From: an uncultured Rhodospirillaceae bacterium
GTDB taxonomy: Bacteria > Pseudomonadota > Alphaproteobacteria > Rhodospirillales > UBA2165
Reading direction: 5' to 3'
Assembly (NCBI GenBank): GCA_913020445.1
Contig: CAJWAR010000006.1
Location: 1-64,000 of the forward strand
Length of the DNA stretch: 64,000 bases
Below the pieces are notes generated by a model. That model saw only the letters and a program-made list of their open reading frames with translations, was not told where the DNA came from and did not search any database. This document shows, one piece after another, positions 1 to 64,000 of the stretch. The first letter of the stretch is position 1, and every line of letters starts with the position of its first letter. The position numbers were made by a program, and so were the translations under genes.

Positions 1-342
1 CCCGCCAATCCAGCGCCTTACTTCCAAATCCATAAAGCGCATGCCGATAGTGGCCGATTGAGAGCCGCCGATAAGAATCGTGTGATAAGCGAACGGGATG
101 AGGAAAAGGACAATGCCCATAATTCCCCAAGCCACGCCAAAGGTGACCAGTCCCAATAGGCCTAACCCAACAAATACAATGCCCAATATTATACTAATGG
201 CAACGACATCAATGACATAGGCAATGACGCGTTTAAATATAATTCCATCATAAAATTCGGGATAGATAAGCGGATCTATATCCGGATCGACATCGCCATT
301 TGGCCGAACTGTTTCGTCGGTGTTAGGCGTAAAATTGACCAA
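1..342 (-). CDS. RDD family membrane protein (partial, C-terminus off the window edge)
   Basis: My reverse-strand translation reads FKRVIAYVIDVVAISIILG...AYHTILIGGSQSATIGMRFMDLEVRR, typical RDD; TTG start preceded by AAAGGAG. Confidence 0.75.
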   Translation of the reverse strand, partial: MVNFTPNTDETVRPNGDVDPDIDPLIYPEFYDGIIFKRVIAYVIDVVAISIILGIVFVGLGLLGLVTFGVAWGIMGIVLFLIPFAYHTILIGGSQSATIGMRFMDLEVRRWIGG

Positions 343-485
343 TGGTAAGCACTCCTTTGATCACTGTGTCGTGGCTGAGCCCTGAATTTCAATATTGTAA
401 ACAACTAACTATTACATAGGGCTATTTTCCGGCCACGCCAGTCTTATCATTTGTCTTAATTTACAAAATTGCAAAATTTATAAAT

Positions 486-1673
486 TTATCGCCGTAGAAT
501 CAGGCCTCTCAAACCACCTTTATTACCATTGCTGCCACCGAGAGGTGGTAGGGGCTGTGTCTTCGGTGTTGGCGGTGCACTTTCCGTCTCAGATGATGAC
601 TCGCCCTCGTTTGATGGTGGTAGCGAAGGTGGGGGTGCTTCGGAGCTCGGTAGTGATTTTATCGGCGTACTTAATTGTCTTGGTGTTTTTGGCTTAATTC
701 TTTCAACATCACCTTCGTTTCTCAATATAGCATCTGGAGTTGAATCCGCGCCGACATCCGGCTTAACACCGGTTCCGCGCAACATAACGATGCTAAGTCG
801 TCTGTTTTGGGGGTCTTTGGGTTTGTCTTTCATCAAAAGTTCGGTCGAAGCTTTACCGACAACCCGCGACAAACGCGTTTCATCAAGACCAAGGTCCAGG
901 AGCACCCGCCGGGCCGAATTAGCTCGATCAACAGACAACTCCCAGTTAGTATATGCGGCGCCAGAGCCAAACCTGACCGCGTCCGTATGTCCACTTATGG
1001 AAATTTTTTGGGTTAGTTTATCAACGACGGTTTTGACTAATTTTAACAGTTCAACCGCGCGATCCAGCGGATCAGCACTGCCGCTTCGAAATAATGGCAG
1101 TCCTTCCTGGTCAACAATCTGAATCCGCAGGCCTTCGACAGTATTGTCAACTAACAGACTTTTCTTGAGAGCTTCCATAGCTGCAGATTGATTGAGCGCT
1201 TCTTCCAGCTCTTTTTTGGCGTCCTCAAATTGTTTTTCTTCGGCTTTTTTGACCTGTTCTTTAGAGGCTTCTTCCTCACTTTTTTGCGGCTCAGGGTCCG
1301 CCTGACTTTCACCGCCAAGCCCTGTTTTTGGAGGTGGCAGAGCAAGGCTGACAGTTGGTTTGGCGCGGGCACTTACTTCCGAGCCTTCTTCGCTCATCGT
1401 TTGGCCACCGAGGATGCCGCCGGCGCCACTGGTTGTTGCCGAAACACTGGCCGGTGCGAAATAGTTTGAAATACCTTCGAGTTGCTCTTGCGTGACGGAA
1501 TTCAACAACCACAGCAACAGGAAAAAAGCCATCATCGCGGTCACAAAGTCAGCATAGGCGATCTTCCAGGCGCCACCGTGGCCGCCGCCTTCGACTTTTT
1601 TAACGCGCTTAATGAATACTGCACCGCCTAAGGCACCAGCACCGCCGCCGCCATCACCGCCTTCTTCAGCCAT
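486..1673 (-). CDS. motB: Flagellar motor protein MotB (plug/TM plus OmpA-like domain, long Pro/Ser-rich tail)
   Basis: GGAWKIAYADFVTAMMAFFLLLWLL TM with Asp; ISISGHTDA...NWELSVDRANSARRVL OmpA-like peptidoglycan-binding motif. Confidence 0.93.
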   Translation of the reverse strand: MAEEGGDGGGGAGALGGAVFIKRVKKVEGGGHGGAWKIAYADFVTAMMAFFLLLWLLNSVTQEQLEGISNYFAPASVSATTSGAGGILGGQTMSEEGSEVSARAKPTVSLALPPPKTGLGGESQADPEPQKSEEEASKEQVKKAEEKQFEDAKKELEEALNQSAAMEALKKSLLVDNTVEGLRIQIVDQEGLPLFRSGSADPLDRAVELLKLVKTVVDKLTQKISISGHTDAVRFGSGAAYTNWELSVDRANSARRVLLDLGLDETRLSRVVGKASTELLMKDKPKDPQNRRLSIVMLRGTGVKPDVGADSTPDAILRNEGDVERIKPKTPRQLSTPIKSLPSSEAPPPSLPPSNEGESSSETESAPPTPKTQPLPPLGGSNGNKGGLRGLILRR

Positions 1674-1756
1674 TTGCAGTTAACTCCAACATAATCCTTA
1701 TTCCGTTCAACTTTATATCATATGTTTATCGACTTGCATTAACACAATTTATTTAG

Positions 1757-2515
1757 CTATTGATTCAACACTCTTTCCAGCTCTGTGGCATATTCTTTGT
1801 AATGTTTATGGTATTTTTTAAGGGCCGAAATACCAGAAGTCTTGGTGATAAAATCCTCTACAATGGGGTGTTGTTTAACGGCAAATTCTGCGACATCGAC
1901 TTCCGGCAGACGGGGTAAAAGAGAGAAAAAGCTAACAATGACTTGACCACCCCCTTTCTTTTTCGCCATTTTGTTTAATTCTTTCATCAAAGACGGCACG
2001 CTGGCCAGCAGCCAATCAGCGTAACGCCGTAGCGTATCAGCTTGGTTGAGTAAATCGTCAAACTCCCGATCGAAATCCTGGCGCTCTACAATTATATTAT
2101 CGCGATAAACAACCGGTGCTTCATTCGAGACATCACAGTCCCAATTTTCTCGCGGGATTAGCAACTCTGCTTGGTGCGATTCATCGCGGTAAGGTGAAAA
2201 AGGCATTGTTCGGCAGCGCGATGGTTTCTGCGTATGGATACGGCATGTATTGTCTTCGGCTAATTCAGGGCACGGCAACGATGGCGGAATATAGGCAGCC
2301 GGCGATATACGGACACCAATGTCTTTGCGCTTTGACAAATTGACTTTAGAGCCCAAGCGGGTCGTATGGTCAAAATATTTATTTTCCCGGCCGACCGGTG
2401 TCCAAATCATCGCTAAAGGAAATCGATCAGCATGCGCTAACGCATCTTTGACCGTCAGCGGGACCTGGCCATAGCAACATTTACCACAAATTGTGCAATC
2501 AAAATTGTATTCCAT
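1757..2515 (-). CDS. YkgJ-type cysteine cluster protein (CxxCxxCC, putative zinc/iron-chelating; family includes flagellin N-methylase)
   Basis: N-terminal DCTICGKCCYG and downstream PCPELAEDNTCRIHTQKPSRCRTMPF. Confidence 0.8.
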   Translation of the reverse strand: MEYNFDCTICGKCCYGQVPLTVKDALAHADRFPLAMIWTPVGRENKYFDHTTRLGSKVNLSKRKDIGVRISPAAYIPPSLPCPELAEDNTCRIHTQKPSRCRTMPFSPYRDESHQAELLIPRENWDCDVSNEAPVVYRDNIIVERQDFDREFDDLLNQADTLRRYADWLLASVPSLMKELNKMAKKKGGGQVIVSFFSLLPRLPEVDVAEFAVKQHPIVEDFITKTSGISALKKYHKHYKEYATELERVLNQ

Positions 2516-2539
2516 ATAAAACCGAATGTTGGGTTTAAA

Positions 2540-3022
2540 CTATGATCCGCAGCATTTTTTGTATTTTTTTCCTGAACCACAGGGGCAGGGTTCGTTGCGG
2601 CCGATCTTCTCAACTTGCCGCGGATTTGATCGTGGGTTCATTTTTCCATCTACATAAACCCATAAATTATTTTCTTTTCTAAAGCTGGCAAGCTCATGGT
2701 GAGTAAAATTTTCATCACCTCTTTCAAAATGCGTGACAAACTCGACCGTGCCGACCTGATCATTAATCCCACCGTCAACGACCTCACGTATTTCGAGACC
2801 CTTCCAAGCAGAATCATTCACCACAGTTTGAGCCGCCGAACGGTTGAATTCTTTGCGAATTGCCGAGGCATGAGTATTTTCGATGTGGTCCAGGTTTTTA
2901 AGTGTGAAGGCGGTGTATCTTGACCGCATTAACGCTTCCGCTGTAGGTGCCGGCGCACCGTCAATAATTGGTCCGCAGCATTCCTCCGTGACTATCTTCG
3001 AACCACACGGGCAGTCAGTCAT
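2540..3022 (-). CDS. YchJ family protein with SEC-C metal-binding motifs
   Basis: N-term [16 protein letters not shown]-term [19 protein letters not shown], central [10 protein letters not shown]. Confidence 0.88.
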
Positions 3023-3039
3023 CAGCTTAATTCTCTGTT

Positions 3040-3903
3040 TTAGGTGTCAGGCGGTATATTCTGAATTTGCTCTTCAACTTCGGCAAAACTAGGGCGAACA
3101 TCGGTGCCCAACACCTTGCGGGCAAATTCGATAGAAACTTGCGGCGCATAACCTTGCATGTGGGCAACAATACCGACTTTGATGCATTCCATATACTTTG
3201 AATCTGCGGCAAAAGTTTTACCGAGCGATGACGCCATGGGAGTAACCAAGCCATAAGACATCAAAATCCCAAAGAAGGTTCCTACCAAGGCGCCGCCAAT
3301 AAGGTGACCCAGCACCTCAGGCGGTTCGGTAATTGAACCCATGGTGTGAATAACACCCAACACCGCAGCAACAATACCGAGCGCCGGAAACGCTTGGCCC
3401 ATGTCATCGATCGCATGGGTAATCAGATGATCTTCGCCATGATGAGTTTCTAATTCCTGCTCCATCACCGCTTCAACTTCGTGGGAGGTGCTGGCCCCCA
3501 ATGTCAGCAGACGAAGATAGTCACATAAGAATTCGACGGCGTGGTGATCAGCGGCAAAGCCAGGAAATTTTGCAAACAGAGAGCTGTCCTCAGGTTTTTC
3601 GACATGGGCTTCCAGCGCCAAATCACCCTTACTTTTGGCCAAACGGAAAACCGAATAAAGCACGCTTAACAGTTCAAGGTAGCTTTCTTTATTGTATTTA
3701 CCGCCTTTTAGTATCTTGCCAAAGGAACCGGCGACGCCGGATACCACCGATTTCGGGTTACCAATAACAAACTGGCCAAGCGCAGCGCCTCCGATAATAA
3801 CAAACTCAAACGGCTGCCAGAGCACATCCATGTGTCCGCCAGCGGCAACATAACCACCCACCACGCTCCCAAAAACGACCACAAAACCAATAATAAAAAA
3901 CAT
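3040..3903 (-). CDS. motA: Flagellar motor stator protein MotA
   Basis: Translation typical of Mot[64 protein letters not shown]. Confidence 0.93.
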
Positions 3904-4172
3904 TAAAAGACCTCAATTCCCAATCTTTTATTTTTATACCTTAAAGCTTAAAATTTAATACTAAACAAAATAATCAAATAAAAAATTACCTGCATCCAGA
4001 TATAAATCAGCTCCTAAAAGAAGATAGCGAAACTTAAATTGTTATCAAGAGGCCTTTTATTCAATATGCGTATGTAGGTTCATAAAACAAACAATTTTAA
4101 CGACTTTTTGCAGCTAAATCACAAATATCACTCGAGCGAAATGGCTATCTAAGTAATTTCAAGCGGAATTGA

Positions 4173-5405
4173 TCAGTTGGTTAATCCTGACTCACTGAGC
4201 AACAGAGATGGATAGCCCGCTTTATCCAAGGCCGACTGAATTTCTTTGACGTGGTGTTGATCGCGGGTTTCCATTGTTACATCGACTTCTGTCGATTTTA
4301 AGGGGACATCAAAAAATAACCGCTGATGGTGCACCTCAACAATATTGCCGCCGCTCGCACCGATGACTTCAGTCAAATCCGATAGCCTGCCGGGTTCATC
4401 AGCGATTTCAATGCGCAGACGAACAAGTTTCCCTTCGCGTACTAGGCCGCGCAATAATACTGAAGAAAGTAATCTGGAATCGACGTTACCACCGGATACA
4501 ATTAAACCGACTTTTTTACCGCTGAATATTTCTTTGTTTTTTAATACCGCGGCGAGAGGTGCAGCGCCGGCGCCTTCGACGACAAGGCGTTGTTCACGCA
4601 GATATATCTGCATCGCTTCTTCAATTTCATGTTCCGCTGATATAAATATATCGGCGACATTTTCCTGAACATATTTTCGCGTTAACTGACCAGCGGATTT
4701 TACGGCGATTCCTTCGGCCACGGTAGGTCCGCCGCAATCGACGTCCAACCCAGCCATGGCGGCTTTCATTGAGGCATATTGCTCAGCCTCAACGCCATAA
4801 ATATCGATTTCCGGTTTCGCTCCCTTGGCGGCAACCGAGATCCCTGAAATCAATCCTCCGCCGCCAATCGGCACCACAATGGCGTCAAGATCTGGTTGGG
4901 CGTCTAATAATTCGAGAGCGATGGTTCCTTGACCGGTGATCACATCAACATCGTCATAAGGATGAATCAACGTCAACCCTTCCGACTTGGCTAGCCGATC
5001 AGCTTCCTTTTGCGAATCGCTGAGACTTTCGCCGGCGAGAATTACCGTTGCACCCAGTCGTTCAGTCCGGCTGATTTTGGTAAAAGGAGTGTTCGACGGC
5101 ATGACGATAGTCGCCGGGATACCTAGATTGCGAGCGTGATAGGCGACACCTTGGGCATGATTTCCCGCCGACATGGCAACCACGCCGCGGCTACGGGAAT
5201 CTGTATCCAAATTGGTTAATCTGAGCAGAGCGCCACGAACTTTAAAGGAGCCAGTTGGCTGCAAATTTTCCAGTTTCAAATAAATTTCAGCATTGCAGAG
5301 GGTCGAAATATCAGGTGAGAAAATAGTTGGCGTCGTCAGCCCTGCTGCCACGATAGCTTCGTGATTCGCCGTTATCTGTTGAACACCAACCAAATTTTTA
5401 ACCAT
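4173..5405 (-). CDS. ilvA: Threonine ammonia-lyase with C-terminal ACT domain
   Basis: PLP site LENLQPTGSFKVRGA, GGGGLISG, C-terminal ACT-like region. Confidence 0.9.
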   Translation of the reverse strand: MVKNLVGVQQITANHEAIVAAGLTTPTIFSPDISTLCNAEIYLKLENLQPTGSFKVRGALLRLTNLDTDSRSRGVVAMSAGNHAQGVAYHARNLGIPATIVMPSNTPFTKISRTERLGATVILAGESLSDSQKEADRLAKSEGLTLIHPYDDVDVITGQGTIALELLDAQPDLDAIVVPIGGGGLISGISVAAKGAKPEIDIYGVEAEQYASMKAAMAGLDVDCGGPTVAEGIAVKSAGQLTRKYVQENVADIFISAEHEIEEAMQIYLREQRLVVEGAGAAPLAAVLKNKEIFSGKKVGLIVSGGNVDSRLLSSVLLRGLVREGKLVRLRIEIADEPGRLSDLTEVIGASGGNIVEVHHQRLFFDVPLKSTEVDVTMETRDQHHVKEIQSALDKAGYPSLLLSESGLTN

Positions 5406-5600
5406 TAATCACGCCCATATTTTAGTAAAAAACAGCAGAAAACAAAGGTTTTTGAACCTATAAACTTAGATCTATTTAACCGCCTAAAATTGTAACAAGA
5501 ATTTAACTAAAAAACTCTTGTTTTTCAGATAGATCGTCCCGATATCCATCGATAGAAGAATTTGCTCGCTAATTTCACCTTAATAGGTTGGAGATTTCAA

Positions 5601-6083
5601 ATGAACGAAGTCGCTGTCGTCGAAACAGGAAGTGAACTATCTGCACTTCATGCCACCGATCTCGAAGAATATGTTACCTTTAAAATAGATGGCCAATTGT
5701 TTGGCATATCTGTGCTCCAAGTTCAGGATATCCTGAAACCGGAAGATATTGCGTTTGTTCCGCTGGCACCGCCGGAAGTGAAGGGCTCAATTAATCTCCG
5801 CGGCCGCATTGTGACGGTTATTGACGTGCGGGTTCGCCTTGGCCTAAGTGCGACACTCCTTGGTGAAGATTCCATGGGTGTTACGGTTGAGCACCAAAAT
5901 GAACTCTATACGATGTTGGTTGATGAAATTGGTGAGGTTTTAAATCTTAATCCCGATCATCGGGAAAAGGTACCGGGCACCATGGACCCAACATGGCGGG
6001 AATTTGCTGAAGCAATTTTTCAACTTGAGGACGATTTAATGATTGTGCTCGATGTCGGACAATTGCTGCGAACCAAAAATTAA
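5601..6083 (+). CDS. cheW: CheW-like chemotaxis coupling protein (orphan)
   Basis: YVTFKIDGQLFGISVLQVQDIL...GSINLRGRIVTVIDVR...; internal ATG at 5601 preferred over ORF start 5562 (GGAG upstream). Confidence 0.9.
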   Translation: MNEVAVVETGSELSALHATDLEEYVTFKIDGQLFGISVLQVQDILKPEDIAFVPLAPPEVKGSINLRGRIVTVIDVRVRLGLSATLLGEDSMGVTVEHQNELYTMLVDEIGEVLNLNPDHREKVPGTMDPTWREFAEAIFQLEDDLMIVLDVGQLLRTKN

Positions 6084-6126
6084 ATAAATTCAATCCAGAA
6101 ATGGTTCACCGCGGTGAGGAAATTTA

Positions 6127-6161
6127 AAAGGGCTAAGAACTTTGTTTTTAGCCCTTTTTTA
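6127..6161. terminator. Bidirectional rho-independent terminator between cheW and hemB
   Basis: AAAAGGGCTAA / TTAGCCCTTTT stem with T/A tracts; overlaps the hemB stop codon. Confidence 0.85.
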
Positions 6162-7152
6162 GTAGCTGACAGGCCTCAATAGCCATATAGGTCAATATTG
6201 CATCAGCACCTGCACGCTTAAAAGCCATCAGGCTCTCAAGCACGACTTTATCATTATCGAGCCAACCATTTTGAACAGCGCCCTTAAGCATGGCGTATTC
6301 GCCGGATACTTGATAGACAATCGTCGGCAGGCCAAACTCGGTTTTAACCCGGCTGACCACATCGAGATAGGGCATGCCGGGTTTGACCATAACCATGTCG
6401 GCGCCTTCATCGATATCTTGGGCCACTTGCCGCAACGCCTCGTCGATGTTGGCGGGGTCCATTTGATAGGTCTTTTTATCACCTTTGAGAGCCGCTTTAG
6501 AGCCGATGGCATCGCGAAAGGGGCCGTAAAATGCCGACGCATACTTGGCCGCATAAGACATGATACCGACATCCTGGAAGCCGGTATCATCCAAGGCCTT
6601 TCTGATCGCCCCGACGCGGCCATCCATCATGTCAGACGGCGCAATGATGTGGCAGCCAGCCTCAGCTTGAACGACAGACTGCTTGCACAGCAGCTCAACG
6701 GACTCGTCGTTGACAACATAGCCGTCCACCACCAACCCGTCGTGGCCATCGCTATTAAACGGATCAAGTGCAGCATCACAGATTATCCCCATATCCGGGT
6801 GAGCTTTCGCTATCGAACGAATTGACTGGCACACGAGATTGTCCGGATTATAAGCTTCACGCGCATCAGGTGTCTTCGTTGCAGGATCAACTTCCGGAAA
6901 AATAACCACAGCTGGAATACCGGCCTCTTTGGCCTCGCCAACCGCGTCATCCAGCAAGTCGACCGATATCCGATCAACGCCCGGCATTGACGCTATTGCA
7001 TCACGGCGTCCTTCACCAATACCGACAAAAATCGGCAGGATAAAATCATCTGGTGAAAGCGAATTTTCAGCCATCAGCCGCCGCGTCCAATCATAGCGTC
7101 GATTGCGGCGCAGGCGGGTTGAGGGATATTTCCCTGGAATAATATTTGTCAT
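6148..7152 (-). CDS. hemB: Delta-aminolevulinic acid dehydratase (porphobilinogen synthase)
   Basis: DEGADMVMVKPGMPYLD, MSYAAKYASAFYGPFRDA, YQVSGEYAM. Confidence 0.96.
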   Translation of the reverse strand: MTNIIPGKYPSTRLRRNRRYDWTRRLMAENSLSPDDFILPIFVGIGEGRRDAIASMPGVDRISVDLLDDAVGEAKEAGIPAVVIFPEVDPATKTPDAREAYNPDNLVCQSIRSIAKAHPDMGIICDAALDPFNSDGHDGLVVDGYVVNDESVELLCKQSVVQAEAGCHIIAPSDMMDGRVGAIRKALDDTGFQDVGIMSYAAKYASAFYGPFRDAIGSKAALKGDKKTYQMDPANIDEALRQVAQDIDEGADMVMVKPGMPYLDVVSRVKTEFGLPTIVYQVSGEYAMLKGAVQNGWLDNDKVVLESLMAFKRAGADAILTYMAIEACQLLKKG

Positions 7153-7170
7153 AACGGAAATCTAATAAAT

Positions 7171-7208
7171 AAAAGAGGCGAGGGGAAGGTCAATATCTTC
7201 TCCTCGCC
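7171..7208 (-). terminator. Rho-independent terminator downstream of metY
   Basis: On the minus strand GGCGAGGAGAAG ... CTTCCCCTCGCC TCTTTTATTT hairpin. Confidence 0.75.
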
Positions 7209-7222
7209 TTGGTTTGAAACGA

Positions 7223-8515
7223 TTAAGTAGCTGCGAGCGCTTGATCAATATCGGCAATGATGTCGTCGATATGTTCAATACCGATCGACAAACGGATATA
7301 ACCATCAGTGACGCCGGTTTGCGCCTGTTCCTCCTGTGACAATTGAGAATGCGTCGTCGAAGCAGGGTGAATCGCCAGACTTCTCGCATCGCCAATATTC
7401 GCCACATGGAACAGCATCTCAAGGGAATCGATGAACTTACGGCCAGCATCTTTACCGCCTTTTAATTCAAAGCCAACCAAAGCACCGTAACCTCCATTCA
7501 GATAAGCATCAGCACGGCGGCGGGTTTCGCCATCTTGGACGCTCGGATGAATGATATTCGTTATTTTGTCATGACCTTGCAAATATTCCACGACTTTCTG
7601 CGTATTCGCACAATGCTCTCGCATGCGCAGCGGCAGGGTCTCAAGACCTTGAATAGCGTTGAACGCATTCGAAGGTGTGGTTGCCGCACCGACGTCGCGC
7701 AACAAAATCACCCGCGCACGTAAGATATAGGCTATGGGGCCAAGCGGCTTAACGGCTTCAGTCCAGACTGCGCCATGATAACTCGGATCAGGCTCGTTAA
7801 GCGTCGGGAACTTATCCCCGCCGGCTTCCCAGTCAAAATTGCCGCCATCAACCAGAATGCCGCCAATCGACGTGCCATGTCCGCCGATATATTTGGTCGT
7901 CGAGTACACAATGGCCGCCGCGCCATGATCAAACGGACGGCAGAGAATAGGCGTCGCTGTATTATCCATGATCAACGGCACACCTAATTTGCGGCCAACG
8001 TCAGCAACCTCCTGAATGGGGAAAACATGCAATTTTGGATTGGGTAACGTTTCCGCATAGTAGCACCGTGTCTTATCATCTGTCGCTTTGGCAAAAGCTT
8101 CGGGATCACTCGGATCGACAAAGCGGCACTCGACGCCAAAATCTTTAAGCGTATTAGCGAACAGGTTCCAGGTACCGCCATATAAATCGGTAGAACTGAC
8201 AAAGTTGTCACCGGCGCGGCATAAATTCATCACCGAATACATCGACGCTGCTTGACCGGAGGCCACGGCAAGCGAGGCGACGCCACCATCCATGGCCGTA
8301 ACGCGTTGCTCAAGAATGTCCTGAGTAGGGTTCATGATCCGCGTGTAAATGTTACCTAATTCCTTTAGCGCAAAAAGGTTTTCCGCATGCTCGGTATTAT
8401 TAAATTGATATGAGGTTGTTTGATAAATCGGTACGGCCACGGCACCGGTCGTCGCATCGCCATGATGGCCGGTGTGTAAAACAATAGTTTCGGGATTGGT
8501 ATAGTCAGCGCACAT
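7223..8515 (-). CDS. metY: O-acetylhomoserine aminocarboxypropyltransferase/sulfhydrylase
   Basis: Cys/Met metabolism PLP family: YSTTKYIGGHGTSIGG, HPASTTHSQLSQEEQ, SIGIEHIDDIIADI. Confidence 0.93.
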   Translation of the reverse strand: MCADYTNPETIVLHTGHHGDATTGAVAVPIYQTTSYQFNNTEHAENLFALKELGNIYTRIMNPTQDILEQRVTAMDGGVASLAVASGQAASMYSVMNLCRAGDNFVSSTDLYGGTWNLFANTLKDFGVECRFVDPSDPEAFAKATDDKTRCYYAETLPNPKLHVFPIQEVADVGRKLGVPLIMDNTATPILCRPFDHGAAAIVYSTTKYIGGHGTSIGGILVDGGNFDWEAGGDKFPTLNEPDPSYHGAVWTEAVKPLGPIAYILRARVILLRDVGAATTPSNAFNAIQGLETLPLRMREHCANTQKVVEYLQGHDKITNIIHPSVQDGETRRRADAYLNGGYGALVGFELKGGKDAGRKFIDSLEMLFHVANIGDARSLAIHPASTTHSQLSQEEQAQTGVTDGYIRLSIGIEHIDDIIADIDQALAAT

Positions 8516-8704
8516 CTTATTGCCCCCTATAGATTAATGAATTCAGATTGCTAGATTTCAGATAAGAAAAATCGTTTATCAGGATTTTGCCCTATGATAG
8601 AAACCCAATATAACTCCCAGTGTTATTTGGTTAAGCTTCAATGACCATGATGCACATCGCTCTGTCAAGCTTCGGTTGAAACATTAAGGGTGCAATGAAG
8701 TTAA

Positions 8705-8956
8705 ATGGCACACAGAACTCATAACATTCCCGACATTGGTGAAGTTTTATTCGAGTTTATAACGCATGGAAATTACGTCAAAGTAGTGGCCGTCGATCCG
8801 GTGACTAATACTGAAATTACACTGGTTGGAGATCGGCGGGCGAGAAGATCTACGTTAGAAAATGCGGCTATTCAAAAACTCAAATATGTGATCCGTAAAA
8901 ATGCCGGAAAAGCCGCATCCGAACAGCATGATGATGATGATGATAATTTATATTGA
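8705..8956 (+). CDS. Small conserved alphaproteobacterial protein (DUF6898-like) with acidic tail
   Basis: EVLFEFITHGNYVKVVAVDPVTNTEITLVGD...; C-terminal QHDDDDDNLY; coding-like composition. Confidence 0.65.
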   Translation: MAHRTHNIPDIGEVLFEFITHGNYVKVVAVDPVTNTEITLVGDRRARRSTLENAAIQKLKYVIRKNAGKAASEQHDDDDDNLY

Positions 8957-8982
8957 TAATTCAAGTCGTTAAGAGAATTCCC

Positions 8983-9426
8983 TCACTTCTTTTTTGAGCT
9001 ACGGCCAAGCCCGATATTCTTTGCGAATTCGGATCGTTGTTTGGCGTAATTCGGCGCTACCATTGGGTAATCATGAGGCAAATTCCATTTCGCGCGATAT
9101 TCCTCGGGCGTCATACTGTAGTTGGTGCGCAAATAGCGCTTAAGCATTTTTAATTTTTTACCATCTTCAAGACACACAATGAAATCCGGCGAAATTGACC
9201 GCCGGATTGAGATTGCCGGTTTTTGCTGCGTTGTCAGGCCACCAGAGCCATCCGACTGAACCCCGACGAGAGAATTATAAACAGTAGTTATTAATTCAGG
9301 CAGGTCGTCTTTTGAAATTTCATTCTGACTGACATACGCGGCTACGATATCACTTGCCATGCCAAGAAGCTCTTCTTTAGAGACGTTTTTATTATCTATA
9401 TCATCCATATTCGTGAGTCTTGCCAC
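8983..9426 (-). CDS. MucR/Ros family transcriptional regulator (degenerate zinc site)
   Basis: PDFIVCLEDGKKLKMLKRYLRTNYSMTPEEYRAKWNLPHDYPMVAPNYAKQRSEFAKNIGLG. Confidence 0.92.
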   Translation of the reverse strand: MARLTNMDDIDNKNVSKEELLGMASDIVAAYVSQNEISKDDLPELITTVYNSLVGVQSDGSGGLTTQQKPAISIRRSISPDFIVCLEDGKKLKMLKRYLRTNYSMTPEEYRAKWNLPHDYPMVAPNYAKQRSEFAKNIGLGRSSKKK

Positions 9427-9921
9427 TGCAGTTGGGGATAATTCTATGAGATTTTGATCTAGATCATAATTATACTGTCTTTGATAAAGTATATATTAAT
9501 CAAATAAAAGATCAAATAAAACAGGACGAAATTAAGTATATATGATTTTTCCGACTAAAACGGCTGAATTAGCAGGAGATAGCTTCTACTATTACGATGA
9601 TTTTGACGTCTGTTACTTTGAAATAGTGATCGATATAGTTGTGTCTAAATTTTGCAAACGTCGCCCACCCGAGTTTAAGTCGACTATCATACCGAATGCT
9701 CTTTGTGAATCAGTGCGTTATTAATTGAATTGGGTGAACAATTCAAAGTAATGGTCTCGCCGGCAAGTTTATCTTTTACCGTATTTGGAACGAAGTTGAG
9801 TAGACTAGATTTTGATTTCCATCGAATTGTAGTGTTGTCTTGGCGAAAGCTTCCGATATATGGTATGTGAAAGACAGAACATCTGCCGACGCTGTATTTA
9901 ATTGGAATAGAGACCTCGATA

Positions 9922-10374
9922 ATGCCAGCTGAACCTTCTAGAACTATTGCAATCGCTTGTGATCACGGCGGAATTGACCTCAAAGCTACACTTGCGGCGG
10001 AATTGGAGGGTGACGGCTACGATGTTCTGGATTTGGGCACAAATGGCTCAGATTCAGTTGATTACCCGGATTTTGCTTATGCATTGGCGAGTGCAATCAA
10101 AGACGGCAAAGCGACACGCGGCGTGTTGGTTTGTGGTTCTGGAATAGGCATCAGCATTGCAGCCAATCGCCATGCAGAAATTCGAGCCGCTCTGGTCCAC
10201 GATGCCCTTGGTGCCCGTATGTGCCGGGAACATAACGACGCAAATGTAATCGCTTTTGGTGGCCGCATGATTGGCGTCGAAACTGCGCGCGATTGTCTCA
10301 ATACATTTCTCAACACGGAATTTGAAGGCGGAAGACACGAACGTCGCGTCGACAAGCTTTCAAACCCAAAATAA
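9922..10374 (+). CDS. rpiB: Ribose-5-phosphate isomerase B
   Basis: IACDHGGIDLKATL, GVLVCGSGIGISIAANR. Confidence 0.95.
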   Translation: MPAEPSRTIAIACDHGGIDLKATLAAELEGDGYDVLDLGTNGSDSVDYPDFAYALASAIKDGKATRGVLVCGSGIGISIAANRHAEIRAALVHDALGARMCREHNDANVIAFGGRMIGVETARDCLNTFLNTEFEGGRHERRVDKLSNPK

Positions 10375-10413
10375 ATGAAACAAATTTAGATACGACGTTA
10401 GGAAAAACCATAG

Positions 10414-11718
10414 ATGTCACTTGCCAATAATGACAACGCCTCCTTGAATTCATTTTTTTCAGCTTCGCTTGAAGATTGCGATGCGGATGTTTTCAAATCA
10501 ATCCGCGATGAACTTGGACGTCAACAAGATCAAATTGAACTAATTGCTTCTGAAAATATTGTCTCGCGTGCCGTGTTGGAAGCTCAAGGCTGCGTCATGA
10601 CCAACAAATATGCCGAGGGCTATCCCGGCCGGCGCTACTATGGCGGTTGTGAATTTGTTGATGTGGCGGAAAATTTGGCGATCGAGCGCTCGACTAAATT
10701 GTTCAATTGCAGTTTTGCCAACGTTCAGCCGAACTCCGGCTCACAAGCCAATCAAGGCGTGCTCCAGGCACTCATTAAACCGGGTGACACCATCATGGGT
10801 ATGTCGCTGGCGGCCGGCGGACATCTGACTCATGGCGCACCGCCCAATCAATCCGGTAAATGGTTTAACGCGGTGCAATATGGCGTTCGTAAACAGGACG
10901 CTCTGATTGATTTTGATGAAGTCAGAGACCTCGCTAAAGAGCATCAGCCAAAACTGATTATTGCCGGTGGCTCTGCTTATCCACGTGAAATTGATTTCGC
11001 TCCATTCCGGGAAATTGCCGATGAAGTCGACGCCATCTTTATGGTCGATATGGCCCATTTTGCCGGGCTGGTCGCTGCCGGTGTACATCCGTCACCATTC
11101 CCGCATGCTCATGTCGCAACCTCGACCACCCATAAAACGTTGCGCGGCCCGCGGGGCGGTTTGATCCTGACAAATGACGAAGATATTGCGAAAAAAGTAA
11201 ATTCAGCCATTTTTCCCGGTATTCAAGGTGGCCCGCTCATGCATGTTATTGCCGCTAAAGCCGTTGCCTTCGGTGAGGCGTTGCAGCCCGACTTCAAAAT
11301 TTATGCCCAAAACGTGGTCGATAATGCACGCGCCTTGGCGGCGAAACTGGTCGAGCGGGGCTGTGATATCGTCTCCGGTGGAACCGACACCCATTTGATG
11401 CTGGTTGATTTAAGACCGAAGAGCCTGACCGGCAAAGCCGCCGAAGCCAGCATGGAAGCTGCCGGCATCACTTGTAATAAAAATGGCATTCCGTTCGATC
11501 CGGAAAAACCGTTTGTTACCTCAGGCGTACGCCTTGGCACACCGGCTGGCACGACGCGTGGATTTGGCATTGCTGAATTTAACCAAATTGGTGATCTCAT
11601 TAGTGAAGTGCTGGATGGCTTGGCAGCCAATCCGGACGATAATAGTACCGTTGAAGGCGCGATACGTAAGCAAGTCGAGGAACTTTGCGCGCGGTTTCCC
11701 GTCTACAGCAATTTTTAA
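10414..11718 (+). CDS. glyA: Serine hydroxymethyltransferase
   Basis: [36 protein letters not shown]. Confidence 0.98.
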
Positions 11719-11765
11719 CTGAATACTGGGTATGAACAGAAGTTCATATAAAAGGGGATAGAACA

Positions 11766-12218
11766 ATGCGTTGTCCATTTTGTGGTCATAACGACACTCA
11801 GGTTAAAGACTCGCGGCCAACCGAAGATAATTCTGCCATAAGGCGGCGGCGGTCGTGTCCGGAATGCGGCGCCCGTTGGACGACCTTCGAACGGGTCCAG
11901 TTGCGCGAACTCACGATCTTGAAAAAGAACGATAAAAAGGAAACTTTCGACCGCGACAAATTGGCGAGATCGCTCCGCATATCGCTGCAAAAACGCCCGG
12001 TTGATCCTGAGCAGGTCGAACGCATTGTAAATTCGATCCAGCGGCGGCTGGAAAGTTTGGGCGAAAATGAAGTGCCGTCAAAAGTCATCGGCGAGATGGT
12101 GATGGATGTGCTCGCCGATCTTGATTCAGTCGCCTATGTCCGGTTTGCTTCGGTTTACCGGAATTTTCGCGAAGCGCGTGATTTTGAAGACTTTGTAGGG
12201 AGTTTAAGTGACGACTGA
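11766..12218 (+). CDS. nrdR: Transcriptional regulator NrdR
   Basis: [42 protein letters not shown] zinc ribbon plus ATP-cone. Confidence 0.97.
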
Positions 12219-13341
12219 TTCTTCAGGAACACTCGCCACAGACGACCATACCAATCACATGAAAGCAGCGCTTAATTTGGCGCAGCGGGGCCTCGGGAAT
12301 GTATGGCCCAATCCAGCGGTCGGTTGCGTGATCGTTCAGAATGGCAGAGTGGTAGGGCGCGGTTGGACCCAGCCGTCTGGGCGCCCGCACGCCGAAACCG
12401 AGGCGTTGCAGCGGGCCGGTGAACTGGCCAAAGGCGCAACTGCCTACGTCACCTTGGAACCCTGCAATCATCAAGGTCAAACACCGCCTTGTAGCGAGGC
12501 CTTGATAGCGGCCGGTATTAAAAAGACGGTGATTGCGGCACAAGATCCTGATTTACGCGTTGCTGGCACTGGCATAACTCGTTTGAAAGAAGCTGGCATC
12601 GAAGTCCAGCTTGGTGTCTGCCGGTATGAAGCCGATCAACTGAACAAGGGTTTTTTCTCTCGGGTAGAACTTTCGCGTCCTCTTTTTACCCTTAAAATCG
12701 CGACAACTTTGGACGGTAAAATCGCTACCCACTCCGGTGAAAGTCAATGGATAACCGGTAATTTGGCCAGACGAGCCGCTCATCGGCAGCGGGCATCCCA
12801 CGACGGCGTGATGATCGGCAGCGGAACTGCCTTGGCCGACAATCCGTCATTGACCTGCCGTTTGCCCGGCATCTCAAATGAACAGCGAAATAGAATTGTG
12901 TTGGATGGCAGATTGCGCCTGCCCCTTGATTCTCAACTTGTCCAAACAGCCGGCGAGGTTCCTGTCACTGTCTTTACCTTACCCGGCGATGCCGCAAAAC
13001 AAGAGCGTATAAAGCAGCTTGAAAATAATGGTGTCAGAGTTCGCATAGCACCCGCCGAAGCGCCGCAACTCGATCTTGAGTGGGTCGCTAAAAAGCTGGC
13101 GGAAAACGGCTTAACCCGAGTGTTTGTTGAAGGTGGTGGTACACTTGCGGCTTCACTGTTGAAAGCCAATATAATCGATGAAATTGCCTGGTTCAGAGCT
13201 CCGTCGGTCATTGGCGATGATGGGCTTTCGGCAATCGATGGATTAAAGCTGGACAAACTGGCAGAAATGCCGACATTCACCCGCAAATCCTTAACCCAGC
13301 TGGGAGAGGATAGTTTGGAAATCTTGACCAGAAAACTGTAG
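12208..13341 (+). CDS. ribD: Bifunctional diaminohydroxyphosphoribosylaminopyrimidine deaminase/reductase RibD
   Basis: PHAETEAL...[20 protein letters not shown] and C-terminal reductase domain; overlaps nrdR. Confidence 0.96.
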
Positions 13342-13352
13342 TAGTAAATATC

Positions 13353-13940
13353 ATGTTTACCGGAATTATTACCGATGTGGGCCGTGTGCGGGATGTCCGC
13401 CAGAGCGGCGACACGAGATTGGAAATCGAAACTCATTTTGATATGAGCGATGTCGATATTGGGGCATCCATTGCCTGCTCAGGCACATGTCTGACGGTGA
13501 TTGAAAAAGGTGACAACTGGTTTGCCGCCGAAGCCTCAGCAGAAACGCTGTCAAAAACGTCGCTTGGTGCATGGCACGTTGATACCGCGGTAAATCTTGA
13601 ACGACCGCTTAAAGCTGCCGACGAATTGGGTGGCCATCTGGTTTCCGGTCATGTTGATGGCGTCGGCGAAATCACCCAAATAGAGAGCGAGGGCGATTCC
13701 ATTCGCTATACATTTCGCCCGCCGCCCGAGTTGATGAAATTTATCGCCGAGAAAGGCTCAATTGCGATCAATGGTGTTTCCTTGACGGTGAACGAAGTCG
13801 ATGACACGACTTTTGGCGTCAACATTATTCCTCATACGCAGAGCGAAACAACTTTTGGCACGGCGAAAACCGGTGATCCGGTAAACCTGGAAATTGATAT
13901 GCTGGCGCGCTATGTTGCGCGACTGCTCGAAAAGGACTGA
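13353..13940 (+). CDS. ribE: Riboflavin synthase alpha chain
   Basis: MFTGIITDVGRV..., VSGHVDGVGEI, internal lumazine-binding repeat. Confidence 0.96.
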   Translation: MFTGIITDVGRVRDVRQSGDTRLEIETHFDMSDVDIGASIACSGTCLTVIEKGDNWFAAEASAETLSKTSLGAWHVDTAVNLERPLKAADELGGHLVSGHVDGVGEITQIESEGDSIRYTFRPPPELMKFIAEKGSIAINGVSLTVNEVDDTTFGVNIIPHTQSETTFGTAKTGDPVNLEIDMLARYVARLLEKD

Positions 13941-13942
13941 CA

Positions 13943-15112
13943 GTGGCTAAACCAAATAATTTAGAATCGCCGGAATCTTACGATTTATCGGACTATCTAT
14001 CATCGATCGAAGAAATTATCGATGAAGCTCGCAATGGCAGAATGTTTATCCTCGTTGACGATGAAGATCGCGAAAATGAGGGTGATCTCGTTATTCCGGC
14101 ACAGATGGCGACCCCGGACGCGGTTAATTTTATGGCCACTCACGGCCGCGGTCTAATTTGCCTGGCCTTGACGCGACAGCGTGTTGAAGAGCTTGGTCTG
14201 CCTGCCATGAGCGCCAACAACGCCATGCGCCATCAAACCGCCTTCACAGTGTCTATCGAGGCCAAAGAAGGGGTAACTACCGGGATTTCGGCGGCGGATC
14301 GAGCCCGCACGATTGCGACAGCCATCGATACCTCAAAAGGTGCAGCTGATATCGCCTCACCGGGCCATGTATTTCCGCTCGCTGCACGGGATGGCGGCTC
14401 TTTGGTGCGCGCCGGGCATACTGAGGCTTCGGTGGATATTGCACGCCTGGCTGGGCTGGCGCCGGGTGGCGTGATTTGCGAAATCATGAAAGATGATGGC
14501 ACCATGGCGCGCCTGCCAGACCTCGTCGCTTTTGCCCAGAAGCATGGTCTGAAAGTCGCAACAATTGCTGATTTAATGGAGTACCGCCTACGCAATGATC
14601 GCATCGTCAAGCCGAGCATCGAATCGACAATGAATACGATTGGAGGCGGTGAATTTAAATCCGTGGTTTATATTAATCAGGCTGACCAAAGCGAGCACAT
14701 GGCCTTAGTGAAAGGCGACGTAAGTGAAAATGGGCCAGTAATGGTCCGCATGCACGCCTTCAATATGTTTGATGATATTTATAGCGCGGAAAAAACTCTC
14801 GAACTCCATAAGGCCATGGAAATGATCGACCGGGAAGGGCGGGGCGCTGTTGTTATGCTGCGTAATCCAAGCCGGACATTTATCAGCGATCGCATCCAGC
14901 AAAAATACCAAGGACCTTCCGTCAGTTTTCGAGGCTACGGTATTGGCGCTCAGATTTTATTGGATCTAGGTATTCACGAAATGATCGTTCTAACAAATAC
15001 CGAACAAACGCTGGTGGGACTAGAAGCGTATGGATTGTCAATAACGGAGCGGCGGCCAATTAAGATAAATAAAAATGATTCAGTACCGGTGCGGGATGAC
15101 TTCTATGAGTAA
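13943..15112 (+). CDS. ribBA: RibBA-type protein (DHBP synthase fused to GTP cyclohydrolase II-like domain)
   Basis: [28 protein letters not shown]-terminal RibA-like region ([17 protein letters not shown]); GTG start. Confidence 0.92.
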
Positions 15113-15527
15113 AATATTGATTGTTGAAGCTCGGTTCTATGAAGACATCGCCGATCAACTCGCTACCGGCGCCGTTAAAGTTATCGAAGATACCGGCCTA
15201 TCAGTTGATCGCGTTGCTGTTCCTGGCGTGTTTGAAGTTCCAGCGGCAGCAAAAAAAGCCTGGGATACCGGTAACTATGTTGGTGTCGTCACGCTTGGTT
15301 GTGTCATTCGCGGAGCGACTGATCATTACGATCATATTTGCCGCGAAGTTAGCCGCGCCTTGATGGATTTAAGTATCCATGAGGGCGTACCACTTGGTTT
15401 TGGCATTCTCACCTGCGAAAATCGCGATCAGGCGTGGGAACGCGCCAATGTTGACGACCGCGATATTGGCGGCCGCGCAGCTGTTGCCTGCCTCCACATG
15501 CTTGAAATCCATAACGAGTTTAGTTGA
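15105..15527 (+). CDS. ribH: 6,7-dimethyl-8-ribityllumazine synthase
   Basis: VPGVFEVPAAAKKAW, GCVIRGATDHYDHI; ATG overlaps the ribBA stop. Confidence 0.95.
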   Translation: MSKILIVEARFYEDIADQLATGAVKVIEDTGLSVDRVAVPGVFEVPAAAKKAWDTGNYVGVVTLGCVIRGATDHYDHICREVSRALMDLSIHEGVPLGFGILTCENRDQAWERANVDDRDIGGRAAVACLHMLEIHNEFS

Positions 15528-16012
15528 TGGCCAAAAAAGGTAAACGAGACCCGCGAAGTACCAGCGTTGCTCGTTTAACCGCAACACAGGGTCTCTACGA
15601 AATTGAAATTACCGGCGCTTCACTTGATGCAATCTTGTTGGATTTTCTTGCCCGGCGTTGGCAAAACCCAGACCCGGACGAACCTGAATTAGGCGAGCTT
15701 GCGGTACCCGACAAAAAGAAGTTTGGCGAAATTGTCCGCGGCGTTATCGAAAATAAATCCCAGCTTGATGACATTTTAACAGGCGCCCTTGCTGAGGGAC
15801 ATAGCTTGGAAAAATTGGACGTTCTCTTGCGATCCGTGTTACGCGCTGCGGCTTATGAAATGTTTTACCAGCCGAAAGTACCGGTTCGGGTTATCATTAA
15901 TGAATATGTCGATTTAGCCCACGCGTTCTATGCTGAAAAAGAACCTTCTTTGGTTAATGGTGTTTTAGACCGCATAGCGAAAGTCGTTCGCGGTCAGGAG
16001 TTGGAGAAATAA
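15524..16012 (+). CDS. nusB: Transcription antitermination factor NusB
   Basis: ARLTATQGLYEIEITG, LRAAAYEMFYQPKVPVRVIINEYVDLA; overlaps ribH. Confidence 0.93.
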   Translation: MMAKKGKRDPRSTSVARLTATQGLYEIEITGASLDAILLDFLARRWQNPDPDEPELGELAVPDKKKFGEIVRGVIENKSQLDDILTGALAEGHSLEKLDVLLRSVLRAAAYEMFYQPKVPVRVIINEYVDLAHAFYAEKEPSLVNGVLDRIAKVVRGQELEK

Positions 16013-16016
16013 TTCG

Positions 16017-17009
16017 TTGCCTAATGAGAATGCACGACCGAACGAATTTGAAATCATCAATAAATACTTTGCACCACTAAGTGGATCTGAGCCCGGCGCC
16101 TTTAAGCTCACCGATGATGCGGCGATTATCGATCCACCGACCGGCCAAAGCCTGGTCGTAACGACTGATGCCCTAGTTGCCGGGGTGCATTTCTTCACAG
16201 CTGATCCGGCGGAGGATATCGCTGCCAAATTATTACGTGTCAGCCTGTCAGACTTGGCTTCGATGGGTGCTGAGCCAGCCCATTATACGCTTTCGATCGC
16301 CGTGCCAGAGGATCTCAACTCAGATTGGTTCGAAACATTTTCTGAAGGCCTCGCCGAAAATCAAAGGGAATTCGGTGTCACTTTGATCGGCGGCGATACC
16401 GTATCGACGTCCGGTCCGCTGACACTTTCGTTAACCGCGATGGGATACATTGAAAAGGGGATGGGCTTAAGACGGAGTAAGGCGAAAGTTGGCGATAGTA
16501 TATGGGTTTCCGGAACTATCGGTGATGGTGCGCTTGGTCTTTTGGCCGTTGAAAATAAATTAGCTGACCTCAGCAGTGACGATTGCGAATATTTACGCCA
16601 GCGTTATCGTTTGCCCATTCCACGCACCAAACTCGGACAGAACCTCATCGGCAATGCCCATGCGGTGATTGATATTTCCGATGGTTTGGTCGCTGATCTC
16701 GGCCATATTTGCGAAACTTCCGGTGTCGGAGCGGATGTTCAGATTGCTGATATTCCATTATCTAAAGCAGCAAATGGTGCACTGGCGGAAAACTCAGCCC
16801 TGCTTGATTTAATCCTCGGTGGCGGTGATGACTATGAATTACTTTTTACCACCGAGCACAGCTTTGCAGCGGCAGCTGAAAAAATTGCTGCAGAAAGCGG
16901 GGTCACTCTTACTAAAATCGGAGAAATAACGAATACCGGGGCGATTCGGCTATTTGACCAAAACGGCCAGGAGCACACGCCCCGCCAAAAAGGATTTACT
17001 CACTTTTAA
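16017..17009 (+). CDS. thiL: Thiamine-monophosphate kinase
   Basis: DDAAIIDPPTGQSLVVTTDALVAGVHF, LIGGDTVSTSGPLTLS, GGGDDYELLFT; TTG start. Confidence 0.94.
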   Translation: MPNENARPNEFEIINKYFAPLSGSEPGAFKLTDDAAIIDPPTGQSLVVTTDALVAGVHFFTADPAEDIAAKLLRVSLSDLASMGAEPAHYTLSIAVPEDLNSDWFETFSEGLAENQREFGVTLIGGDTVSTSGPLTLSLTAMGYIEKGMGLRRSKAKVGDSIWVSGTIGDGALGLLAVENKLADLSSDDCEYLRQRYRLPIPRTKLGQNLIGNAHAVIDISDGLVADLGHICETSGVGADVQIADIPLSKAANGALAENSALLDLILGGGDDYELLFTTEHSFAAAAEKIAAESGVTLTKIGEITNTGAIRLFDQNGQEHTPRQKGFTHF

Positions 17010-17093
17010 TTTTAATGAAATCAAATTAGGTTAAAGATTGATATGATAAACGTATCGAACCGTGAGCATCTGAATAACTGTTGGTTTTGATAA

Positions 17094-17579
17094 ATGCCTA
17101 AAATTTTAGTCATTGTTTTAGCTGTCGTTATCTTGCTTGCCGGTGGGGCAGTTACGCTTTTGCAGCAGATGGAGCTCGGGCCATTTGAACCGGAAGTTAA
17201 GCTCACACCGGAGCAAATAGCGGCGGCGGCTGCCGAGATGGCACGCAAGAAGGCGCTGGAACCGCCACGCTTTGTGACTCTAGAACCGCTGTTAATCCCT
17301 ATATTTCAAGGAGATATCGTAGCTGCAACCATTCAGCTGCAGATTCAGATCGAAACCAGAAAGGGCAATGTATCGAAGATCAACAAACAAATGCCGCGCC
17401 TGAAGGATGCCTATATACGGGATTTACATGCATATGTTCCGAGACTTTTACGCAAACAAAAAGACCTTGATATTGCCTCGCTAAAACGCCGTCTCTTTGT
17501 TATTGGTGAAAGAACCATCGGCAAGGGTTTGATTGATGGCGTACTTGTTCAATCGGCAATGAACCGAAAACTACGCTAA
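17094..17579 (+). CDS. FliL-like single-TM protein
   Basis: N-terminal TM then PRFVTLEPLLIPIFQGD...MPRLKDAYIRDLHAYV..., FliL-like layout. Confidence 0.6.
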   Translation: MPKILVIVLAVVILLAGGAVTLLQQMELGPFEPEVKLTPEQIAAAAAEMARKKALEPPRFVTLEPLLIPIFQGDIVAATIQLQIQIETRKGNVSKINKQMPRLKDAYIRDLHAYVPRLLRKQKDLDIASLKRRLFVIGERTIGKGLIDGVLVQSAMNRKLR

Positions 17580-17769
17580 TAAAAATCACTTATATTTCAG
17601 CTATGTCCATCAATATTGTTCCGGGTGTGTTAATGGTTGATTTCCCAGTTGATTTCTATGCCGCCTTCTGGCATGTTCCCGGCGAATTTTCCACACCCAC
17701 TTAAACGAAAGTATAGGGACGGGTGTTCCCCCTATTATCAAGGTTTCAACCAACTAAGGGTTAAACGAC

Positions 17770-19866
17770 ATGTCTAATGTTTCAATGTTGATCGTCGGTT
17801 GCGGCGTCATCGCACTACTTTATGGAATTTATGCCATTCGTTCCGTTCTCGCAGCTCCTGCCGGTACCGAACGTATGCAGGAAATAGCCGCGGCTATTCA
17901 AGAAGGCGCAAGCGCTTATCTTAACCGCCAATATACGGCAATCGCCGTTGCCGGTGTTGTCATCGGTATCGTTCTTGGCCTGCTGCTTGGCGGCTCCGTC
18001 GCCGTCGGCTTTGGCATTGGCGCAGTTCTCTCCGGCGTTGCCGGTTACATTGGTATGAACGTTTCTGTTCGCGCCAATGTCCGCACAGCTGAAGCTGCTC
18101 GATCCGTGGGCCTGGCTGAAGGCCTCTCGGTGGCTTTTAAATCTGGCGCCATTACCGGTATGCTGGTGGCCGGTTTAGCTCTGTTGGGCATTATTGGTTA
18201 CTGGCTTGTCCTTAAAGGAATGATCGATACATCAAGTAAAGACGGCATGCGTCACGTGCTTGAGGCCCTCGTCGGCTTGGCTTTTGGCGCGTCACTAATT
18301 TCCATATTTGCCCGTCTCGGCGGTGGTATCTTTACCAAAGGCGCTGACGTTGGTTCCGATTTGGTTGGTAAAATCGAAGCTGGTATCCCGGAAGATGATC
18401 CTCGCAACGCCGGCGTGATTGCCGATAACGTGGGTGACAATGTTGGTGACTGTGCCGGTATGGCAGCGGATTTATTTGAAACCTATGTTGTGACTGTTGT
18501 TGCAACCATGCTCTTGGCTGCAGCCTTTTTCTCCGGTGCACAGCAGGAAGTCATGATGACATTCCCACTTTTAATCGGTGCCGTTAGCATCCTTGGCTGT
18601 GTTGTCGCAACTTTCTTTGTCCGTCTTGGTTCAGGCAACTCAATCATGGGCGCGCTTTACAAAGGCTTTTTTGCCAGCGTGATCATATCCGCCATCTTGA
18701 TCGCAGTCGTTATCAACTGGCAGTTTGGTTTTGACGGAACTTTCGATGCGAATGGCCTGACAATCACTGGTATGGATTTGTTTGTGTCCGCACTGGTTGG
18801 TCTTGTCGTTACAGCACTGATTGTCTGGATCACTGAATATTACACAGGTACTAATTACCGCCCCGTACGGAGCATCGCTAAGGCATCCGAAACGGGTCAC
18901 GGTACCAACGTCATCCAAGGTCTGGCCGTTTCGATGGAATCTACAGCCATGCCGGTTATTGTAATTTGTGCTGGCATTATCGTTGCCTTCCTGACAGCTG
19001 GTTTGTTCGGTCTGGCCATTGCCGCCACTTCGATGCTGGCGCTGGCCGGTATGGTAGTCGCCCTTGACGCTTTTGGTCCGGTTACCGATAACGCTGGCGG
19101 CATTGCTGAAATGTCCAATCTGCCGGAAGAAGTTCGTAAAACCACGGATGCCCTGGATGCCGTTGGCAATACGACCAAAGCTGTCACCAAAGGCTATGCC
19201 ATTGGTTCAGCCGGCTTGGCTGCACTGGTTCTGTTTGCCGCCTTTACGGCAGATTTAAATCTGTTGTTCCCGAACTTAAAAGTATCCTTTTCCTTAAGTG
19301 ATCCATTTGTCGTTGTCGGCTTATTCGTCGGTGGCTTGATCCCTTTCTTGTTTGGATCAATGGGCATGATGGCTGTTGGCCGCGCCGGCGGTTCTATCGT
19401 CGAAGAAGTGCGCCGCCAATTCAAAGAAATTCCTGGCATTATGGAAGGCACGGCAAAACCAGAATACGGTAAATGTGTTGATCTGCTGACCAAGGCAGCG
19501 ATTAAAGAGATGATCGTGCCATCGATTCTGCCGATTGCGGCACCATTCGTCATATATTTCGTAATTAATGCCATCGCCGGTCAAGCTGCGGCATTTGCAG
19601 CACTTGGAGCGTCCTTAATGGGTGTTATCGTGACCGGCATCTTTGTTGCGCTGTCGATGACGTCAGGTGGCGGTGCATGGGATAATGCTAAGAAGTATGT
19701 CGAAGATGGTAACCACGGCGGTAAGGGCTCAGAAGCTCACCACGCTGCCATCACAGGTGACACGGTTGGTGATCCTTATAAAGACACCGCCGGACCAGCT
19801 GTGAACCCATTGATTAAGATTATGAATATCGTTGCTATTTTGCTGCTGGCTATTCTCGCCGCTTAA
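17770..19866 (+). CDS. hppA: Membrane-bound H+-translocating pyrophosphatase (K+-independent signature)
   Basis: [45 protein letters not shown] (Lys typical of the K+-independent class). Confidence 0.97.
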
Positions 19867-19884
19867 AGCGATATTCGACCCAAC

Positions 19885-19919
19885 AAAAAGCCCCGCCGGT
19901 ACACCAGCGGGGCTTTTTT
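19885..19919 (+). terminator. Rho-independent terminator after hppA
   Basis: AAAAAGCCCCGC cggtacacca GCGGGGCTTTTTT. Confidence 0.9.
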
Positions 19920-19942
19920 AATAATTAAACCCGGTCGACCAG

Positions 19943-20425
19943 CTATTTATTAATAGCGTCGGTCGGATCAACGTCGCTTTCAAAGCGGCCAATGTTGCCA
20001 AACAACTGTTGCAATAAAGTTATTTCCTTACCGGCAGTTGGCGTCTTCCGGTCAACCATCGCGATATCATGGCCGTCTTTAAGTCCCAAAGTCTTAACTT
20101 CACTTACTATACCTTTCTTATCAAAGCGTATGATGACAACCTTACGTTCGACGACATCTGGTTCAAAAAAGGCGCGCGTCTCGGTCCGTTCGCTGATGTA
20201 ATACCAACTCTCGCCTTGAAAAGGGGCAATACTGGAGGGCGATCCAATAAGCTCAACAACGCCTCGCTTATTGACCTGGCCAACTTCGATATTGGCCAGT
20301 AAATCGGGGTCAGGTAAATTTCCCCGGGTCGCAATGCGGGGTGCACAAGCGCTCACGGCAACTACCAGTGTGCCGGCGACTGCCCAGCGGATTAATTTTC
20401 TTCCAATGAAAAATTTTGTTTGCAT
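19943..20425 (-). CDS. bamE: Outer membrane protein assembly factor BamE (SmpA/OmlA) lipoprotein
   Basis: VVAVSAC lipobox; VNKRGVVELIGSPSSIAPFQGESWYYIS; start taken at internal Met (ORF extends to 20494). Confidence 0.88.
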   Translation of the reverse strand: MQTKFFIGRKLIRWAVAGTLVVAVSACAPRIATRGNLPDPDLLANIEVGQVNKRGVVELIGSPSSIAPFQGESWYYISERTETRAFFEPDVVERKVVIIRFDKKGIVSEVKTLGLKDGHDIAMVDRKTPTAGKEITLLQQLFGNIGRFESDVDPTDAINK

Positions 20426-20557
20426 TACAGACGATTTTCTCTCAATTAGCGCTTCTGGCGAAAGCAATTCGATTGATGCAGTATTATAACACACTGCATC
20501 CGATTTAGGCTATGTGATGTCTTTTCCGAGGCGGTCTGTCAATGACTGACTTGCGGG

Positions 20558-21109
20558 GTGGAAAATATGGGAATACTAGCGTTTTTGGGCTTTAAGAAAT
20601 ACGACGATGCGGTTTATCGTCTATACGGCGAGATTGTCGCTCAGGCGCGTGTTGAGGATTTCTACACCGTTCACGGCGTCGCCGACACGGTCAACGGGCG
20701 TTTCGACCTCATTGCGCTGCATGCATATATTGTCATGCGCCGGCTGAAAGATTTCGGTGAGGAGGGCAGTCAACTGTCACAAGATTTATTTGATGTTATG
20801 TTTGCCGATATGGATAAGAATATACGCGAAATGGGCGTCGGTGATTTAAGCGTGGGTAAAAAAATTAAAGCGCTGGCAAAGTCTTTTTATGGCCGAATCA
20901 AAGCCTATGATGACGGCATAGCGGAAACGGATGGAGCAAATCTGACAGCGTCGTTGAAACGTAATCTTTATTGCGACCAAGAACCTACTAATGAACAAAT
21001 TAACAAAATTGCAGACTATGTAATCCAAGAAATTGAGTTGTCGCAAAACTGGAACATTGACGACCTAAAAAATGGCTCGGTGTCCTTTAGCCCCGCACCC
21101 GGCAAGTGA
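20558..21109 (+). CDS. Ubiquinol-cytochrome c chaperone family protein
   Basis: DTVNGRFDLIALHAYIVMRRLKDFG...LFDVMFADMDKNIREMGVGDLSVGKKIKAL; typical position next to DUF177. Confidence 0.88.
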   Translation: MENMGILAFLGFKKYDDAVYRLYGEIVAQARVEDFYTVHGVADTVNGRFDLIALHAYIVMRRLKDFGEEGSQLSQDLFDVMFADMDKNIREMGVGDLSVGKKIKALAKSFYGRIKAYDDGIAETDGANLTASLKRNLYCDQEPTNEQINKIADYVIQEIELSQNWNIDDLKNGSVSFSPAPGK

Positions 21110-21121
21110 GAGATACAGACA

Positions 21122-21697
21122 GTGACTGAGGGAACTGACCAAAATATTAGCGGCAAGGATACGCCAACAACAACCCCGGAGATTTCTCGTGTCATCAAGA
21201 TCGATGACATCAAGGCTAATCATCTCGAGTTGGATATTGAGGCGACGGAAAATGAATGCCAAGCTCTGGCAAAAAGATTTGATCTAATTGAACTGGGAAA
21301 ATTTTCTGCTCATCTCATTTGTACGAGTTCGCCAAAACATACCGAAGTACAGGTCAAAGCCAGCTTTACGGCCAATGTAATTCAGCGCTGCGTTGTAACT
21401 CTTGAACCGGTACCAGCTGAAGTAACGGGCTCATACCGCTGTGATTATTCGGTTGATATACTGCCGGAAGATATTGAAATCATTGAATTTGATTCAGCGA
21501 CTGATGACCCCCCAGAAGCCATCATTGATGGCGCATTTGATGCCGGTATTATGTTAACGGAACAATTTGGTCTCGAATTAGAGCCTTTCCCACGCTCACC
21601 CAAGGCCGATTTTGACGCCTTGAAAATGGCGGCAGGGGATAAATTAGACACGGCTGAGAGCAACAATCCGTTTGCAGTGCTAAAGAAAGTCAAGTAA
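21122..21697 (+). CDS. DUF177 (YceD family) protein upstream of rpmF
   Basis: FTANVIQRCVVTLEPVPAEV...IDGAFDAGIMLTEQFGLELEPFPRSP; canonical yceD-rpmF-plsX-fabH order. Confidence 0.88.
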   Translation: MTEGTDQNISGKDTPTTTPEISRVIKIDDIKANHLELDIEATENECQALAKRFDLIELGKFSAHLICTSSPKHTEVQVKASFTANVIQRCVVTLEPVPAEVTGSYRCDYSVDILPEDIEIIEFDSATDDPPEAIIDGAFDAGIMLTEQFGLELEPFPRSPKADFDALKMAAGDKLDTAESNNPFAVLKKVK

Positions 21698-21834
21698 ACG
21701 ATGGCCAGATTTCACTCGTGGCAATAAACAGGACTGCTCATTCGGCTTGCCGAACGATTTAAATTGATTTATGTAGCGTTCCACCGCGATGGAAACTTCC
21801 GAATAAACTAGTTTGTGATTAGAGAGAAATAGCT

Positions 21835-22020
21835 ATGGCTGTTCCCAAGAAGAAAATATCGAAATCCCGCCGAAATCAGCGCCGGTCGCATGATTCCCTC
21901 AACGCTGCAGCGCAAACAGAATGCCCGAATTGCGGCGAAGTTAAGCGCCCGCACCATGTTTGCGGCTCCTGTGGCCACTATGATGGCCGCGAAGTCGTCG
22001 AAATCGATTCCATCGCATAA
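21835..22020 (+). CDS. rpmF: 50S ribosomal protein L32
   Basis: [22 protein letters not shown]...[18 protein letters not shown]. Confidence 0.98.
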
Positions 22021-22086
22021 ACTATTTCCTTTGTCAGTAAATCAGCGCACAATTGTATTGCAGAGCTAGATCAAGGAGCCCAGTCG

Positions 22087-23178
22087 TTGACTGATCTGAT
22101 TACTGTAGCAATTGACGGTATGGGTGGTGATAACGCCCCGGACATGATTATTGGCGGGATCGATATTGCCGCCTCACGCGCGCCTGATTTACGGTGCCTG
22201 GTGTTTGGTGATGAAAATCAACTAAAACCGTTATTGGATAAACATCCAAAGGCCAAAGCGGTAAGTGAAATTCGCCATACCACCGACGTCGTGACCATGG
22301 ATGATAAGCCAACTGCGGCGCTTCGTTCCGGTAAAAATTCCAGTATGCGGTTGGCAATTGATGCCGTCAAAAATAATGAAGCGTCGGCGATTGTTTCAGC
22401 CGGCAATACAGGCGCGTTGATGGCCATGGCGACGGTCGTTCTCAGAATGATCCCGGGCATCAGCCGGCCCGCAATCGTTACCAGTTTTCCGACCCAAAGT
22501 GGCGATTGCGTAATGCTGGATCTCGGTGCGAACATCGAGTGTGATGCGGACAATCTGGTCCAATTTGCCGTCATGGGAGAGGTTTTCGCCCGCAATGAAC
22601 TGGATATCGACCAACCGTCCATCGGCCTCCTAAATGTCGGCACTGAAGGACTAAAAGGAAACGATTCGGTCAAAAAGGCAGCAGCAATCCTCCAGAATTC
22701 GAATTTACCGATAAAATTTTATGGCTTTGTCGAGGGCGACGATATTGGTAAAGGCACCGTCGATGTCATCGTTACCGATGGCTTTACCGGCAATATTGCA
22801 CTGAAAACCGCCGAAGGTACGGCAAAAATGTTTACCTTCTATCTAAAGAAATTTCTCACCGCCAATATCGTTTCGAAGCTTGGCGCATTGATAGCCCGAC
22901 CAGCGCTTGAAAGATTTCGTGCGCAATTCGATCCCCGGCGTTATAACGGTGCGATGCTCGTCGGTCTCAATGGCGTCTGCGTTAAAAGCCACGGCGGCAC
23001 GGATGCCCTGGGTTTCGCTCATGCAATTGAGATCGGAGCAAAACTGGTACGGCGAAATTTCAATGCAGTGATCAAGGAAGACCTCGGTCGCCTGATTGCA
23101 GATAACTCGGAAGACTCAGATAACTCAGATAACTCTGATAATTCAAATAATTCGGAACCACAATCGGCCACCGCATAA
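22087..23178 (+). CDS. plsX: Phosphate acyltransferase PlsX
   Basis: IAIDGMGGDNAPDMIIGG-type start, SAGNTGALMAMA, TEGLKGND; C-terminal Asn/Ser/Asp repeat tail. Confidence 0.96.
   Translation: MTDLITVAIDGMGGDNAPDMIIGGIDIAASRAPDLRCLVFGDENQLKPLLDKHPKAKAVSEIRHTTDVVTMDDKPTAALRSGKNSSMRLAIDAVKNNEASAIVSAGNTGALMAMATVVLRMIPGISRPAIVTSFPTQSGDCVMLDLGANIECDADNLVQFAVMGEVFARNELDIDQPSIGLLNVGTEGLKGNDSVKKAAAILQNSNLPIKFYGFVEGDDIGKGTVDVIVTDGFTGNIALKTAEGTAKMFTFYLKKFLTANIVSKLGALIARPALERFRAQFDPRRYNGAMLVGLNGVCVKSHGGTDALGFAHAIEIGAKLVRRNFNAVIKEDLGRLIADNSEDSDNSDNSDNSNNSEPQSATA
23101..23154 (+). repeat. Six degenerate 9-bp tandem units (GATAACTCA) at the 3' end of plsX
   Basis: gataactcg-gaagactca-gataactca-gataactct-gataattca-aataattcg read directly. 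Confidence 0.95.
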
Positions 23179-24156
23179 ATGAAAACAATTTCCCAACTGA
23201 TCGGTTGCGGCTCCTATCTGCCGCAAAATGTCGTCACCAATGATGATTTAGCCAAAAAAGTAGATACCTCTGACGAGTGGATCATCGCCCGCACTGGCAT
23301 TAAACAACGCCATTTTGCCAGTGATGATGAATATACATCTGATCTCGCCTTGAAAGCTGCTCAGCGCGCGCTGGAGCATGCTGGTGTTGATGGTACCGAG
23401 ATTGATCTCATCGTTGTTGGCACGACCACACCGGATCGAACCTTCCCCGCAACCGCAGTACGTCTCCAGAAACATTTGGGCTGCCGAACTGGTGCGGCAT
23501 TCGATGTCCAGGCTGTATGCTCGGGCTTTGTCTACGCATTGGCTGTCGTCGATAGCATGATCCAATCTGGTCAAGCTAAAACCGCTCTTGTCGTCGGCGC
23601 AGAAACAATCTCCCGTCTGTTAAATTGGAAAGACCGGACAACCTGCGTACTTTTTGGCGACGGAGCAGGGGCAGTTGTTGTTAAAGCGGTAGAAGTTGAA
23701 GAGCAAACGAATGGCCAAGCCGGTATTATTTCCACCCATATTCACTCCGATGGTAATCTCGAGGAACTACTCTATTGCGATGGCGGACCCTCGACAACGC
23801 AAACTGCCGGATATCTTACCATGGCCGGCAAAGAAGTATTCCGCCATGCTGTGACCAATTTGGCCGCCGTCGTCAATGAGGCACTGGAAGCTAATAATCT
23901 ACAAGACAGCGATATCGACTGGCTGGTGCCACACCAGGCCAATAAACGCATCATCGACAGCACGGCAAAAAAATTAAAAATGCCGATGGATAAAGTCATC
24001 TTGACTGTTGAAGATCACGCCAACACTTCAGCTGCCTCGATCCCACTTGCCTTGGATCACGGCGTGCGCGAAGGGCTCATCAAAAGAGGTGACTTGCTGT
24101 TGATGGAAGCGATGGGCGGCGGATTGACCTGGGGTGCTGCCCTCGTTCGCTGGTAA
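23179..24156 (+). CDS. fabH: 3-oxoacyl-ACP synthase III
   Basis: [58 protein letters not shown]. Confidence 0.98.
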
Positions 24157-24282
24157 ATTAAACACTATTATCCAAATTTTTATTTAAAAGCGTGTTAAAA
24201 ACGCACGCCATCCCATTGATTTAGAAAACTTTCTGACGTAAGCTTGCATTCAAATTCAAAACGACTATAGGGATGGAAGCCA

Positions 24283-24624
24283 ATGTCCGGAGAGACAATT
24301 ACCCGATCTCAATTAAGTGAAGCGGTATATCAAGAAGTCGGTTTGTCACGTAATGAATCGGCAGATCTGCTCGAATCTGTGCTCACTAAAATTTCGAATA
24401 CTTTAGCCGGTGGCGAATCAGTCAAGATTTCATCCTTCGGCAGTTTTTCGGTCCGGAGCAAAGGTCAGCGTATTGGCCGCAATCCTAAAACGGGGGAGGA
24501 AGTTCCGATTTTACCACGTAAAGTATTGGTCTTCAGGCCTTCGCAAGTATTGAAAAGTAAGATCAGCGGCTTGCCGGTTGAGCAACCCAGCCCACCAACC
24601 TTTGGCTCAAGTGAATTTGAATAA
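24283..24624 (+). CDS. ihfA: Integration host factor subunit alpha
   Basis: [41 protein letters not shown]. Confidence 0.96.
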
Positions 24625-24626
24625 TT

Positions 24627-25046
24627 ATGGCCCTGGCGACGGAACAACAACCGTCCGGAGATATCTCCAGTCGGCGACGCAGCGGTAAATCCGCGTCGGC
24701 ATTTCGCACCATCAGCGAGGTTTCCAAAGAGCTCGACCTGCCTCAGCACGTCTTGCGATTTTGGGAAACCAAATTTCCCCAGATAAAACCGATGAAACGT
24801 GGCGGCGGCCGACGCTATTACCGGCCCGAAGATTTAGTTATGCTGCGGCGCATCCGCGGGCTGCTTTATAATGATGGCTACACCATCAAAGGGGTGCAAA
24901 AACTGCTCAAAGAATCCGGCGGTAAAATTGAGGAAATCGGCGTTGAAACAACGGAATTAGAAAGCTCATCTCTGTCATCGGAGAAAGCAACTGAGTTGAA
25001 AGCCGTCCTCACCGAGCTCGAAGATATCAAAAAACTGCTGTCCTAA
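24627..25046 (+). CDS. MerR family transcriptional regulator
   Basis: [50 protein letters not shown]; typical position after ihfA. Confidence 0.93.
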
Positions 25047-25111
25047 ATTTATACTATCACCAAACGATTGCTGTAATGATATCCGCATCGTATATTGCGA
25101 AAATTAACTGT

Positions 25112-25189
25112 CGGAGCGTGGCGCAGCCTGGTTAGCGCACCAAGCTGGGGGCTTGGGGGTCGGTGGTTCGAATCCACTCGCTCCGACCA
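25112..25189 (+). tRNA. tRNA-Pro (anticodon GGG)
   Basis: CGGAGCG/CGCTCCG acceptor stem, CCAAG-CTGGGGG-CTTGG anticodon arm, GGTTCGAATCC T-arm, encoded CCA. Confidence 0.96.
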
Positions 25190-25201
25190 TTTTTTGAGAA
25201 G

Positions 25202-25232
25202 GGCTCAGTCAAATTGGCTGAGCTCTTTTTTT
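25202..25232 (+). terminator. Rho-independent terminator after tRNA-Pro
   Basis: GGCTCAG tcaaattgg CTGAGCT CTTTTTTT. Confidence 0.8.
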
Positions 25233-25326
25233 GATTACAGTATGGATAAAGAGAAAATTTTTATTTGATTTACCTGTAATGCGTGTTCAAAATAAAGTTA
25301 ATGAAATTTACCTAAAGAAATTTAGT

Positions 25327-25953
25327 ATGCTCAATCCAGTAAAATCCTTTTTGGCCTTTATACTTGTAATGGGTCTCGGCAATATTACCATTACGCCCGC
25401 CATCTCTGCTGAACGCATCAACGTCGAATACCATCATAGTGAAGTCAGCTTTTCCGGCGACGATAGTTTTGTCACCGGTCGTTATACCTGGGAACCCCTG
25501 CCTGACAATAGATTATGGAAGGAAATGATCACCTTTGCGGGCGGGTCCATGATGTATTACGAGCTGCAGCCAGGTCATTTCTATACCGGATCAAATCAAG
25601 GTAAACATATTTTTGTCAGAATATTCAATCAGAACACGGGGTTCACAAAAAGAGGGCATTCGGTTGGTGAATCAGACGTCATTGAACTTTCCAATGGAAT
25701 CGGAAATTACTATATAGTTACGTCGTCAAATGATGATAATTCCTGCGGCTTGGCCAGACAATTTGCCGGAGAATCAGGTATCGGAGATGGCCTGCTGTCG
25801 AACGGTAGCACCAAAGTTGCGTCCTTATATGTTTGTAAGAGTAAATCCTGGGGTTCGAGATTTAAACTCACTAGGTTTATTCAGGATATTATGAACCGCG
25901 CGCGCTATGACGAGGGCAAGCTCAATAAAATGCGGGCGGCGGCAAGAAAGTAG
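25327..25953 (+). CDS. Hypothetical secreted/periplasmic protein
   Basis: Signal-peptide-like MLNPVKSFLAFILVMGLGNITITPAISA; no recognised family. Confidence 0.6.
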   Translation: MLNPVKSFLAFILVMGLGNITITPAISAERINVEYHHSEVSFSGDDSFVTGRYTWEPLPDNRLWKEMITFAGGSMMYYELQPGHFYTGSNQGKHIFVRIFNQNTGFTKRGHSVGESDVIELSNGIGNYYIVTSSNDDNSCGLARQFAGESGIGDGLLSNGSTKVASLYVCKSKSWGSRFKLTRFIQDIMNRARYDEGKLNKMRAAARK

Positions 25954-26027
25954 CCCTAGGATTCCAAGCGTATCAAGGCTTTACCTTTCCTGATTTGGCT
26001 GGGATATTGGGCCAAAATGGGGAACAT

Positions 26028-26363
26028 ATGAGCTCGACCGAAATCTGTAAACTGGATGACGTGCCGGACAATGATGCCAAAGGCATGGTGGCCGAAGTTG
26101 ACGGCAAGCAACGCAATATCTTCGTCGCCCGCAAAGGCGAGCAGGCCTTCGCCTATTTAAACTGGTGCCCCCATAATCAGGTACTGATTGATCAAATCCC
26201 CAACAAATTCTTCAATGCGGATTATAGCCTTATTCAATGCTCTAAACATGGCGCCTTGTTTCAGATCGAGGATGGCCTTTGTGTTGAAGGGCCGTGCGAA
26301 GGTGAGAGTTTGAAATCCCTAACAACGTCGGTCGAAAACGGCATGATTTGTCTGGTGGAATAA
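26028..26363 (+). CDS. Rieske-type [2Fe-2S] ferredoxin-like protein
   Basis: NWCPHNQ ... IQCSKHGALFQIEDGLCVEGPCEG. Confidence 0.88.
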   Translation: MSSTEICKLDDVPDNDAKGMVAEVDGKQRNIFVARKGEQAFAYLNWCPHNQVLIDQIPNKFFNADYSLIQCSKHGALFQIEDGLCVEGPCEGESLKSLTTSVENGMICLVE

Positions 26364-26365
26364 AT

Positions 26366-26848
26366 ATGGCGAGAAAACCCGGACAAATTAAGTATCTCAA
26401 GGCCGACGAACCGCTTAATCGGCCGCAAGCCATTGCCGGCGGCACCTTTGTCACCACCAATTTGCAGCGCACCCGTAAACTGCTCGAAGATTTCGCAGGT
26501 CTGGAATGTACTTTAGCCGGTGATGGCAAGCTACTGGTGCGGGATCAGGGGCCAAACGGCGACAAGCACTCCAAAGGCGCTGTTTACTGGGCGTTTGAAG
26601 TGTCCGAAGTTCCGGAAATCAAACATCCCCAGCACGTGCTTAATCATTGGGGCTTTGATCTGGCGACACCGGAAGAAGTTGACGCCGCCAACGCCGCAGC
26701 ACTTGAGATGGCCGAAGAGTACGGCATTGCTAAAGTTCAGAAATCCCGCGATATTCATGGTGTTTACGCCTTCTATTTTCAGGATTTCGACGAGAATTGG
26801 TGGGAATTTCAGTATCGCAAGCCGCGTCCCGGAGCATCAGACGAATGA
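26366..26848 (+). CDS. VOC (glyoxalase/extradiol dioxygenase fold) protein 1
   Basis: GGTFVTTNLQRTRKLLEDFAGLE...FYFQDFDENWWEFQYR. Confidence 0.8.
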   Translation: MARKPGQIKYLKADEPLNRPQAIAGGTFVTTNLQRTRKLLEDFAGLECTLAGDGKLLVRDQGPNGDKHSKGAVYWAFEVSEVPEIKHPQHVLNHWGFDLATPEEVDAANAAALEMAEEYGIAKVQKSRDIHGVYAFYFQDFDENWWEFQYRKPRPGASDE

Positions 26849-27279
26849 CCCCTAGCATCGTTAAGACAGATATATTATCGCACGGCACCTTGGATGTTCG
26901 AAACGCCGATGAATCGGCCAAATTTTACACCGAATTCTTAGGTCTTGAAGTGCGCCGCAACTCCTCAAGTTCGATGTGGATCATAAAAAAAATAGCCGAG
27001 CGCAAAGATTTATTCCTGGTCTGTGTCGGCGTTGGCGATAAACTCAAGCCGCAATCGAGAGACAATCGCTACATCTTGGATTTCGCCACCAAAGAAGAAA
27101 TTCATCGGGCGCACGAATTGGCGCAGAAATACCAGGAAACCTATAAAATATCCACTATTGAGCCGGTTCAAGAGGAGGAGGATCGATGTTCTCTGGTGCT
27201 CCAGGATCTCGACTTCAACTGGTGGGAATTTAAATATCAAGCTTGCGCTAAAATTGAGGCTGCCTTCAATCCCGCTTGA
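26845..27279 (+). CDS. VOC family protein 2
   Basis: LSHGTLDVRNADESAKFYTEFLGLEV...LVLQDLDFNWWEFKYQ; ATGA overlap with the upstream stop. Confidence 0.83.
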   Translation: MTPSIVKTDILSHGTLDVRNADESAKFYTEFLGLEVRRNSSSSMWIIKKIAERKDLFLVCVGVGDKLKPQSRDNRYILDFATKEEIHRAHELAQKYQETYKISTIEPVQEEEDRCSLVLQDLDFNWWEFKYQACAKIEAAFNPA

Positions 27280-27281
27280 TG

Positions 27282-27746
27282 CTATCCCCGACCGCGATAA
27301 CTTGGCACATTCTGGTCTGGAATCCATAATTTTTCTGGCGGCTCGCCGGTCTGATAAAAGACATCTATCGGCATGCCACCGCGCGGATACCAGTAGCCGC
27401 CAATTCTAAGCCAAACCGGCTTGATTTCATCAACAATCCGCCGGGCAATGGCGACTGTGCAATCTTCATGGAAGGCACCGTGATTGCGGAAAGACCCCAA
27501 ATAGAGCTTGAGTGACTTGCTTTCGACGATCTCGGCCGCGGGAACATAGTCTATCACCAAATGAGCAAAATCGGGCTGGCCGGTTACCGGGCAAAGTGAC
27601 GTGAATTCGGGACAGGTAAACCTGATCAAATAAAGCTCGTCACGCCGCGGATTGGCGACTTTCTCTAATTTCGCCTTTGCCGGGCTTTCCGGCAGGACAG
27701 AATGAGTGCCGAGTTGATCTAAATCATCGTAACCGGAAGATGTCAT
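27282..27746 (-). CDS. queF: NADPH-dependent 7-cyano-7-deazaguanine reductase
   Basis: [38 protein letters not shown]. Confidence 0.96.
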
Positions 27747-27845
27747 GGTCTATATTATCCTATTGAATTGACAGTGATGAGCGACAATATACCCAATAAC
27801 CGGGCCAACGTTGAGAATTATTCGGATAAGGAGAGTAATTCAGGC

Positions 27846-27870
27846 AAAAAAAAGCCGGCTAGGCCGGCTT
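27846..27870 (-). terminator. Strong leftward rho-independent terminator upstream of queF
   Basis: Minus strand: AAGCCGGC CTA GCCGGCTTTTTTTT. Confidence 0.8.
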
Positions 27871-28023
27871 GAGTTGTGCTCTTGAGGGAACTTGAGATAA
27901 ATTCATTATTTAATGTATTCATCTTAAGTTTGAACATGATGACAGAACCCAATAGATTGGTCTGTGATCAGCATCACTACTAAAAGATTTATTTATTGCT
28001 ATTTTTTTGTATGAGGACTGAAC

Positions 28024-28374
28024 GTGAACGATGACAATTTAGACGATTATAAGCAATTACAGGTTCAAAAGCGCTTTCTCGGTGAGATAGAGCAGGGCAT
28101 TCGCCTCGCCAACCGCGAATTGATCCACAAAAAAATACCGGGATTAAATAAAGACAGCATTTTGACTTTCGCCGTTGCGGTCGGTCGTTTGCGCGCAAGC
28201 TATCTAGAAATGGCGGTCAATATGTCAGTTGGTGAGCATGGCGATCCACCTGATCAATCCTATATTGACGAACTCCATCGCAAACGACAGATGTTTGAAG
28301 AAGCAAAAATTGCCTTTGACGCTCTCAGAGACGCGATTGAGAAGGGCTATATTGACGTTGAAGATTTAACTTAA
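28024..28374 (+). CDS. Hypothetical protein
   Basis: 116-aa ORF, GTG start, coding-like composition; no recognised family. Confidence 0.6.
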   Translation: MNDDNLDDYKQLQVQKRFLGEIEQGIRLANRELIHKKIPGLNKDSILTFAVAVGRLRASYLEMAVNMSVGEHGDPPDQSYIDELHRKRQMFEEAKIAFDALRDAIEKGYIDVEDLT

Positions 28375-28424
28375 ATCTACAAAAGTAGTTTTTTATCGGC
28401 TTTTTATAACAGTAGCGTAATGAA

Positions 28425-28685
28425 TTAGGATTTAGTGATTACCTGACGACCGGTATCGGTAAGTTTACAGACCAGCCAATCCGGCTTGATGGGATTGTTA
28501 AACCAAGGCTCAACCCAACCTTGCTTCAAACAGCTATTGACTGTCCGGGCACTAATTTTCTGACCATCTTCATCAAACAATGGAAGTTTTCCACCCGCTT
28601 GAGCGAGACCTCTCTCCAGCCACTTAATTTGTGCGCCGGTCGGTTTGCCAGCATGAGTACTTTCAACTTGCGTCTGTACGTCCAC
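28425..28685 (-). CDS. Small possibly winged-helix-like hypothetical protein
   Basis: VDVQTQVESTHAGKPTGAQIKWLERGLAQAGGKLPLF...; GTG start at 28685 has GGAGG upstream, better than the ORF-track start that overlaps cutA. Confidence 0.55.
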   Translation of the reverse strand: MDVQTQVESTHAGKPTGAQIKWLERGLAQAGGKLPLFDEDGQKISARTVNSCLKQGWVEPWFNNPIKPDWLVCKLTDTGRQVITKS

Positions 28686-28780
28686 AGCCTGCCCTCCGTC
28701 GAACGTTAGCGAATGAATTTCCTCGCATTTTAAATTAAAATGTTCAAAACTCCAAATCTCTAATAAATGGAACAGAAAAA

Positions 28781-29095
28781 ATGACGGCAAAATTGATCTA
28801 TGTGACCGCAGGTTCGGCCGCCGAAGCTGAAACAATTGCATCCCAAGTGGTCGAGGAACGACTGGCGGCTTGCGCCAATATTTTGGGTGCGGCGACGTCG
28901 ATCTACTGGTGGGAGGATAAACTTACCAAAGACAGCGAGACGGTATTTATTCTCAAAACAACAGCTGAATTGGTCGATCAGGCGGTCGCTAAAATCCTCG
29001 CGCTTCACAGCTATGATTGCCCGGCTGTGGTTGTTTTGGATATCGAGAAAGGCAACCCAGAGTTCCTAAACTGGATCGATAAGAATACGCTGTAA
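28781..29095 (+). CDS. cutA: Divalent-cation tolerance protein CutA
   Basis: IYVTAGSAAEAETIASQVVEERLAACANI...YWWEDKL...LALHSYDCPAVVVLDI. Confidence 0.95.
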   Translation: MTAKLIYVTAGSAAEAETIASQVVEERLAACANILGAATSIYWWEDKLTKDSETVFILKTTAELVDQAVAKILALHSYDCPAVVVLDIEKGNPEFLNWIDKNTL

Positions 29096-29151
29096 TATAT
29101 TGATAAATAATAATTATATTGTAGAAAATTAGAAATTACTTTAAGAAATAT

Positions 29152-30342
29152 TTAGCCCTCAAAAGTCACTGAAGCAGCGGCTTGAGCAGCAATGCCTTCG
29201 CCTCTTCCGGTGAACCCTAATTGCTCCGTTGTGGTGCCTTTTACGTTTACTTGTTGAACGGAAATATTGAGAATATCAGCAATATTCTGCTGCATTTGAT
29301 CGCGGTGGGGAGCGATCTTTGGGACCTCGCAAATAATCGTCAGATCGACATTTTCAATTCGGCCACCACGATCTGAAATCTCTTTACCAGCCCGGGTTAA
29401 AAAAATTTCCGACGCGACATCTTTCCATTGGGGATCGCTCGGCGGAAAAAATAATCCGATGTCACCAGCTCCGACAGCACCCAATAAAGCATCCGTCACA
29501 GCATGCAATGCGACATCGGCATCTGAATGACCGGCCAGTGATTTGTCGTGTGGAATTTTTATGCCGCATAAAATGACGGCGCTGCCGTCGGTAAATTTAT
29601 GAACATCGAATCCGGTTCCGACACGGGTCATGTATTTACCGCCGTCGCCCGCTGTTGCCAGATGCTTCTCCGCCCGGGCCAGATCTTCTGTATTTGTGAT
29701 CTTAAAATTATCTTCGCTCCCTTGAACAATTTCGACAGCGATACCAGCCGCCTCGGCAATTGCCGCATCATCGGTCAAATTCTCGCCGGAAACTGCCTGA
29801 TGAGCGGCTGTAATTTCTTTAAAATCAAAGGCTTGTGGCGTTTGCGCCCGCCATAAATCTGTCCGGTCGACGGTATCTTGAATAACATTATCAGCGCTAC
29901 GTTTGAGAGTATCGGCGACCTGAACAACCGGAATAACCGCTTTTGCGCCATTTTCGAGGGTTGCCAGCAATCGATCGATCGTATCGTGATCAACGAAAGG
30001 GCGCACGGAATCATGGATGAGCACAAACTGCGGCGCTAAATCTACCAGACTTTCTAGACCTAAACGCACCGAATCTTGGCGCTCAACACCGCCAAAAACC
30101 GGCTCCAAAAGCTCTAATTCGCCAATTGATTCGCGATATAAATCAGCGTCATCGGGATGAATGACTGCTCGAACATGCGAAATTTTGGCATGTGAAAGCA
30201 ACCTATTCACTGAACGGGCAAGCAGAGATTCTCCTTCAATTTCAAGGTATTGCTTGGGAATTTCGCCACCAAACCGGTGTCCTCGGCCAGCCGATACGAT
30301 CAGTGCCACACAGTCTGCCGATGCGTCTTGCTGCGAATTCAT
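29152..30342 (-). CDS. ispDF: Bifunctional IspD/IspF (MEP pathway)
   Basis: IspD: ALIVSAGRGHRFGGEIPKQYLEI; IspF: RVGTGFDVHKF...AGHSDADVALHAVTDALLGA. Confidence 0.96.
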   Translation of the reverse strand: MNSQQDASADCVALIVSAGRGHRFGGEIPKQYLEIEGESLLARSVNRLLSHAKISHVRAVIHPDDADLYRESIGELELLEPVFGGVERQDSVRLGLESLVDLAPQFVLIHDSVRPFVDHDTIDRLLATLENGAKAVIPVVQVADTLKRSADNVIQDTVDRTDLWRAQTPQAFDFKEITAAHQAVSGENLTDDAAIAEAAGIAVEIVQGSEDNFKITNTEDLARAEKHLATAGDGGKYMTRVGTGFDVHKFTDGSAVILCGIKIPHDKSLAGHSDADVALHAVTDALLGAVGAGDIGLFFPPSDPQWKDVASEIFLTRAGKEISDRGGRIENVDLTIICEVPKIAPHRDQMQQNIADILNISVQQVNVKGTTTEQLGFTGRGEGIAAQAAASVTFEG

Positions 30343-30502
30343 GGTTTTTGTTTGTCCCAGATCAATTAGGCGAATAACAATAGTGCTACAATGATCGATA
30401 ATGTGAATATCGATTTAGGTGAAAGCAAGCTAGAATAGCATGGCAATTTTGCAAGTTTTTTGCCTTAGTTTTTTTGTTTTTGAGTGGTAAATGTAGCGAG
30501 AT

Positions 30503-31300
30503 ATGGAACTAACTGTCTTAAAAATAACGGCGCTTATTGCGCTAATTCCCGCATCTTTGCTGACGTTTCGCCGTGTACCGCAAAAAGATGGCGTTTATTG
30601 GTCGGCTTTGGCGGTGGCGTTGTGTGGTACGCTGGCCTGGGTTTATGTCCGTCAATCTGCCGGCTGGCATACCGGATTATCAACCGCACTTTGGATAACC
30701 GTCGCCGCCTGTCTCGTGCTTTATACTGGTATTGCCTTTTTTTCCGAAGATGCCTGGCGTTTAACAGCCATTTTATTCCCTTATCTGCTTATTCTCGGTA
30801 TTTTGGCAACGATTTGGAGCCAAGTGCCGGAGCGTCCTTTCGTTGTCGGTGCGCCTTTGGCTTGGATCGGCACCCATATCGCAGTTTCGGTGGCGACTTA
30901 CGCCCTAATTACCTTAGCAGCTGTGGCAGCACTGGCGGCGACTTTGCAGGGACGTGCGATCAAAGCCAAGAAACGCACCCGACTTTCGCGCCTTTTACCG
31001 TCCATCGCCGGTAGTGAAGGGCTGTTAGTGAGATTGCTCATCGCCAGCGAGATCATTCTGGCAATTGGCCTGATAACCGGCATTGCAACCCTTTACCTGT
31101 CAACCGGCCAATTCTTGACGTTTGATCATAAAACGACCCTCACGCTGGGAGTGTTTGTTATCATTGCAGTAATTCTATTTATTCATTTCCGCACCGGTAT
31201 CCGGGGGCGTGCAGCTACTCGAATAGTGCTATTAGCCTATTTACTGCTGACTCTTGGCTATCCCGGGGTAAAATTTGTCACCGATATTCTGCTCGCTTAG
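30503..31300 (+). CDS. CcsA/YpjD-like cytochrome c assembly family membrane protein
   Basis: Multi-TM; LAWIGTHIAVSVATYALITLAAVAAL and C-terminal TMs resemble CcsA/YpjD. Confidence 0.7.
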   Translation: MELTVLKITALIALIPASLLTFRRVPQKDGVYWSALAVALCGTLAWVYVRQSAGWHTGLSTALWITVAACLVLYTGIAFFSEDAWRLTAILFPYLLILGILATIWSQVPERPFVVGAPLAWIGTHIAVSVATYALITLAAVAALAATLQGRAIKAKKRTRLSRLLPSIAGSEGLLVRLLIASEIILAIGLITGIATLYLSTGQFLTFDHKTTLTLGVFVIIAVILFIHFRTGIRGRAATRIVLLAYLLLTLGYPGVKFVTDILLA

Positions 31301-31399
31301 TAAGCAATTCTGCGCTTTTTTAAATATTTATGATTGCGTTTTTCACCTTTTTGCCTAATAAGTATGCAAAATTGTTGAAAGCCAGTAGGAATCTTGGGC

Positions 31400-32386
31400 A
31401 TGACCATCAAAATAGGCTCAATCGAGCTTGAAAATAACGTCATTTTGGCCCCGATGTCAGGCGTATCTGATATGCCGTATCGCCGGTTGGCCAAGCGTTT
31501 TGGCGCCGGTTTGGTGATTTCCGAGATGATCGCCAGCCAGGCGATGATCTATGCCAATCGTAAAACGATGAAAATGGCGAGCAATTGCGCCGAAGAATTT
31601 CCGATGGCAGTGCAACTTGCCGGTTGCGAGCCGGATCTTATGGCTGAGGCAGCGCGTCTCAATGCCGACCGGGGAGCGGCGATTATCGACATCAATATGG
31701 GCTGCCCGGTCAAAAAAGTGACCAAAGGTCATGCCGGTTCCGCGTTGATGAAAGATGAGAAACTGGCGGGTCAGATTATCGATGCCGTGGTAAAGGCCGT
31801 CGATTTGCCGGTCACCTTGAAAATGCGCACTGGTTGGGATGAGCAAAATCGAAATGCGCCAACTTTAGCTAAAATCGCCGAAGATGCCGGTATTCAGATG
31901 CTTACAGTCCATGGCCGGACACGCAACCAACTCTATAACGGCTCAGCGGACTGGCGCTTTATCAGTAAAGTCAAAGCAGCCGTCAGCATTCCCGTGATTG
32001 GCAATGGAGACGTCACGGAGATCGAAGACGCATCGGATTTGCTTGAGCAATCCGGCGCTGATGGCGTCATGATTGGCCGGGGGACCTATGGGCGGCCCTG
32101 GTTTATCGGCCAGGTTGTTCACTATTTAAAAACGGGTGAGCGTTTACCTGATCCCGATCTCGGCATTCAATTTAGAATAGTGACCGCACATTATGACGAA
32201 ATGCTGAGCCACTACGGCGCTGAACGAGGGCTTAGAACCGCCCGCAAACATATCGGCTGGTATAGTAAAGGTCTGCCGGGATCGGCAGAATTCCGCGGTA
32301 AATTTAATAGCATTGATACTGTAGATGACGCCAAGGCAGCGCTCGATAATTTTTACCGGCCCTTGCTCGAACGCCAAGCCGCTTAG
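31400..32386 (+). CDS. dusB: tRNA-dihydrouridine synthase DusB
   Basis: [69 protein letters not shown]. Confidence 0.95.
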
Positions 32387-32408
32387 CCTGAAATTTTGAA
32401 AAGAGATC

Positions 32409-33512
32409 ATGATGCCCCTTAACGGAAATGCTCTCGATACCAACACGGAGAACATTTTAAACGCTCTCGATTCTACTGTTGTAGTGATCGATGACAGCGG
32501 CTGCATTGACTATCTCAACAGTGCCGGTGAGCAATTTTTTGCCGCTAGCCTGGCGCAATTGAAGGGCCACAGCATCGACGAATTGCTGCCGCCGGATAGC
32601 CCGTTAACGACATTAATCAAACAAGTTCAAGCAACCGGCAGCGGTGTCTCGGACTATGGCTTAACCCTTGATACGCCGCGCATTGCCAAACAATTGGTCA
32701 ATGTCCAGGTAACCCCACTGATTGATCAGCCGGGGTGCGCCATATTGACGATTTTTGAACGTTCTATCGCTGATAAAATTGACCGGCAATTAACCCATCG
32801 AAATGCTGCCCGCTCAATCACCGCCATGGCGGCGATGCTGGCCCATGAAGTAAAAAATCCTTTATCCGGAATTCGCGGCGCTGCCCAATTGTTGGAGCAG
32901 GGCATGGATCAAGCGGATCGAGAATTAACCCGCCTGATTTGCGATGAAACCGACCGCATTTGTGCTCTGGTTGATCGCATGGAAGTGTTTTCGGACCGCC
33001 GCCCCTTGGACCGGGCGCCGGTGAACGCCCATAAAGTGTTAGAACGCGTCCGCCAAATTGCGCAAAATGGCTTTGCTAAAAAAATCCGAATAACTGAAGA
33101 ATATGACCCATCTTTGCCGTATATCGACGGCAATCACGATCAATTGGTGCAAATTTTCCTGAATTTAGTGAAAAATGCGGCGGAAGCGGTGAACTCCTCA
33201 AACGGCGAGATAGTTTTAAAAACGGCCTATCAGCATAGTGTTCGTTTCGCCGTTCCCGGCAGCACGTCGCGCACCCATCTGCCGCTTGTCATCAGCGTGC
33301 AAGATAACGGCGATGGCATTCCAGCAGACCTGCAAGACCACCTTTTTGATGCTTTTGTGACGTCAAAACCAAAAGGTTCCGGGCTCGGTTTGGCCCTGGT
33401 TGCGAAGATGGTGGACGATCATGGCGGCGTTATTGAATTCGACAGTCAACCTGGGAAAACAATATTTCGCGTCATATTACCGATGTCGACCGAGACACGG
33501 GCGCTGGATTAA
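32409..33512 (+). CDS. ntrB: Nitrogen regulation histidine kinase NtrB
   Basis: PAS + MLAHEVKNPLSGIRGAAQLLEQ + HATPase (NLVKNAAEAV); adjacent to ntrC. Confidence 0.95.
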   Translation: MMPLNGNALDTNTENILNALDSTVVVIDDSGCIDYLNSAGEQFFAASLAQLKGHSIDELLPPDSPLTTLIKQVQATGSGVSDYGLTLDTPRIAKQLVNVQVTPLIDQPGCAILTIFERSIADKIDRQLTHRNAARSITAMAAMLAHEVKNPLSGIRGAAQLLEQGMDQADRELTRLICDETDRICALVDRMEVFSDRRPLDRAPVNAHKVLERVRQIAQNGFAKKIRITEEYDPSLPYIDGNHDQLVQIFLNLVKNAAEAVNSSNGEIVLKTAYQHSVRFAVPGSTSRTHLPLVISVQDNGDGIPADLQDHLFDAFVTSKPKGSGLGLALVAKMVDDHGGVIEFDSQPGKTIFRVILPMSTETRALD

Positions 33513-33527
33513 TGAGGAGAACGCACT

Positions 33528-34967
33528 TTGAGTAATGCAACAGTCTTAATCGCGGATGATGACGGCGCCATACGCACGGTCCTCAATCAAGCCCTCGGTC
33601 GTGCTGGGTATGATGTTAGAACCACCAGCAATGCAGCGACTTTGTGGAAATGGGTAAGCGAAGGCGAGGGTAATCTCGTTATTACCGATGTGGTCATGCC
33701 AGATGAAAATGGTCTCGATCTATTGCCGCGCATCAAGAAAATCCGCCCCGAGCTTCGTGTCATTGTTATGAGTGCTCAAAATACTTTGATGACGGCCGTT
33801 AACGCGACGCAACGCGGCGCTTTTGAATATTTACCTAAACCGTTTGATCTAAACGAGCTTCTCAACGTCGTCGAACGCGCCTTACAAGCAACGCAAGAGA
33901 ACTCAGGGCGACCGCATTTCGATGATGACGATGATGAAATTCTGCCACTTATCGGGCGATCTCCCGCCATGCAGGAAGTCTACCGCACCTTGGCCCGCCT
34001 GATGGCAACCGATCTGACCGTGCTTATTACTGGTGATTCTGGGACCGGTAAGGAACTCGCCGCCCGCGCACTCCACGACTATGGCACCCGGAAAAACTTT
34101 CCTTTCGTGGCGATAAACATGGCGGCTATTCCCCGTGAATTGATTGAAAGTGAATTGTTTGGTCATGAGAAGGGGGCCTTTACTGGCGCAACCGCCCGCT
34201 CAACTGGCCGCTTTCAACAGGCTGAAGGCGGCACTTTATTCCTCGATGAAATAGGCGACATGCCGGCGGAAGCGCAAACCAGACTTTTACGCGTGTTGCA
34301 GGAAGGTGAATATACAACAGTTGGAGGCAAAACAGCTATTCGCACGGACGTTCGCATCGTTGCTGCTACGCATCGGGATTTAACTCAGCTTATCCGCCAA
34401 GGACTGTTCCGCGAGGATCTTTATTATCGGCTAAACGTCGTACCGATCCGAATGCCGCCACTCAAAGAAAGGCGCGACGATATACCCGAGCTGGTTAAGC
34501 ATTTTCTGTCGCAATCAGCCGAGGAGGGACTGCCCTGGAAGATCGTCGATGCCCAGGCCCTCGAACGATTGCAATCCTACCCGTGGCCGGGAAATGTCCG
34601 TGAGCTGGAAAACTTAGTCCGGCGGCTGGCGGCGCTATATTCGCAAGAAACCATCGGCATTGATGTTATCGAAGCAGAGCTGTCTGAAGCCGGACCACCG
34701 GTTGGTGAAGAACGCAAAAGCAATGGCATCGGCGAAGCTGTTGAAGGCCATCTCAAAGATTATTTTTCCGCTCACGGCAGCGATCTGCCACCGGCGGGAC
34801 TATATGAACGAATATTGAAAGAGGTTGAACGCCCGCTAATCGCGCTTACCTTGGGGGCAACACGCGGCAACCAGTTGAAAGCAGCGGATTTGTTAGGCCT
34901 CAACCGCAATACCTTACGCAAAAAGATCAGGGACTTGAATATTCCAGTAACGCGAACACCTAAATAA
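33528..34967 (+). CDS. ntrC: Nitrogen regulation response regulator NtrC
   Basis: Receiver, [28 protein letters not shown], Fis-type HTH ([23 protein letters not shown]). Confidence 0.97.
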
Positions 34968-35033
34968 GTTGTTAGCGATCAATGGTGTAAGATTCAAATT
35001 AGAGTGTGGAATTTAGCAATCGGTTTTAAATAG

Positions 35034-37256
35034 ATGAGCGAGCAAATAGCCAATCTTGGGACCACCGGCAATTACCAAACCTTGCGTAGTTTGGTGAAAC
35101 GGTTGCGTTTGACCCGCATTCTGGTGGTTATAATATCTACGGCGTTACTCGTTTCTGGTCTTGCGACCGTCTCCGTATTGGCTGATTTTTCGCCGCTGGA
35201 TTCCAACCTCACAACTGTTATCGCGCTTTTAAATCTTGATTTGGTACTCGCACTTTCGCTCGGCGCTTTGTTAGCAAGGCGTTTGGTTGGTGCTTGGATA
35301 ACCAAAAAATATGGCTTGGCAGGCTCCCGCTTGCATATGAAAATGGTTGTCTCATTCGGGCTCGTGGCAATCATTCCAGCGCTTCTGGTTGTGGTTTTTC
35401 TCGGATTGTTTCTAAACTTCGGTATGGAAACCTGGTTCAGCGACCGGGTGAGAACAGCCGTGAATGCTTCAACTGTCGTCGCCCAATCGTATCTTCGCGA
35501 ACACCAAAAAAATATTCGCGGCGTTGCCTTGGCGATGGCCAACGACATAAATCGAGTGGCGCCTCGATTACGTCAAAATCCGCGCCTTTTTGCCGAGATC
35601 GTTACCGCATTCGCCAATGTCCGTGATCTCTCTGAAGCAATTGTCCTCAACAGCAGTGGCCGCACCTTGGCGCGCTCGCAATTAAGTTTTTCATTGGGCT
35701 TTAATTTCGCCTCTGGTGATTTATTGAAGGGTGTTTTGAGCAGTCGCCCGGGCGAAGTATTCATCATCGAAAATCGCAATGATAATAGCGTGCGCGCCGG
35801 CGTAAAACTTGAAGCCTTCGTTGATGCTTATTTGTTGATCGGTCGCTTTATCGATGCCCAGGTATTGGAGCATGTATCGCAAACCACCGGCGCCGCAAAC
35901 CAATACGCCTTACTGGAAAAAAGCCGCGATAACCTGCAAATCAAATTTCTCTTTGTCTTTGCGCTCGTCGCCTTTTTACTTTTACTCGCCGCGATTTGGA
36001 TTGGCTGGTCAATCGCGTCTACGATTTCAACCCCGATCGGCGGGCTGATCGACGCGGCAGACCGCGTGCGCCAAGGTGATCTATCGGTCCGGGTGAACAC
36101 CGAAAACACCAAAGACCGGGACGAAGTTGGTATTTTGAGCCGGTCGTTCAACCGTATGACGGAGCAACTAGACAGTCAGCAACAAGGACTGATTGAAGCC
36201 AACCGCCAATTAGATGAGCGCCGCCGCTTTACCGAAGTTGTGCTCTCGGGCGTATCAGCCGGTGTCATTGGGCTCGACCGGGAGGGCCGGATACATTTAT
36301 CCAATCGATCAGCAGCTGAATTATTGTCGATAGACCTTGAGAAATTTATCGAAGAGCCGCTGGGTAATTGTATTCCAGAAATGGCTACATTACTCGATCA
36401 GGTCATCTCAAATCCCAATCGCAATGCCCAAGGTCAAATCAAAGTCGCGCGTGATGGGCGTCAGAGAATACTTATTGTATCTGTCGCGGCGGAAACAATT
36501 GCGCAAGAAATTATCGGTTACGTGGTGACTTTCGACGATGTCTCAGAACTATTGTCGGCGCAACGAAAAGCGGCGTGGGCTGATGTCGCCCGCCGCATCG
36601 CGCATGAGATAAAAAATCCACTCACGCCGATCCAACTTTCGGCCGAGCGTTTAAAGCGAAAATATAAAGATGAAATAAAATCAGATCCGGAAACATTTTT
36701 TATGTGTACGGATACCATCGTGCGCCAAGTCGAGGATATTGGCCGTATGGTTGATGAATTTTCTTCCTTCGCACGGATGCCGCAACCAGAACTTAAAGAC
36801 GTTAATATTAGTGATCTCTGCAATCAGAGTTTGTTTTTGGAGCGCAATCGTTACCCGGACATCCACTATGAAATAATCACGCCGATTGACCCTGTTATGG
36901 TGAGTGTGGATCGCCAACAGATAAGCCGGACCCTTACAAATGTACTTAAAAATGCTGCTGAATCAATTGCCGCAGGTGTCGCGAATGGCGTAGATGCCTC
37001 AGGACGAATTAACCTGTCGCTTGATAAAAGGGATGACCTAATCTCGGTAATTATTTCTGATAACGGTAAGGGTTTTCCTGAAGATTTGCTGGATCGGATT
37101 ACGGAGCCTTATGTAACAACCCGGGATCGGGGCACCGGATTGGGACTAGCAATTGCGACAAAAATCATGGAAGATCACAACGGTGAAATTTTACTGCGCA
37201 ATTTAGACACGGGTGGGGCTCAAGTTACTCTTATTTTCAGAGAAACTTCTGGCTAA
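35034..37256 (+). CDS. ntrY: Sensor histidine kinase NtrY
   Basis: TM, HAMP, PAS, RRIAHEIKNPLTPIQLSAERLKRKY, HATPase. Confidence 0.95.
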   Translation: MSEQIANLGTTGNYQTLRSLVKRLRLTRILVVIISTALLVSGLATVSVLADFSPLDSNLTTVIALLNLDLVLALSLGALLARRLVGAWITKKYGLAGSRLHMKMVVSFGLVAIIPALLVVVFLGLFLNFGMETWFSDRVRTAVNASTVVAQSYLREHQKNIRGVALAMANDINRVAPRLRQNPRLFAEIVTAFANVRDLSEAIVLNSSGRTLARSQLSFSLGFNFASGDLLKGVLSSRPGEVFIIENRNDNSVRAGVKLEAFVDAYLLIGRFIDAQVLEHVSQTTGAANQYALLEKSRDNLQIKFLFVFALVAFLLLLAAIWIGWSIASTISTPIGGLIDAADRVRQGDLSVRVNTENTKDRDEVGILSRSFNRMTEQLDSQQQGLIEANRQLDERRRFTEVVLSGVSAGVIGLDREGRIHLSNRSAAELLSIDLEKFIEEPLGNCIPEMATLLDQVISNPNRNAQGQIKVARDGRQRILIVSVAAETIAQEIIGYVVTFDDVSELLSAQRKAAWADVARRIAHEIKNPLTPIQLSAERLKRKYKDEIKSDPETFFMCTDTIVRQVEDIGRMVDEFSSFARMPQPELKDVNISDLCNQSLFLERNRYPDIHYEIITPIDPVMVSVDRQQISRTLTNVLKNAAESIAAGVANGVDASGRINLSLDKRDDLISVIISDNGKGFPEDLLDRITEPYVTTRDRGTGLGLAIATKIMEDHNGEILLRNLDTGGAQVTLIFRETSG

Positions 37257-37326
37257 AAATAGTCGTTCATAATGAACATCGAGAATTCATTTCAAATGTT
37301 ACAACAATCGAGTTTTAAGTAAGCTC

Positions 37327-38730
37327 ATGGCGCACGATATTTTAATCGTCGATGACGAAGCGGATATCCGCATGCTCACGGCTGGCGTGCTGGAGGATGA
37401 GGGCCACGAAACTCGTGAAGCTCATAACAGCACTGCCGCGCTCGCGGCGATTGAAGCGCGCCGGCCCAATCTGGTGCTCCTTGATATCTGGCTCGAAGGC
37501 AGTCAACTCGACGGCATGGAAATATTAGAAACCGTCTGTACAGTTCATCCGGAAGTGCCGGTCGTCATGATGAGCGGGCACGGTAATATAGAAACCGCAG
37601 TTTCGGCGATTAATCTCGGCGCTTATGATTTTATTGAAAAACCGTTTACCTCTGATCGCATGATCCTCGTCGTCAACCGGGCGATTGAGAACGCCCGCTT
37701 AAAACGCGAAAATGAAGAGCTGAGAAGGCGCGCCGGCGGTGAAGTCGATCTAATTGGCGATTCAAATCCGATCAGTCAGTTGCGCCAGTCGATTGATCGC
37801 GTTGCCAGCGCCAATAGCCGCGTCCTTATCACCGGCCCGGCGGGATCAGGTAAGGATGTCGTCGCCCATTTGCTGCATAAAAATTCCACCCGATCTAGTG
37901 GGCCGTTTATTTCGCTAAATTGCGCAACCATGCAACCGGATAATTTTGAGATCAGCCTATTTGGTGTTGAAACGACGAACGATGGCCGCAGCCCGAGAGA
38001 GATCGGCACCTTTGAGCAAGCTCATAACGGTACGCTTTTTCTCGATGAAGTGGCTGACATGCCGCTGGAAACTCAAGGTAAAATCGTCCGCGTGTTGCAG
38101 GAACAAACCTTTCAGCGGGTTGGCGGGGCGACCCGTATAGATGTCGATGTCCGTGTTATTGCGGCGTCGTCCAAAGACCTCTCCGAAGAGATGAACGAGG
38201 GCAGGTTTCGGGAAGATTTATTTTATCGCCTGAGCGTGGTGCCGATTGAGATTCCGCCGCTCCGTGACTACCGGGAAGACATTCCGTCGCTGGTAAAATT
38301 TTTTATGACGCAAATGGCGCAAGCAACCGGGCGCCCATCGCGCGATTTCTCTGAAGAGGCCATTGCCACTTTGCAGGCCTATGCCTGGCCCGGCAATGTT
38401 CGCGAGTTGCGCAATGTTGTGGAACGTGTGCTCATTATGGCGCCGGGCGATGCCAGCGAAGCTATTAGATCAGAAATGATACCGGTAGAAATCACCTCAT
38501 TGGGTCAACAATCTGATTCTGGATTGGATAGTACTGAGTTTATGGGTCTGCCATTACGAGAAGCACGTGAAATTTTTGAACGCGAGTATCTTGGCGCGCA
38601 AGTAAGCAGGTTTGGCGGTAATATCTCAAAAACCGCCTCATTTGTTGGTATGGAGCGCTCCGCACTTCACCGCAAACTTAAATCGCTTGGTCTCCAATCG
38701 GATGATCGCGCCCGAGCCGCTAATGATTAG
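37327..38730 (+). CDS. ntrX: Response regulator NtrX (sigma54-activator-like)
   Basis: ILIVDDEADIRMLTAGVLEDEGHETREA, LLDIWLEGSQLDGMEIL; AAA+ domain without GAFTGA. Confidence 0.94.
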   Translation: MAHDILIVDDEADIRMLTAGVLEDEGHETREAHNSTAALAAIEARRPNLVLLDIWLEGSQLDGMEILETVCTVHPEVPVVMMSGHGNIETAVSAINLGAYDFIEKPFTSDRMILVVNRAIENARLKRENEELRRRAGGEVDLIGDSNPISQLRQSIDRVASANSRVLITGPAGSGKDVVAHLLHKNSTRSSGPFISLNCATMQPDNFEISLFGVETTNDGRSPREIGTFEQAHNGTLFLDEVADMPLETQGKIVRVLQEQTFQRVGGATRIDVDVRVIAASSKDLSEEMNEGRFREDLFYRLSVVPIEIPPLRDYREDIPSLVKFFMTQMAQATGRPSRDFSEEAIATLQAYAWPGNVRELRNVVERVLIMAPGDASEAIRSEMIPVEITSLGQQSDSGLDSTEFMGLPLREAREIFEREYLGAQVSRFGGNISKTASFVGMERSALHRKLKSLGLQSDDRARAAND

Positions 38731-38792
38731 ACCGGCGGGTATCTGAAATTCCTTCATTTTTTATTTAACTGTTTTGTTATAATGGAAAAATT

Positions 38793-40169
38793 ATGAAAGT
38801 AATTATCTGCGGCGCTGGGCAAGTTGGTTTCAATATTGCCCGTTATTTGGCTCAAGAAGACAATGAAGTCACTGTCATCGACCAATCCGCTGAACTCACG
38901 CGAAAAATCAGTGACACTTTAGATGTTAAAGCGATCCATGGCTTGGCCTCGCATCCCAACGTGCTGGCTCAAGCCGGCGCGGCAGATGCCGATATGTTGA
39001 TAGCCGTTACGCAAGCCGACGAAGTCAATATGGTGGCCTGTCAGGTTGCCCACTCGCTGTTTGAAGTGACAACAAAGATCGCCCGCATTCGCCAGCAAGG
39101 TTATCTCGAAGACAAATGGGCTAATCTTTATTCACGTGATCATATGCCGATTGACGTGGTGATTTCTCCCGAATTAGAAGTTGCCAGAGCGGTCGCCCGG
39201 CGCCTCCAGGTTCCCGGCGCCTTCGATATGATTTCCCTGGTCGACGGCAAGGTGAAATTGACCGGGGTGAGGTGCGGTGATGACTGCCCGGTCGTTAATA
39301 CACCGCTACGCCAGCTGACCCAATTATTTCCTGATCTGAACGTCACGATTGTAGGTATTGTGCGGGACAACACGCCGATCATTCCGGCGGCTGATGACCA
39401 CATGCTGCCGGGTGATGAAGTTTATTTTGTTGCCGATAGCGCCCATGTTGAGCGCGCCATGGCGGTCTTTGGTCATGAAGAATCCGAAGCCCGCCGCATG
39501 GTAATATTTGGCGGCGGTAATATTGGTGAATTCTTAGCCGGCGAGATTGAAACCAATCATCCATCGGTAAATCTGAAAGTCGTCGAAAACGGTAAATCCC
39601 GGGCCGAGCAGGTCGCGCGCTCGCTAAAACGTTCGGTCGTGTTGCAAGGTTCGGTTCTCGACACCGAGATTCTAGAGGAAGCCAACGTCAGCTCAGCAGA
39701 GGCCGTCGTCGCCGTCACCAATGATGATGAAACGAATATCCTCGCCTCTTTACTTGCTAAGAGTATGGGCGCCCAGCGCGCGATTACCTTGATCAATAGC
39801 GCGACCTATATGCCGCTGACACCGTCGCTCGGCATTGATGTCGTTGTCAGCCCCCGCAATATTACGGTTTCGACGATCCTCCAGCATGTCCGGCGCGGAC
39901 GTATCCATTCGGTGCACACCATCCGCGACGGCTTTGGCGAAATCATTGAAGCGGAAGCGATGGAAACCTCCAATTTGGTCGGCGTTCCTTTGAAAGAGAC
40001 CGAACTTCCCGACAATGTCTTAGTTGGCGCAATCGTGCGTGATGACGAAGTGATCGTGCCCCGTAGCGATACCATTATTCAAGTCAATGACAGGGTAGTG
40101 CTGTTTGCCGCCGCCGAATCCGTTCGCGAGGTTGAGAAAATGTTTTCTGTTCGTCTCGAATACTTCTAG
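38793..40169 (+). CDS. trkA: Trk system potassium transport peripheral protein TrkA
   Basis: MKVIICGAGQVGFNIARYLAQEDNEVTVID; two RCK-type repeats. Confidence 0.95.
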   Translation: MKVIICGAGQVGFNIARYLAQEDNEVTVIDQSAELTRKISDTLDVKAIHGLASHPNVLAQAGAADADMLIAVTQADEVNMVACQVAHSLFEVTTKIARIRQQGYLEDKWANLYSRDHMPIDVVISPELEVARAVARRLQVPGAFDMISLVDGKVKLTGVRCGDDCPVVNTPLRQLTQLFPDLNVTIVGIVRDNTPIIPAADDHMLPGDEVYFVADSAHVERAMAVFGHEESEARRMVIFGGGNIGEFLAGEIETNHPSVNLKVVENGKSRAEQVARSLKRSVVLQGSVLDTEILEEANVSSAEAVVAVTNDDETNILASLLAKSMGAQRAITLINSATYMPLTPSLGIDVVVSPRNITVSTILQHVRRGRIHSVHTIRDGFGEIIEAEAMETSNLVGVPLKETELPDNVLVGAIVRDDEVIVPRSDTIIQVNDRVVLFAAAESVREVEKMFSVRLEYF

Positions 40170-40178
40170 AAGATCACC

Positions 40179-41033
40179 ATGCCGAGAGTTGCATATGTCA
40201 ACGGACGTTACCTGCCGCACCGGCAAGCCAGCATCCATATCGAGGATCGCGGCTTTCAATTCGCCGACGGCGTCTATGAAGTCATCGCCATCACCGATGG
40301 AAAATTGGTCGACATTAAACCCCATTTAGACCGGCTCAATCGCTCCTTAGGTGAATTAAATATAGCTTGGCCGGTAACCCGGCGCGCCTTCGGCCTAATT
40401 TTAGGCGAAGTCATTCGGCGCAACCGGGTCAGCAATGGCAGCATTTATTTGCAGATCACCCGCGGTGTTGCGCCACGTGATTTTGCCTATCCGGAAGGCT
40501 TGCAGCCAAGTCTGGTGATTTATGCCAGAAGCACGAAGAAGGCTTCTGTCGCAACGGCGAGCCAAGGACATGCCGTTGTATCTCAGCCTGACATTCGTTG
40601 GAAGCGTTGTGACATTAAGACAGTTTCGCTGCTGCCGGCAGTTTTGGCGAAACAGGCTGCAGCCGAGGAAGGCGTAGCCGATGCTTGGTTTGTTGATGAA
40701 GACGGTATCATTACCGAAGGTACGTCTTCAAATGCCTGGATAGTTACACCGAAAAAAGAAATTATTACGCGGCAAACTGATAATCTTATTCTCTCCGGTA
40801 TAACGCGCCAGACCATTTTGAAATTAGCCTCGGGGGCGGGACTAACATTTACCGAACGGCCTTTTTCGCTAGAAGAAGCGAAACAAGCCACTGAAGCTTT
40901 TACGTCCAGCTCCACGGCATTGGTTAAACCCGTCATCGAAATTGATGGTACGCCAGTCGGCGACGGCCAGGCCGGGTCAATTACCCGTCAATTAATCGAG
41001 CATTATTTAAATTATATGGATAACCCGTCTTGA
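40179..41033 (+). CDS. dat: D-amino acid aminotransferase (class IV)
   Basis: SIHIEDRGFQFADGVYEVI, DIKTVSLLPAVLAKQ, EGTSSNAWIV. Confidence 0.88.
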   Translation: MPRVAYVNGRYLPHRQASIHIEDRGFQFADGVYEVIAITDGKLVDIKPHLDRLNRSLGELNIAWPVTRRAFGLILGEVIRRNRVSNGSIYLQITRGVAPRDFAYPEGLQPSLVIYARSTKKASVATASQGHAVVSQPDIRWKRCDIKTVSLLPAVLAKQAAAEEGVADAWFVDEDGIITEGTSSNAWIVTPKKEIITRQTDNLILSGITRQTILKLASGAGLTFTERPFSLEEAKQATEAFTSSSTALVKPVIEIDGTPVGDGQAGSITRQLIEHYLNYMDNPS

Positions 41034-41704
41034 CCGAGCAGGTAGAGTTTCCCGAAGCTATCATTTTTGATTGGGATGATACCCTGGCCACGAACTGGCA
41101 ATCCATTCACGAGGCGCTAAATGCGACCTTGGCAGCGATGGATCATGAGCCGTGGTCTATTGAAAAAACCCGCGCCAATGTCCGGCGCTCCATGCGCGAA
41201 AGTTTTCCCGAAATGTTCGGTGATCAATGGGAGGAGGCGGCAGACATTTTTTACGACCATATTCGATCCAAGCATCTCGAAACTTTGGTCAGTTTGGAAT
41301 TTGCCACGGAACTTTTGGAGCAAATAGCGGCTGCGGGAGTAATGCTTGGCATTGTCAGCAACAAAACCGGTTATCTGCTGCGTGCCGAGTGCGATCATCT
41401 TGGCTGGACCGGGTATTTCACCAATATTGTTGGCGCTCAAGATGCTGTGAAAGATAAACCCGCACCCGATCCAATTTTTCTCTGCCTTGAAGACACGGGG
41501 ATAAAACCGAGCCGGCATACGTGGTATGTCGGCGACGCACCGACGGATTTAGAATGTGCCCATAACGCCGGTATTACAGCCGTGTTGATCAAAGATTCGG
41601 CAATCACGTCTGACTACGAGCGTTTTCCGCCTCATCATCACTTCGAAAACCTCAACAAAATGGCGATTTTCCTTAGCAATATGAAACAAAACCTTTCAAA
41701 GTGA
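41030..41704 (+). CDS. HAD family hydrolase (phosphoglycolate phosphatase-like)
   Basis: IFDWDDTLATNW, GIVSNKTGYLLR, DKPAPDPIF, YVGDAPTDLECAHNAG. Confidence 0.9.
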   Translation: MTEQVEFPEAIIFDWDDTLATNWQSIHEALNATLAAMDHEPWSIEKTRANVRRSMRESFPEMFGDQWEEAADIFYDHIRSKHLETLVSLEFATELLEQIAAAGVMLGIVSNKTGYLLRAECDHLGWTGYFTNIVGAQDAVKDKPAPDPIFLCLEDTGIKPSRHTWYVGDAPTDLECAHNAGITAVLIKDSAITSDYERFPPHHHFENLNKMAIFLSNMKQNLSK

Positions 41705-41794
41705 TTGGAGCCGTGTAATATGCTCTGCGGAAGGGCGGTTAAACGAACCTCCAATAAAACTAAATAAAACAGTCAAAAAAAGGGGGATATACCC

Positions 41795-42064
41795 ATGGCT
41801 GAAAAATCGCAAAATGTTCAAGACGTATTTCTGAATCACGTTCGCAAAAGTAAAAATCCTGTCACTGTATTTTTAGTTAATGGCGTAAAGCTTCAAGGTA
41901 TTATCACGTGGTTTGATAATTTCTCGGTATTGTTGCGTCGGGATGGCCACACCCAACTGGTCTACAAGCATGCAATTTCCACCGTGATGCCATCAGGTCC
42001 GGTTCAGCTTTTTGAACCTGAAACCAAGGACATCGATGAAGAAGCCAGCGCCGAGGCCGAGTAG
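41795..42064 (+). CDS. hfq: RNA chaperone Hfq
   Basis: [58 protein letters not shown]. Confidence 0.98.
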
Positions 42065-42076
42065 CTCGGAACTATT

Positions 42077-43426
42077 TTGAGCTGGAATTCTGCCGATGAA
42101 ACGCGACCGACTAGCGGTCGCTGCCTCGTCCTTCATCCGTTATTGAAACTATCGAATGGCGGCCAAGCCGGTAACGGTGGAGCATTGCGCGACCCTGAAG
42201 GACGCTTGGAAGAAGCGACCCGGCTGGCCGAGGCAATCGAGCTGGAAATCGATCACGCTGAAATCGTCACCGTTAATCGGCCGAAGCCGGCTAGTTTGCT
42301 CGGTGGTGGCGCGGTCGAGAGATTGGCCGGCTATATCGCCCAGCATGATATTGAAGTGGTTGTGATGGATGCCGCTTTGACACCAGTGCAACAGCGCAAT
42401 CTTGAACAGGCGTGGAAGGCGAAAGTTATCGACCGAACCGGGCTTATCCTGGAAATTTTTGGCGCTCGCGCACGCACCAAGGAAGGCACCTTACAGGTTG
42501 AGCTGGCTGCGCTTAGTTATCAACGCTCTCGACTGGTACGATCCTGGACTCATTTAGAGCGTCAACGTGGCGGCTTTGGCTTTATGGGTGGCCCGGGCGA
42601 ACGCCAGATTGAAGCTGACCGCCGCATGATTGACGAGCGCATCACCAGCCTCAAGCATCAATTGAAAGACGTCCGGCGAACGCGTCGACTCCACCGCGAA
42701 GCCCGTCAACGTGTACCGTATCCAGTGGTCGCCCTCGTCGGCTATACGAACGCCGGCAAATCAACCTTATTTAATGCGCTCAGTGATGCCGACGTGATTT
42801 CGGAAGATCAGTTGTTCGCCACCTTGGACCCGACCATGCGAAGTATGAAGCTGCCGTCAGGCCGGGAAGCAATCCTGTCGGATACGGTCGGCTTTGTTTC
42901 TGATCTGCCGCATGAACTTGTTGAAGCGTTTCGGGCAACGCTTGAGGAAGTTCAGGAGGCTGATCTGTTGCTTCATATTCGTGATGTTTCACATCGCGAT
43001 ACCGCGGCCCAAAAAGAAGATGTCGATCAGGTACTCAAGAATTTAGGCGTTACCGAGGAAAGCAATTTTGCCTCGGCGGCACCGATACCTTTAATCGAAG
43101 TTCTCAATAAATCTGACCTATTATCGTCAGAAGATCGCAACATCCAAATCACACGCGCCAACCGGCACAACGACCAAATGGTTTTGGTCTCGGCAATTAG
43201 CGGCGCTGGTTTTGAGGTACTTTTAAAAGCGGTCGATGATCGACTGACGGCGCGGCGCCAAGAGGTAAAGTTAAAAGTAAGTTGGGAAGAGGGGGCTTTA
43301 TTGGCCTGGCTTTATGAACGCGGTGAAGTTATTGAGCGCCACGACAAGGAAGAATGGGTAGAGCTAAAAGTCAGGCTGGAACCTGAGGATATCGCCAGAT
43401 ACGAACAGAAGAAAATTACCCATTGA
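42077..43426 (+). CDS. hflX: GTPase HflX
   Basis: GFGFMGGPGERQIEADRRMI, VALVGYTNAGKSTLFNAL, SDTVGFVSDLPHELVEAFRATLEE. Confidence 0.97.
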   Translation: MSWNSADETRPTSGRCLVLHPLLKLSNGGQAGNGGALRDPEGRLEEATRLAEAIELEIDHAEIVTVNRPKPASLLGGGAVERLAGYIAQHDIEVVVMDAALTPVQQRNLEQAWKAKVIDRTGLILEIFGARARTKEGTLQVELAALSYQRSRLVRSWTHLERQRGGFGFMGGPGERQIEADRRMIDERITSLKHQLKDVRRTRRLHREARQRVPYPVVALVGYTNAGKSTLFNALSDADVISEDQLFATLDPTMRSMKLPSGREAILSDTVGFVSDLPHELVEAFRATLEEVQEADLLLHIRDVSHRDTAAQKEDVDQVLKNLGVTEESNFASAAPIPLIEVLNKSDLLSSEDRNIQITRANRHNDQMVLVSAISGAGFEVLLKAVDDRLTARRQEVKLKVSWEEGALLAWLYERGEVIERHDKEEWVELKVRLEPEDIARYEQKKITH

Positions 43427-43432
43427 GCAATT

Positions 43433-44527
43433 TTACTCAGGCGTACTCGTTGCATCCATCAGAAATTCTTTAAAGGTACTCAACAAAGCCATATCCAGCC
43501 CATCAGCCATTTCTGACATAATACCGAGCGCTTTATCCGGCTCCATGGCTGGCTTGTAAACCCGACGATCAGTTAAGGCGCTATAGATATCAACGATTGA
43601 GCCCATACGAGCCAAAGTGTTTAACTCACTGCCTTTGAGACCGAGCGGATAGCCAGAACCATCGAGTTTTTCATGATGTTGCAAAGCGATAATTTCCACA
43701 CCAATGGTGATATCATTCGCCTTACCGAATATTTCTTTGGTGTGATCGACGTGGGTTTTCATTATCTCGAATTCTTCAGCTTCAAGACGCGCCGGTTTGT
43801 TTAAAATTTCTTGCGGCACCAACCCTTTGCCGAGATCATGCATTAAGCCGCCAGATGACAAAGTGAGCAGCTCGTCTCCTTTCATGCCGACGGCATGGTC
43901 CAGCAAAGATAAATAAATCGCCACCCGAAGAGAATGAACATAGGTGTAATCATCATGCTGCTGAACTGCACTTAACAGACCAACCACCTGATCACTTTCA
44001 ACCGCTTCAACAAGCGGGCTACAACTTTTCTCAATATCATGAACTGGAATTGCCCCGCCGTCATGCATGACCTTAAATGTGTCTCTAAATATACCAACCG
44101 TTTCGGTAAGAACCTTTCGCTGAACCGTTGGCAATTTCTCCCAGGATTTCTCGACGCCGGCGTTTACGCTCGTGGATACTTTTTCAAGCAGTTGCTGCCG
44201 ATTTACCGGATTGAGTAAGTATTCAAAATCTACACCAAAATCAGATTCCTGAACGAGTTTTTCGGAATGTGATTCGATCAGTAATATTTTGGGTATGTTG
44301 TCAATGTACGAAATTTTTTTGGTGCGCCCGAGAAACGGCAAGCCACCAGTCGGTTTAACATTATTATCTACGATCAAGGCGTAATACGGATCATGTTGAA
44401 GTGCATCGATCGCATGGTCAGTGTCGGTAAAAATTTTAACTTCAAAATAGGTCGCCAATATCGATTGAACTTGGGCATTTAGCTCAGCGTTCGTTCCGAT
44501 AGCGGCGATGGGAGTTAAATTGGCCAT
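43433..44527 (-). CDS. HD-GYP domain response-regulator-like phosphodiesterase
   Basis: N-terminal receiver-like domain; LMHDLGKGLVPQEILNKP, LQHHEKLDGSGYPLGLKG. Confidence 0.88.
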   Translation of the reverse strand: MANLTPIAAIGTNAELNAQVQSILATYFEVKIFTDTDHAIDALQHDPYYALIVDNNVKPTGGLPFLGRTKKISYIDNIPKILLIESHSEKLVQESDFGVDFEYLLNPVNRQQLLEKVSTSVNAGVEKSWEKLPTVQRKVLTETVGIFRDTFKVMHDGGAIPVHDIEKSCSPLVEAVESDQVVGLLSAVQQHDDYTYVHSLRVAIYLSLLDHAVGMKGDELLTLSSGGLMHDLGKGLVPQEILNKPARLEAEEFEIMKTHVDHTKEIFGKANDITIGVEIIALQHHEKLDGSGYPLGLKGSELNTLARMGSIVDIYSALTDRRVYKPAMEPDKALGIMSEMADGLDMALLSTFKEFLMDATSTPE

Positions 44528-44693
44528 TATTTCCCGATCAAAAAATTCAATGTTTTACCTAAAAAACAAATGATTTATTCACTTAATAAGACTAAGAATA
44601 TTTAATATTTACACCCAGTTGATAATTAGTAAAACACATAATATGAGGCGTGAAATGCAATTTTTTTTAGGGTTTTCCGAAACTTCCTGATAT

Positions 44694-44705
44694 TCTACTA
44701 GTAGA
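44694..44705. promoter_or_regulatory. Perfect 12-bp palindrome TCTACTAGTAGA, candidate operator
   Basis: Read directly; 16 bp upstream of the ATG at 44722. Confidence 0.4.
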
Positions 44706-44721
44706 TATTAGGAGAATTGAG

Positions 44722-44991
44722 ATGGCCTCTTCAAGTGCGCAACAAAAATGGCGCTACAAAAATAAATTCGTTAAAAGCCAACTGAACATTATGGCACGCA
44801 AAAATATCCACGAATATCTTGATGAAATTGCCGAAACACACGGTTTGCGTGGCAAGGCCGAAGCTGTCACATTTGCCGTATATTTAACCATCGCTCTCCA
44901 GCAGCAAGGCGATTTCAATGACGAAGCAGATCGGCTCCATCAGATATTCACCGACAGCTATCACCGTGATCGTGATATCTACACTCCCTAA
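44722..44991 (+). CDS. Small possible ribbon-helix-helix protein
   Basis: VKSQLNIMARKNIHEYLDEIAETHGLRGKAEAVTFAVYLTIAL resembles an RHH strand-helix-helix; AGGAG upstream. Confidence 0.6.
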   Translation: MASSSAQQKWRYKNKFVKSQLNIMARKNIHEYLDEIAETHGLRGKAEAVTFAVYLTIALQQQGDFNDEADRLHQIFTDSYHRDRDIYTP

Positions 44992-45003
44992 CTGGATTCT
45001 TTA

Positions 45004-45798
45004 ATGCTGCCGGATAGACATAAAGTCGCGGATATCATTCGTGAAACCGCCAAAATCGAGATACTTCCGCTATTTCGCAAATTAAAAGATCACCAGATCG
45101 ACGATAAAGAATCGGGAGAAATTGTTACCGCAGCAGATATAAGAGCGGAAAAAAGGCTTGCTGCGGCATTACTAAAATTCGCCCCGGATAGTGTCACGGT
45201 CGGCGAAGAGGCAGTTTCAGACAATCCAGACATACTTAATCGATTATCGGGAGATCGCCCCGTCTGGGTGATCGATCCCTTGGATGGGACGAGAAATTTC
45301 GCCAATGGCAAGGAATGTTTTGCTATCATAATTGCTTATTGCCAGGATGGGTCGACGATTGCCGGCTGGATCTATGATCCGGTTAACGATTGTATGTATT
45401 ATGGCACCGCCGGGGAGGGAGCTTGGGCTAATGATCGCCGTCTGCGAATCCCGGCATCGCCTGATGTCAACAAAATGACCGGCTCGGTAAGTAAACGCCA
45501 CTTTGATCGTCTCAATAAACGCCGGCCTTCTCCCGATATCCCAGGTGATATGATTCGCTATCGGTGTGTCGGCAGGGAATACACTGATCTGGCCTTAGGC
45601 GAGTTGCATTTTGCTGAATACGGCATGTTAAAACCCTGGGACCATGCAGCGGGAATTTTAATCCACGCCGAGGCAGGGGGCTTTTCAGCTTATACTGAAG
45701 ATCAGACTCCGTACCGGCCAGGCCCGACGACACGCAAACATCTTCTCGCCGCCGCTAATTTAAATGAATGGCAGGTTTTGCGGGAACTTTTTATCTAA
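45004..45798 (+). CDS. Inositol monophosphatase family protein
   Basis: GEEAVSDN, WVIDPLDGTRNFANG, LKPWDHAAGILIHAEAGG. Confidence 0.93.
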   Translation: MLPDRHKVADIIRETAKIEILPLFRKLKDHQIDDKESGEIVTAADIRAEKRLAAALLKFAPDSVTVGEEAVSDNPDILNRLSGDRPVWVIDPLDGTRNFANGKECFAIIIAYCQDGSTIAGWIYDPVNDCMYYGTAGEGAWANDRRLRIPASPDVNKMTGSVSKRHFDRLNKRRPSPDIPGDMIRYRCVGREYTDLALGELHFAEYGMLKPWDHAAGILIHAEAGGFSAYTEDQTPYRPGPTTRKHLLAAANLNEWQVLRELFI

Positions 45799-45810
45799 GC
45801 GGTTGATTGG

Positions 45811-45966
45811 ATGTGTAAGGATCTCGATATTTCGCTCGCCGAATCTCGCGCCAACGGATCATCTTTGCCGGTCACCGAAATCGTCAATCAATACTACCGC
45901 GAAGTGCAGGAAATGGGTGGCGGACGTTGGGATACATCGAGCCTGATTCGACGACTTACCGGCTGA
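45811..45966 (+). pseudogene. C-terminal fragment of a 3-hydroxyisobutyrate dehydrogenase-family protein
   Basis: MCKDLDISLAESRANGSSLPVTEIVNQYYREVQEMGGGRWDTSSLIRRLTG*; matches the C-terminal helical region pattern (KDL..A...A...G..LP......Y......G.G..D.S.L...L). Not in the supplied ORF track. Confidence 0.6.
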
Positions 45967-46097
45967 AAAACCTATATTTTTCAGCGCGTTATGTGATTCA
46001 GAAATAATAACGCCAATATTCGTACGGGTTATCCACAACTAATAAATCACCCTCAGCTCTGCGAGATTGCCGCACCCAATAAAGCAAGGATTATTTG

Positions 46098-46517
46098 ATG
46101 TCAGATTGGCGATACGGTCGCTATTTTTTGCTTGAGGAAGATGTAAGATCGCTTTTTCAATGGCTAAATGAAAACATCGGTGGCGAATGGACCGTTGATG
46201 TTCTTGGTGTTTGCCCGAACGAAGACAAGCTTATTCTAAACGCTGTTTTTGGTTCTGAAAAAGATATCAGGCTTTTCCAGAAAGATTATATAGGTGATCA
46301 ATCCCGCTACGCTTCACTTTATAACAATCGCCGGAAGCCTGAATATAAGTGGCCGGAAAAAGTTGAAAGACGCAGTAGCAGTGAGCGACGGGCCGACAAG
46401 AATCGACGCAGCCCTAAACGGCAAGATTCACGCCGTCTTGAGGATATCGTTAAACGCGCTTTGATAAAAAAAAGAATGATCCGATCCGCCGACGTAGAAC
46501 AACTTAAAGCCAGTTAA
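46098..46517 (+). CDS. Hypothetical protein with Arg/Lys/Ser-rich C-terminal region
   Basis: WPEKVERRSSSERRADKNRRSPKRQDSRRLEDIVKRALIKKRMIR; no known family recognised. Confidence 0.6.
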   Translation: MSDWRYGRYFLLEEDVRSLFQWLNENIGGEWTVDVLGVCPNEDKLILNAVFGSEKDIRLFQKDYIGDQSRYASLYNNRRKPEYKWPEKVERRSSSERRADKNRRSPKRQDSRRLEDIVKRALIKKRMIRSADVEQLKAS

Positions 46518-47137
46518 CCACCTAGTGAGACAATCAGCAGCGGTGGTTTGTCGCGGATTGAATTCAGCCTCCAGCCATAGAATTTAACCGACCCTTCATT
46601 CCAGATTTTTTGCGCATTATGCGTCACAACCTCGGCGTCGGTTTTAATGCGGATAACACCTTGAACGGTGAGGCCCATCTGTTCCAGCCGCGCGGCATCC
46701 TGGCTTTTGATATATTTACCTCTGAGAGTGATGATCGCTTTTTTCTCATCATAGGTGATCGACAGCATGTTTTCATTGCGGCGGAAGAACATGACTTGGC
46801 GGGTTTTGATGATATCACCGCCTTTGCTCCAGTTAACTTTAAACGCTCCTTGCTTGAAGTAAGAAACCGACTTGGTTGATCGGTCGCGTTTAAAATCATT
46901 AATGACTGTTTGGACTTTCTCTTTAAGTTCGGGGCTATCGACTTTGAGTTTTTTACTGCGCATCTGCCGGTAAATATTGAGATCGACAATATAACCATCG
47001 AAGGAAATTTTATAGAGCCCGGTCCGGGACAGCTCCATTTCCGCATCGAAGCTGGCTGGCAGATAACAGCCCGAGAGAATCACGATGGCCGGCAATAATA
47101 TAGAAAATTTTCTAAACAGCATTTTGCAGCGCTTCAT
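46514..47137 (-). CDS. Hypothetical lipoprotein
   Basis: Signal peptide with lipobox IVILSGC; no known family recognised. Confidence 0.65.
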   Translation of the reverse strand: MKRCKMLFRKFSILLPAIVILSGCYLPASFDAEMELSRTGLYKISFDGYIVDLNIYRQMRSKKLKVDSPELKEKVQTVINDFKRDRSTKSVSYFKQGAFKVNWSKGGDIIKTRQVMFFRRNENMLSITYDEKKAIITLRGKYIKSQDAARLEQMGLTVQGVIRIKTDAEVVTHNAQKIWNEGSVKFYGWRLNSIRDKPPLLIVSLGG

Positions 47138-47200
47138 AGTTGTGGGTCAGCAATAAGTTAACATTATTATCAAGTTTATCAGGGCCTTCGTAAATGAGAA

Positions 47201-48010
47201 TTATGGTTTCTTTTTGGCCTGTTGCCACAAGGCTTCCATTTCTTCGAGCGACACATCTTCGAAGTCTTTGCCGGCGCTCGTCAATGCATCTTCAATATAG
47301 CTAAACCGGTCTTCGAATTTTACGTTGCCTTGGCGCAGCGCCGCTTCCGGATCGATACCTAATTTGCGTGCTAGATTAACGGCAGAAAACAGCACGTCAC
47401 CGAATTCATTGATCAGTAGCGCCTCATTCGGCTCAGACTTTTCCATTTCCGCCGAAAGCTCAGCGAGTTCCTCTTTTAATTTCTCAAAAGCGCCACCGGC
47501 ATCCGGCCAGTCAAAGCCGACACGGGCGGCGCGCTTTTGCAGTTTAAAAGCACGGAGCAGGGCGGGCAGGCCTTTCGCCACCCCAGCCAAAACGCGAGAG
47601 TCATCAGATCTCTCAGCCCGCTCTTTGGCCTTTTGCTCTTCCCAGGCCAGCGTCTGTTGCTGGGCATTCTCGACATCGGTTGAGCCAAATACATGGGGAT
47701 GACGGCGCACCATCTTATCACTGATCGCTTCAACCACATCATCGAAAGTGAAGGCATTATCCTCGGCCGCCATTTGGGTGTGATAGATTACCTGCAGGAG
47801 TAAATCACCGAGCTCGTCTTTGAGCGCCGCCATATCCTGATGATCGATGGCGTCGGCGACTTCGTAAGCCTCTTCGATCGTGTAGGGCGCGATGGTTTCA
47901 TAGGTTTGCTCGATATCCCACGGACAGCCGTCATCCGGGTCGCGCAACCGTTCCATGATATATTTCAACCGCTCGATACCGCGGAGATTTTTGGTGTTTA
48001 AATCATCCAT
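47201..48010 (-). CDS. mazG: Nucleoside triphosphate pyrophosphohydrolase MazG
   Basis: MERLRDPDDGCPWDIEQTYETIAPYTIEEAYEVADAI, DELGDLLLQVIYHTQMA. Confidence 0.96.
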   Translation of the reverse strand: MDDLNTKNLRGIERLKYIMERLRDPDDGCPWDIEQTYETIAPYTIEEAYEVADAIDHQDMAALKDELGDLLLQVIYHTQMAAEDNAFTFDDVVEAISDKMVRRHPHVFGSTDVENAQQQTLAWEEQKAKERAERSDDSRVLAGVAKGLPALLRAFKLQKRAARVGFDWPDAGGAFEKLKEELAELSAEMEKSEPNEALLINEFGDVLFSAVNLARKLGIDPEAALRQGNVKFEDRFSYIEDALTSAGKDFEDVSLEEMEALWQQAKKKP

Positions 48011-48108
48011 TTTTGGAATGTTTTTAGATTTCTGCCATTGTTATGCTACATAAGACTAAGTCTTAAAGTCATACACTAAAAAGCCCCACAACTGAACGAG
48101 GCATTCGC

Positions 48109-48756
48109 ATGTTTGGCAAATTAAAATCATTTGGCACCATCGGTATCATTATCACGATCGCCACCTTGACCGGTGCGGCGACGCTAAGCGAGACCGAAAC
48201 CGACGAAATTGTCGGCAGTGTTGTGCAAATCCAAGGATCTGCTATTGCGCTGCAGGATGCAACGCCGCGCATACTTAAAGCGCAATCCAAAATTTTTATG
48301 GGCGATGTGATCTCAACCGGCAAAGCCAGCCGGGTCGCCATTAAAATGATCGATGATGCCCAATTTAATCTCGGCGCCCGCACCAATTTCGTCGTTGAAG
48401 AATATTTCCTCAAACCCAAAGACAGCAATGCCGCCGTCCGGTTGTTATCGGGTGCGGTCGGTATCATCACCGGCAAGATCGCCTCACTGGACCGCCGTCC
48501 TTTTGTGCTTAAGACAGCAACCGCAACCATTGGCGTCCGCGGCACCACGTTCTGGGGTGGCGAGCTTGACGGCATCCTGCAATTTGCCTTGCTCAAAGGG
48601 AAGGGGATTGAGGTTTCCAACCGAGCCGGCAGCGTCGTTTTAACTGGGATCGGGCAGGGCACCTCGGTGAAAGATGAAAACACGGCACCGACGCCGCCGA
48701 AAATGTGGGGCCAAGGGAAGCTTGACCGGGCGGCGGCAATGACCAACCCGCGCTAA
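48109..48756 (+). CDS. FecR domain-containing periplasmic protein
   Basis: GSAIALQDATPRILKAQSKIFMGDVISTGKASRVAIKMIDDAQFNLGARTNFVVEEY...TATATIGVRGTTFW. Confidence 0.85.
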   Translation: MFGKLKSFGTIGIIITIATLTGAATLSETETDEIVGSVVQIQGSAIALQDATPRILKAQSKIFMGDVISTGKASRVAIKMIDDAQFNLGARTNFVVEEYFLKPKDSNAAVRLLSGAVGIITGKIASLDRRPFVLKTATATIGVRGTTFWGGELDGILQFALLKGKGIEVSNRAGSVVLTGIGQGTSVKDENTAPTPPKMWGQGKLDRAAAMTNPR

Positions 48757-48768
48757 ATTTTAATTAGT

Positions 48769-49509
48769 TCAAAATCCGCAAGGCGGGCAGAGTTTGCGCA
48801 AAGTTCCGTCATTCACCATGGCCAACAAGGCGTTGCTAAGTGGGGCATTTAGGGCCGCATGTTCTTTATGGATATACAAATAGGCAAAAGTCGATTCCAA
48901 CGGCGGTTCAAAAACCATGAGGGTGCGGTAGTTTTCTTTTTTCACCCATTGTCTGGCGAGGAACATCGGTACCAAGCCGACATCCGCACGACCCCGGGCC
49001 ACCATATCAAAAATATTCTTTATCTTTGGCACGCCCATTTTGTTATTAAATTTCGCCACGCGCCCGACGATAAATTTAGCGTCCCGAAAATAAACAATCG
49101 TGAGAGGTGCTAGTGAATTCCATCCAGACACCTTAAAATTTGCCGATTTTTGCGCGATTGCGACGACCGGTATGCGGAAAAGTGGCTGGGAAACAATGAT
49201 GGCATTGCCGGTCTTACCAGCGGGTTTTTTTGTCCGCAGAAATTGACCATCGATATTTCCCGCATTTAGTTCACGAACGCCGCGTACTGCCGGCAAACTG
49301 ATTAATTGTATCTTTCGGTCGATCCGTCGAAACGCCTCGAGTACCACCCGATCAAGAAAACCGTCATGATTTTTGGTCGACATCGGCGCTGGCGAATGCG
49401 TTGCGATAATCAGAGGGGGTTCGGCCCAAGCGTTGTTCAGTAATACTATATTGCTGATGAAAAGAAACAGAATGAACGCTGGTATTCTAAAAACCATTAA
49501 AATTGGCAT
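48769..49509 (-). CDS. Substrate-binding (ABC family 3-like) periplasmic protein, orphan
   Basis: Signal peptide; ...DGFLDRVVLEAFRRIDRKIQLISLPAVRGVRELNAGNIDG layout. Confidence 0.7.
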   Translation of the reverse strand: MPILMVFRIPAFILFLFISNIVLLNNAWAEPPLIIATHSPAPMSTKNHDGFLDRVVLEAFRRIDRKIQLISLPAVRGVRELNAGNIDGQFLRTKKPAGKTGNAIIVSQPLFRIPVVAIAQKSANFKVSGWNSLAPLTIVYFRDAKFIVGRVAKFNNKMGVPKIKNIFDMVARGRADVGLVPMFLARQWVKKENYRTLMVFEPPLESTFAYLYIHKEHAALNAPLSNALLAMVNDGTLRKLCPPCGF

Positions 49510-49673
49510 CCCTGCTATAAATCCCTATATCTTAAATTTGAGGAGAGTATTCTGATATTCAAGCTAATTTTGAATAAAATCGGATATTTATTTGAAAATT
49601 AAAGACTTATCTTGTTTAGTCGTGGGATAAATAAAGAACGCAGCATAAAAAATCAGAAGAATAGGGGGCTCTT

Positions 49674-50546
49674 ATGGGAATCGTTACGACAGTCGTTCTG
49701 CCACTCGCTTTGGCTTTCATTATGTTTACGCTCGGGCTCGGGCTTACGGTGGCGGATTTTGTCCGGGTCGCCAGCCAGCCCAAGGATTTTGTCGTCGGCT
49801 TGATTTCGCAAGTCATCCTCTTGCCGCTGGTTGGTTTCGCACTGCTGAACATTTGGCCGGGAATTGCCCCCGAAATAGCATTGGGCGTGATGATTATTGC
49901 CGCTGCCCCCGGGGGCGTGACGTCTAATATTCTGACCTCCTTTGCCAAGGGCGACGTTGCCTTGTCGATCTCGCTGACCGCCATTATCAGTCTCTTAAGC
50001 GTACTGACCATTCCGTTTATCGTCGTGTTTTCCTACGGCTATTTTGTCGGTGAGGGAACGACGGGTGATATTTCGATCGCCAGAACTGCGGTCAGCGTGT
50101 TCCTGATCGTCACGGTGCCGGTAATTTTCGGCCTCATTGTCCGCCGTTATGCCGAGAGCTTTGCGCTGCGTTTTGAAGGCATCGGCCAGAAAATCTCAGC
50201 CGTGTTGTTTGCCCTCGTGTTGCTGGGCGCAGTCGTGCAAGAGCGTAACAATATTGTCGAATTTTACGCCCAAGCCGGCGGCATTACCCTGGCGCTCAAC
50301 GTTATTATGCTGGCGCTGGCCTGGTTTTTGGCTCAGGTGTTCGGCTCAGGTATCAAGCAGCGCATCGCCATTTCAATCGAATGCGGGTTGCAAAACGGCA
50401 CTCTCGCCATCGCTGTCGCGACATTGCTGTTCGGCGGCGGCGCAACGGTGATCCCGGCGGCAACTTACAGCCTGACCATGTTCGCCACGGCTTTGATCTT
50501 TATCTGGTGGTTGCGGCGGTCCGTGGTGGCACGGGCGAGTATGTAG
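49674..50546 (+). CDS. Bile acid:sodium symporter (BASS) family transporter
   Basis: Multi-TM; FTLGLGLTVADFVRV, AAAPGGVTSNILTSFAKGDVALSISLTAI. Confidence 0.9.
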   Translation: MGIVTTVVLPLALAFIMFTLGLGLTVADFVRVASQPKDFVVGLISQVILLPLVGFALLNIWPGIAPEIALGVMIIAAAPGGVTSNILTSFAKGDVALSISLTAIISLLSVLTIPFIVVFSYGYFVGEGTTGDISIARTAVSVFLIVTVPVIFGLIVRRYAESFALRFEGIGQKISAVLFALVLLGAVVQERNNIVEFYAQAGGITLALNVIMLALAWFLAQVFGSGIKQRIAISIECGLQNGTLAIAVATLLFGGGATVIPAATYSLTMFATALIFIWWLRRSVVARASM

Positions 50547-50574
50547 CAGAGAGGAGGGGGGAGTAATAAAAACC

Positions 50575-50636
50575 TCGGGGACATCTTGTGGGCAGTTTTT
50601 ATCAGCTGCCACGCTCTCGACCAAGGTGTCCCCAAG
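50575..50636. repeat. REPIN-like inverted repeat unit 1
   Basis: CTCGGGGACATCTTGT ... CCAAGGTGTCCCCAAG arms with inner GGCAG/CTGCC hairpin. Confidence 0.65.
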
Positions 50637-50720
50637 CGCCGGATATGTTGGCACGAGGTTTCACCAAACCAAATATCGACGGTCCGATATTACGTTCAAA
50701 AGATGATAAGGCTGCTTAAA

Positions 50721-50778
50721 GGGGACACTTTGGTAACGGTCTCAGGTGCGAGATAGGTCCAGCCAAAAAAGTGTCCCC
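50721..50778. repeat. REPIN-like inverted repeat unit 2
   Basis: GGGGACACTTT ... AAAGTGTCCCC, 11-bp perfect arms. Confidence 0.7.
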
Positions 50779-50951
50779 ATAATAAGAGGGCAATCCACTT
50801 AAACAGTCCAAACATAATACGCACATATAATACAGATTGCCGCATAATGTATATTATGGAAAGTATGGGTGTTATGAGATAATTAGATTTAGTATCAATG
50901 TGTTACAGCGCGTTTATCGATAACTTTATAAATCATTATCCACAGAACTTC

Positions 50952-51728
50952 CTAAACCTCAAAAACCATCCCGTCATAGGCCAGTTCGGCGTAATCCGGC
51001 AACCGTGCCGACACCGTATCGAAGTCAATACGATGGGATAAATGGGTTAAGATAAGCCGCCGCGGCTGGACGCGTTCGCCCCACTCCAGAACTTTGTCGA
51101 CATGAGAATGGGTTGGATGCGGGTCTTGATCCCACAATGCGCCGACCAGCCAGGTATCGACGCCTTTGAGGGCGTCGAATGTTTCGTCCGGCAGTTCGAC
51201 CGCATCGGTCGAATAGGCAAAATTATCAAACCTGAGCCCAAGCGTGCGTGAATAGCCGTGATCCTGATCCATGATGCTGATATTAAAATCACCAATATTG
51301 AATTCATCACCGACGGCAATATCATGACGCGTCAGACACGGTTTATAGAAAAAATTGGTGTCATTATTAAGCGGCTCAAGCACATAACCGAAGCGTTCGG
51401 CAATTCTGTTCCAGGTGTTCGTATCCGCATAGGCCGGCAGCCAATCCTCGATCACCCGGTTAACCGCCCGCAAATCATCAATACCGTGCAGATGATCAGC
51501 GTGTCCGTGGGTATAAAGCACGGCGTCCAAGCGCTCGACCTGGGCAGCGAGCAACTGGGCGCGGAGATCAGGCGGCGTATCGACCAAAATGCGGGTGTTT
51601 TGATCTTCAACCAGGATCGCTGGCCGCAAGCGCAGGTTTTTGGGGTTTTTCAGGTCGGTCGTAGCCCAGCCTTCGCCGATCATCGGCGTGCCGCCGCTAT
51701 GTCCGGAGCCTAAAATGGTGATTTTCAT
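50952..51728 (-). CDS. MBL-fold metallo-hydrolase (PhnP-like)
   Basis: ILGSGHSGGTPMIGEGW, LYTHGHADHLHGIDDLR, LTHLSHRIDF. Confidence 0.92.
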   Translation of the reverse strand: MKITILGSGHSGGTPMIGEGWATTDLKNPKNLRLRPAILVEDQNTRILVDTPPDLRAQLLAAQVERLDAVLYTHGHADHLHGIDDLRAVNRVIEDWLPAYADTNTWNRIAERFGYVLEPLNNDTNFFYKPCLTRHDIAVGDEFNIGDFNISIMDQDHGYSRTLGLRFDNFAYSTDAVELPDETFDALKGVDTWLVGALWDQDPHPTHSHVDKVLEWGERVQPRRLILTHLSHRIDFDTVSARLPDYAELAYDGMVFEV

Positions 51729-51731
51729 CGA

Positions 51732-52514
51732 TCAGCCGGGTCTTTCGGCTTTGGAGAACAGCCGGAAAAAGTTGTCGGTTGTCTGCTTAGCCAAAGCATC
51801 AAGTGAAATACCAAAGATTTCCGCCGCTTTTTCGGCCGTGTGGGCAACGAAAGCCGGCTCATTGGGCTTACCACGATGCGGGATCGGCGCCAAAAAGGGC
51901 GCATCGGTCTCGACCAATATATGGTCCAAAGGCAGGGCTTTGACGGTTTCCCGGATCGGTTCAGCGGAATTAAAGGTGATAATACCCGAGAGCGAGATCG
52001 CCATGCCAAAGCTGACGGCGCATTTCGCGAGCTCCGGTCCGGCGCTGAAACAATGAATAAGCCCCGGAAAAGCCCCCTTTTTCTGCTCATCCTCGATGAT
52101 TGCGATGGTCCGCTCATCGGCATCGCGCGTATGGACAACGACCGGCAGCTGGGTTTCACGCGCCGCCGCAATATGAGTGCGAAAACTGCGTTCCTGCGCC
52201 TCACGCGGTGAATTATCATAATAGAAATCGAGCCCGGTCTCACCAATACCGACGACTTTCGGATGTTGGGTCAGTTCAACCAATGTCTCAACATCGGTTT
52301 CAGGCTCTTTACCAGACTCGTGCGGATGAATGCCGACCGTACACGCGACGTTGCCATGGGCTTCGGCGGTCGCTAAGACGCCTTCGAAATCGCTCAGCCG
52401 CGTGCCGATTGAGAGCATAAAGCCGACCCCGGCTTCGCTAGCGCGGGTAATTGCGCCCTCAATATCTTCAACGAGGCCGTCATAATTTAAGTGACAATGG
52501 CTATCAACCAGCAT
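51732..52514 (-). CDS. tatD: TatD family hydrolase
   Basis: MLVDSHCHLNYDGL, VGIGETGLDFYYDNSPREAQERSFRTHIAAA, LVETDAPFLAPIPHRGKPNEPAFV. Confidence 0.96.
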   Translation of the reverse strand: MLVDSHCHLNYDGLVEDIEGAITRASEAGVGFMLSIGTRLSDFEGVLATAEAHGNVACTVGIHPHESGKEPETDVETLVELTQHPKVVGIGETGLDFYYDNSPREAQERSFRTHIAAARETQLPVVVHTRDADERTIAIIEDEQKKGAFPGLIHCFSAGPELAKCAVSFGMAISLSGIITFNSAEPIRETVKALPLDHILVETDAPFLAPIPHRGKPNEPAFVAHTAEKAAEIFGISLDALAKQTTDNFFRLFSKAERPG

Positions 52515-52640
52515 GTATTTCTTTCACCATTCGGAATGTGGAGGCGCTTTGTAGCACCCTGCTCCCGATAAAGCTATTCCGCTATGCCTATACTTTCTGT
52601 ATGGTTAAAACAGCGTAAACTGAAGCGAAAGAATTGCCCC

Positions 52641-54860
52641 ATGTCGATGATCCAAACCACTTGTAGATTATGCCTCGTGCGCTGCGGGATGCTGGTCGAA
52701 ACCGAAGACAGTTCCGAAGCCGGCGGCGAGGCTGGCTCAAATTCACCACTCGGTAAGATCAAGAAATTCATCGGCGACCGGAAGCACCCGTTAAGCCAAG
52801 GCTATCTCTGCGTCAAAGGCAAAGCGTCGCTCGATATGATGGAAGCCGAAGATCGCGTGATCTATCCGCAACGCCGGGTCGGTGAACGCGGCTCCGGCCA
52901 ATGGGAGCGCGTCAGCTGGGACGAAGCACTGCAGGATATCGCCGAACGCATGAACGCGATCATTGATGAGCATGGTGCCAGGGCAATTGCCGTCCAGGCG
53001 CTGCCGCCCAAGGAATACTACGCTTATGATTTGTTTCTGGAGGCCATCGGCAGCCCGACGTTTTTCAAGCACGATGCGCATAACTGCTTTACGCCGCAAT
53101 TGATGTCGGACGTGCTGACTTTCGGCATGCTGACGACCTATATCAACTTCAAGAATGTCGAGGATTGTGAGACCATTGTTCTGTGGGGCGTTAATCTAAC
53201 CGAGACCAATGGCTCGAAAGCGGTTCGGGTCAGAGATGCCAAGCGCAAACATGGCGCTAAAACCATCGTTGTCGATCCGAGGCCAACGCGCTCAGCGCGG
53301 GAAGCCAATCTCTGGCTCCGCATCCGGCCCGGCACCGACGACGCCCTCGCCATGGGCATGATCAATCTGATGATAGAAAACGGCTGGTATGATGAGCAGT
53401 TCGTTAAAGACTGGACCATCGGCTTTGATGAATTGAAAGCCCGCGCGGCTGACTATACGCTTGAGCGTACTTCGAAGACCACGTGGATACCGGCAGCAGA
53501 TATTCTTGAAGCGACCCGCTTATTCGCAACCTCCAAATCCTCCGCGCTCTATACCTTTATCGGTGCGACCATGGGCGGCAATTCGATCTCGACCCTGAGA
53601 TTAATGGGCTTTTTGCCGGCTCTGACCGGCCGTTTGGATCAGGCCGGCAATAACTGCATTCATAAGCCCGTTAATATCAGAATGCCGAGCTATTACCGGC
53701 CCGGCGCCGAAGGCGATGATGATGAACGCCTCGCCGATCAAATCAGCGCCGATAAATTTCCCTTGTTGAGCGGGCCGACCGCCCTCACCGCCCCCTACCC
53801 CAATCCGTCCCATGTCATCGATGCGATGCTGACCGGTGAGCCTTATCCGGTTAAGGCCTTATGGACCGATTGCAATCCGATGGTCGGCCTCGAGGACAGC
53901 TACAAAGTACTGGAGGCACTGAAAACGCTCGATCTGCTGGTCGTCTCCGACATGTTTGAAAGCCCGACGGCGCATTTGGCTGATTATATTCTGCCGGTGA
54001 CCAATCATCTGGAAAGCAATGCCATCACTGAATATTCCGGGCTCAACATGGTGTCGGCGCGGGTCAAATGCACCGAGCCCCGCGGTGAAGTGCGTGAAGA
54101 AGCTGATGTCGTTATGGAAGTGGCCCGCCGCATGGGCTATGGCGACAAGCTGCCGGTACAGAGTTACCAGGAATTGCTCGACTACCGCCTGGCGCCGCTC
54201 GGTATCACCTTTGAAGAATTCGCTGAAATGGGCTCTTTTATCGGCCCGGATGAGCGGGGCAAATATGCCACCGGCAAGCTCCGGCCGGATGGTGAGCCCG
54301 GTTTTATGACCCCTTCCGGTAAGATCGAATTCACCTCCAAACAGCTTGAGAAATATGGCTACGACCCCCTGCCGCTGGTTCAGGAACCGATGTTTAGCCC
54401 GCAGGATGGCAATGGCGATCCGACCGCACTATCAGAGGACTATTCTCTGGTTTTGGTGACTGGCACGCGGGCTGTCGAGTTTTACTCGACCCTTGGTATA
54501 TCCATTCCGCGCTTGCGTAAACGCCGTCCCTGGCCCGGTCTCGAGATGAGCCCGGAGACCGCCGAAGAATTTGGCTTAGTCGAAGGCGATTGGGCCAAGA
54601 TCGAGGTGCCGACAACCGAGAACTCGATTGTCCGCCAAGTCGCCTTTATTCCAGGTATGCATCCTCGCGTCATTAATGCCGAAGGGCTCTGGTATATGCC
54701 GGGTGAGGATTTAATCGAGGGCACGCTCAAAGTCGGCGCCAATGTGCTGACGCCGCTCCGGGACGACATTGATCCAATAATGGGCGGCTCGACTGCGCGT
54801 TGTCTGTTGTGCCGGATAACAAAAGTTGAGGATCAAGTAACGGCGATTGCAGCAGAATAA
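52641..54860 (+). CDS. Molybdopterin (bis-PGD) oxidoreductase family protein, acetylene hydratase-like
   Basis: CRLCLVRCGM...GYLCVKG 4Fe-4S motif, WERVSWDEALQDIAERM, AHLADYILPVTNHLE; no Tat signal. Confidence 0.9.
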   Translation: MSMIQTTCRLCLVRCGMLVETEDSSEAGGEAGSNSPLGKIKKFIGDRKHPLSQGYLCVKGKASLDMMEAEDRVIYPQRRVGERGSGQWERVSWDEALQDIAERMNAIIDEHGARAIAVQALPPKEYYAYDLFLEAIGSPTFFKHDAHNCFTPQLMSDVLTFGMLTTYINFKNVEDCETIVLWGVNLTETNGSKAVRVRDAKRKHGAKTIVVDPRPTRSAREANLWLRIRPGTDDALAMGMINLMIENGWYDEQFVKDWTIGFDELKARAADYTLERTSKTTWIPAADILEATRLFATSKSSALYTFIGATMGGNSISTLRLMGFLPALTGRLDQAGNNCIHKPVNIRMPSYYRPGAEGDDDERLADQISADKFPLLSGPTALTAPYPNPSHVIDAMLTGEPYPVKALWTDCNPMVGLEDSYKVLEALKTLDLLVVSDMFESPTAHLADYILPVTNHLESNAITEYSGLNMVSARVKCTEPRGEVREEADVVMEVARRMGYGDKLPVQSYQELLDYRLAPLGITFEEFAEMGSFIGPDERGKYATGKLRPDGEPGFMTPSGKIEFTSKQLEKYGYDPLPLVQEPMFSPQDGNGDPTALSEDYSLVLVTGTRAVEFYSTLGISIPRLRKRRPWPGLEMSPETAEEFGLVEGDWAKIEVPTTENSIVRQVAFIPGMHPRVINAEGLWYMPGEDLIEGTLKVGANVLTPLRDDIDPIMGGSTARCLLCRITKVEDQVTAIAAE

Positions 54861-54863
54861 TTT

Positions 54864-56750
54864 TTAAGCAGTTTCAAGCACGCCATGTTTATCTCGCTGA
54901 CGCAGGTACAAGAGGCCAGCAAGCCCAATGGCTGAGACCACGACAACGAGGAGTGATTCCGTTCCGAGCCATATTGTCGAGCCGCCAATAAAGATTGCCC
55001 CCACCAGTAGCACTGTAGCCCAAATTAGGCCGAGCGCTGTCGTTGCCGAAAAATCCTGCAAGGCACGGGCCAGCATCCAACCGCCAATGACGGCCGATGA
55101 AACGGCCAGCGCAATCGCCAGCGGGTTGCCGATTAGTATCAGCGCCGGGTTAAAGACCCAAAGGAACGGCAACAGATAGGCAATGGCAGCAAGCTGGACA
55201 CCGACCAGACCGGTGCGCCACATATCCGATCCCGCCAAACCGGCGGCAACCATACTGGCAACCGCAACCGGCGGCGTTAACATACTCAGCAGACCGAAAT
55301 AAAACAGAAATAGATGCGCCGCCATTGGCACAATATTCATATCAATCAAAGCCGGCGCCACAACGGTTACCAGCACGATATAAACGGCTGCAGTTGGCAT
55401 GCCCATGCCGAGGATGATGGCAATAAATGCCGTGAGGATCAGCATTACCATGATACCCATACTCTTGCCGAGGGCGGTGAGCAGGAGCGCTAATTGAAAT
55501 GCCAAGCCCGTTGCGTTTAAGACCCCGATAACCACACCGGCGGCGCCGCCGATTAAAATCAACGGCATCAGATTTTCACCACCACCAAAGATAAAATTGG
55601 ACCACTCGGTCGCACTCGGCAAGCGGCGGTTCTTCACCACCATTAATATTGCCAAAGCAATGCAGGCGAACATCGCCGACAGCCCGGGATTAAAGCCAAG
55701 CCAGAACAGATAATACAGCAACACCCCGATCGGCAGAATGAATAGCCAGCCCTTGACAAACACTTGAAACGGCACGGGCAGATCGGATTTGGGCAGGCCT
55801 GCTAAACCGAAACGCGCCGCTATGGCGTCTACCTGCAAGAACAACACGAGAAAATAAAGCACTGCCGGGATCAAGGCCGCCAACACGACATCCTGATAAG
55901 GTACTTCCAAAAACTCAGCGATGATGAACGCCGTCGCGCCCATAATCGGCGGCGCGATTTGTCCACCGTTGGAGGCTACCGCCTCAATGGCCGCGGCATA
56001 CTTAGCTTGAAATCCGGCTTTTTTCATCAAAGGTATAGTGACGATACCGGTGGACATGATGTTGCCAACGGTGGAGCCTGAAATGGAACCGAAAGCAGCG
56101 GAGGCAACCACGGCAACTTTGGCAGGGCCGCCGCGTCGATGGCCCATCCAGCCTAACGCCAGATCATTGAAAAAGGCAGAACCACCACTGATTTCAAGTA
56201 GCTTGCCAAAGAGGATAAAGGCCAAGACCAACTGGGCGATGACACGCAACACCAATCCCGGTATGCCGTTATTGTCTGCGTAGAGATACAACACCACCTT
56301 GGTCGGCGGAAACACTTCGGCTTCAAAAGGTGGCGGCAGATGATCGCCGAAAAATGCGTAGACGATGATTATCCAGACGAGGCCGGCGATAATTCCGCCA
56401 GCAGCTTTGCGTAAACCTTCGAGCATCAGGACGATGGCGATAACGCCCGGCACCCACATATCAAGGGTGCGGTCGGCCATGCGCAGCATCCAGTTCTCAA
56501 AATTCCAGGACATCCAGAACCAACTGCCGATCGCCAGCAAACCGAGGAGAATTTCAAGGTTGCCGGCTTTTTCGCCGTATGGTTTTTGGATGAAAGCCGC
56601 TGCAATAGAGAGGCCGAGAAGAACCACCACCACTTGTTGAAAAGTAAGCGCCATACCCAGCCGGTCTGGAACAGCAAAAATCCAGCCGATTCCGACAATG
56701 GTAATCGAGCCGAGAATGGCTCGAGAGTAGAGATGGGTCACCCGTTCCAT
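54864..56750 (-). CDS. TRAP transporter fused permease (TAXI-type 4TM/12TM)
   Basis: GSISGSTVGNIMSTGIVTIPLMKKAGFQAKYAAAIEAVASNGGQIAPPIMGATAFIIAEF. Confidence 0.94.
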   Translation of the reverse strand: MERVTHLYSRAILGSITIVGIGWIFAVPDRLGMALTFQQVVVVLLGLSIAAAFIQKPYGEKAGNLEILLGLLAIGSWFWMSWNFENWMLRMADRTLDMWVPGVIAIVLMLEGLRKAAGGIIAGLVWIIIVYAFFGDHLPPPFEAEVFPPTKVVLYLYADNNGIPGLVLRVIAQLVLAFILFGKLLEISGGSAFFNDLALGWMGHRRGGPAKVAVVASAAFGSISGSTVGNIMSTGIVTIPLMKKAGFQAKYAAAIEAVASNGGQIAPPIMGATAFIIAEFLEVPYQDVVLAALIPAVLYFLVLFLQVDAIAARFGLAGLPKSDLPVPFQVFVKGWLFILPIGVLLYYLFWLGFNPGLSAMFACIALAILMVVKNRRLPSATEWSNFIFGGGENLMPLILIGGAAGVVIGVLNATGLAFQLALLLTALGKSMGIMVMLILTAFIAIILGMGMPTAAVYIVLVTVVAPALIDMNIVPMAAHLFLFYFGLLSMLTPPVAVASMVAAGLAGSDMWRTGLVGVQLAAIAYLLPFLWVFNPALILIGNPLAIALAVSSAVIGGWMLARALQDFSATTALGLIWATVLLVGAIFIGGSTIWLGTESLLVVVVSAIGLAGLLYLRQRDKHGVLETA

Positions 56751-56805
56751 GGTGACCCACTCTCGTTAAATGACCTGAACATCACAGGCACTCTAACTGG
56801 ATTGA

Positions 56806-57822
56806 CTATCTCCGGCCAGCATCCTGCTTTTCATTGGCGTCTGTCCACAGCCCCACTTCTTTGTAGTATTTCACCGCGCCCGGATGGAAAGGGATCGGAT
56901 TGTTGGACGGCACAAGCTTGGTCTGCTTTACGCCACGCAATGGTGGATAAGACTTTTGCATTGCCTTCCATTGGGAATGAACCGCTTTTGCCATATTGTA
57001 GGCGTCTTGATTTTCAACTGTCGTGCCGGAATTGAGATAGGTATCGAACGCAGCAATATGGGTAGGTTGGCGGACGAACGGCATGCGCTTAGAGGGTTTT
57101 ACCCGCATTGTATAGAGCCCGGCGATGCCTTTTTGCATGAAGGCGTCATTGGCCTTCGGGCCCAATTGCAGAATGCGCAAACCGCCCGGCACCGAAGCAT
57201 GGGCTTTCCGCATCTGCGGCATGGCTAGCGCAACCGTGGTAGCATCTGCCCGGCCTTCGATCACCTGGGCGATGCCCGAGACGACGCCGCCAGAATCAAT
57301 CGAGGTTACATCTTTTTCGGTCAGACCGGCGGTCGCCAAGATCGTCCGGTTGGTCTGCGCCAGGGACACATTGGTTTTAAATTTAACAATGACCTTTTTA
57401 CCTTTGAGGTCTGCTACGGTTTTGATGCCGGAGTTTTCCTTGACCATATACATATAGGGCAGAATCCAAATACGCGCGATCGAACGCACTTTCTTGGTGG
57501 CATTGCCCTTGTAGGCACCAAGGCCATTAAAGGCGAGGCCGGAATCAAGACTGGAATTCAGGCCGAGAGTGATCTCCCCCTTCTCCATCAACGGCAAATA
57601 GACCGACGAGCCAGCATGGGGTTGCGCGGTGGAACGGATTTTGAGCTGTTCCTGGAACAATTTTGCAAATCCGCCAGCCAGCAGAAAATAAGTGGAGCCG
57701 GCAGGGTTACTGCCAATGGTAATCGATTTCATTTTGGCTTCAGTAGATACGCCACCCAGGGCCGTAAACGCAACAGCACCGCCCAGAACGACGGCGGTCG
57801 ACAACAATTTTTGATATTTCAT
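56806..57822 (-). CDS. TAXI family TRAP transporter solute-binding subunit
   Basis: Signal peptide; ITIGSNPAGSTYFLLAGGFAKLFQEQL. Confidence 0.92.
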   Translation of the reverse strand: MKYQKLLSTAVVLGGAVAFTALGGVSTEAKMKSITIGSNPAGSTYFLLAGGFAKLFQEQLKIRSTAQPHAGSSVYLPLMEKGEITLGLNSSLDSGLAFNGLGAYKGNATKKVRSIARIWILPYMYMVKENSGIKTVADLKGKKVIVKFKTNVSLAQTNRTILATAGLTEKDVTSIDSGGVVSGIAQVIEGRADATTVALAMPQMRKAHASVPGGLRILQLGPKANDAFMQKGIAGLYTMRVKPSKRMPFVRQPTHIAAFDTYLNSGTTVENQDAYNMAKAVHSQWKAMQKSYPPLRGVKQTKLVPSNNPIPFHPGAVKYYKEVGLWTDANEKQDAGRR

Positions 57823-57985
57823 AACGCTCTCCCTAGTTAAAATACGTTTTTAGAGTAGGAATTAAAAACCCTAGCTCTATTGGGAGAAAGTATAGGTTAA
57901 GTTTTGAAATAATTGCCAGATAAATATGTAGGTAGACCGAACAAACGCCAATTTGTTCCACCATGTGAAAATTATTAGTAGATAA

Positions 57986-59542
57986 TTATGGTGCGCTTTC
58001 TTCCTCGACGAAACGCGGAAACACACCTTCGGGCTTAGGTAACTCTGTGCTGGGCGTCAGACGTCCGGCTTCACCAAACGAGCTAAAATCACGAGCGTCT
58101 TCAGCTGCCGCTACCTGATCCAGCATCCTGCCCGCGGCTTCAGGCACGAACGGCTGAGCCAGCAACGCCAACTGCCGGATCGCTTCCGCCAGCACATAGA
58201 GCACGGTCTGCATGCGCTGAGGATCTTCTTTTTTCAAAGTCCACGGCGCTTGGCGATCTATGTAGCTGTTGGCAGCGCGAATTTCAGTCCAGATTTTCTC
58301 CAGCGCGATATGAAAAGCTTGAACATCCAGGGCGTCACGTACGACCTCCAATAAACCATCAACAGCAGACAGCAGAGTATTATCGTCATCGGTCAGGTCG
58401 CCCGGCTCCGGCACTTTGGCATCGCAGTTTTTGTTGATCATCGACAACACCCGCTGGGCCAGATTACCAAAATCATTAGCCAGCTCGCCATTCATCCGCT
58501 GCACCATGGCGGCGCGTGAAAAATCACCGTCATTACCAAACGGCACTTCGCGCAAGAGGAAATAGCGCACTTGATCAAGCCCGTAAGTCGCCATCAATTC
58601 CAGCGGATCAATAACGTTGCCGAGCGATTTCGAGATTTTCTCGCCTTCATTGGTCCACCAGCCATGAGCAAATACCCGCTTCGGCGGCTCCAGCCCTGCC
58701 GCCATCAAAAACGCCGGCCAGTAAACCGCATGAAAGCGCAGGATATCCTTGCCGACCATATGCACATCGGCGGGCCAGTACTTTTGATATTCCGCGTGAT
58801 CCGTATCCGGATAACCAATGGCCGTGATGTAGTTGGTGAGCGCATCCAGCCAGACATACATAATGTGGTCATCGTCGTTCGGCACCGGCACACCCCATTT
58901 AAATGATGTCCGGGAAACCGATAGATCCTGCAGCCCGCCTTCGACAAAGCTGGTCACTTCGTTACGGCGGGTCAGTGGCAGGATAAATTCAGGATTGGCG
59001 TTATAAAAATCCATCAAGCGGCCCTGCCATTCAGACAGTTTAAAGAAGTAGCTGGGTTCCTCGACCCATTCTACCTCGGCGCCAGAGGGAGCGATTTTTT
59101 TGCCATCATCACCGAGGGTCAGCTCACCCTCGCCGAAGAAAGCTTCATCACGCACCGAATACCAGCCACTGTAACTGTCGAGATAGATTTCACCGGCATC
59201 AAGCAAGCGTTGCCAAATATCCCGACAAGAGATTTTGTGACGCTCTTCGGTCGTACGAATGAAATCATCATTGGTGAAGTTCATACTGACAGCCAGATCG
59301 CGAAAGTTCTGCGACACTTGGTCGGTGAAGGCTTGCGGATCGATACCGGCTTTCTCGGCCGACTTCTCGACTTTTTGACCATGCTCGTCGGTGCCGGTTA
59401 GGAATTTTACATCAAAACCATCGAGACGCTTAAAGCGCGCCAAGACATCACAAGCCAGCGTCGTATAGGCATGTCCGATATGTGGGGCATCATTGACGTA
59501 ATAAATCGGTGTCGTGATGTAATAAGGTTTTTGCTCTGACAT
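57986..59542 (-). CDS. metG: Methionyl-tRNA synthetase
   Basis: YYITTPIYYVNDAPHIGHAYTT, EGEKISKSLGN, FAHGWWTNEG. Confidence 0.97.
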   Translation of the reverse strand: MSEQKPYYITTPIYYVNDAPHIGHAYTTLACDVLARFKRLDGFDVKFLTGTDEHGQKVEKSAEKAGIDPQAFTDQVSQNFRDLAVSMNFTNDDFIRTTEERHKISCRDIWQRLLDAGEIYLDSYSGWYSVRDEAFFGEGELTLGDDGKKIAPSGAEVEWVEEPSYFFKLSEWQGRLMDFYNANPEFILPLTRRNEVTSFVEGGLQDLSVSRTSFKWGVPVPNDDDHIMYVWLDALTNYITAIGYPDTDHAEYQKYWPADVHMVGKDILRFHAVYWPAFLMAAGLEPPKRVFAHGWWTNEGEKISKSLGNVIDPLELMATYGLDQVRYFLLREVPFGNDGDFSRAAMVQRMNGELANDFGNLAQRVLSMINKNCDAKVPEPGDLTDDDNTLLSAVDGLLEVVRDALDVQAFHIALEKIWTEIRAANSYIDRQAPWTLKKEDPQRMQTVLYVLAEAIRQLALLAQPFVPEAAGRMLDQVAAAEDARDFSSFGEAGRLTPSTELPKPEGVFPRFVEEESAP

Positions 59543-59572
59543 ATAATTTAACTTCTGGCCCTAATATTTGCT

Positions 59573-60670
59573 CTAATTTTTAACTGCGCCTTCGATCGAC
59601 AGGAAGGTGTTTAAAATGACCTGCTTGCGATCCAAGTTTAAACCTTTGGCCTGTTGAAACAGGCGGCCAGTGTTTTCCCATACCTCAATCCAGGGATCAA
59701 GGCTACTGACGGCAGTTTGTTCAGCGCCCGTCGCTGAGGTGCGGATAACATCAACCAGCCAGCGATTAATGAGCTCAAAGGCGCGCTCGAACAATTGCTC
59801 GGTATTATCGCGAGCCAGCTTATCGCCAAGTTTATGGAGCCTCGGAATGTCCAGCTGCGGCAGAGTTTCAAGAATGCCATTTATCTCACGGTAGATTTCC
59901 AAACCGCCTTCGCTGGAAAGATGAAGTGCGCGGCCGATACTGCCATCGGCAATCTCGGCCAGCTCTGTTGCATCCTCCGGTAAAATATCAGGATCGTACT
60001 CGGCCAACAGATCAGCAATCGTCCGCTCAGGCAGCGGCTTTAAAACCAAGCGGCGGCAGCGCGAGCGGATGGTCGGCAGCAACCTTCCGGGATTATGGCT
60101 CACCAATAATAGCAACGCCCGCTTGGGCGGTTCTTCCAGCGCTTTCAAAACGGCATTGGCCGCATTGGCGTTCATTTCATCGGCGCTATCAATGACAACG
60201 ACCCGCCAGCCCCCTTCCGCCGGTGTCATCGATAGAAACGAGCCGACCGCCCTCACCTCATTGACGGTAATTTCTTTTCTGAGCTTGCCAGTTTTCTCAT
60301 CTTCGCTGCGCTCAATGTGTAAGAAATCAGCGTGCCCTCCGGCGATAATCCGGCGGCAGACCGGATTCGCGAGATCAGTTGCCAAACTGGATGGATCAGT
60401 TGCCGGCAGCGCGTCACCAAACAGACCGGGCCCTTCATCAACCGGCCCGCCCACAATATCACCATGGGTCAGCACAAATCGGGCAATGCGGTGAGCCAGT
60501 GTTGCCTTGCCAATACCATTGGGGCCACAGATCAGCCAAGCATGCGGTAGCTTGCCAGAGTTAAAAGCCGTTAAAAAGCTAATTTCGGCCTCGGATTGGC
60601 CCAACAATAGTGAGTTGGCAATCGCTTTAGGTGGGCCGTCTTCAAGCTCTTCATCACTCATCGGCTGCAA
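59573..60670 (-). CDS. holB: DNA polymerase III subunit delta'
   Basis: LPHAWLICGPNGIGKATLAHRIARFVL, VIDSADEMNANAANAVLKALEEPPKRALLLLVSHNPGRLLPTIRSRCR. Confidence 0.93.
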   Translation of the reverse strand: MQPMSDEELEDGPPKAIANSLLLGQSEAEISFLTAFNSGKLPHAWLICGPNGIGKATLAHRIARFVLTHGDIVGGPVDEGPGLFGDALPATDPSSLATDLANPVCRRIIAGGHADFLHIERSEDEKTGKLRKEITVNEVRAVGSFLSMTPAEGGWRVVVIDSADEMNANAANAVLKALEEPPKRALLLLVSHNPGRLLPTIRSRCRRLVLKPLPERTIADLLAEYDPDILPEDATELAEIADGSIGRALHLSSEGGLEIYREINGILETLPQLDIPRLHKLGDKLARDNTEQLFERAFELINRWLVDVIRTSATGAEQTAVSSLDPWIEVWENTGRLFQQAKGLNLDRKQVILNTFLSIEGAVKN

Positions 60671-61343
60671 GCCTGAATCTTTTGAATACTAATTTTTGAA
60701 TATTAGTCTGAATTTCTTCAATTGGTTTCGAAGCATCAATCACCACGCAACGCTTTTTGTTTTTGCGGGCAATATCTAAAAAGCCATCACGCAGACGGGC
60801 ATGAAACTCCAATCCCATGCGTTCATAGCGATCTTCTTTCTGATGCACGACTGAAGTTTGTTCATCACCTCGCGCATCTGCCCGCGCCAAGCCCTCTTCC
60901 GCCGGCAAGTCCAAAATTATCGTTAAGTCGGGCTGCATATTTCCAGCGATGAATTGATAGAAGCCATGGATCGCTTTTTTACTGACGCCATGACCATACC
61001 CTTGATAGGCCATTGTCGAATCAGCATAGCGGTCGGTTAGTACCCATTGGCCGTTGTCGAGCGCGGGCAAAATTACTTTGTTCAAGTGATCACGCCGCGC
61101 CGCGAAATGCAGCAGTGTCTCGGTTTGCGCATCCCAGCGGTCCGTCTCACCTTCAACCAGCAAGCTACGAATTGACTCAGCGCCGGGAGAACCACCGGGC
61201 TCGCGGGTTTGTACAGCGCTGATGCCGGCTTCGCTTAACGTTTCGGCGAGCAATTTTAGCTGAGTGGATTTACCGCTACCCTCACCGCCTTCAAAGCTGA
61301 TGAATTTGCCTTTGCTTGAAGCTTTAGCTGGTTGATCGCTCAA
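60654..61343 (-). CDS. tmk: Thymidylate kinase
   Basis: GKFISFEGGEGSGKSTQLKLLAETL, TREPGGSPGAE, DRYADSTMAYQGYG. Confidence 0.96.
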   Translation of the reverse strand: MSDQPAKASSKGKFISFEGGEGSGKSTQLKLLAETLSEAGISAVQTREPGGSPGAESIRSLLVEGETDRWDAQTETLLHFAARRDHLNKVILPALDNGQWVLTDRYADSTMAYQGYGHGVSKKAIHGFYQFIAGNMQPDLTIILDLPAEEGLARADARGDEQTSVVHQKEDRYERMGLEFHARLRDGFLDIARKNKKRCVVIDASKPIEEIQTNIQKLVFKRFRLAADE

Positions 61344-62476
61344 TCGGATTCACCCCACAGCACATATTTCACCGCCGCACCGAGCCGTGAAAATACGCCG
61401 AGCTGTCCGACATCTGCCCCGGAAACGAGTGGAATTTCCAAAGTTGGGCGGCCTGGCAACTCAACTTTCAGCGTCGCCAATACATCACCCTTTTTAATTG
61501 GCGCCGGCACCGGTGTCTCCATCGCTACCTTAACTTTCATGCCACGGCGCACTCTGCGGGGCAGTGTTAACGTCAAATCTTTCTCAATTAACAATGGAAC
61601 CGAGCCATGCTCACCCATCCAGATTTGCGCATCGATAACAGTCTCGCCAGCTTTGAAGAGGGCGTAATTGTTAAACTCACGAAATCCCCAATCAAGAATG
61701 CGTTCGGATTCAACGGCGCGGGATTTTTTCGTCGGCAAGCCATTAATAACCAGAACCAGACGACGATCTTTGCGGATCGCGCTGACTGTCAGGCCATAGC
61801 CACCAGCATCCGTGTGGCCGGTCTTCAATCCGTCAGCACCAATATTACGATAGATTGCCGGATTTCGGTTGCCTTGTTTGATGCCGTTATAAGTAAACGT
61901 CTTTTCGCCATAATAATGATAGAGATCGGGAAAATTCTTAATCGTCGCAACGGCGAGCGTGGCGAGATCGCGCGCTGTTGTTTCGTGTTCCGGATCAGGC
62001 CAGCCACTGGCATTAACAAAATTCGAATTCGTCATATTTAGCTGCTTGGCGGTTTCGTTCAGCTCATCGGCGAAAGCACCCTCGGAGCCGGACAGTCCTT
62101 CAGCAATAACTATCGTCGCATCATTGCCGGATTGAACAATAATGCCGCGAATTAAATCCTCAATTTTCACCCGGGAGTTCACAGCGACGAACATTTTCGA
62201 GCCTTGCTTCCGCCATGCTTTTTCGCTGACGGAAAACGTATCGGTCAAGGAAAGCCCGCCATCTTTGAGACGCTCAAAAAGTTTATAGATGGTCATGATC
62301 TTGCTCATCGAAGACGGCGTCATACGCTCATCAGGATTTTTGGCAAATAATATTGTACCGGTCGTCGCATCGAGCAGTATCGCTTGTCTACCAAGCGTCT
62401 CCAACGCGTTACCTGCGCCGACATTTAACAGCATGCCACTCAATAAAATTGCTGACAATAACCACTTAATTTTCAT
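61340..62476 (-). CDS. D-alanyl-D-alanine carboxypeptidase (DacF/DacC-like)
   Basis: PSSMSKIMTIYKLFERL (SxxK), IVQSGNDATIVIAE (SxN), LKTGHTDAGGYGLT (KTG). Confidence 0.94.
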   Translation of the reverse strand: MKIKWLLSAILLSGMLLNVGAGNALETLGRQAILLDATTGTILFAKNPDERMTPSSMSKIMTIYKLFERLKDGGLSLTDTFSVSEKAWRKQGSKMFVAVNSRVKIEDLIRGIIVQSGNDATIVIAEGLSGSEGAFADELNETAKQLNMTNSNFVNASGWPDPEHETTARDLATLAVATIKNFPDLYHYYGEKTFTYNGIKQGNRNPAIYRNIGADGLKTGHTDAGGYGLTVSAIRKDRRLVLVINGLPTKKSRAVESERILDWGFREFNNYALFKAGETVIDAQIWMGEHGSVPLLIEKDLTLTLPRRVRRGMKVKVAMETPVPAPIKKGDVLATLKVELPGRPTLEIPLVSGADVGQLGVFSRLGAAVKYVLWGESD

Positions 62477-62631
62477 TGTATCTCCCGGCTCTTCGAATGA
62501 CCTTTATCGCTAAGCTAACTTATCGCAAAGGCCACGCCATAGAGCAATGCTATAGACGGCCTATAGGCGGAAATATTACCACCCATTATGACCAAATTGT
62601 GATGGAATTGTGTTAAATGCTTGATTCTGAT

Positions 62632-63597
62632 TTAGTCGACAACGATCCGTGCATTGGTGTAGCCAGCGCGAATAATTCGTTCCAGCACCGTATCGGCATT
62701 TTCGAGCGCACCGATTGGTCCAGCGCGCACGCGGTAAAATTCTTTACCTCTGATTTTAACCGTCGTTATTTTTACATTGCCCAATTCAGCCAAGCGGGCT
62801 GCCGTCCGATTGGCAAAATCATAGCGGGTAAAGGCGCCAGCTTGAACAAACATATTTGTCGGGTTTACCGGGCCGGTTGAAACCATACCATTTGGCGCTG
62901 TTGGGGTATCGGTTACCCGCTTGCGGCTGGCGACAACTGTTTTGCGCGGCGTGTAAGCTGCTGCCGGTTTATCTGCCTTGGCGCCGGGTGGCGGTAGTAA
63001 CGTCTCGCTGGCGACCCCCGGCTTGGCGACATCGATATCGCGGCGAATCGGCGTGCCGATTTTAGCTAAGACAGCGCCGCTTTTAAGCTGCTGCGCCAAC
63101 ATCCGGCTTTGATCTGCCAATATGCTAACGCGAACTCTCGCCGTGCCTTGGCGATGAAAACCGAGCAGTTGAGCCCCGCGCCGTGACATATCAATTATCC
63201 GGCCAAAGGCATAAGGCCCCCGGTCATTCACGGTCACTTTTATCGAGCGGCCATTTTCAAGATTGGTGACCTGAACAATGCTCGGCAAAGGCAGGGTTTT
63301 GTGCGCTGCTGTCAGTGCATTTTGATCATAGGTTTCGCCGTTCGCCGTCAATTTTCCATGAAAGCCCGGGCCATACCAGGAAGCAATGCCGGTTTTATTG
63401 TAATTGTAATCAACCGCCGGATAGTACCAGACGCCCTTGATTTGATAAGGGTTGCCGATTTTATAGCCGCCCTGCTGAGCCGGTTCTTTTTTCGTGCTGC
63501 GGCCAATTTGTTTAGCCGTATGGACAAGCAATTGGGTTTCGGCACAGGCGCCCAGCACGAACAAGGCTAATATCAAAATTGAAAGTCGTTTATACAC
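62632..63597 (-). CDS. rlpA: Septal ring lytic transglycosylase RlpA with C-terminal SPOR domain
   Basis: GIASWYGPGFHGKLTANGETYDQNALTAAHKTLPLPSIVQVTNLENGRSIKVTVNDRGPY; SPOR-like FVQAGAFTRYDFANRTAARLAE. Confidence 0.94.
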   Translation of the reverse strand: MYKRLSILILALFVLGACAETQLLVHTAKQIGRSTKKEPAQQGGYKIGNPYQIKGVWYYPAVDYNYNKTGIASWYGPGFHGKLTANGETYDQNALTAAHKTLPLPSIVQVTNLENGRSIKVTVNDRGPYAFGRIIDMSRRGAQLLGFHRQGTARVRVSILADQSRMLAQQLKSGAVLAKIGTPIRRDIDVAKPGVASETLLPPPGAKADKPAAAYTPRKTVVASRKRVTDTPTAPNGMVSTGPVNPTNMFVQAGAFTRYDFANRTAARLAELGNVKITTVKIRGKEFYRVRAGPIGALENADTVLERIIRAGYTNARIVVD

Positions 63598-63687
63598 TCT
63601 TACCCCGCGAAGATTCGCTGTAGCTTACTTTGCGTACACTATATTCCTTAAGCATTCATTTCGAAACTGTGGCAACTCCCTACGCTG

Positions 63688-64000
63688 CTATTTTGCGCCG
63701 ATGCGTTCCGCCAATGTTCCGACGGCAACGGCAAAAAATGTCGAGCGGTTCCACTTAAGGGTAACGCGGTAGTTATTGTATACCATAAAGGCGCGCCCTG
63801 CTTTCTCGGTTTTTTTATTTCTGGCGATGACCAGCGAGGCCGACAGATTGCGGGTTGGCAGGTCTTTACCGTCAGGCCGCCGGACGCCAAGTTTTTGCCA
63901 AGCGCTGATCGGCTTTTTGACTTTTAGGCCAATCAGCGACGAATCAAAATCTTTTGGCAGCTTGACCGGCCGTCCCCAAGTTTGATCCTGCCGCCAGCCA
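63688..64000 (-). CDS. Lytic murein transglycosylase (MltB-like), C-terminal part, truncated by window edge
   Basis: My minus-strand translation: WRQDQTWGRPVKLPKDFDSSLIGLKVKKPISAWQKLGVRRPDG...VYNNYRVTLKWNRSTFFAVAVGTLAERIGAK*. Confidence 0.82.
   Translation of the reverse strand, partial: GWRQDQTWGRPVKLPKDFDSSLIGLKVKKPISAWQKLGVRRPDGKDLPTRNLSASLVIARNKKTEKAGRAFMVYNNYRVTLKWNRSTFFAVAVGTLAERIGAK

Follow-up and report, generated by a model that had tools for sequence, protein, structure and literature searches.

A two-gene VOC pair with complementary metal-ligand loss, predicted to form a one-site heterodimer, in an uncultured Rhodospirillaceae bacterium

Layout and conservation of the locus

The window analyzed here, a 64,000-nucleotide stretch of DNA from an uncultured Rhodospirillaceae bacterium (genome G000), carries three plus-strand genes packed into positions 26028–27279. 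They encode a small Rieske protein and two proteins of the VOC superfamily, referred to as VOC1 and VOC2. There is a 2-nt gap between the Rieske gene and VOC1, and VOC1 and VOC2 share an ATGA overlap, confirming the tight spacing described in the first-pass annotation. The overlap suggests that the two VOC genes are translationally coupled. The features of the locus are as follows.

25112–25189, plus strand: tRNA-Pro (GGG), found with ARAGORN; conserved flank of the locus
26028–26363, plus strand: small Rieske [2Fe-2S] ferredoxin-like protein, 111 aa; PF00355, E 4e-9; CPH...CSKH
26366–26848, plus strand: VOC1, 160 aa; His-2 (H94), H131, Tyr134 and Glu147 of module 2 present; Gly25 at the His-1 position
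26845–26848, plus strand: ATGA stop-start overlap of VOC1 and VOC2, also present in genome G002
26845–27279, plus strand: VOC2, 144 aa; His-1 (LSHGT) and most conserved module 1 residues present; Arg at the His-2 position
27282–27746, minus strand: queF (preQ1 synthase); TIGR03139, E 6e-43; convergent conserved neighbor

The same tRNA-Pro adjoins the Rieske gene at four other loci (L032, L089, L093 and L097; ARAGORN), and queF forms the 3′ edge of the segment that differs between genomes by insertion or deletion of VOC1-VOC2. Between the tRNA and the Rieske gene lies a gene for a 224-aa protein (25279–25953, plus strand) that has no significant Pfam match and is missing from the corresponding place in G002, G005 and G012. 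This gene and the VOC pair together make the interval between tRNA-Pro and queF a variable part of the locus.

Are the three genes real? A genome of the same genus, G002 (MAG JABIHH; SI053_bin63, Rhodospirillaceae), carries all of them, including the ATGA overlap, with amino acid identities of 84, 76 and 79% for the Rieske protein, VOC1 and VOC2, respectively. It is the only named relative with all three genes, and a scan of genome contigs returned just its own record. Between G000 and G002, synonymous sites of the three genes have reached or nearly reached saturation; protein identity that is nevertheless 76–84% indicates genuine genes maintained by purifying selection. Because of the saturation, a numeric dN/dS is not computable for VOC1 and VOC2.

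The Rieske protein has the CxH + CxxH motif of Rieske ferredoxins and scores above the gathering threshold of PF00355. The small subunit of nitrite reductase, NirD, was rejected as its identity (TIGR02378, 33 bits against a cut-off of 74.65). VOC1 has zero matches to Pfam or NCBIfam families, and VOC2 matches only glyoxalase families PF18029 and PF00903 in Pfam, below threshold. The AF2 model of VOC1 has the superfamily fold of paired beta-alpha-beta-beta-beta modules and matches FosX and extradiol folds; VOC2 is placed in the superfamily by its sub-threshold Pfam matches and its homology to the C half of a modeled fused protein (see below). A phmmer comparison within a small sequence set links VOC1 to VOC2 (E about 1e-9), and each of them also matches numerous VOC proteins from the same bacterial family. 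These matches bear out the paralogy previously proposed for the two proteins. Both motif pairs quoted at that stage are present, FQDFDENWWEFQYR / LQDLDFNWWEFKYQ and LSHGTLDV / IAGGTFVT, the latter placing a candidate first metal ligand in VOC2 where VOC1 has Gly, as claimed.

Fused orthologues and complementary ligand loss

In two genomes from other genera of the family, the pair occurs as a single chain: G010 (L027 1952–2935, 327 aa) and G013 (L028 1–1161). VOC1 matches the N half of these fused proteins (50% identity in G010, 42% in G013), and VOC2 matches the C half. A tree of 41 domains has one branch that unites VOC1 and the N halves (100/98) and another that unites VOC2 and the C halves (99/93), although its long branches call for caution. 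This mirrored grouping implies that the duplication is older than the difference between the split and fused states. Judged by these sequence relationships, VOC1-VOC2 is a unit. No further pair, fused or split, turned up in searches of genomes from the order (317), the class (385) and the phylum (399). Viral contigs gave no match to the VOC pair, and a plasmid search returned three records (Cupriavidus, Salipiger) whose match span of ~410 bases corresponds to single-domain proteins rather than a pair. A single-domain VOC protein of G017, encoded between genes for a VanA-type Rieske oxygenase and an FAA-hydrolase (L029 1025–3481), has complete ligands and falls on the VOC1/N-half branch (93/80); it may be the closest unduplicated form.

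The metal ligands are divided between the two proteins. All 26 single-domain relatives have the His/His/Glu set (H18, H75 and E128 in L025 numbering). In VOC1 and the N halves (4/4), His-1 is replaced by G, G, A or C while His-2 and Glu are kept; VOC2 and the C halves (4/4) keep His-1 and have Arg at His-2. The sets are therefore G/H/E in VOC1 and H/R/E in VOC2, and a complete 2-His-1-Glu set exists only when both are combined. It is the Arg of VOC2, missed in the first reading of the sequence, that makes the two losses complementary. A full ligand set in one chain or homodimer is a usual, though not universal, VOC trait, and neither VOC1 nor VOC2 has it.

The division extends beyond the ligands. 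Among the 26 single-domain proteins, 36 columns are each at least 95% conserved, with 15 in module 1 and 21 in module 2. VOC1 retains 4/15 of the module 1 columns and 13/21 of those in module 2; VOC2 retains 12/15 and 6/21, its module 2 being degenerate with the exception of the terminal Glu. Of the columns kept by just one of the two proteins, VOC1 has one in module 1 and seven in module 2, and VOC2 has nine and none ([[1,7],[9,0]], P = 4e-4 for G000). The corresponding values are 7e-4 for G002, 2e-4 for G010 and a non-significant 0.25 for G013; all of them serve as a guide only, since the tests assume independence between columns and the four pairs share ancestry. This relatedness also means that the ligand losses are not four independent events. 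Counting against a composite site, VOC2 still carries the Glu of the site presumed dead, and in G013 the N half also lacks the conserved His112 and the module test is not significant.

The opposite cross, in weaker form, is seen in another two-domain VOC protein of the family (G000:C59 and relatives), where the N domain keeps module 1 and the C domain keeps the His and Tyr of module 2. Such a pattern would be expected if, as a rule, tandem VOC proteins of this kind retain one of two composite sites. In six genomes this protein belongs to a cassette consisting of an SBP_bac_5 gene, the two-domain VOC gene (332–352 aa), a second SBP_bac_5 gene and two ABC permease genes (L031, which holds G000:C59, 548–6489; also L033–L037). 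The metal Glu of the C domain is Gln in the four aligned copies.

Predicted architecture and reaction

How could two incomplete ligand sets make an enzyme? FosA is 3D-domain-swapped, with Mn ligands His7, His67 and Glu113 and sites formed by both subunits (PMC10779102). If VOC1 and VOC2 pair as in FosA, His-1 of VOC2 meets His-2 and Glu of VOC1, giving one full site in the heterodimer and none in homodimers. If the domains are not swapped, no assembly of VOC1 and VOC2 contains a full site. Structure models support, without proving, the swapped arrangement. The AF2 model of the fused protein, built from six sequences, is of middling confidence (pLDDT 68, pTM 0.72); the VOC1 model has a pLDDT of 84. 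Over the whole chain, the fused model has TM scores of 0.47–0.55 to 1zsw, 3oaj, 4huz, maize glyoxalase I and GLOD4, versus 0.26–0.29 (rmsd about 20) to catechol-type extradiol enzymes. The VOC1 model agrees with FosX protomers (TMt 0.72, rmsd 3.7) but not with the closed HPCD domain (0.33, rmsd 12).

The explanation that we consider probable is that VOC1 and VOC2 are an obligate heterodimeric, swapped VOC metalloenzyme with one working 2-His-1-Glu site and one dead site. The obligate heteromeric enzyme first proposed for this locus is therefore well supported, given the fused orthologues, the mirrored trees, the complementary ligand loss and the swapped-type models. The ancestor would have been a single-domain homodimeric VOC protein whose duplication gave the VOC1/VOC2 pair, which would persist in the window as two overlapping genes and in related genera as a single fused one. 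As with FosA, glyoxalase I and PcpA-type dioxygenases, each chain would pack its module 1 against module 2 of its partner. The working site would consist of the His of VOC2 module 1 together with the His, the Glu, the conserved His131 and Tyr134 of VOC1 module 2; the mirror site, from VOC1 module 1 and VOC2 module 2, would be dead. The swapped arrangement is predicted from models, and we infer heterodimer formation, metal binding and activity.

There are several known systems with which the pair can be compared. First, PcpA-type 2,6-dichlorohydroquinone 1,2-dioxygenase (4huz) and the related putative dioxygenase 3oaj are tandem VOC proteins with a whole-chain arrangement similar to that of the fused model. 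They are single chains with 10–12% identity in the fold alignment, whereas the enzyme in the window is split over two genes. PcpA-type enzymes have one site formed by both domains. In PcpA, the His comes from the N domain and the His/Glu from the C domain; the set kept in the VOC pair is the reciprocal one, with His from C and His/Glu from N. Second, maize glyoxalase I (5d7z) has a TM score of 0.54 to the fused model. Plant glyoxalase I differs from VOC1-VOC2 in being fused, in its reaction and in its ligand set, which in glyoxalase I includes a second Glu. Monomeric plant glyoxalase I, such as the maize enzyme and rice OsGLYI-11.2, carries its VOC domains in tandem and has a functional site alongside a cryptic one (PMC5412262). 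Third, FosA and FosX are single-domain proteins like VOC1 and VOC2, and FosA shares a 2-His-1-Glu site across subunits (PMC10779102), but they form homodimers with two sites, whereas VOC1-VOC2 is predicted to be a heterodimer with one. Fourth, type I extradiol dioxygenases (BphC, HpaD/HPCD, C23O) belong to the same superfamily and have the same 2-His-1-Glu ligand set, but their site lies within one domain, whereas that of VOC1-VOC2 is predicted to span two. The BphC/C23O architecture was rejected on the whole-chain TM scores of 0.26–0.29 and on the ligands not being in one domain, and assignment to curated type I extradiol families was rejected because the best matches are far below cut-offs.

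If active, the pair would most likely cleave a compound resembling a hydroquinone or catechol, with Fe(II)/Mn(II) as the metal. In G010, an SBP_bac_5 gene stands before the fused gene, which shares 4 nt with an FAA-hydrolase gene; a Rieske-type oxygenase gene comes next. FAA-hydrolase genes lie near VOC relatives in seven of ~39 loci examined, and Rieske oxygenase genes in several. The 4.2-Mb G000 genome has 15 FAA-hydrolase genes, from which chance proximity within 5 kb would be roughly a few per cent. In the window, no catabolic genes flank the VOC pair. These FAA-hydrolase and Rieske oxygenase neighbors suggest the breakdown of an aromatic or similar compound, for which the VOC pair is a possible ring-cleaving step, making extradiol-type activity plausible.

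It is possible, but rather unlikely, that the composite site serves chemistry other than ring cleavage, with the pair acting as a glyoxalase-, epimerase- or FosX-like hydrolase or thiol transferase. This alternative is a variant of the preferred heterodimer and overlaps with it in probability. VOC superfamily chemistry is diverse, and FosX is the nearest fold to the VOC1 model among single-domain structures. Set against this are the FAA-hydrolase and Rieske oxygenase genes that adjoin the fused form and several single-domain relatives, as well as the best curated-family score of a single-domain relative, which is to HpaD, though far below cut-off. We regard it as improbable that VOC1 and VOC2 are unswapped pseudo-enzymes that bind no metal and act as binding or carrier proteins. 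While neither chain has a complete 2-His-1-Glu set and VOC1 is unrecognized by Pfam, the ligands retained in all four pairs make up exactly one complementary set, further module 2 residues are retained in VOC1 and lost from VOC2, and the models are of the swapped type.

The Rieske neighbor and the meaning of the pair

Does the Rieske protein belong to the enzyme? The Rieske protein has matches in 35 of 41 related genomes searched, a count that takes in more distant paralogues. The closest orthologue (59–87% identical) lies at the same locus, defined by tRNA-Pro, queF, ispDF, dus or whatever part of these each contig covers, with no VOC gene in G005, G006, G012, G015 and G016. In G006 (87% identical) and G005, the Rieske stop codon is 3–4 nt from that of queF, so that the genes abut directly. 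A tree of ten neighbor genes places G000, G002 and G006 in a near trichotomy. Together with the VOC-free loci, this means that the VOC1-VOC2 block was either gained between the Rieske gene and queF or cleanly lost from G006. Whichever occurred, the triad is not obligate, which for the Rieske part is the outcome that the first-pass annotation had itself named as refuting. The fused pair of G010 has no small Rieske ferredoxin nearby; the G013 contig ends just upstream. Several relatives also have another Rieske paralogue, less closely related, in the vicinity of gpsA/tsaD-like or acyl-CoA-synthetase-like genes (L104, L105, L101 and L106; gene names assigned by eye from sequence).

The Rieske gene is thus an older resident of the locus and probably lies outside the VOC enzyme; it would be a neighbor in the same apparent transcription unit rather than a required partner. 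An obligate Rieske-VOC-VOC triad was rejected on synteny, as most relatives, at least five of them, have the Rieske gene at this locus without VOC genes, and the proposal in the first-pass annotation that the Rieske protein supplies electrons to the VOC enzyme is unsupported. An obligate system in which the Rieske protein feeds a heteromeric VOC dioxygenase is very unlikely: the genes are tightly coupled in G000 and G002, but the VOC-free orthologues and the G010 fusion argue against it, and extradiol-type VOC enzymes turn over without external electrons.

What are the implications of the VOC pair? Fused VOC proteins with one site and homodimeric swapped VOC proteins are known, and to our knowledge there is no two-gene heterodimer of this kind; a literature search found no heterodimeric VOC enzyme. 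The balance tips modestly toward VOC1-VOC2 being such a case, an obligate heterodimer encoded by two genes, with a single composite site, each subunit lacking the half-site that its partner supplies and the same pair being naturally fused elsewhere. First, VOC1-VOC2 would be a natural example of the change from a symmetric homodimeric enzyme to an asymmetric heterodimer with one site. Second, the fused state and unchanged single-domain relatives can be compared within the same bacterial family. Third, annotation that relies on complete metal motifs in one chain would wrongly label both VOC1 and VOC2 as inactive.
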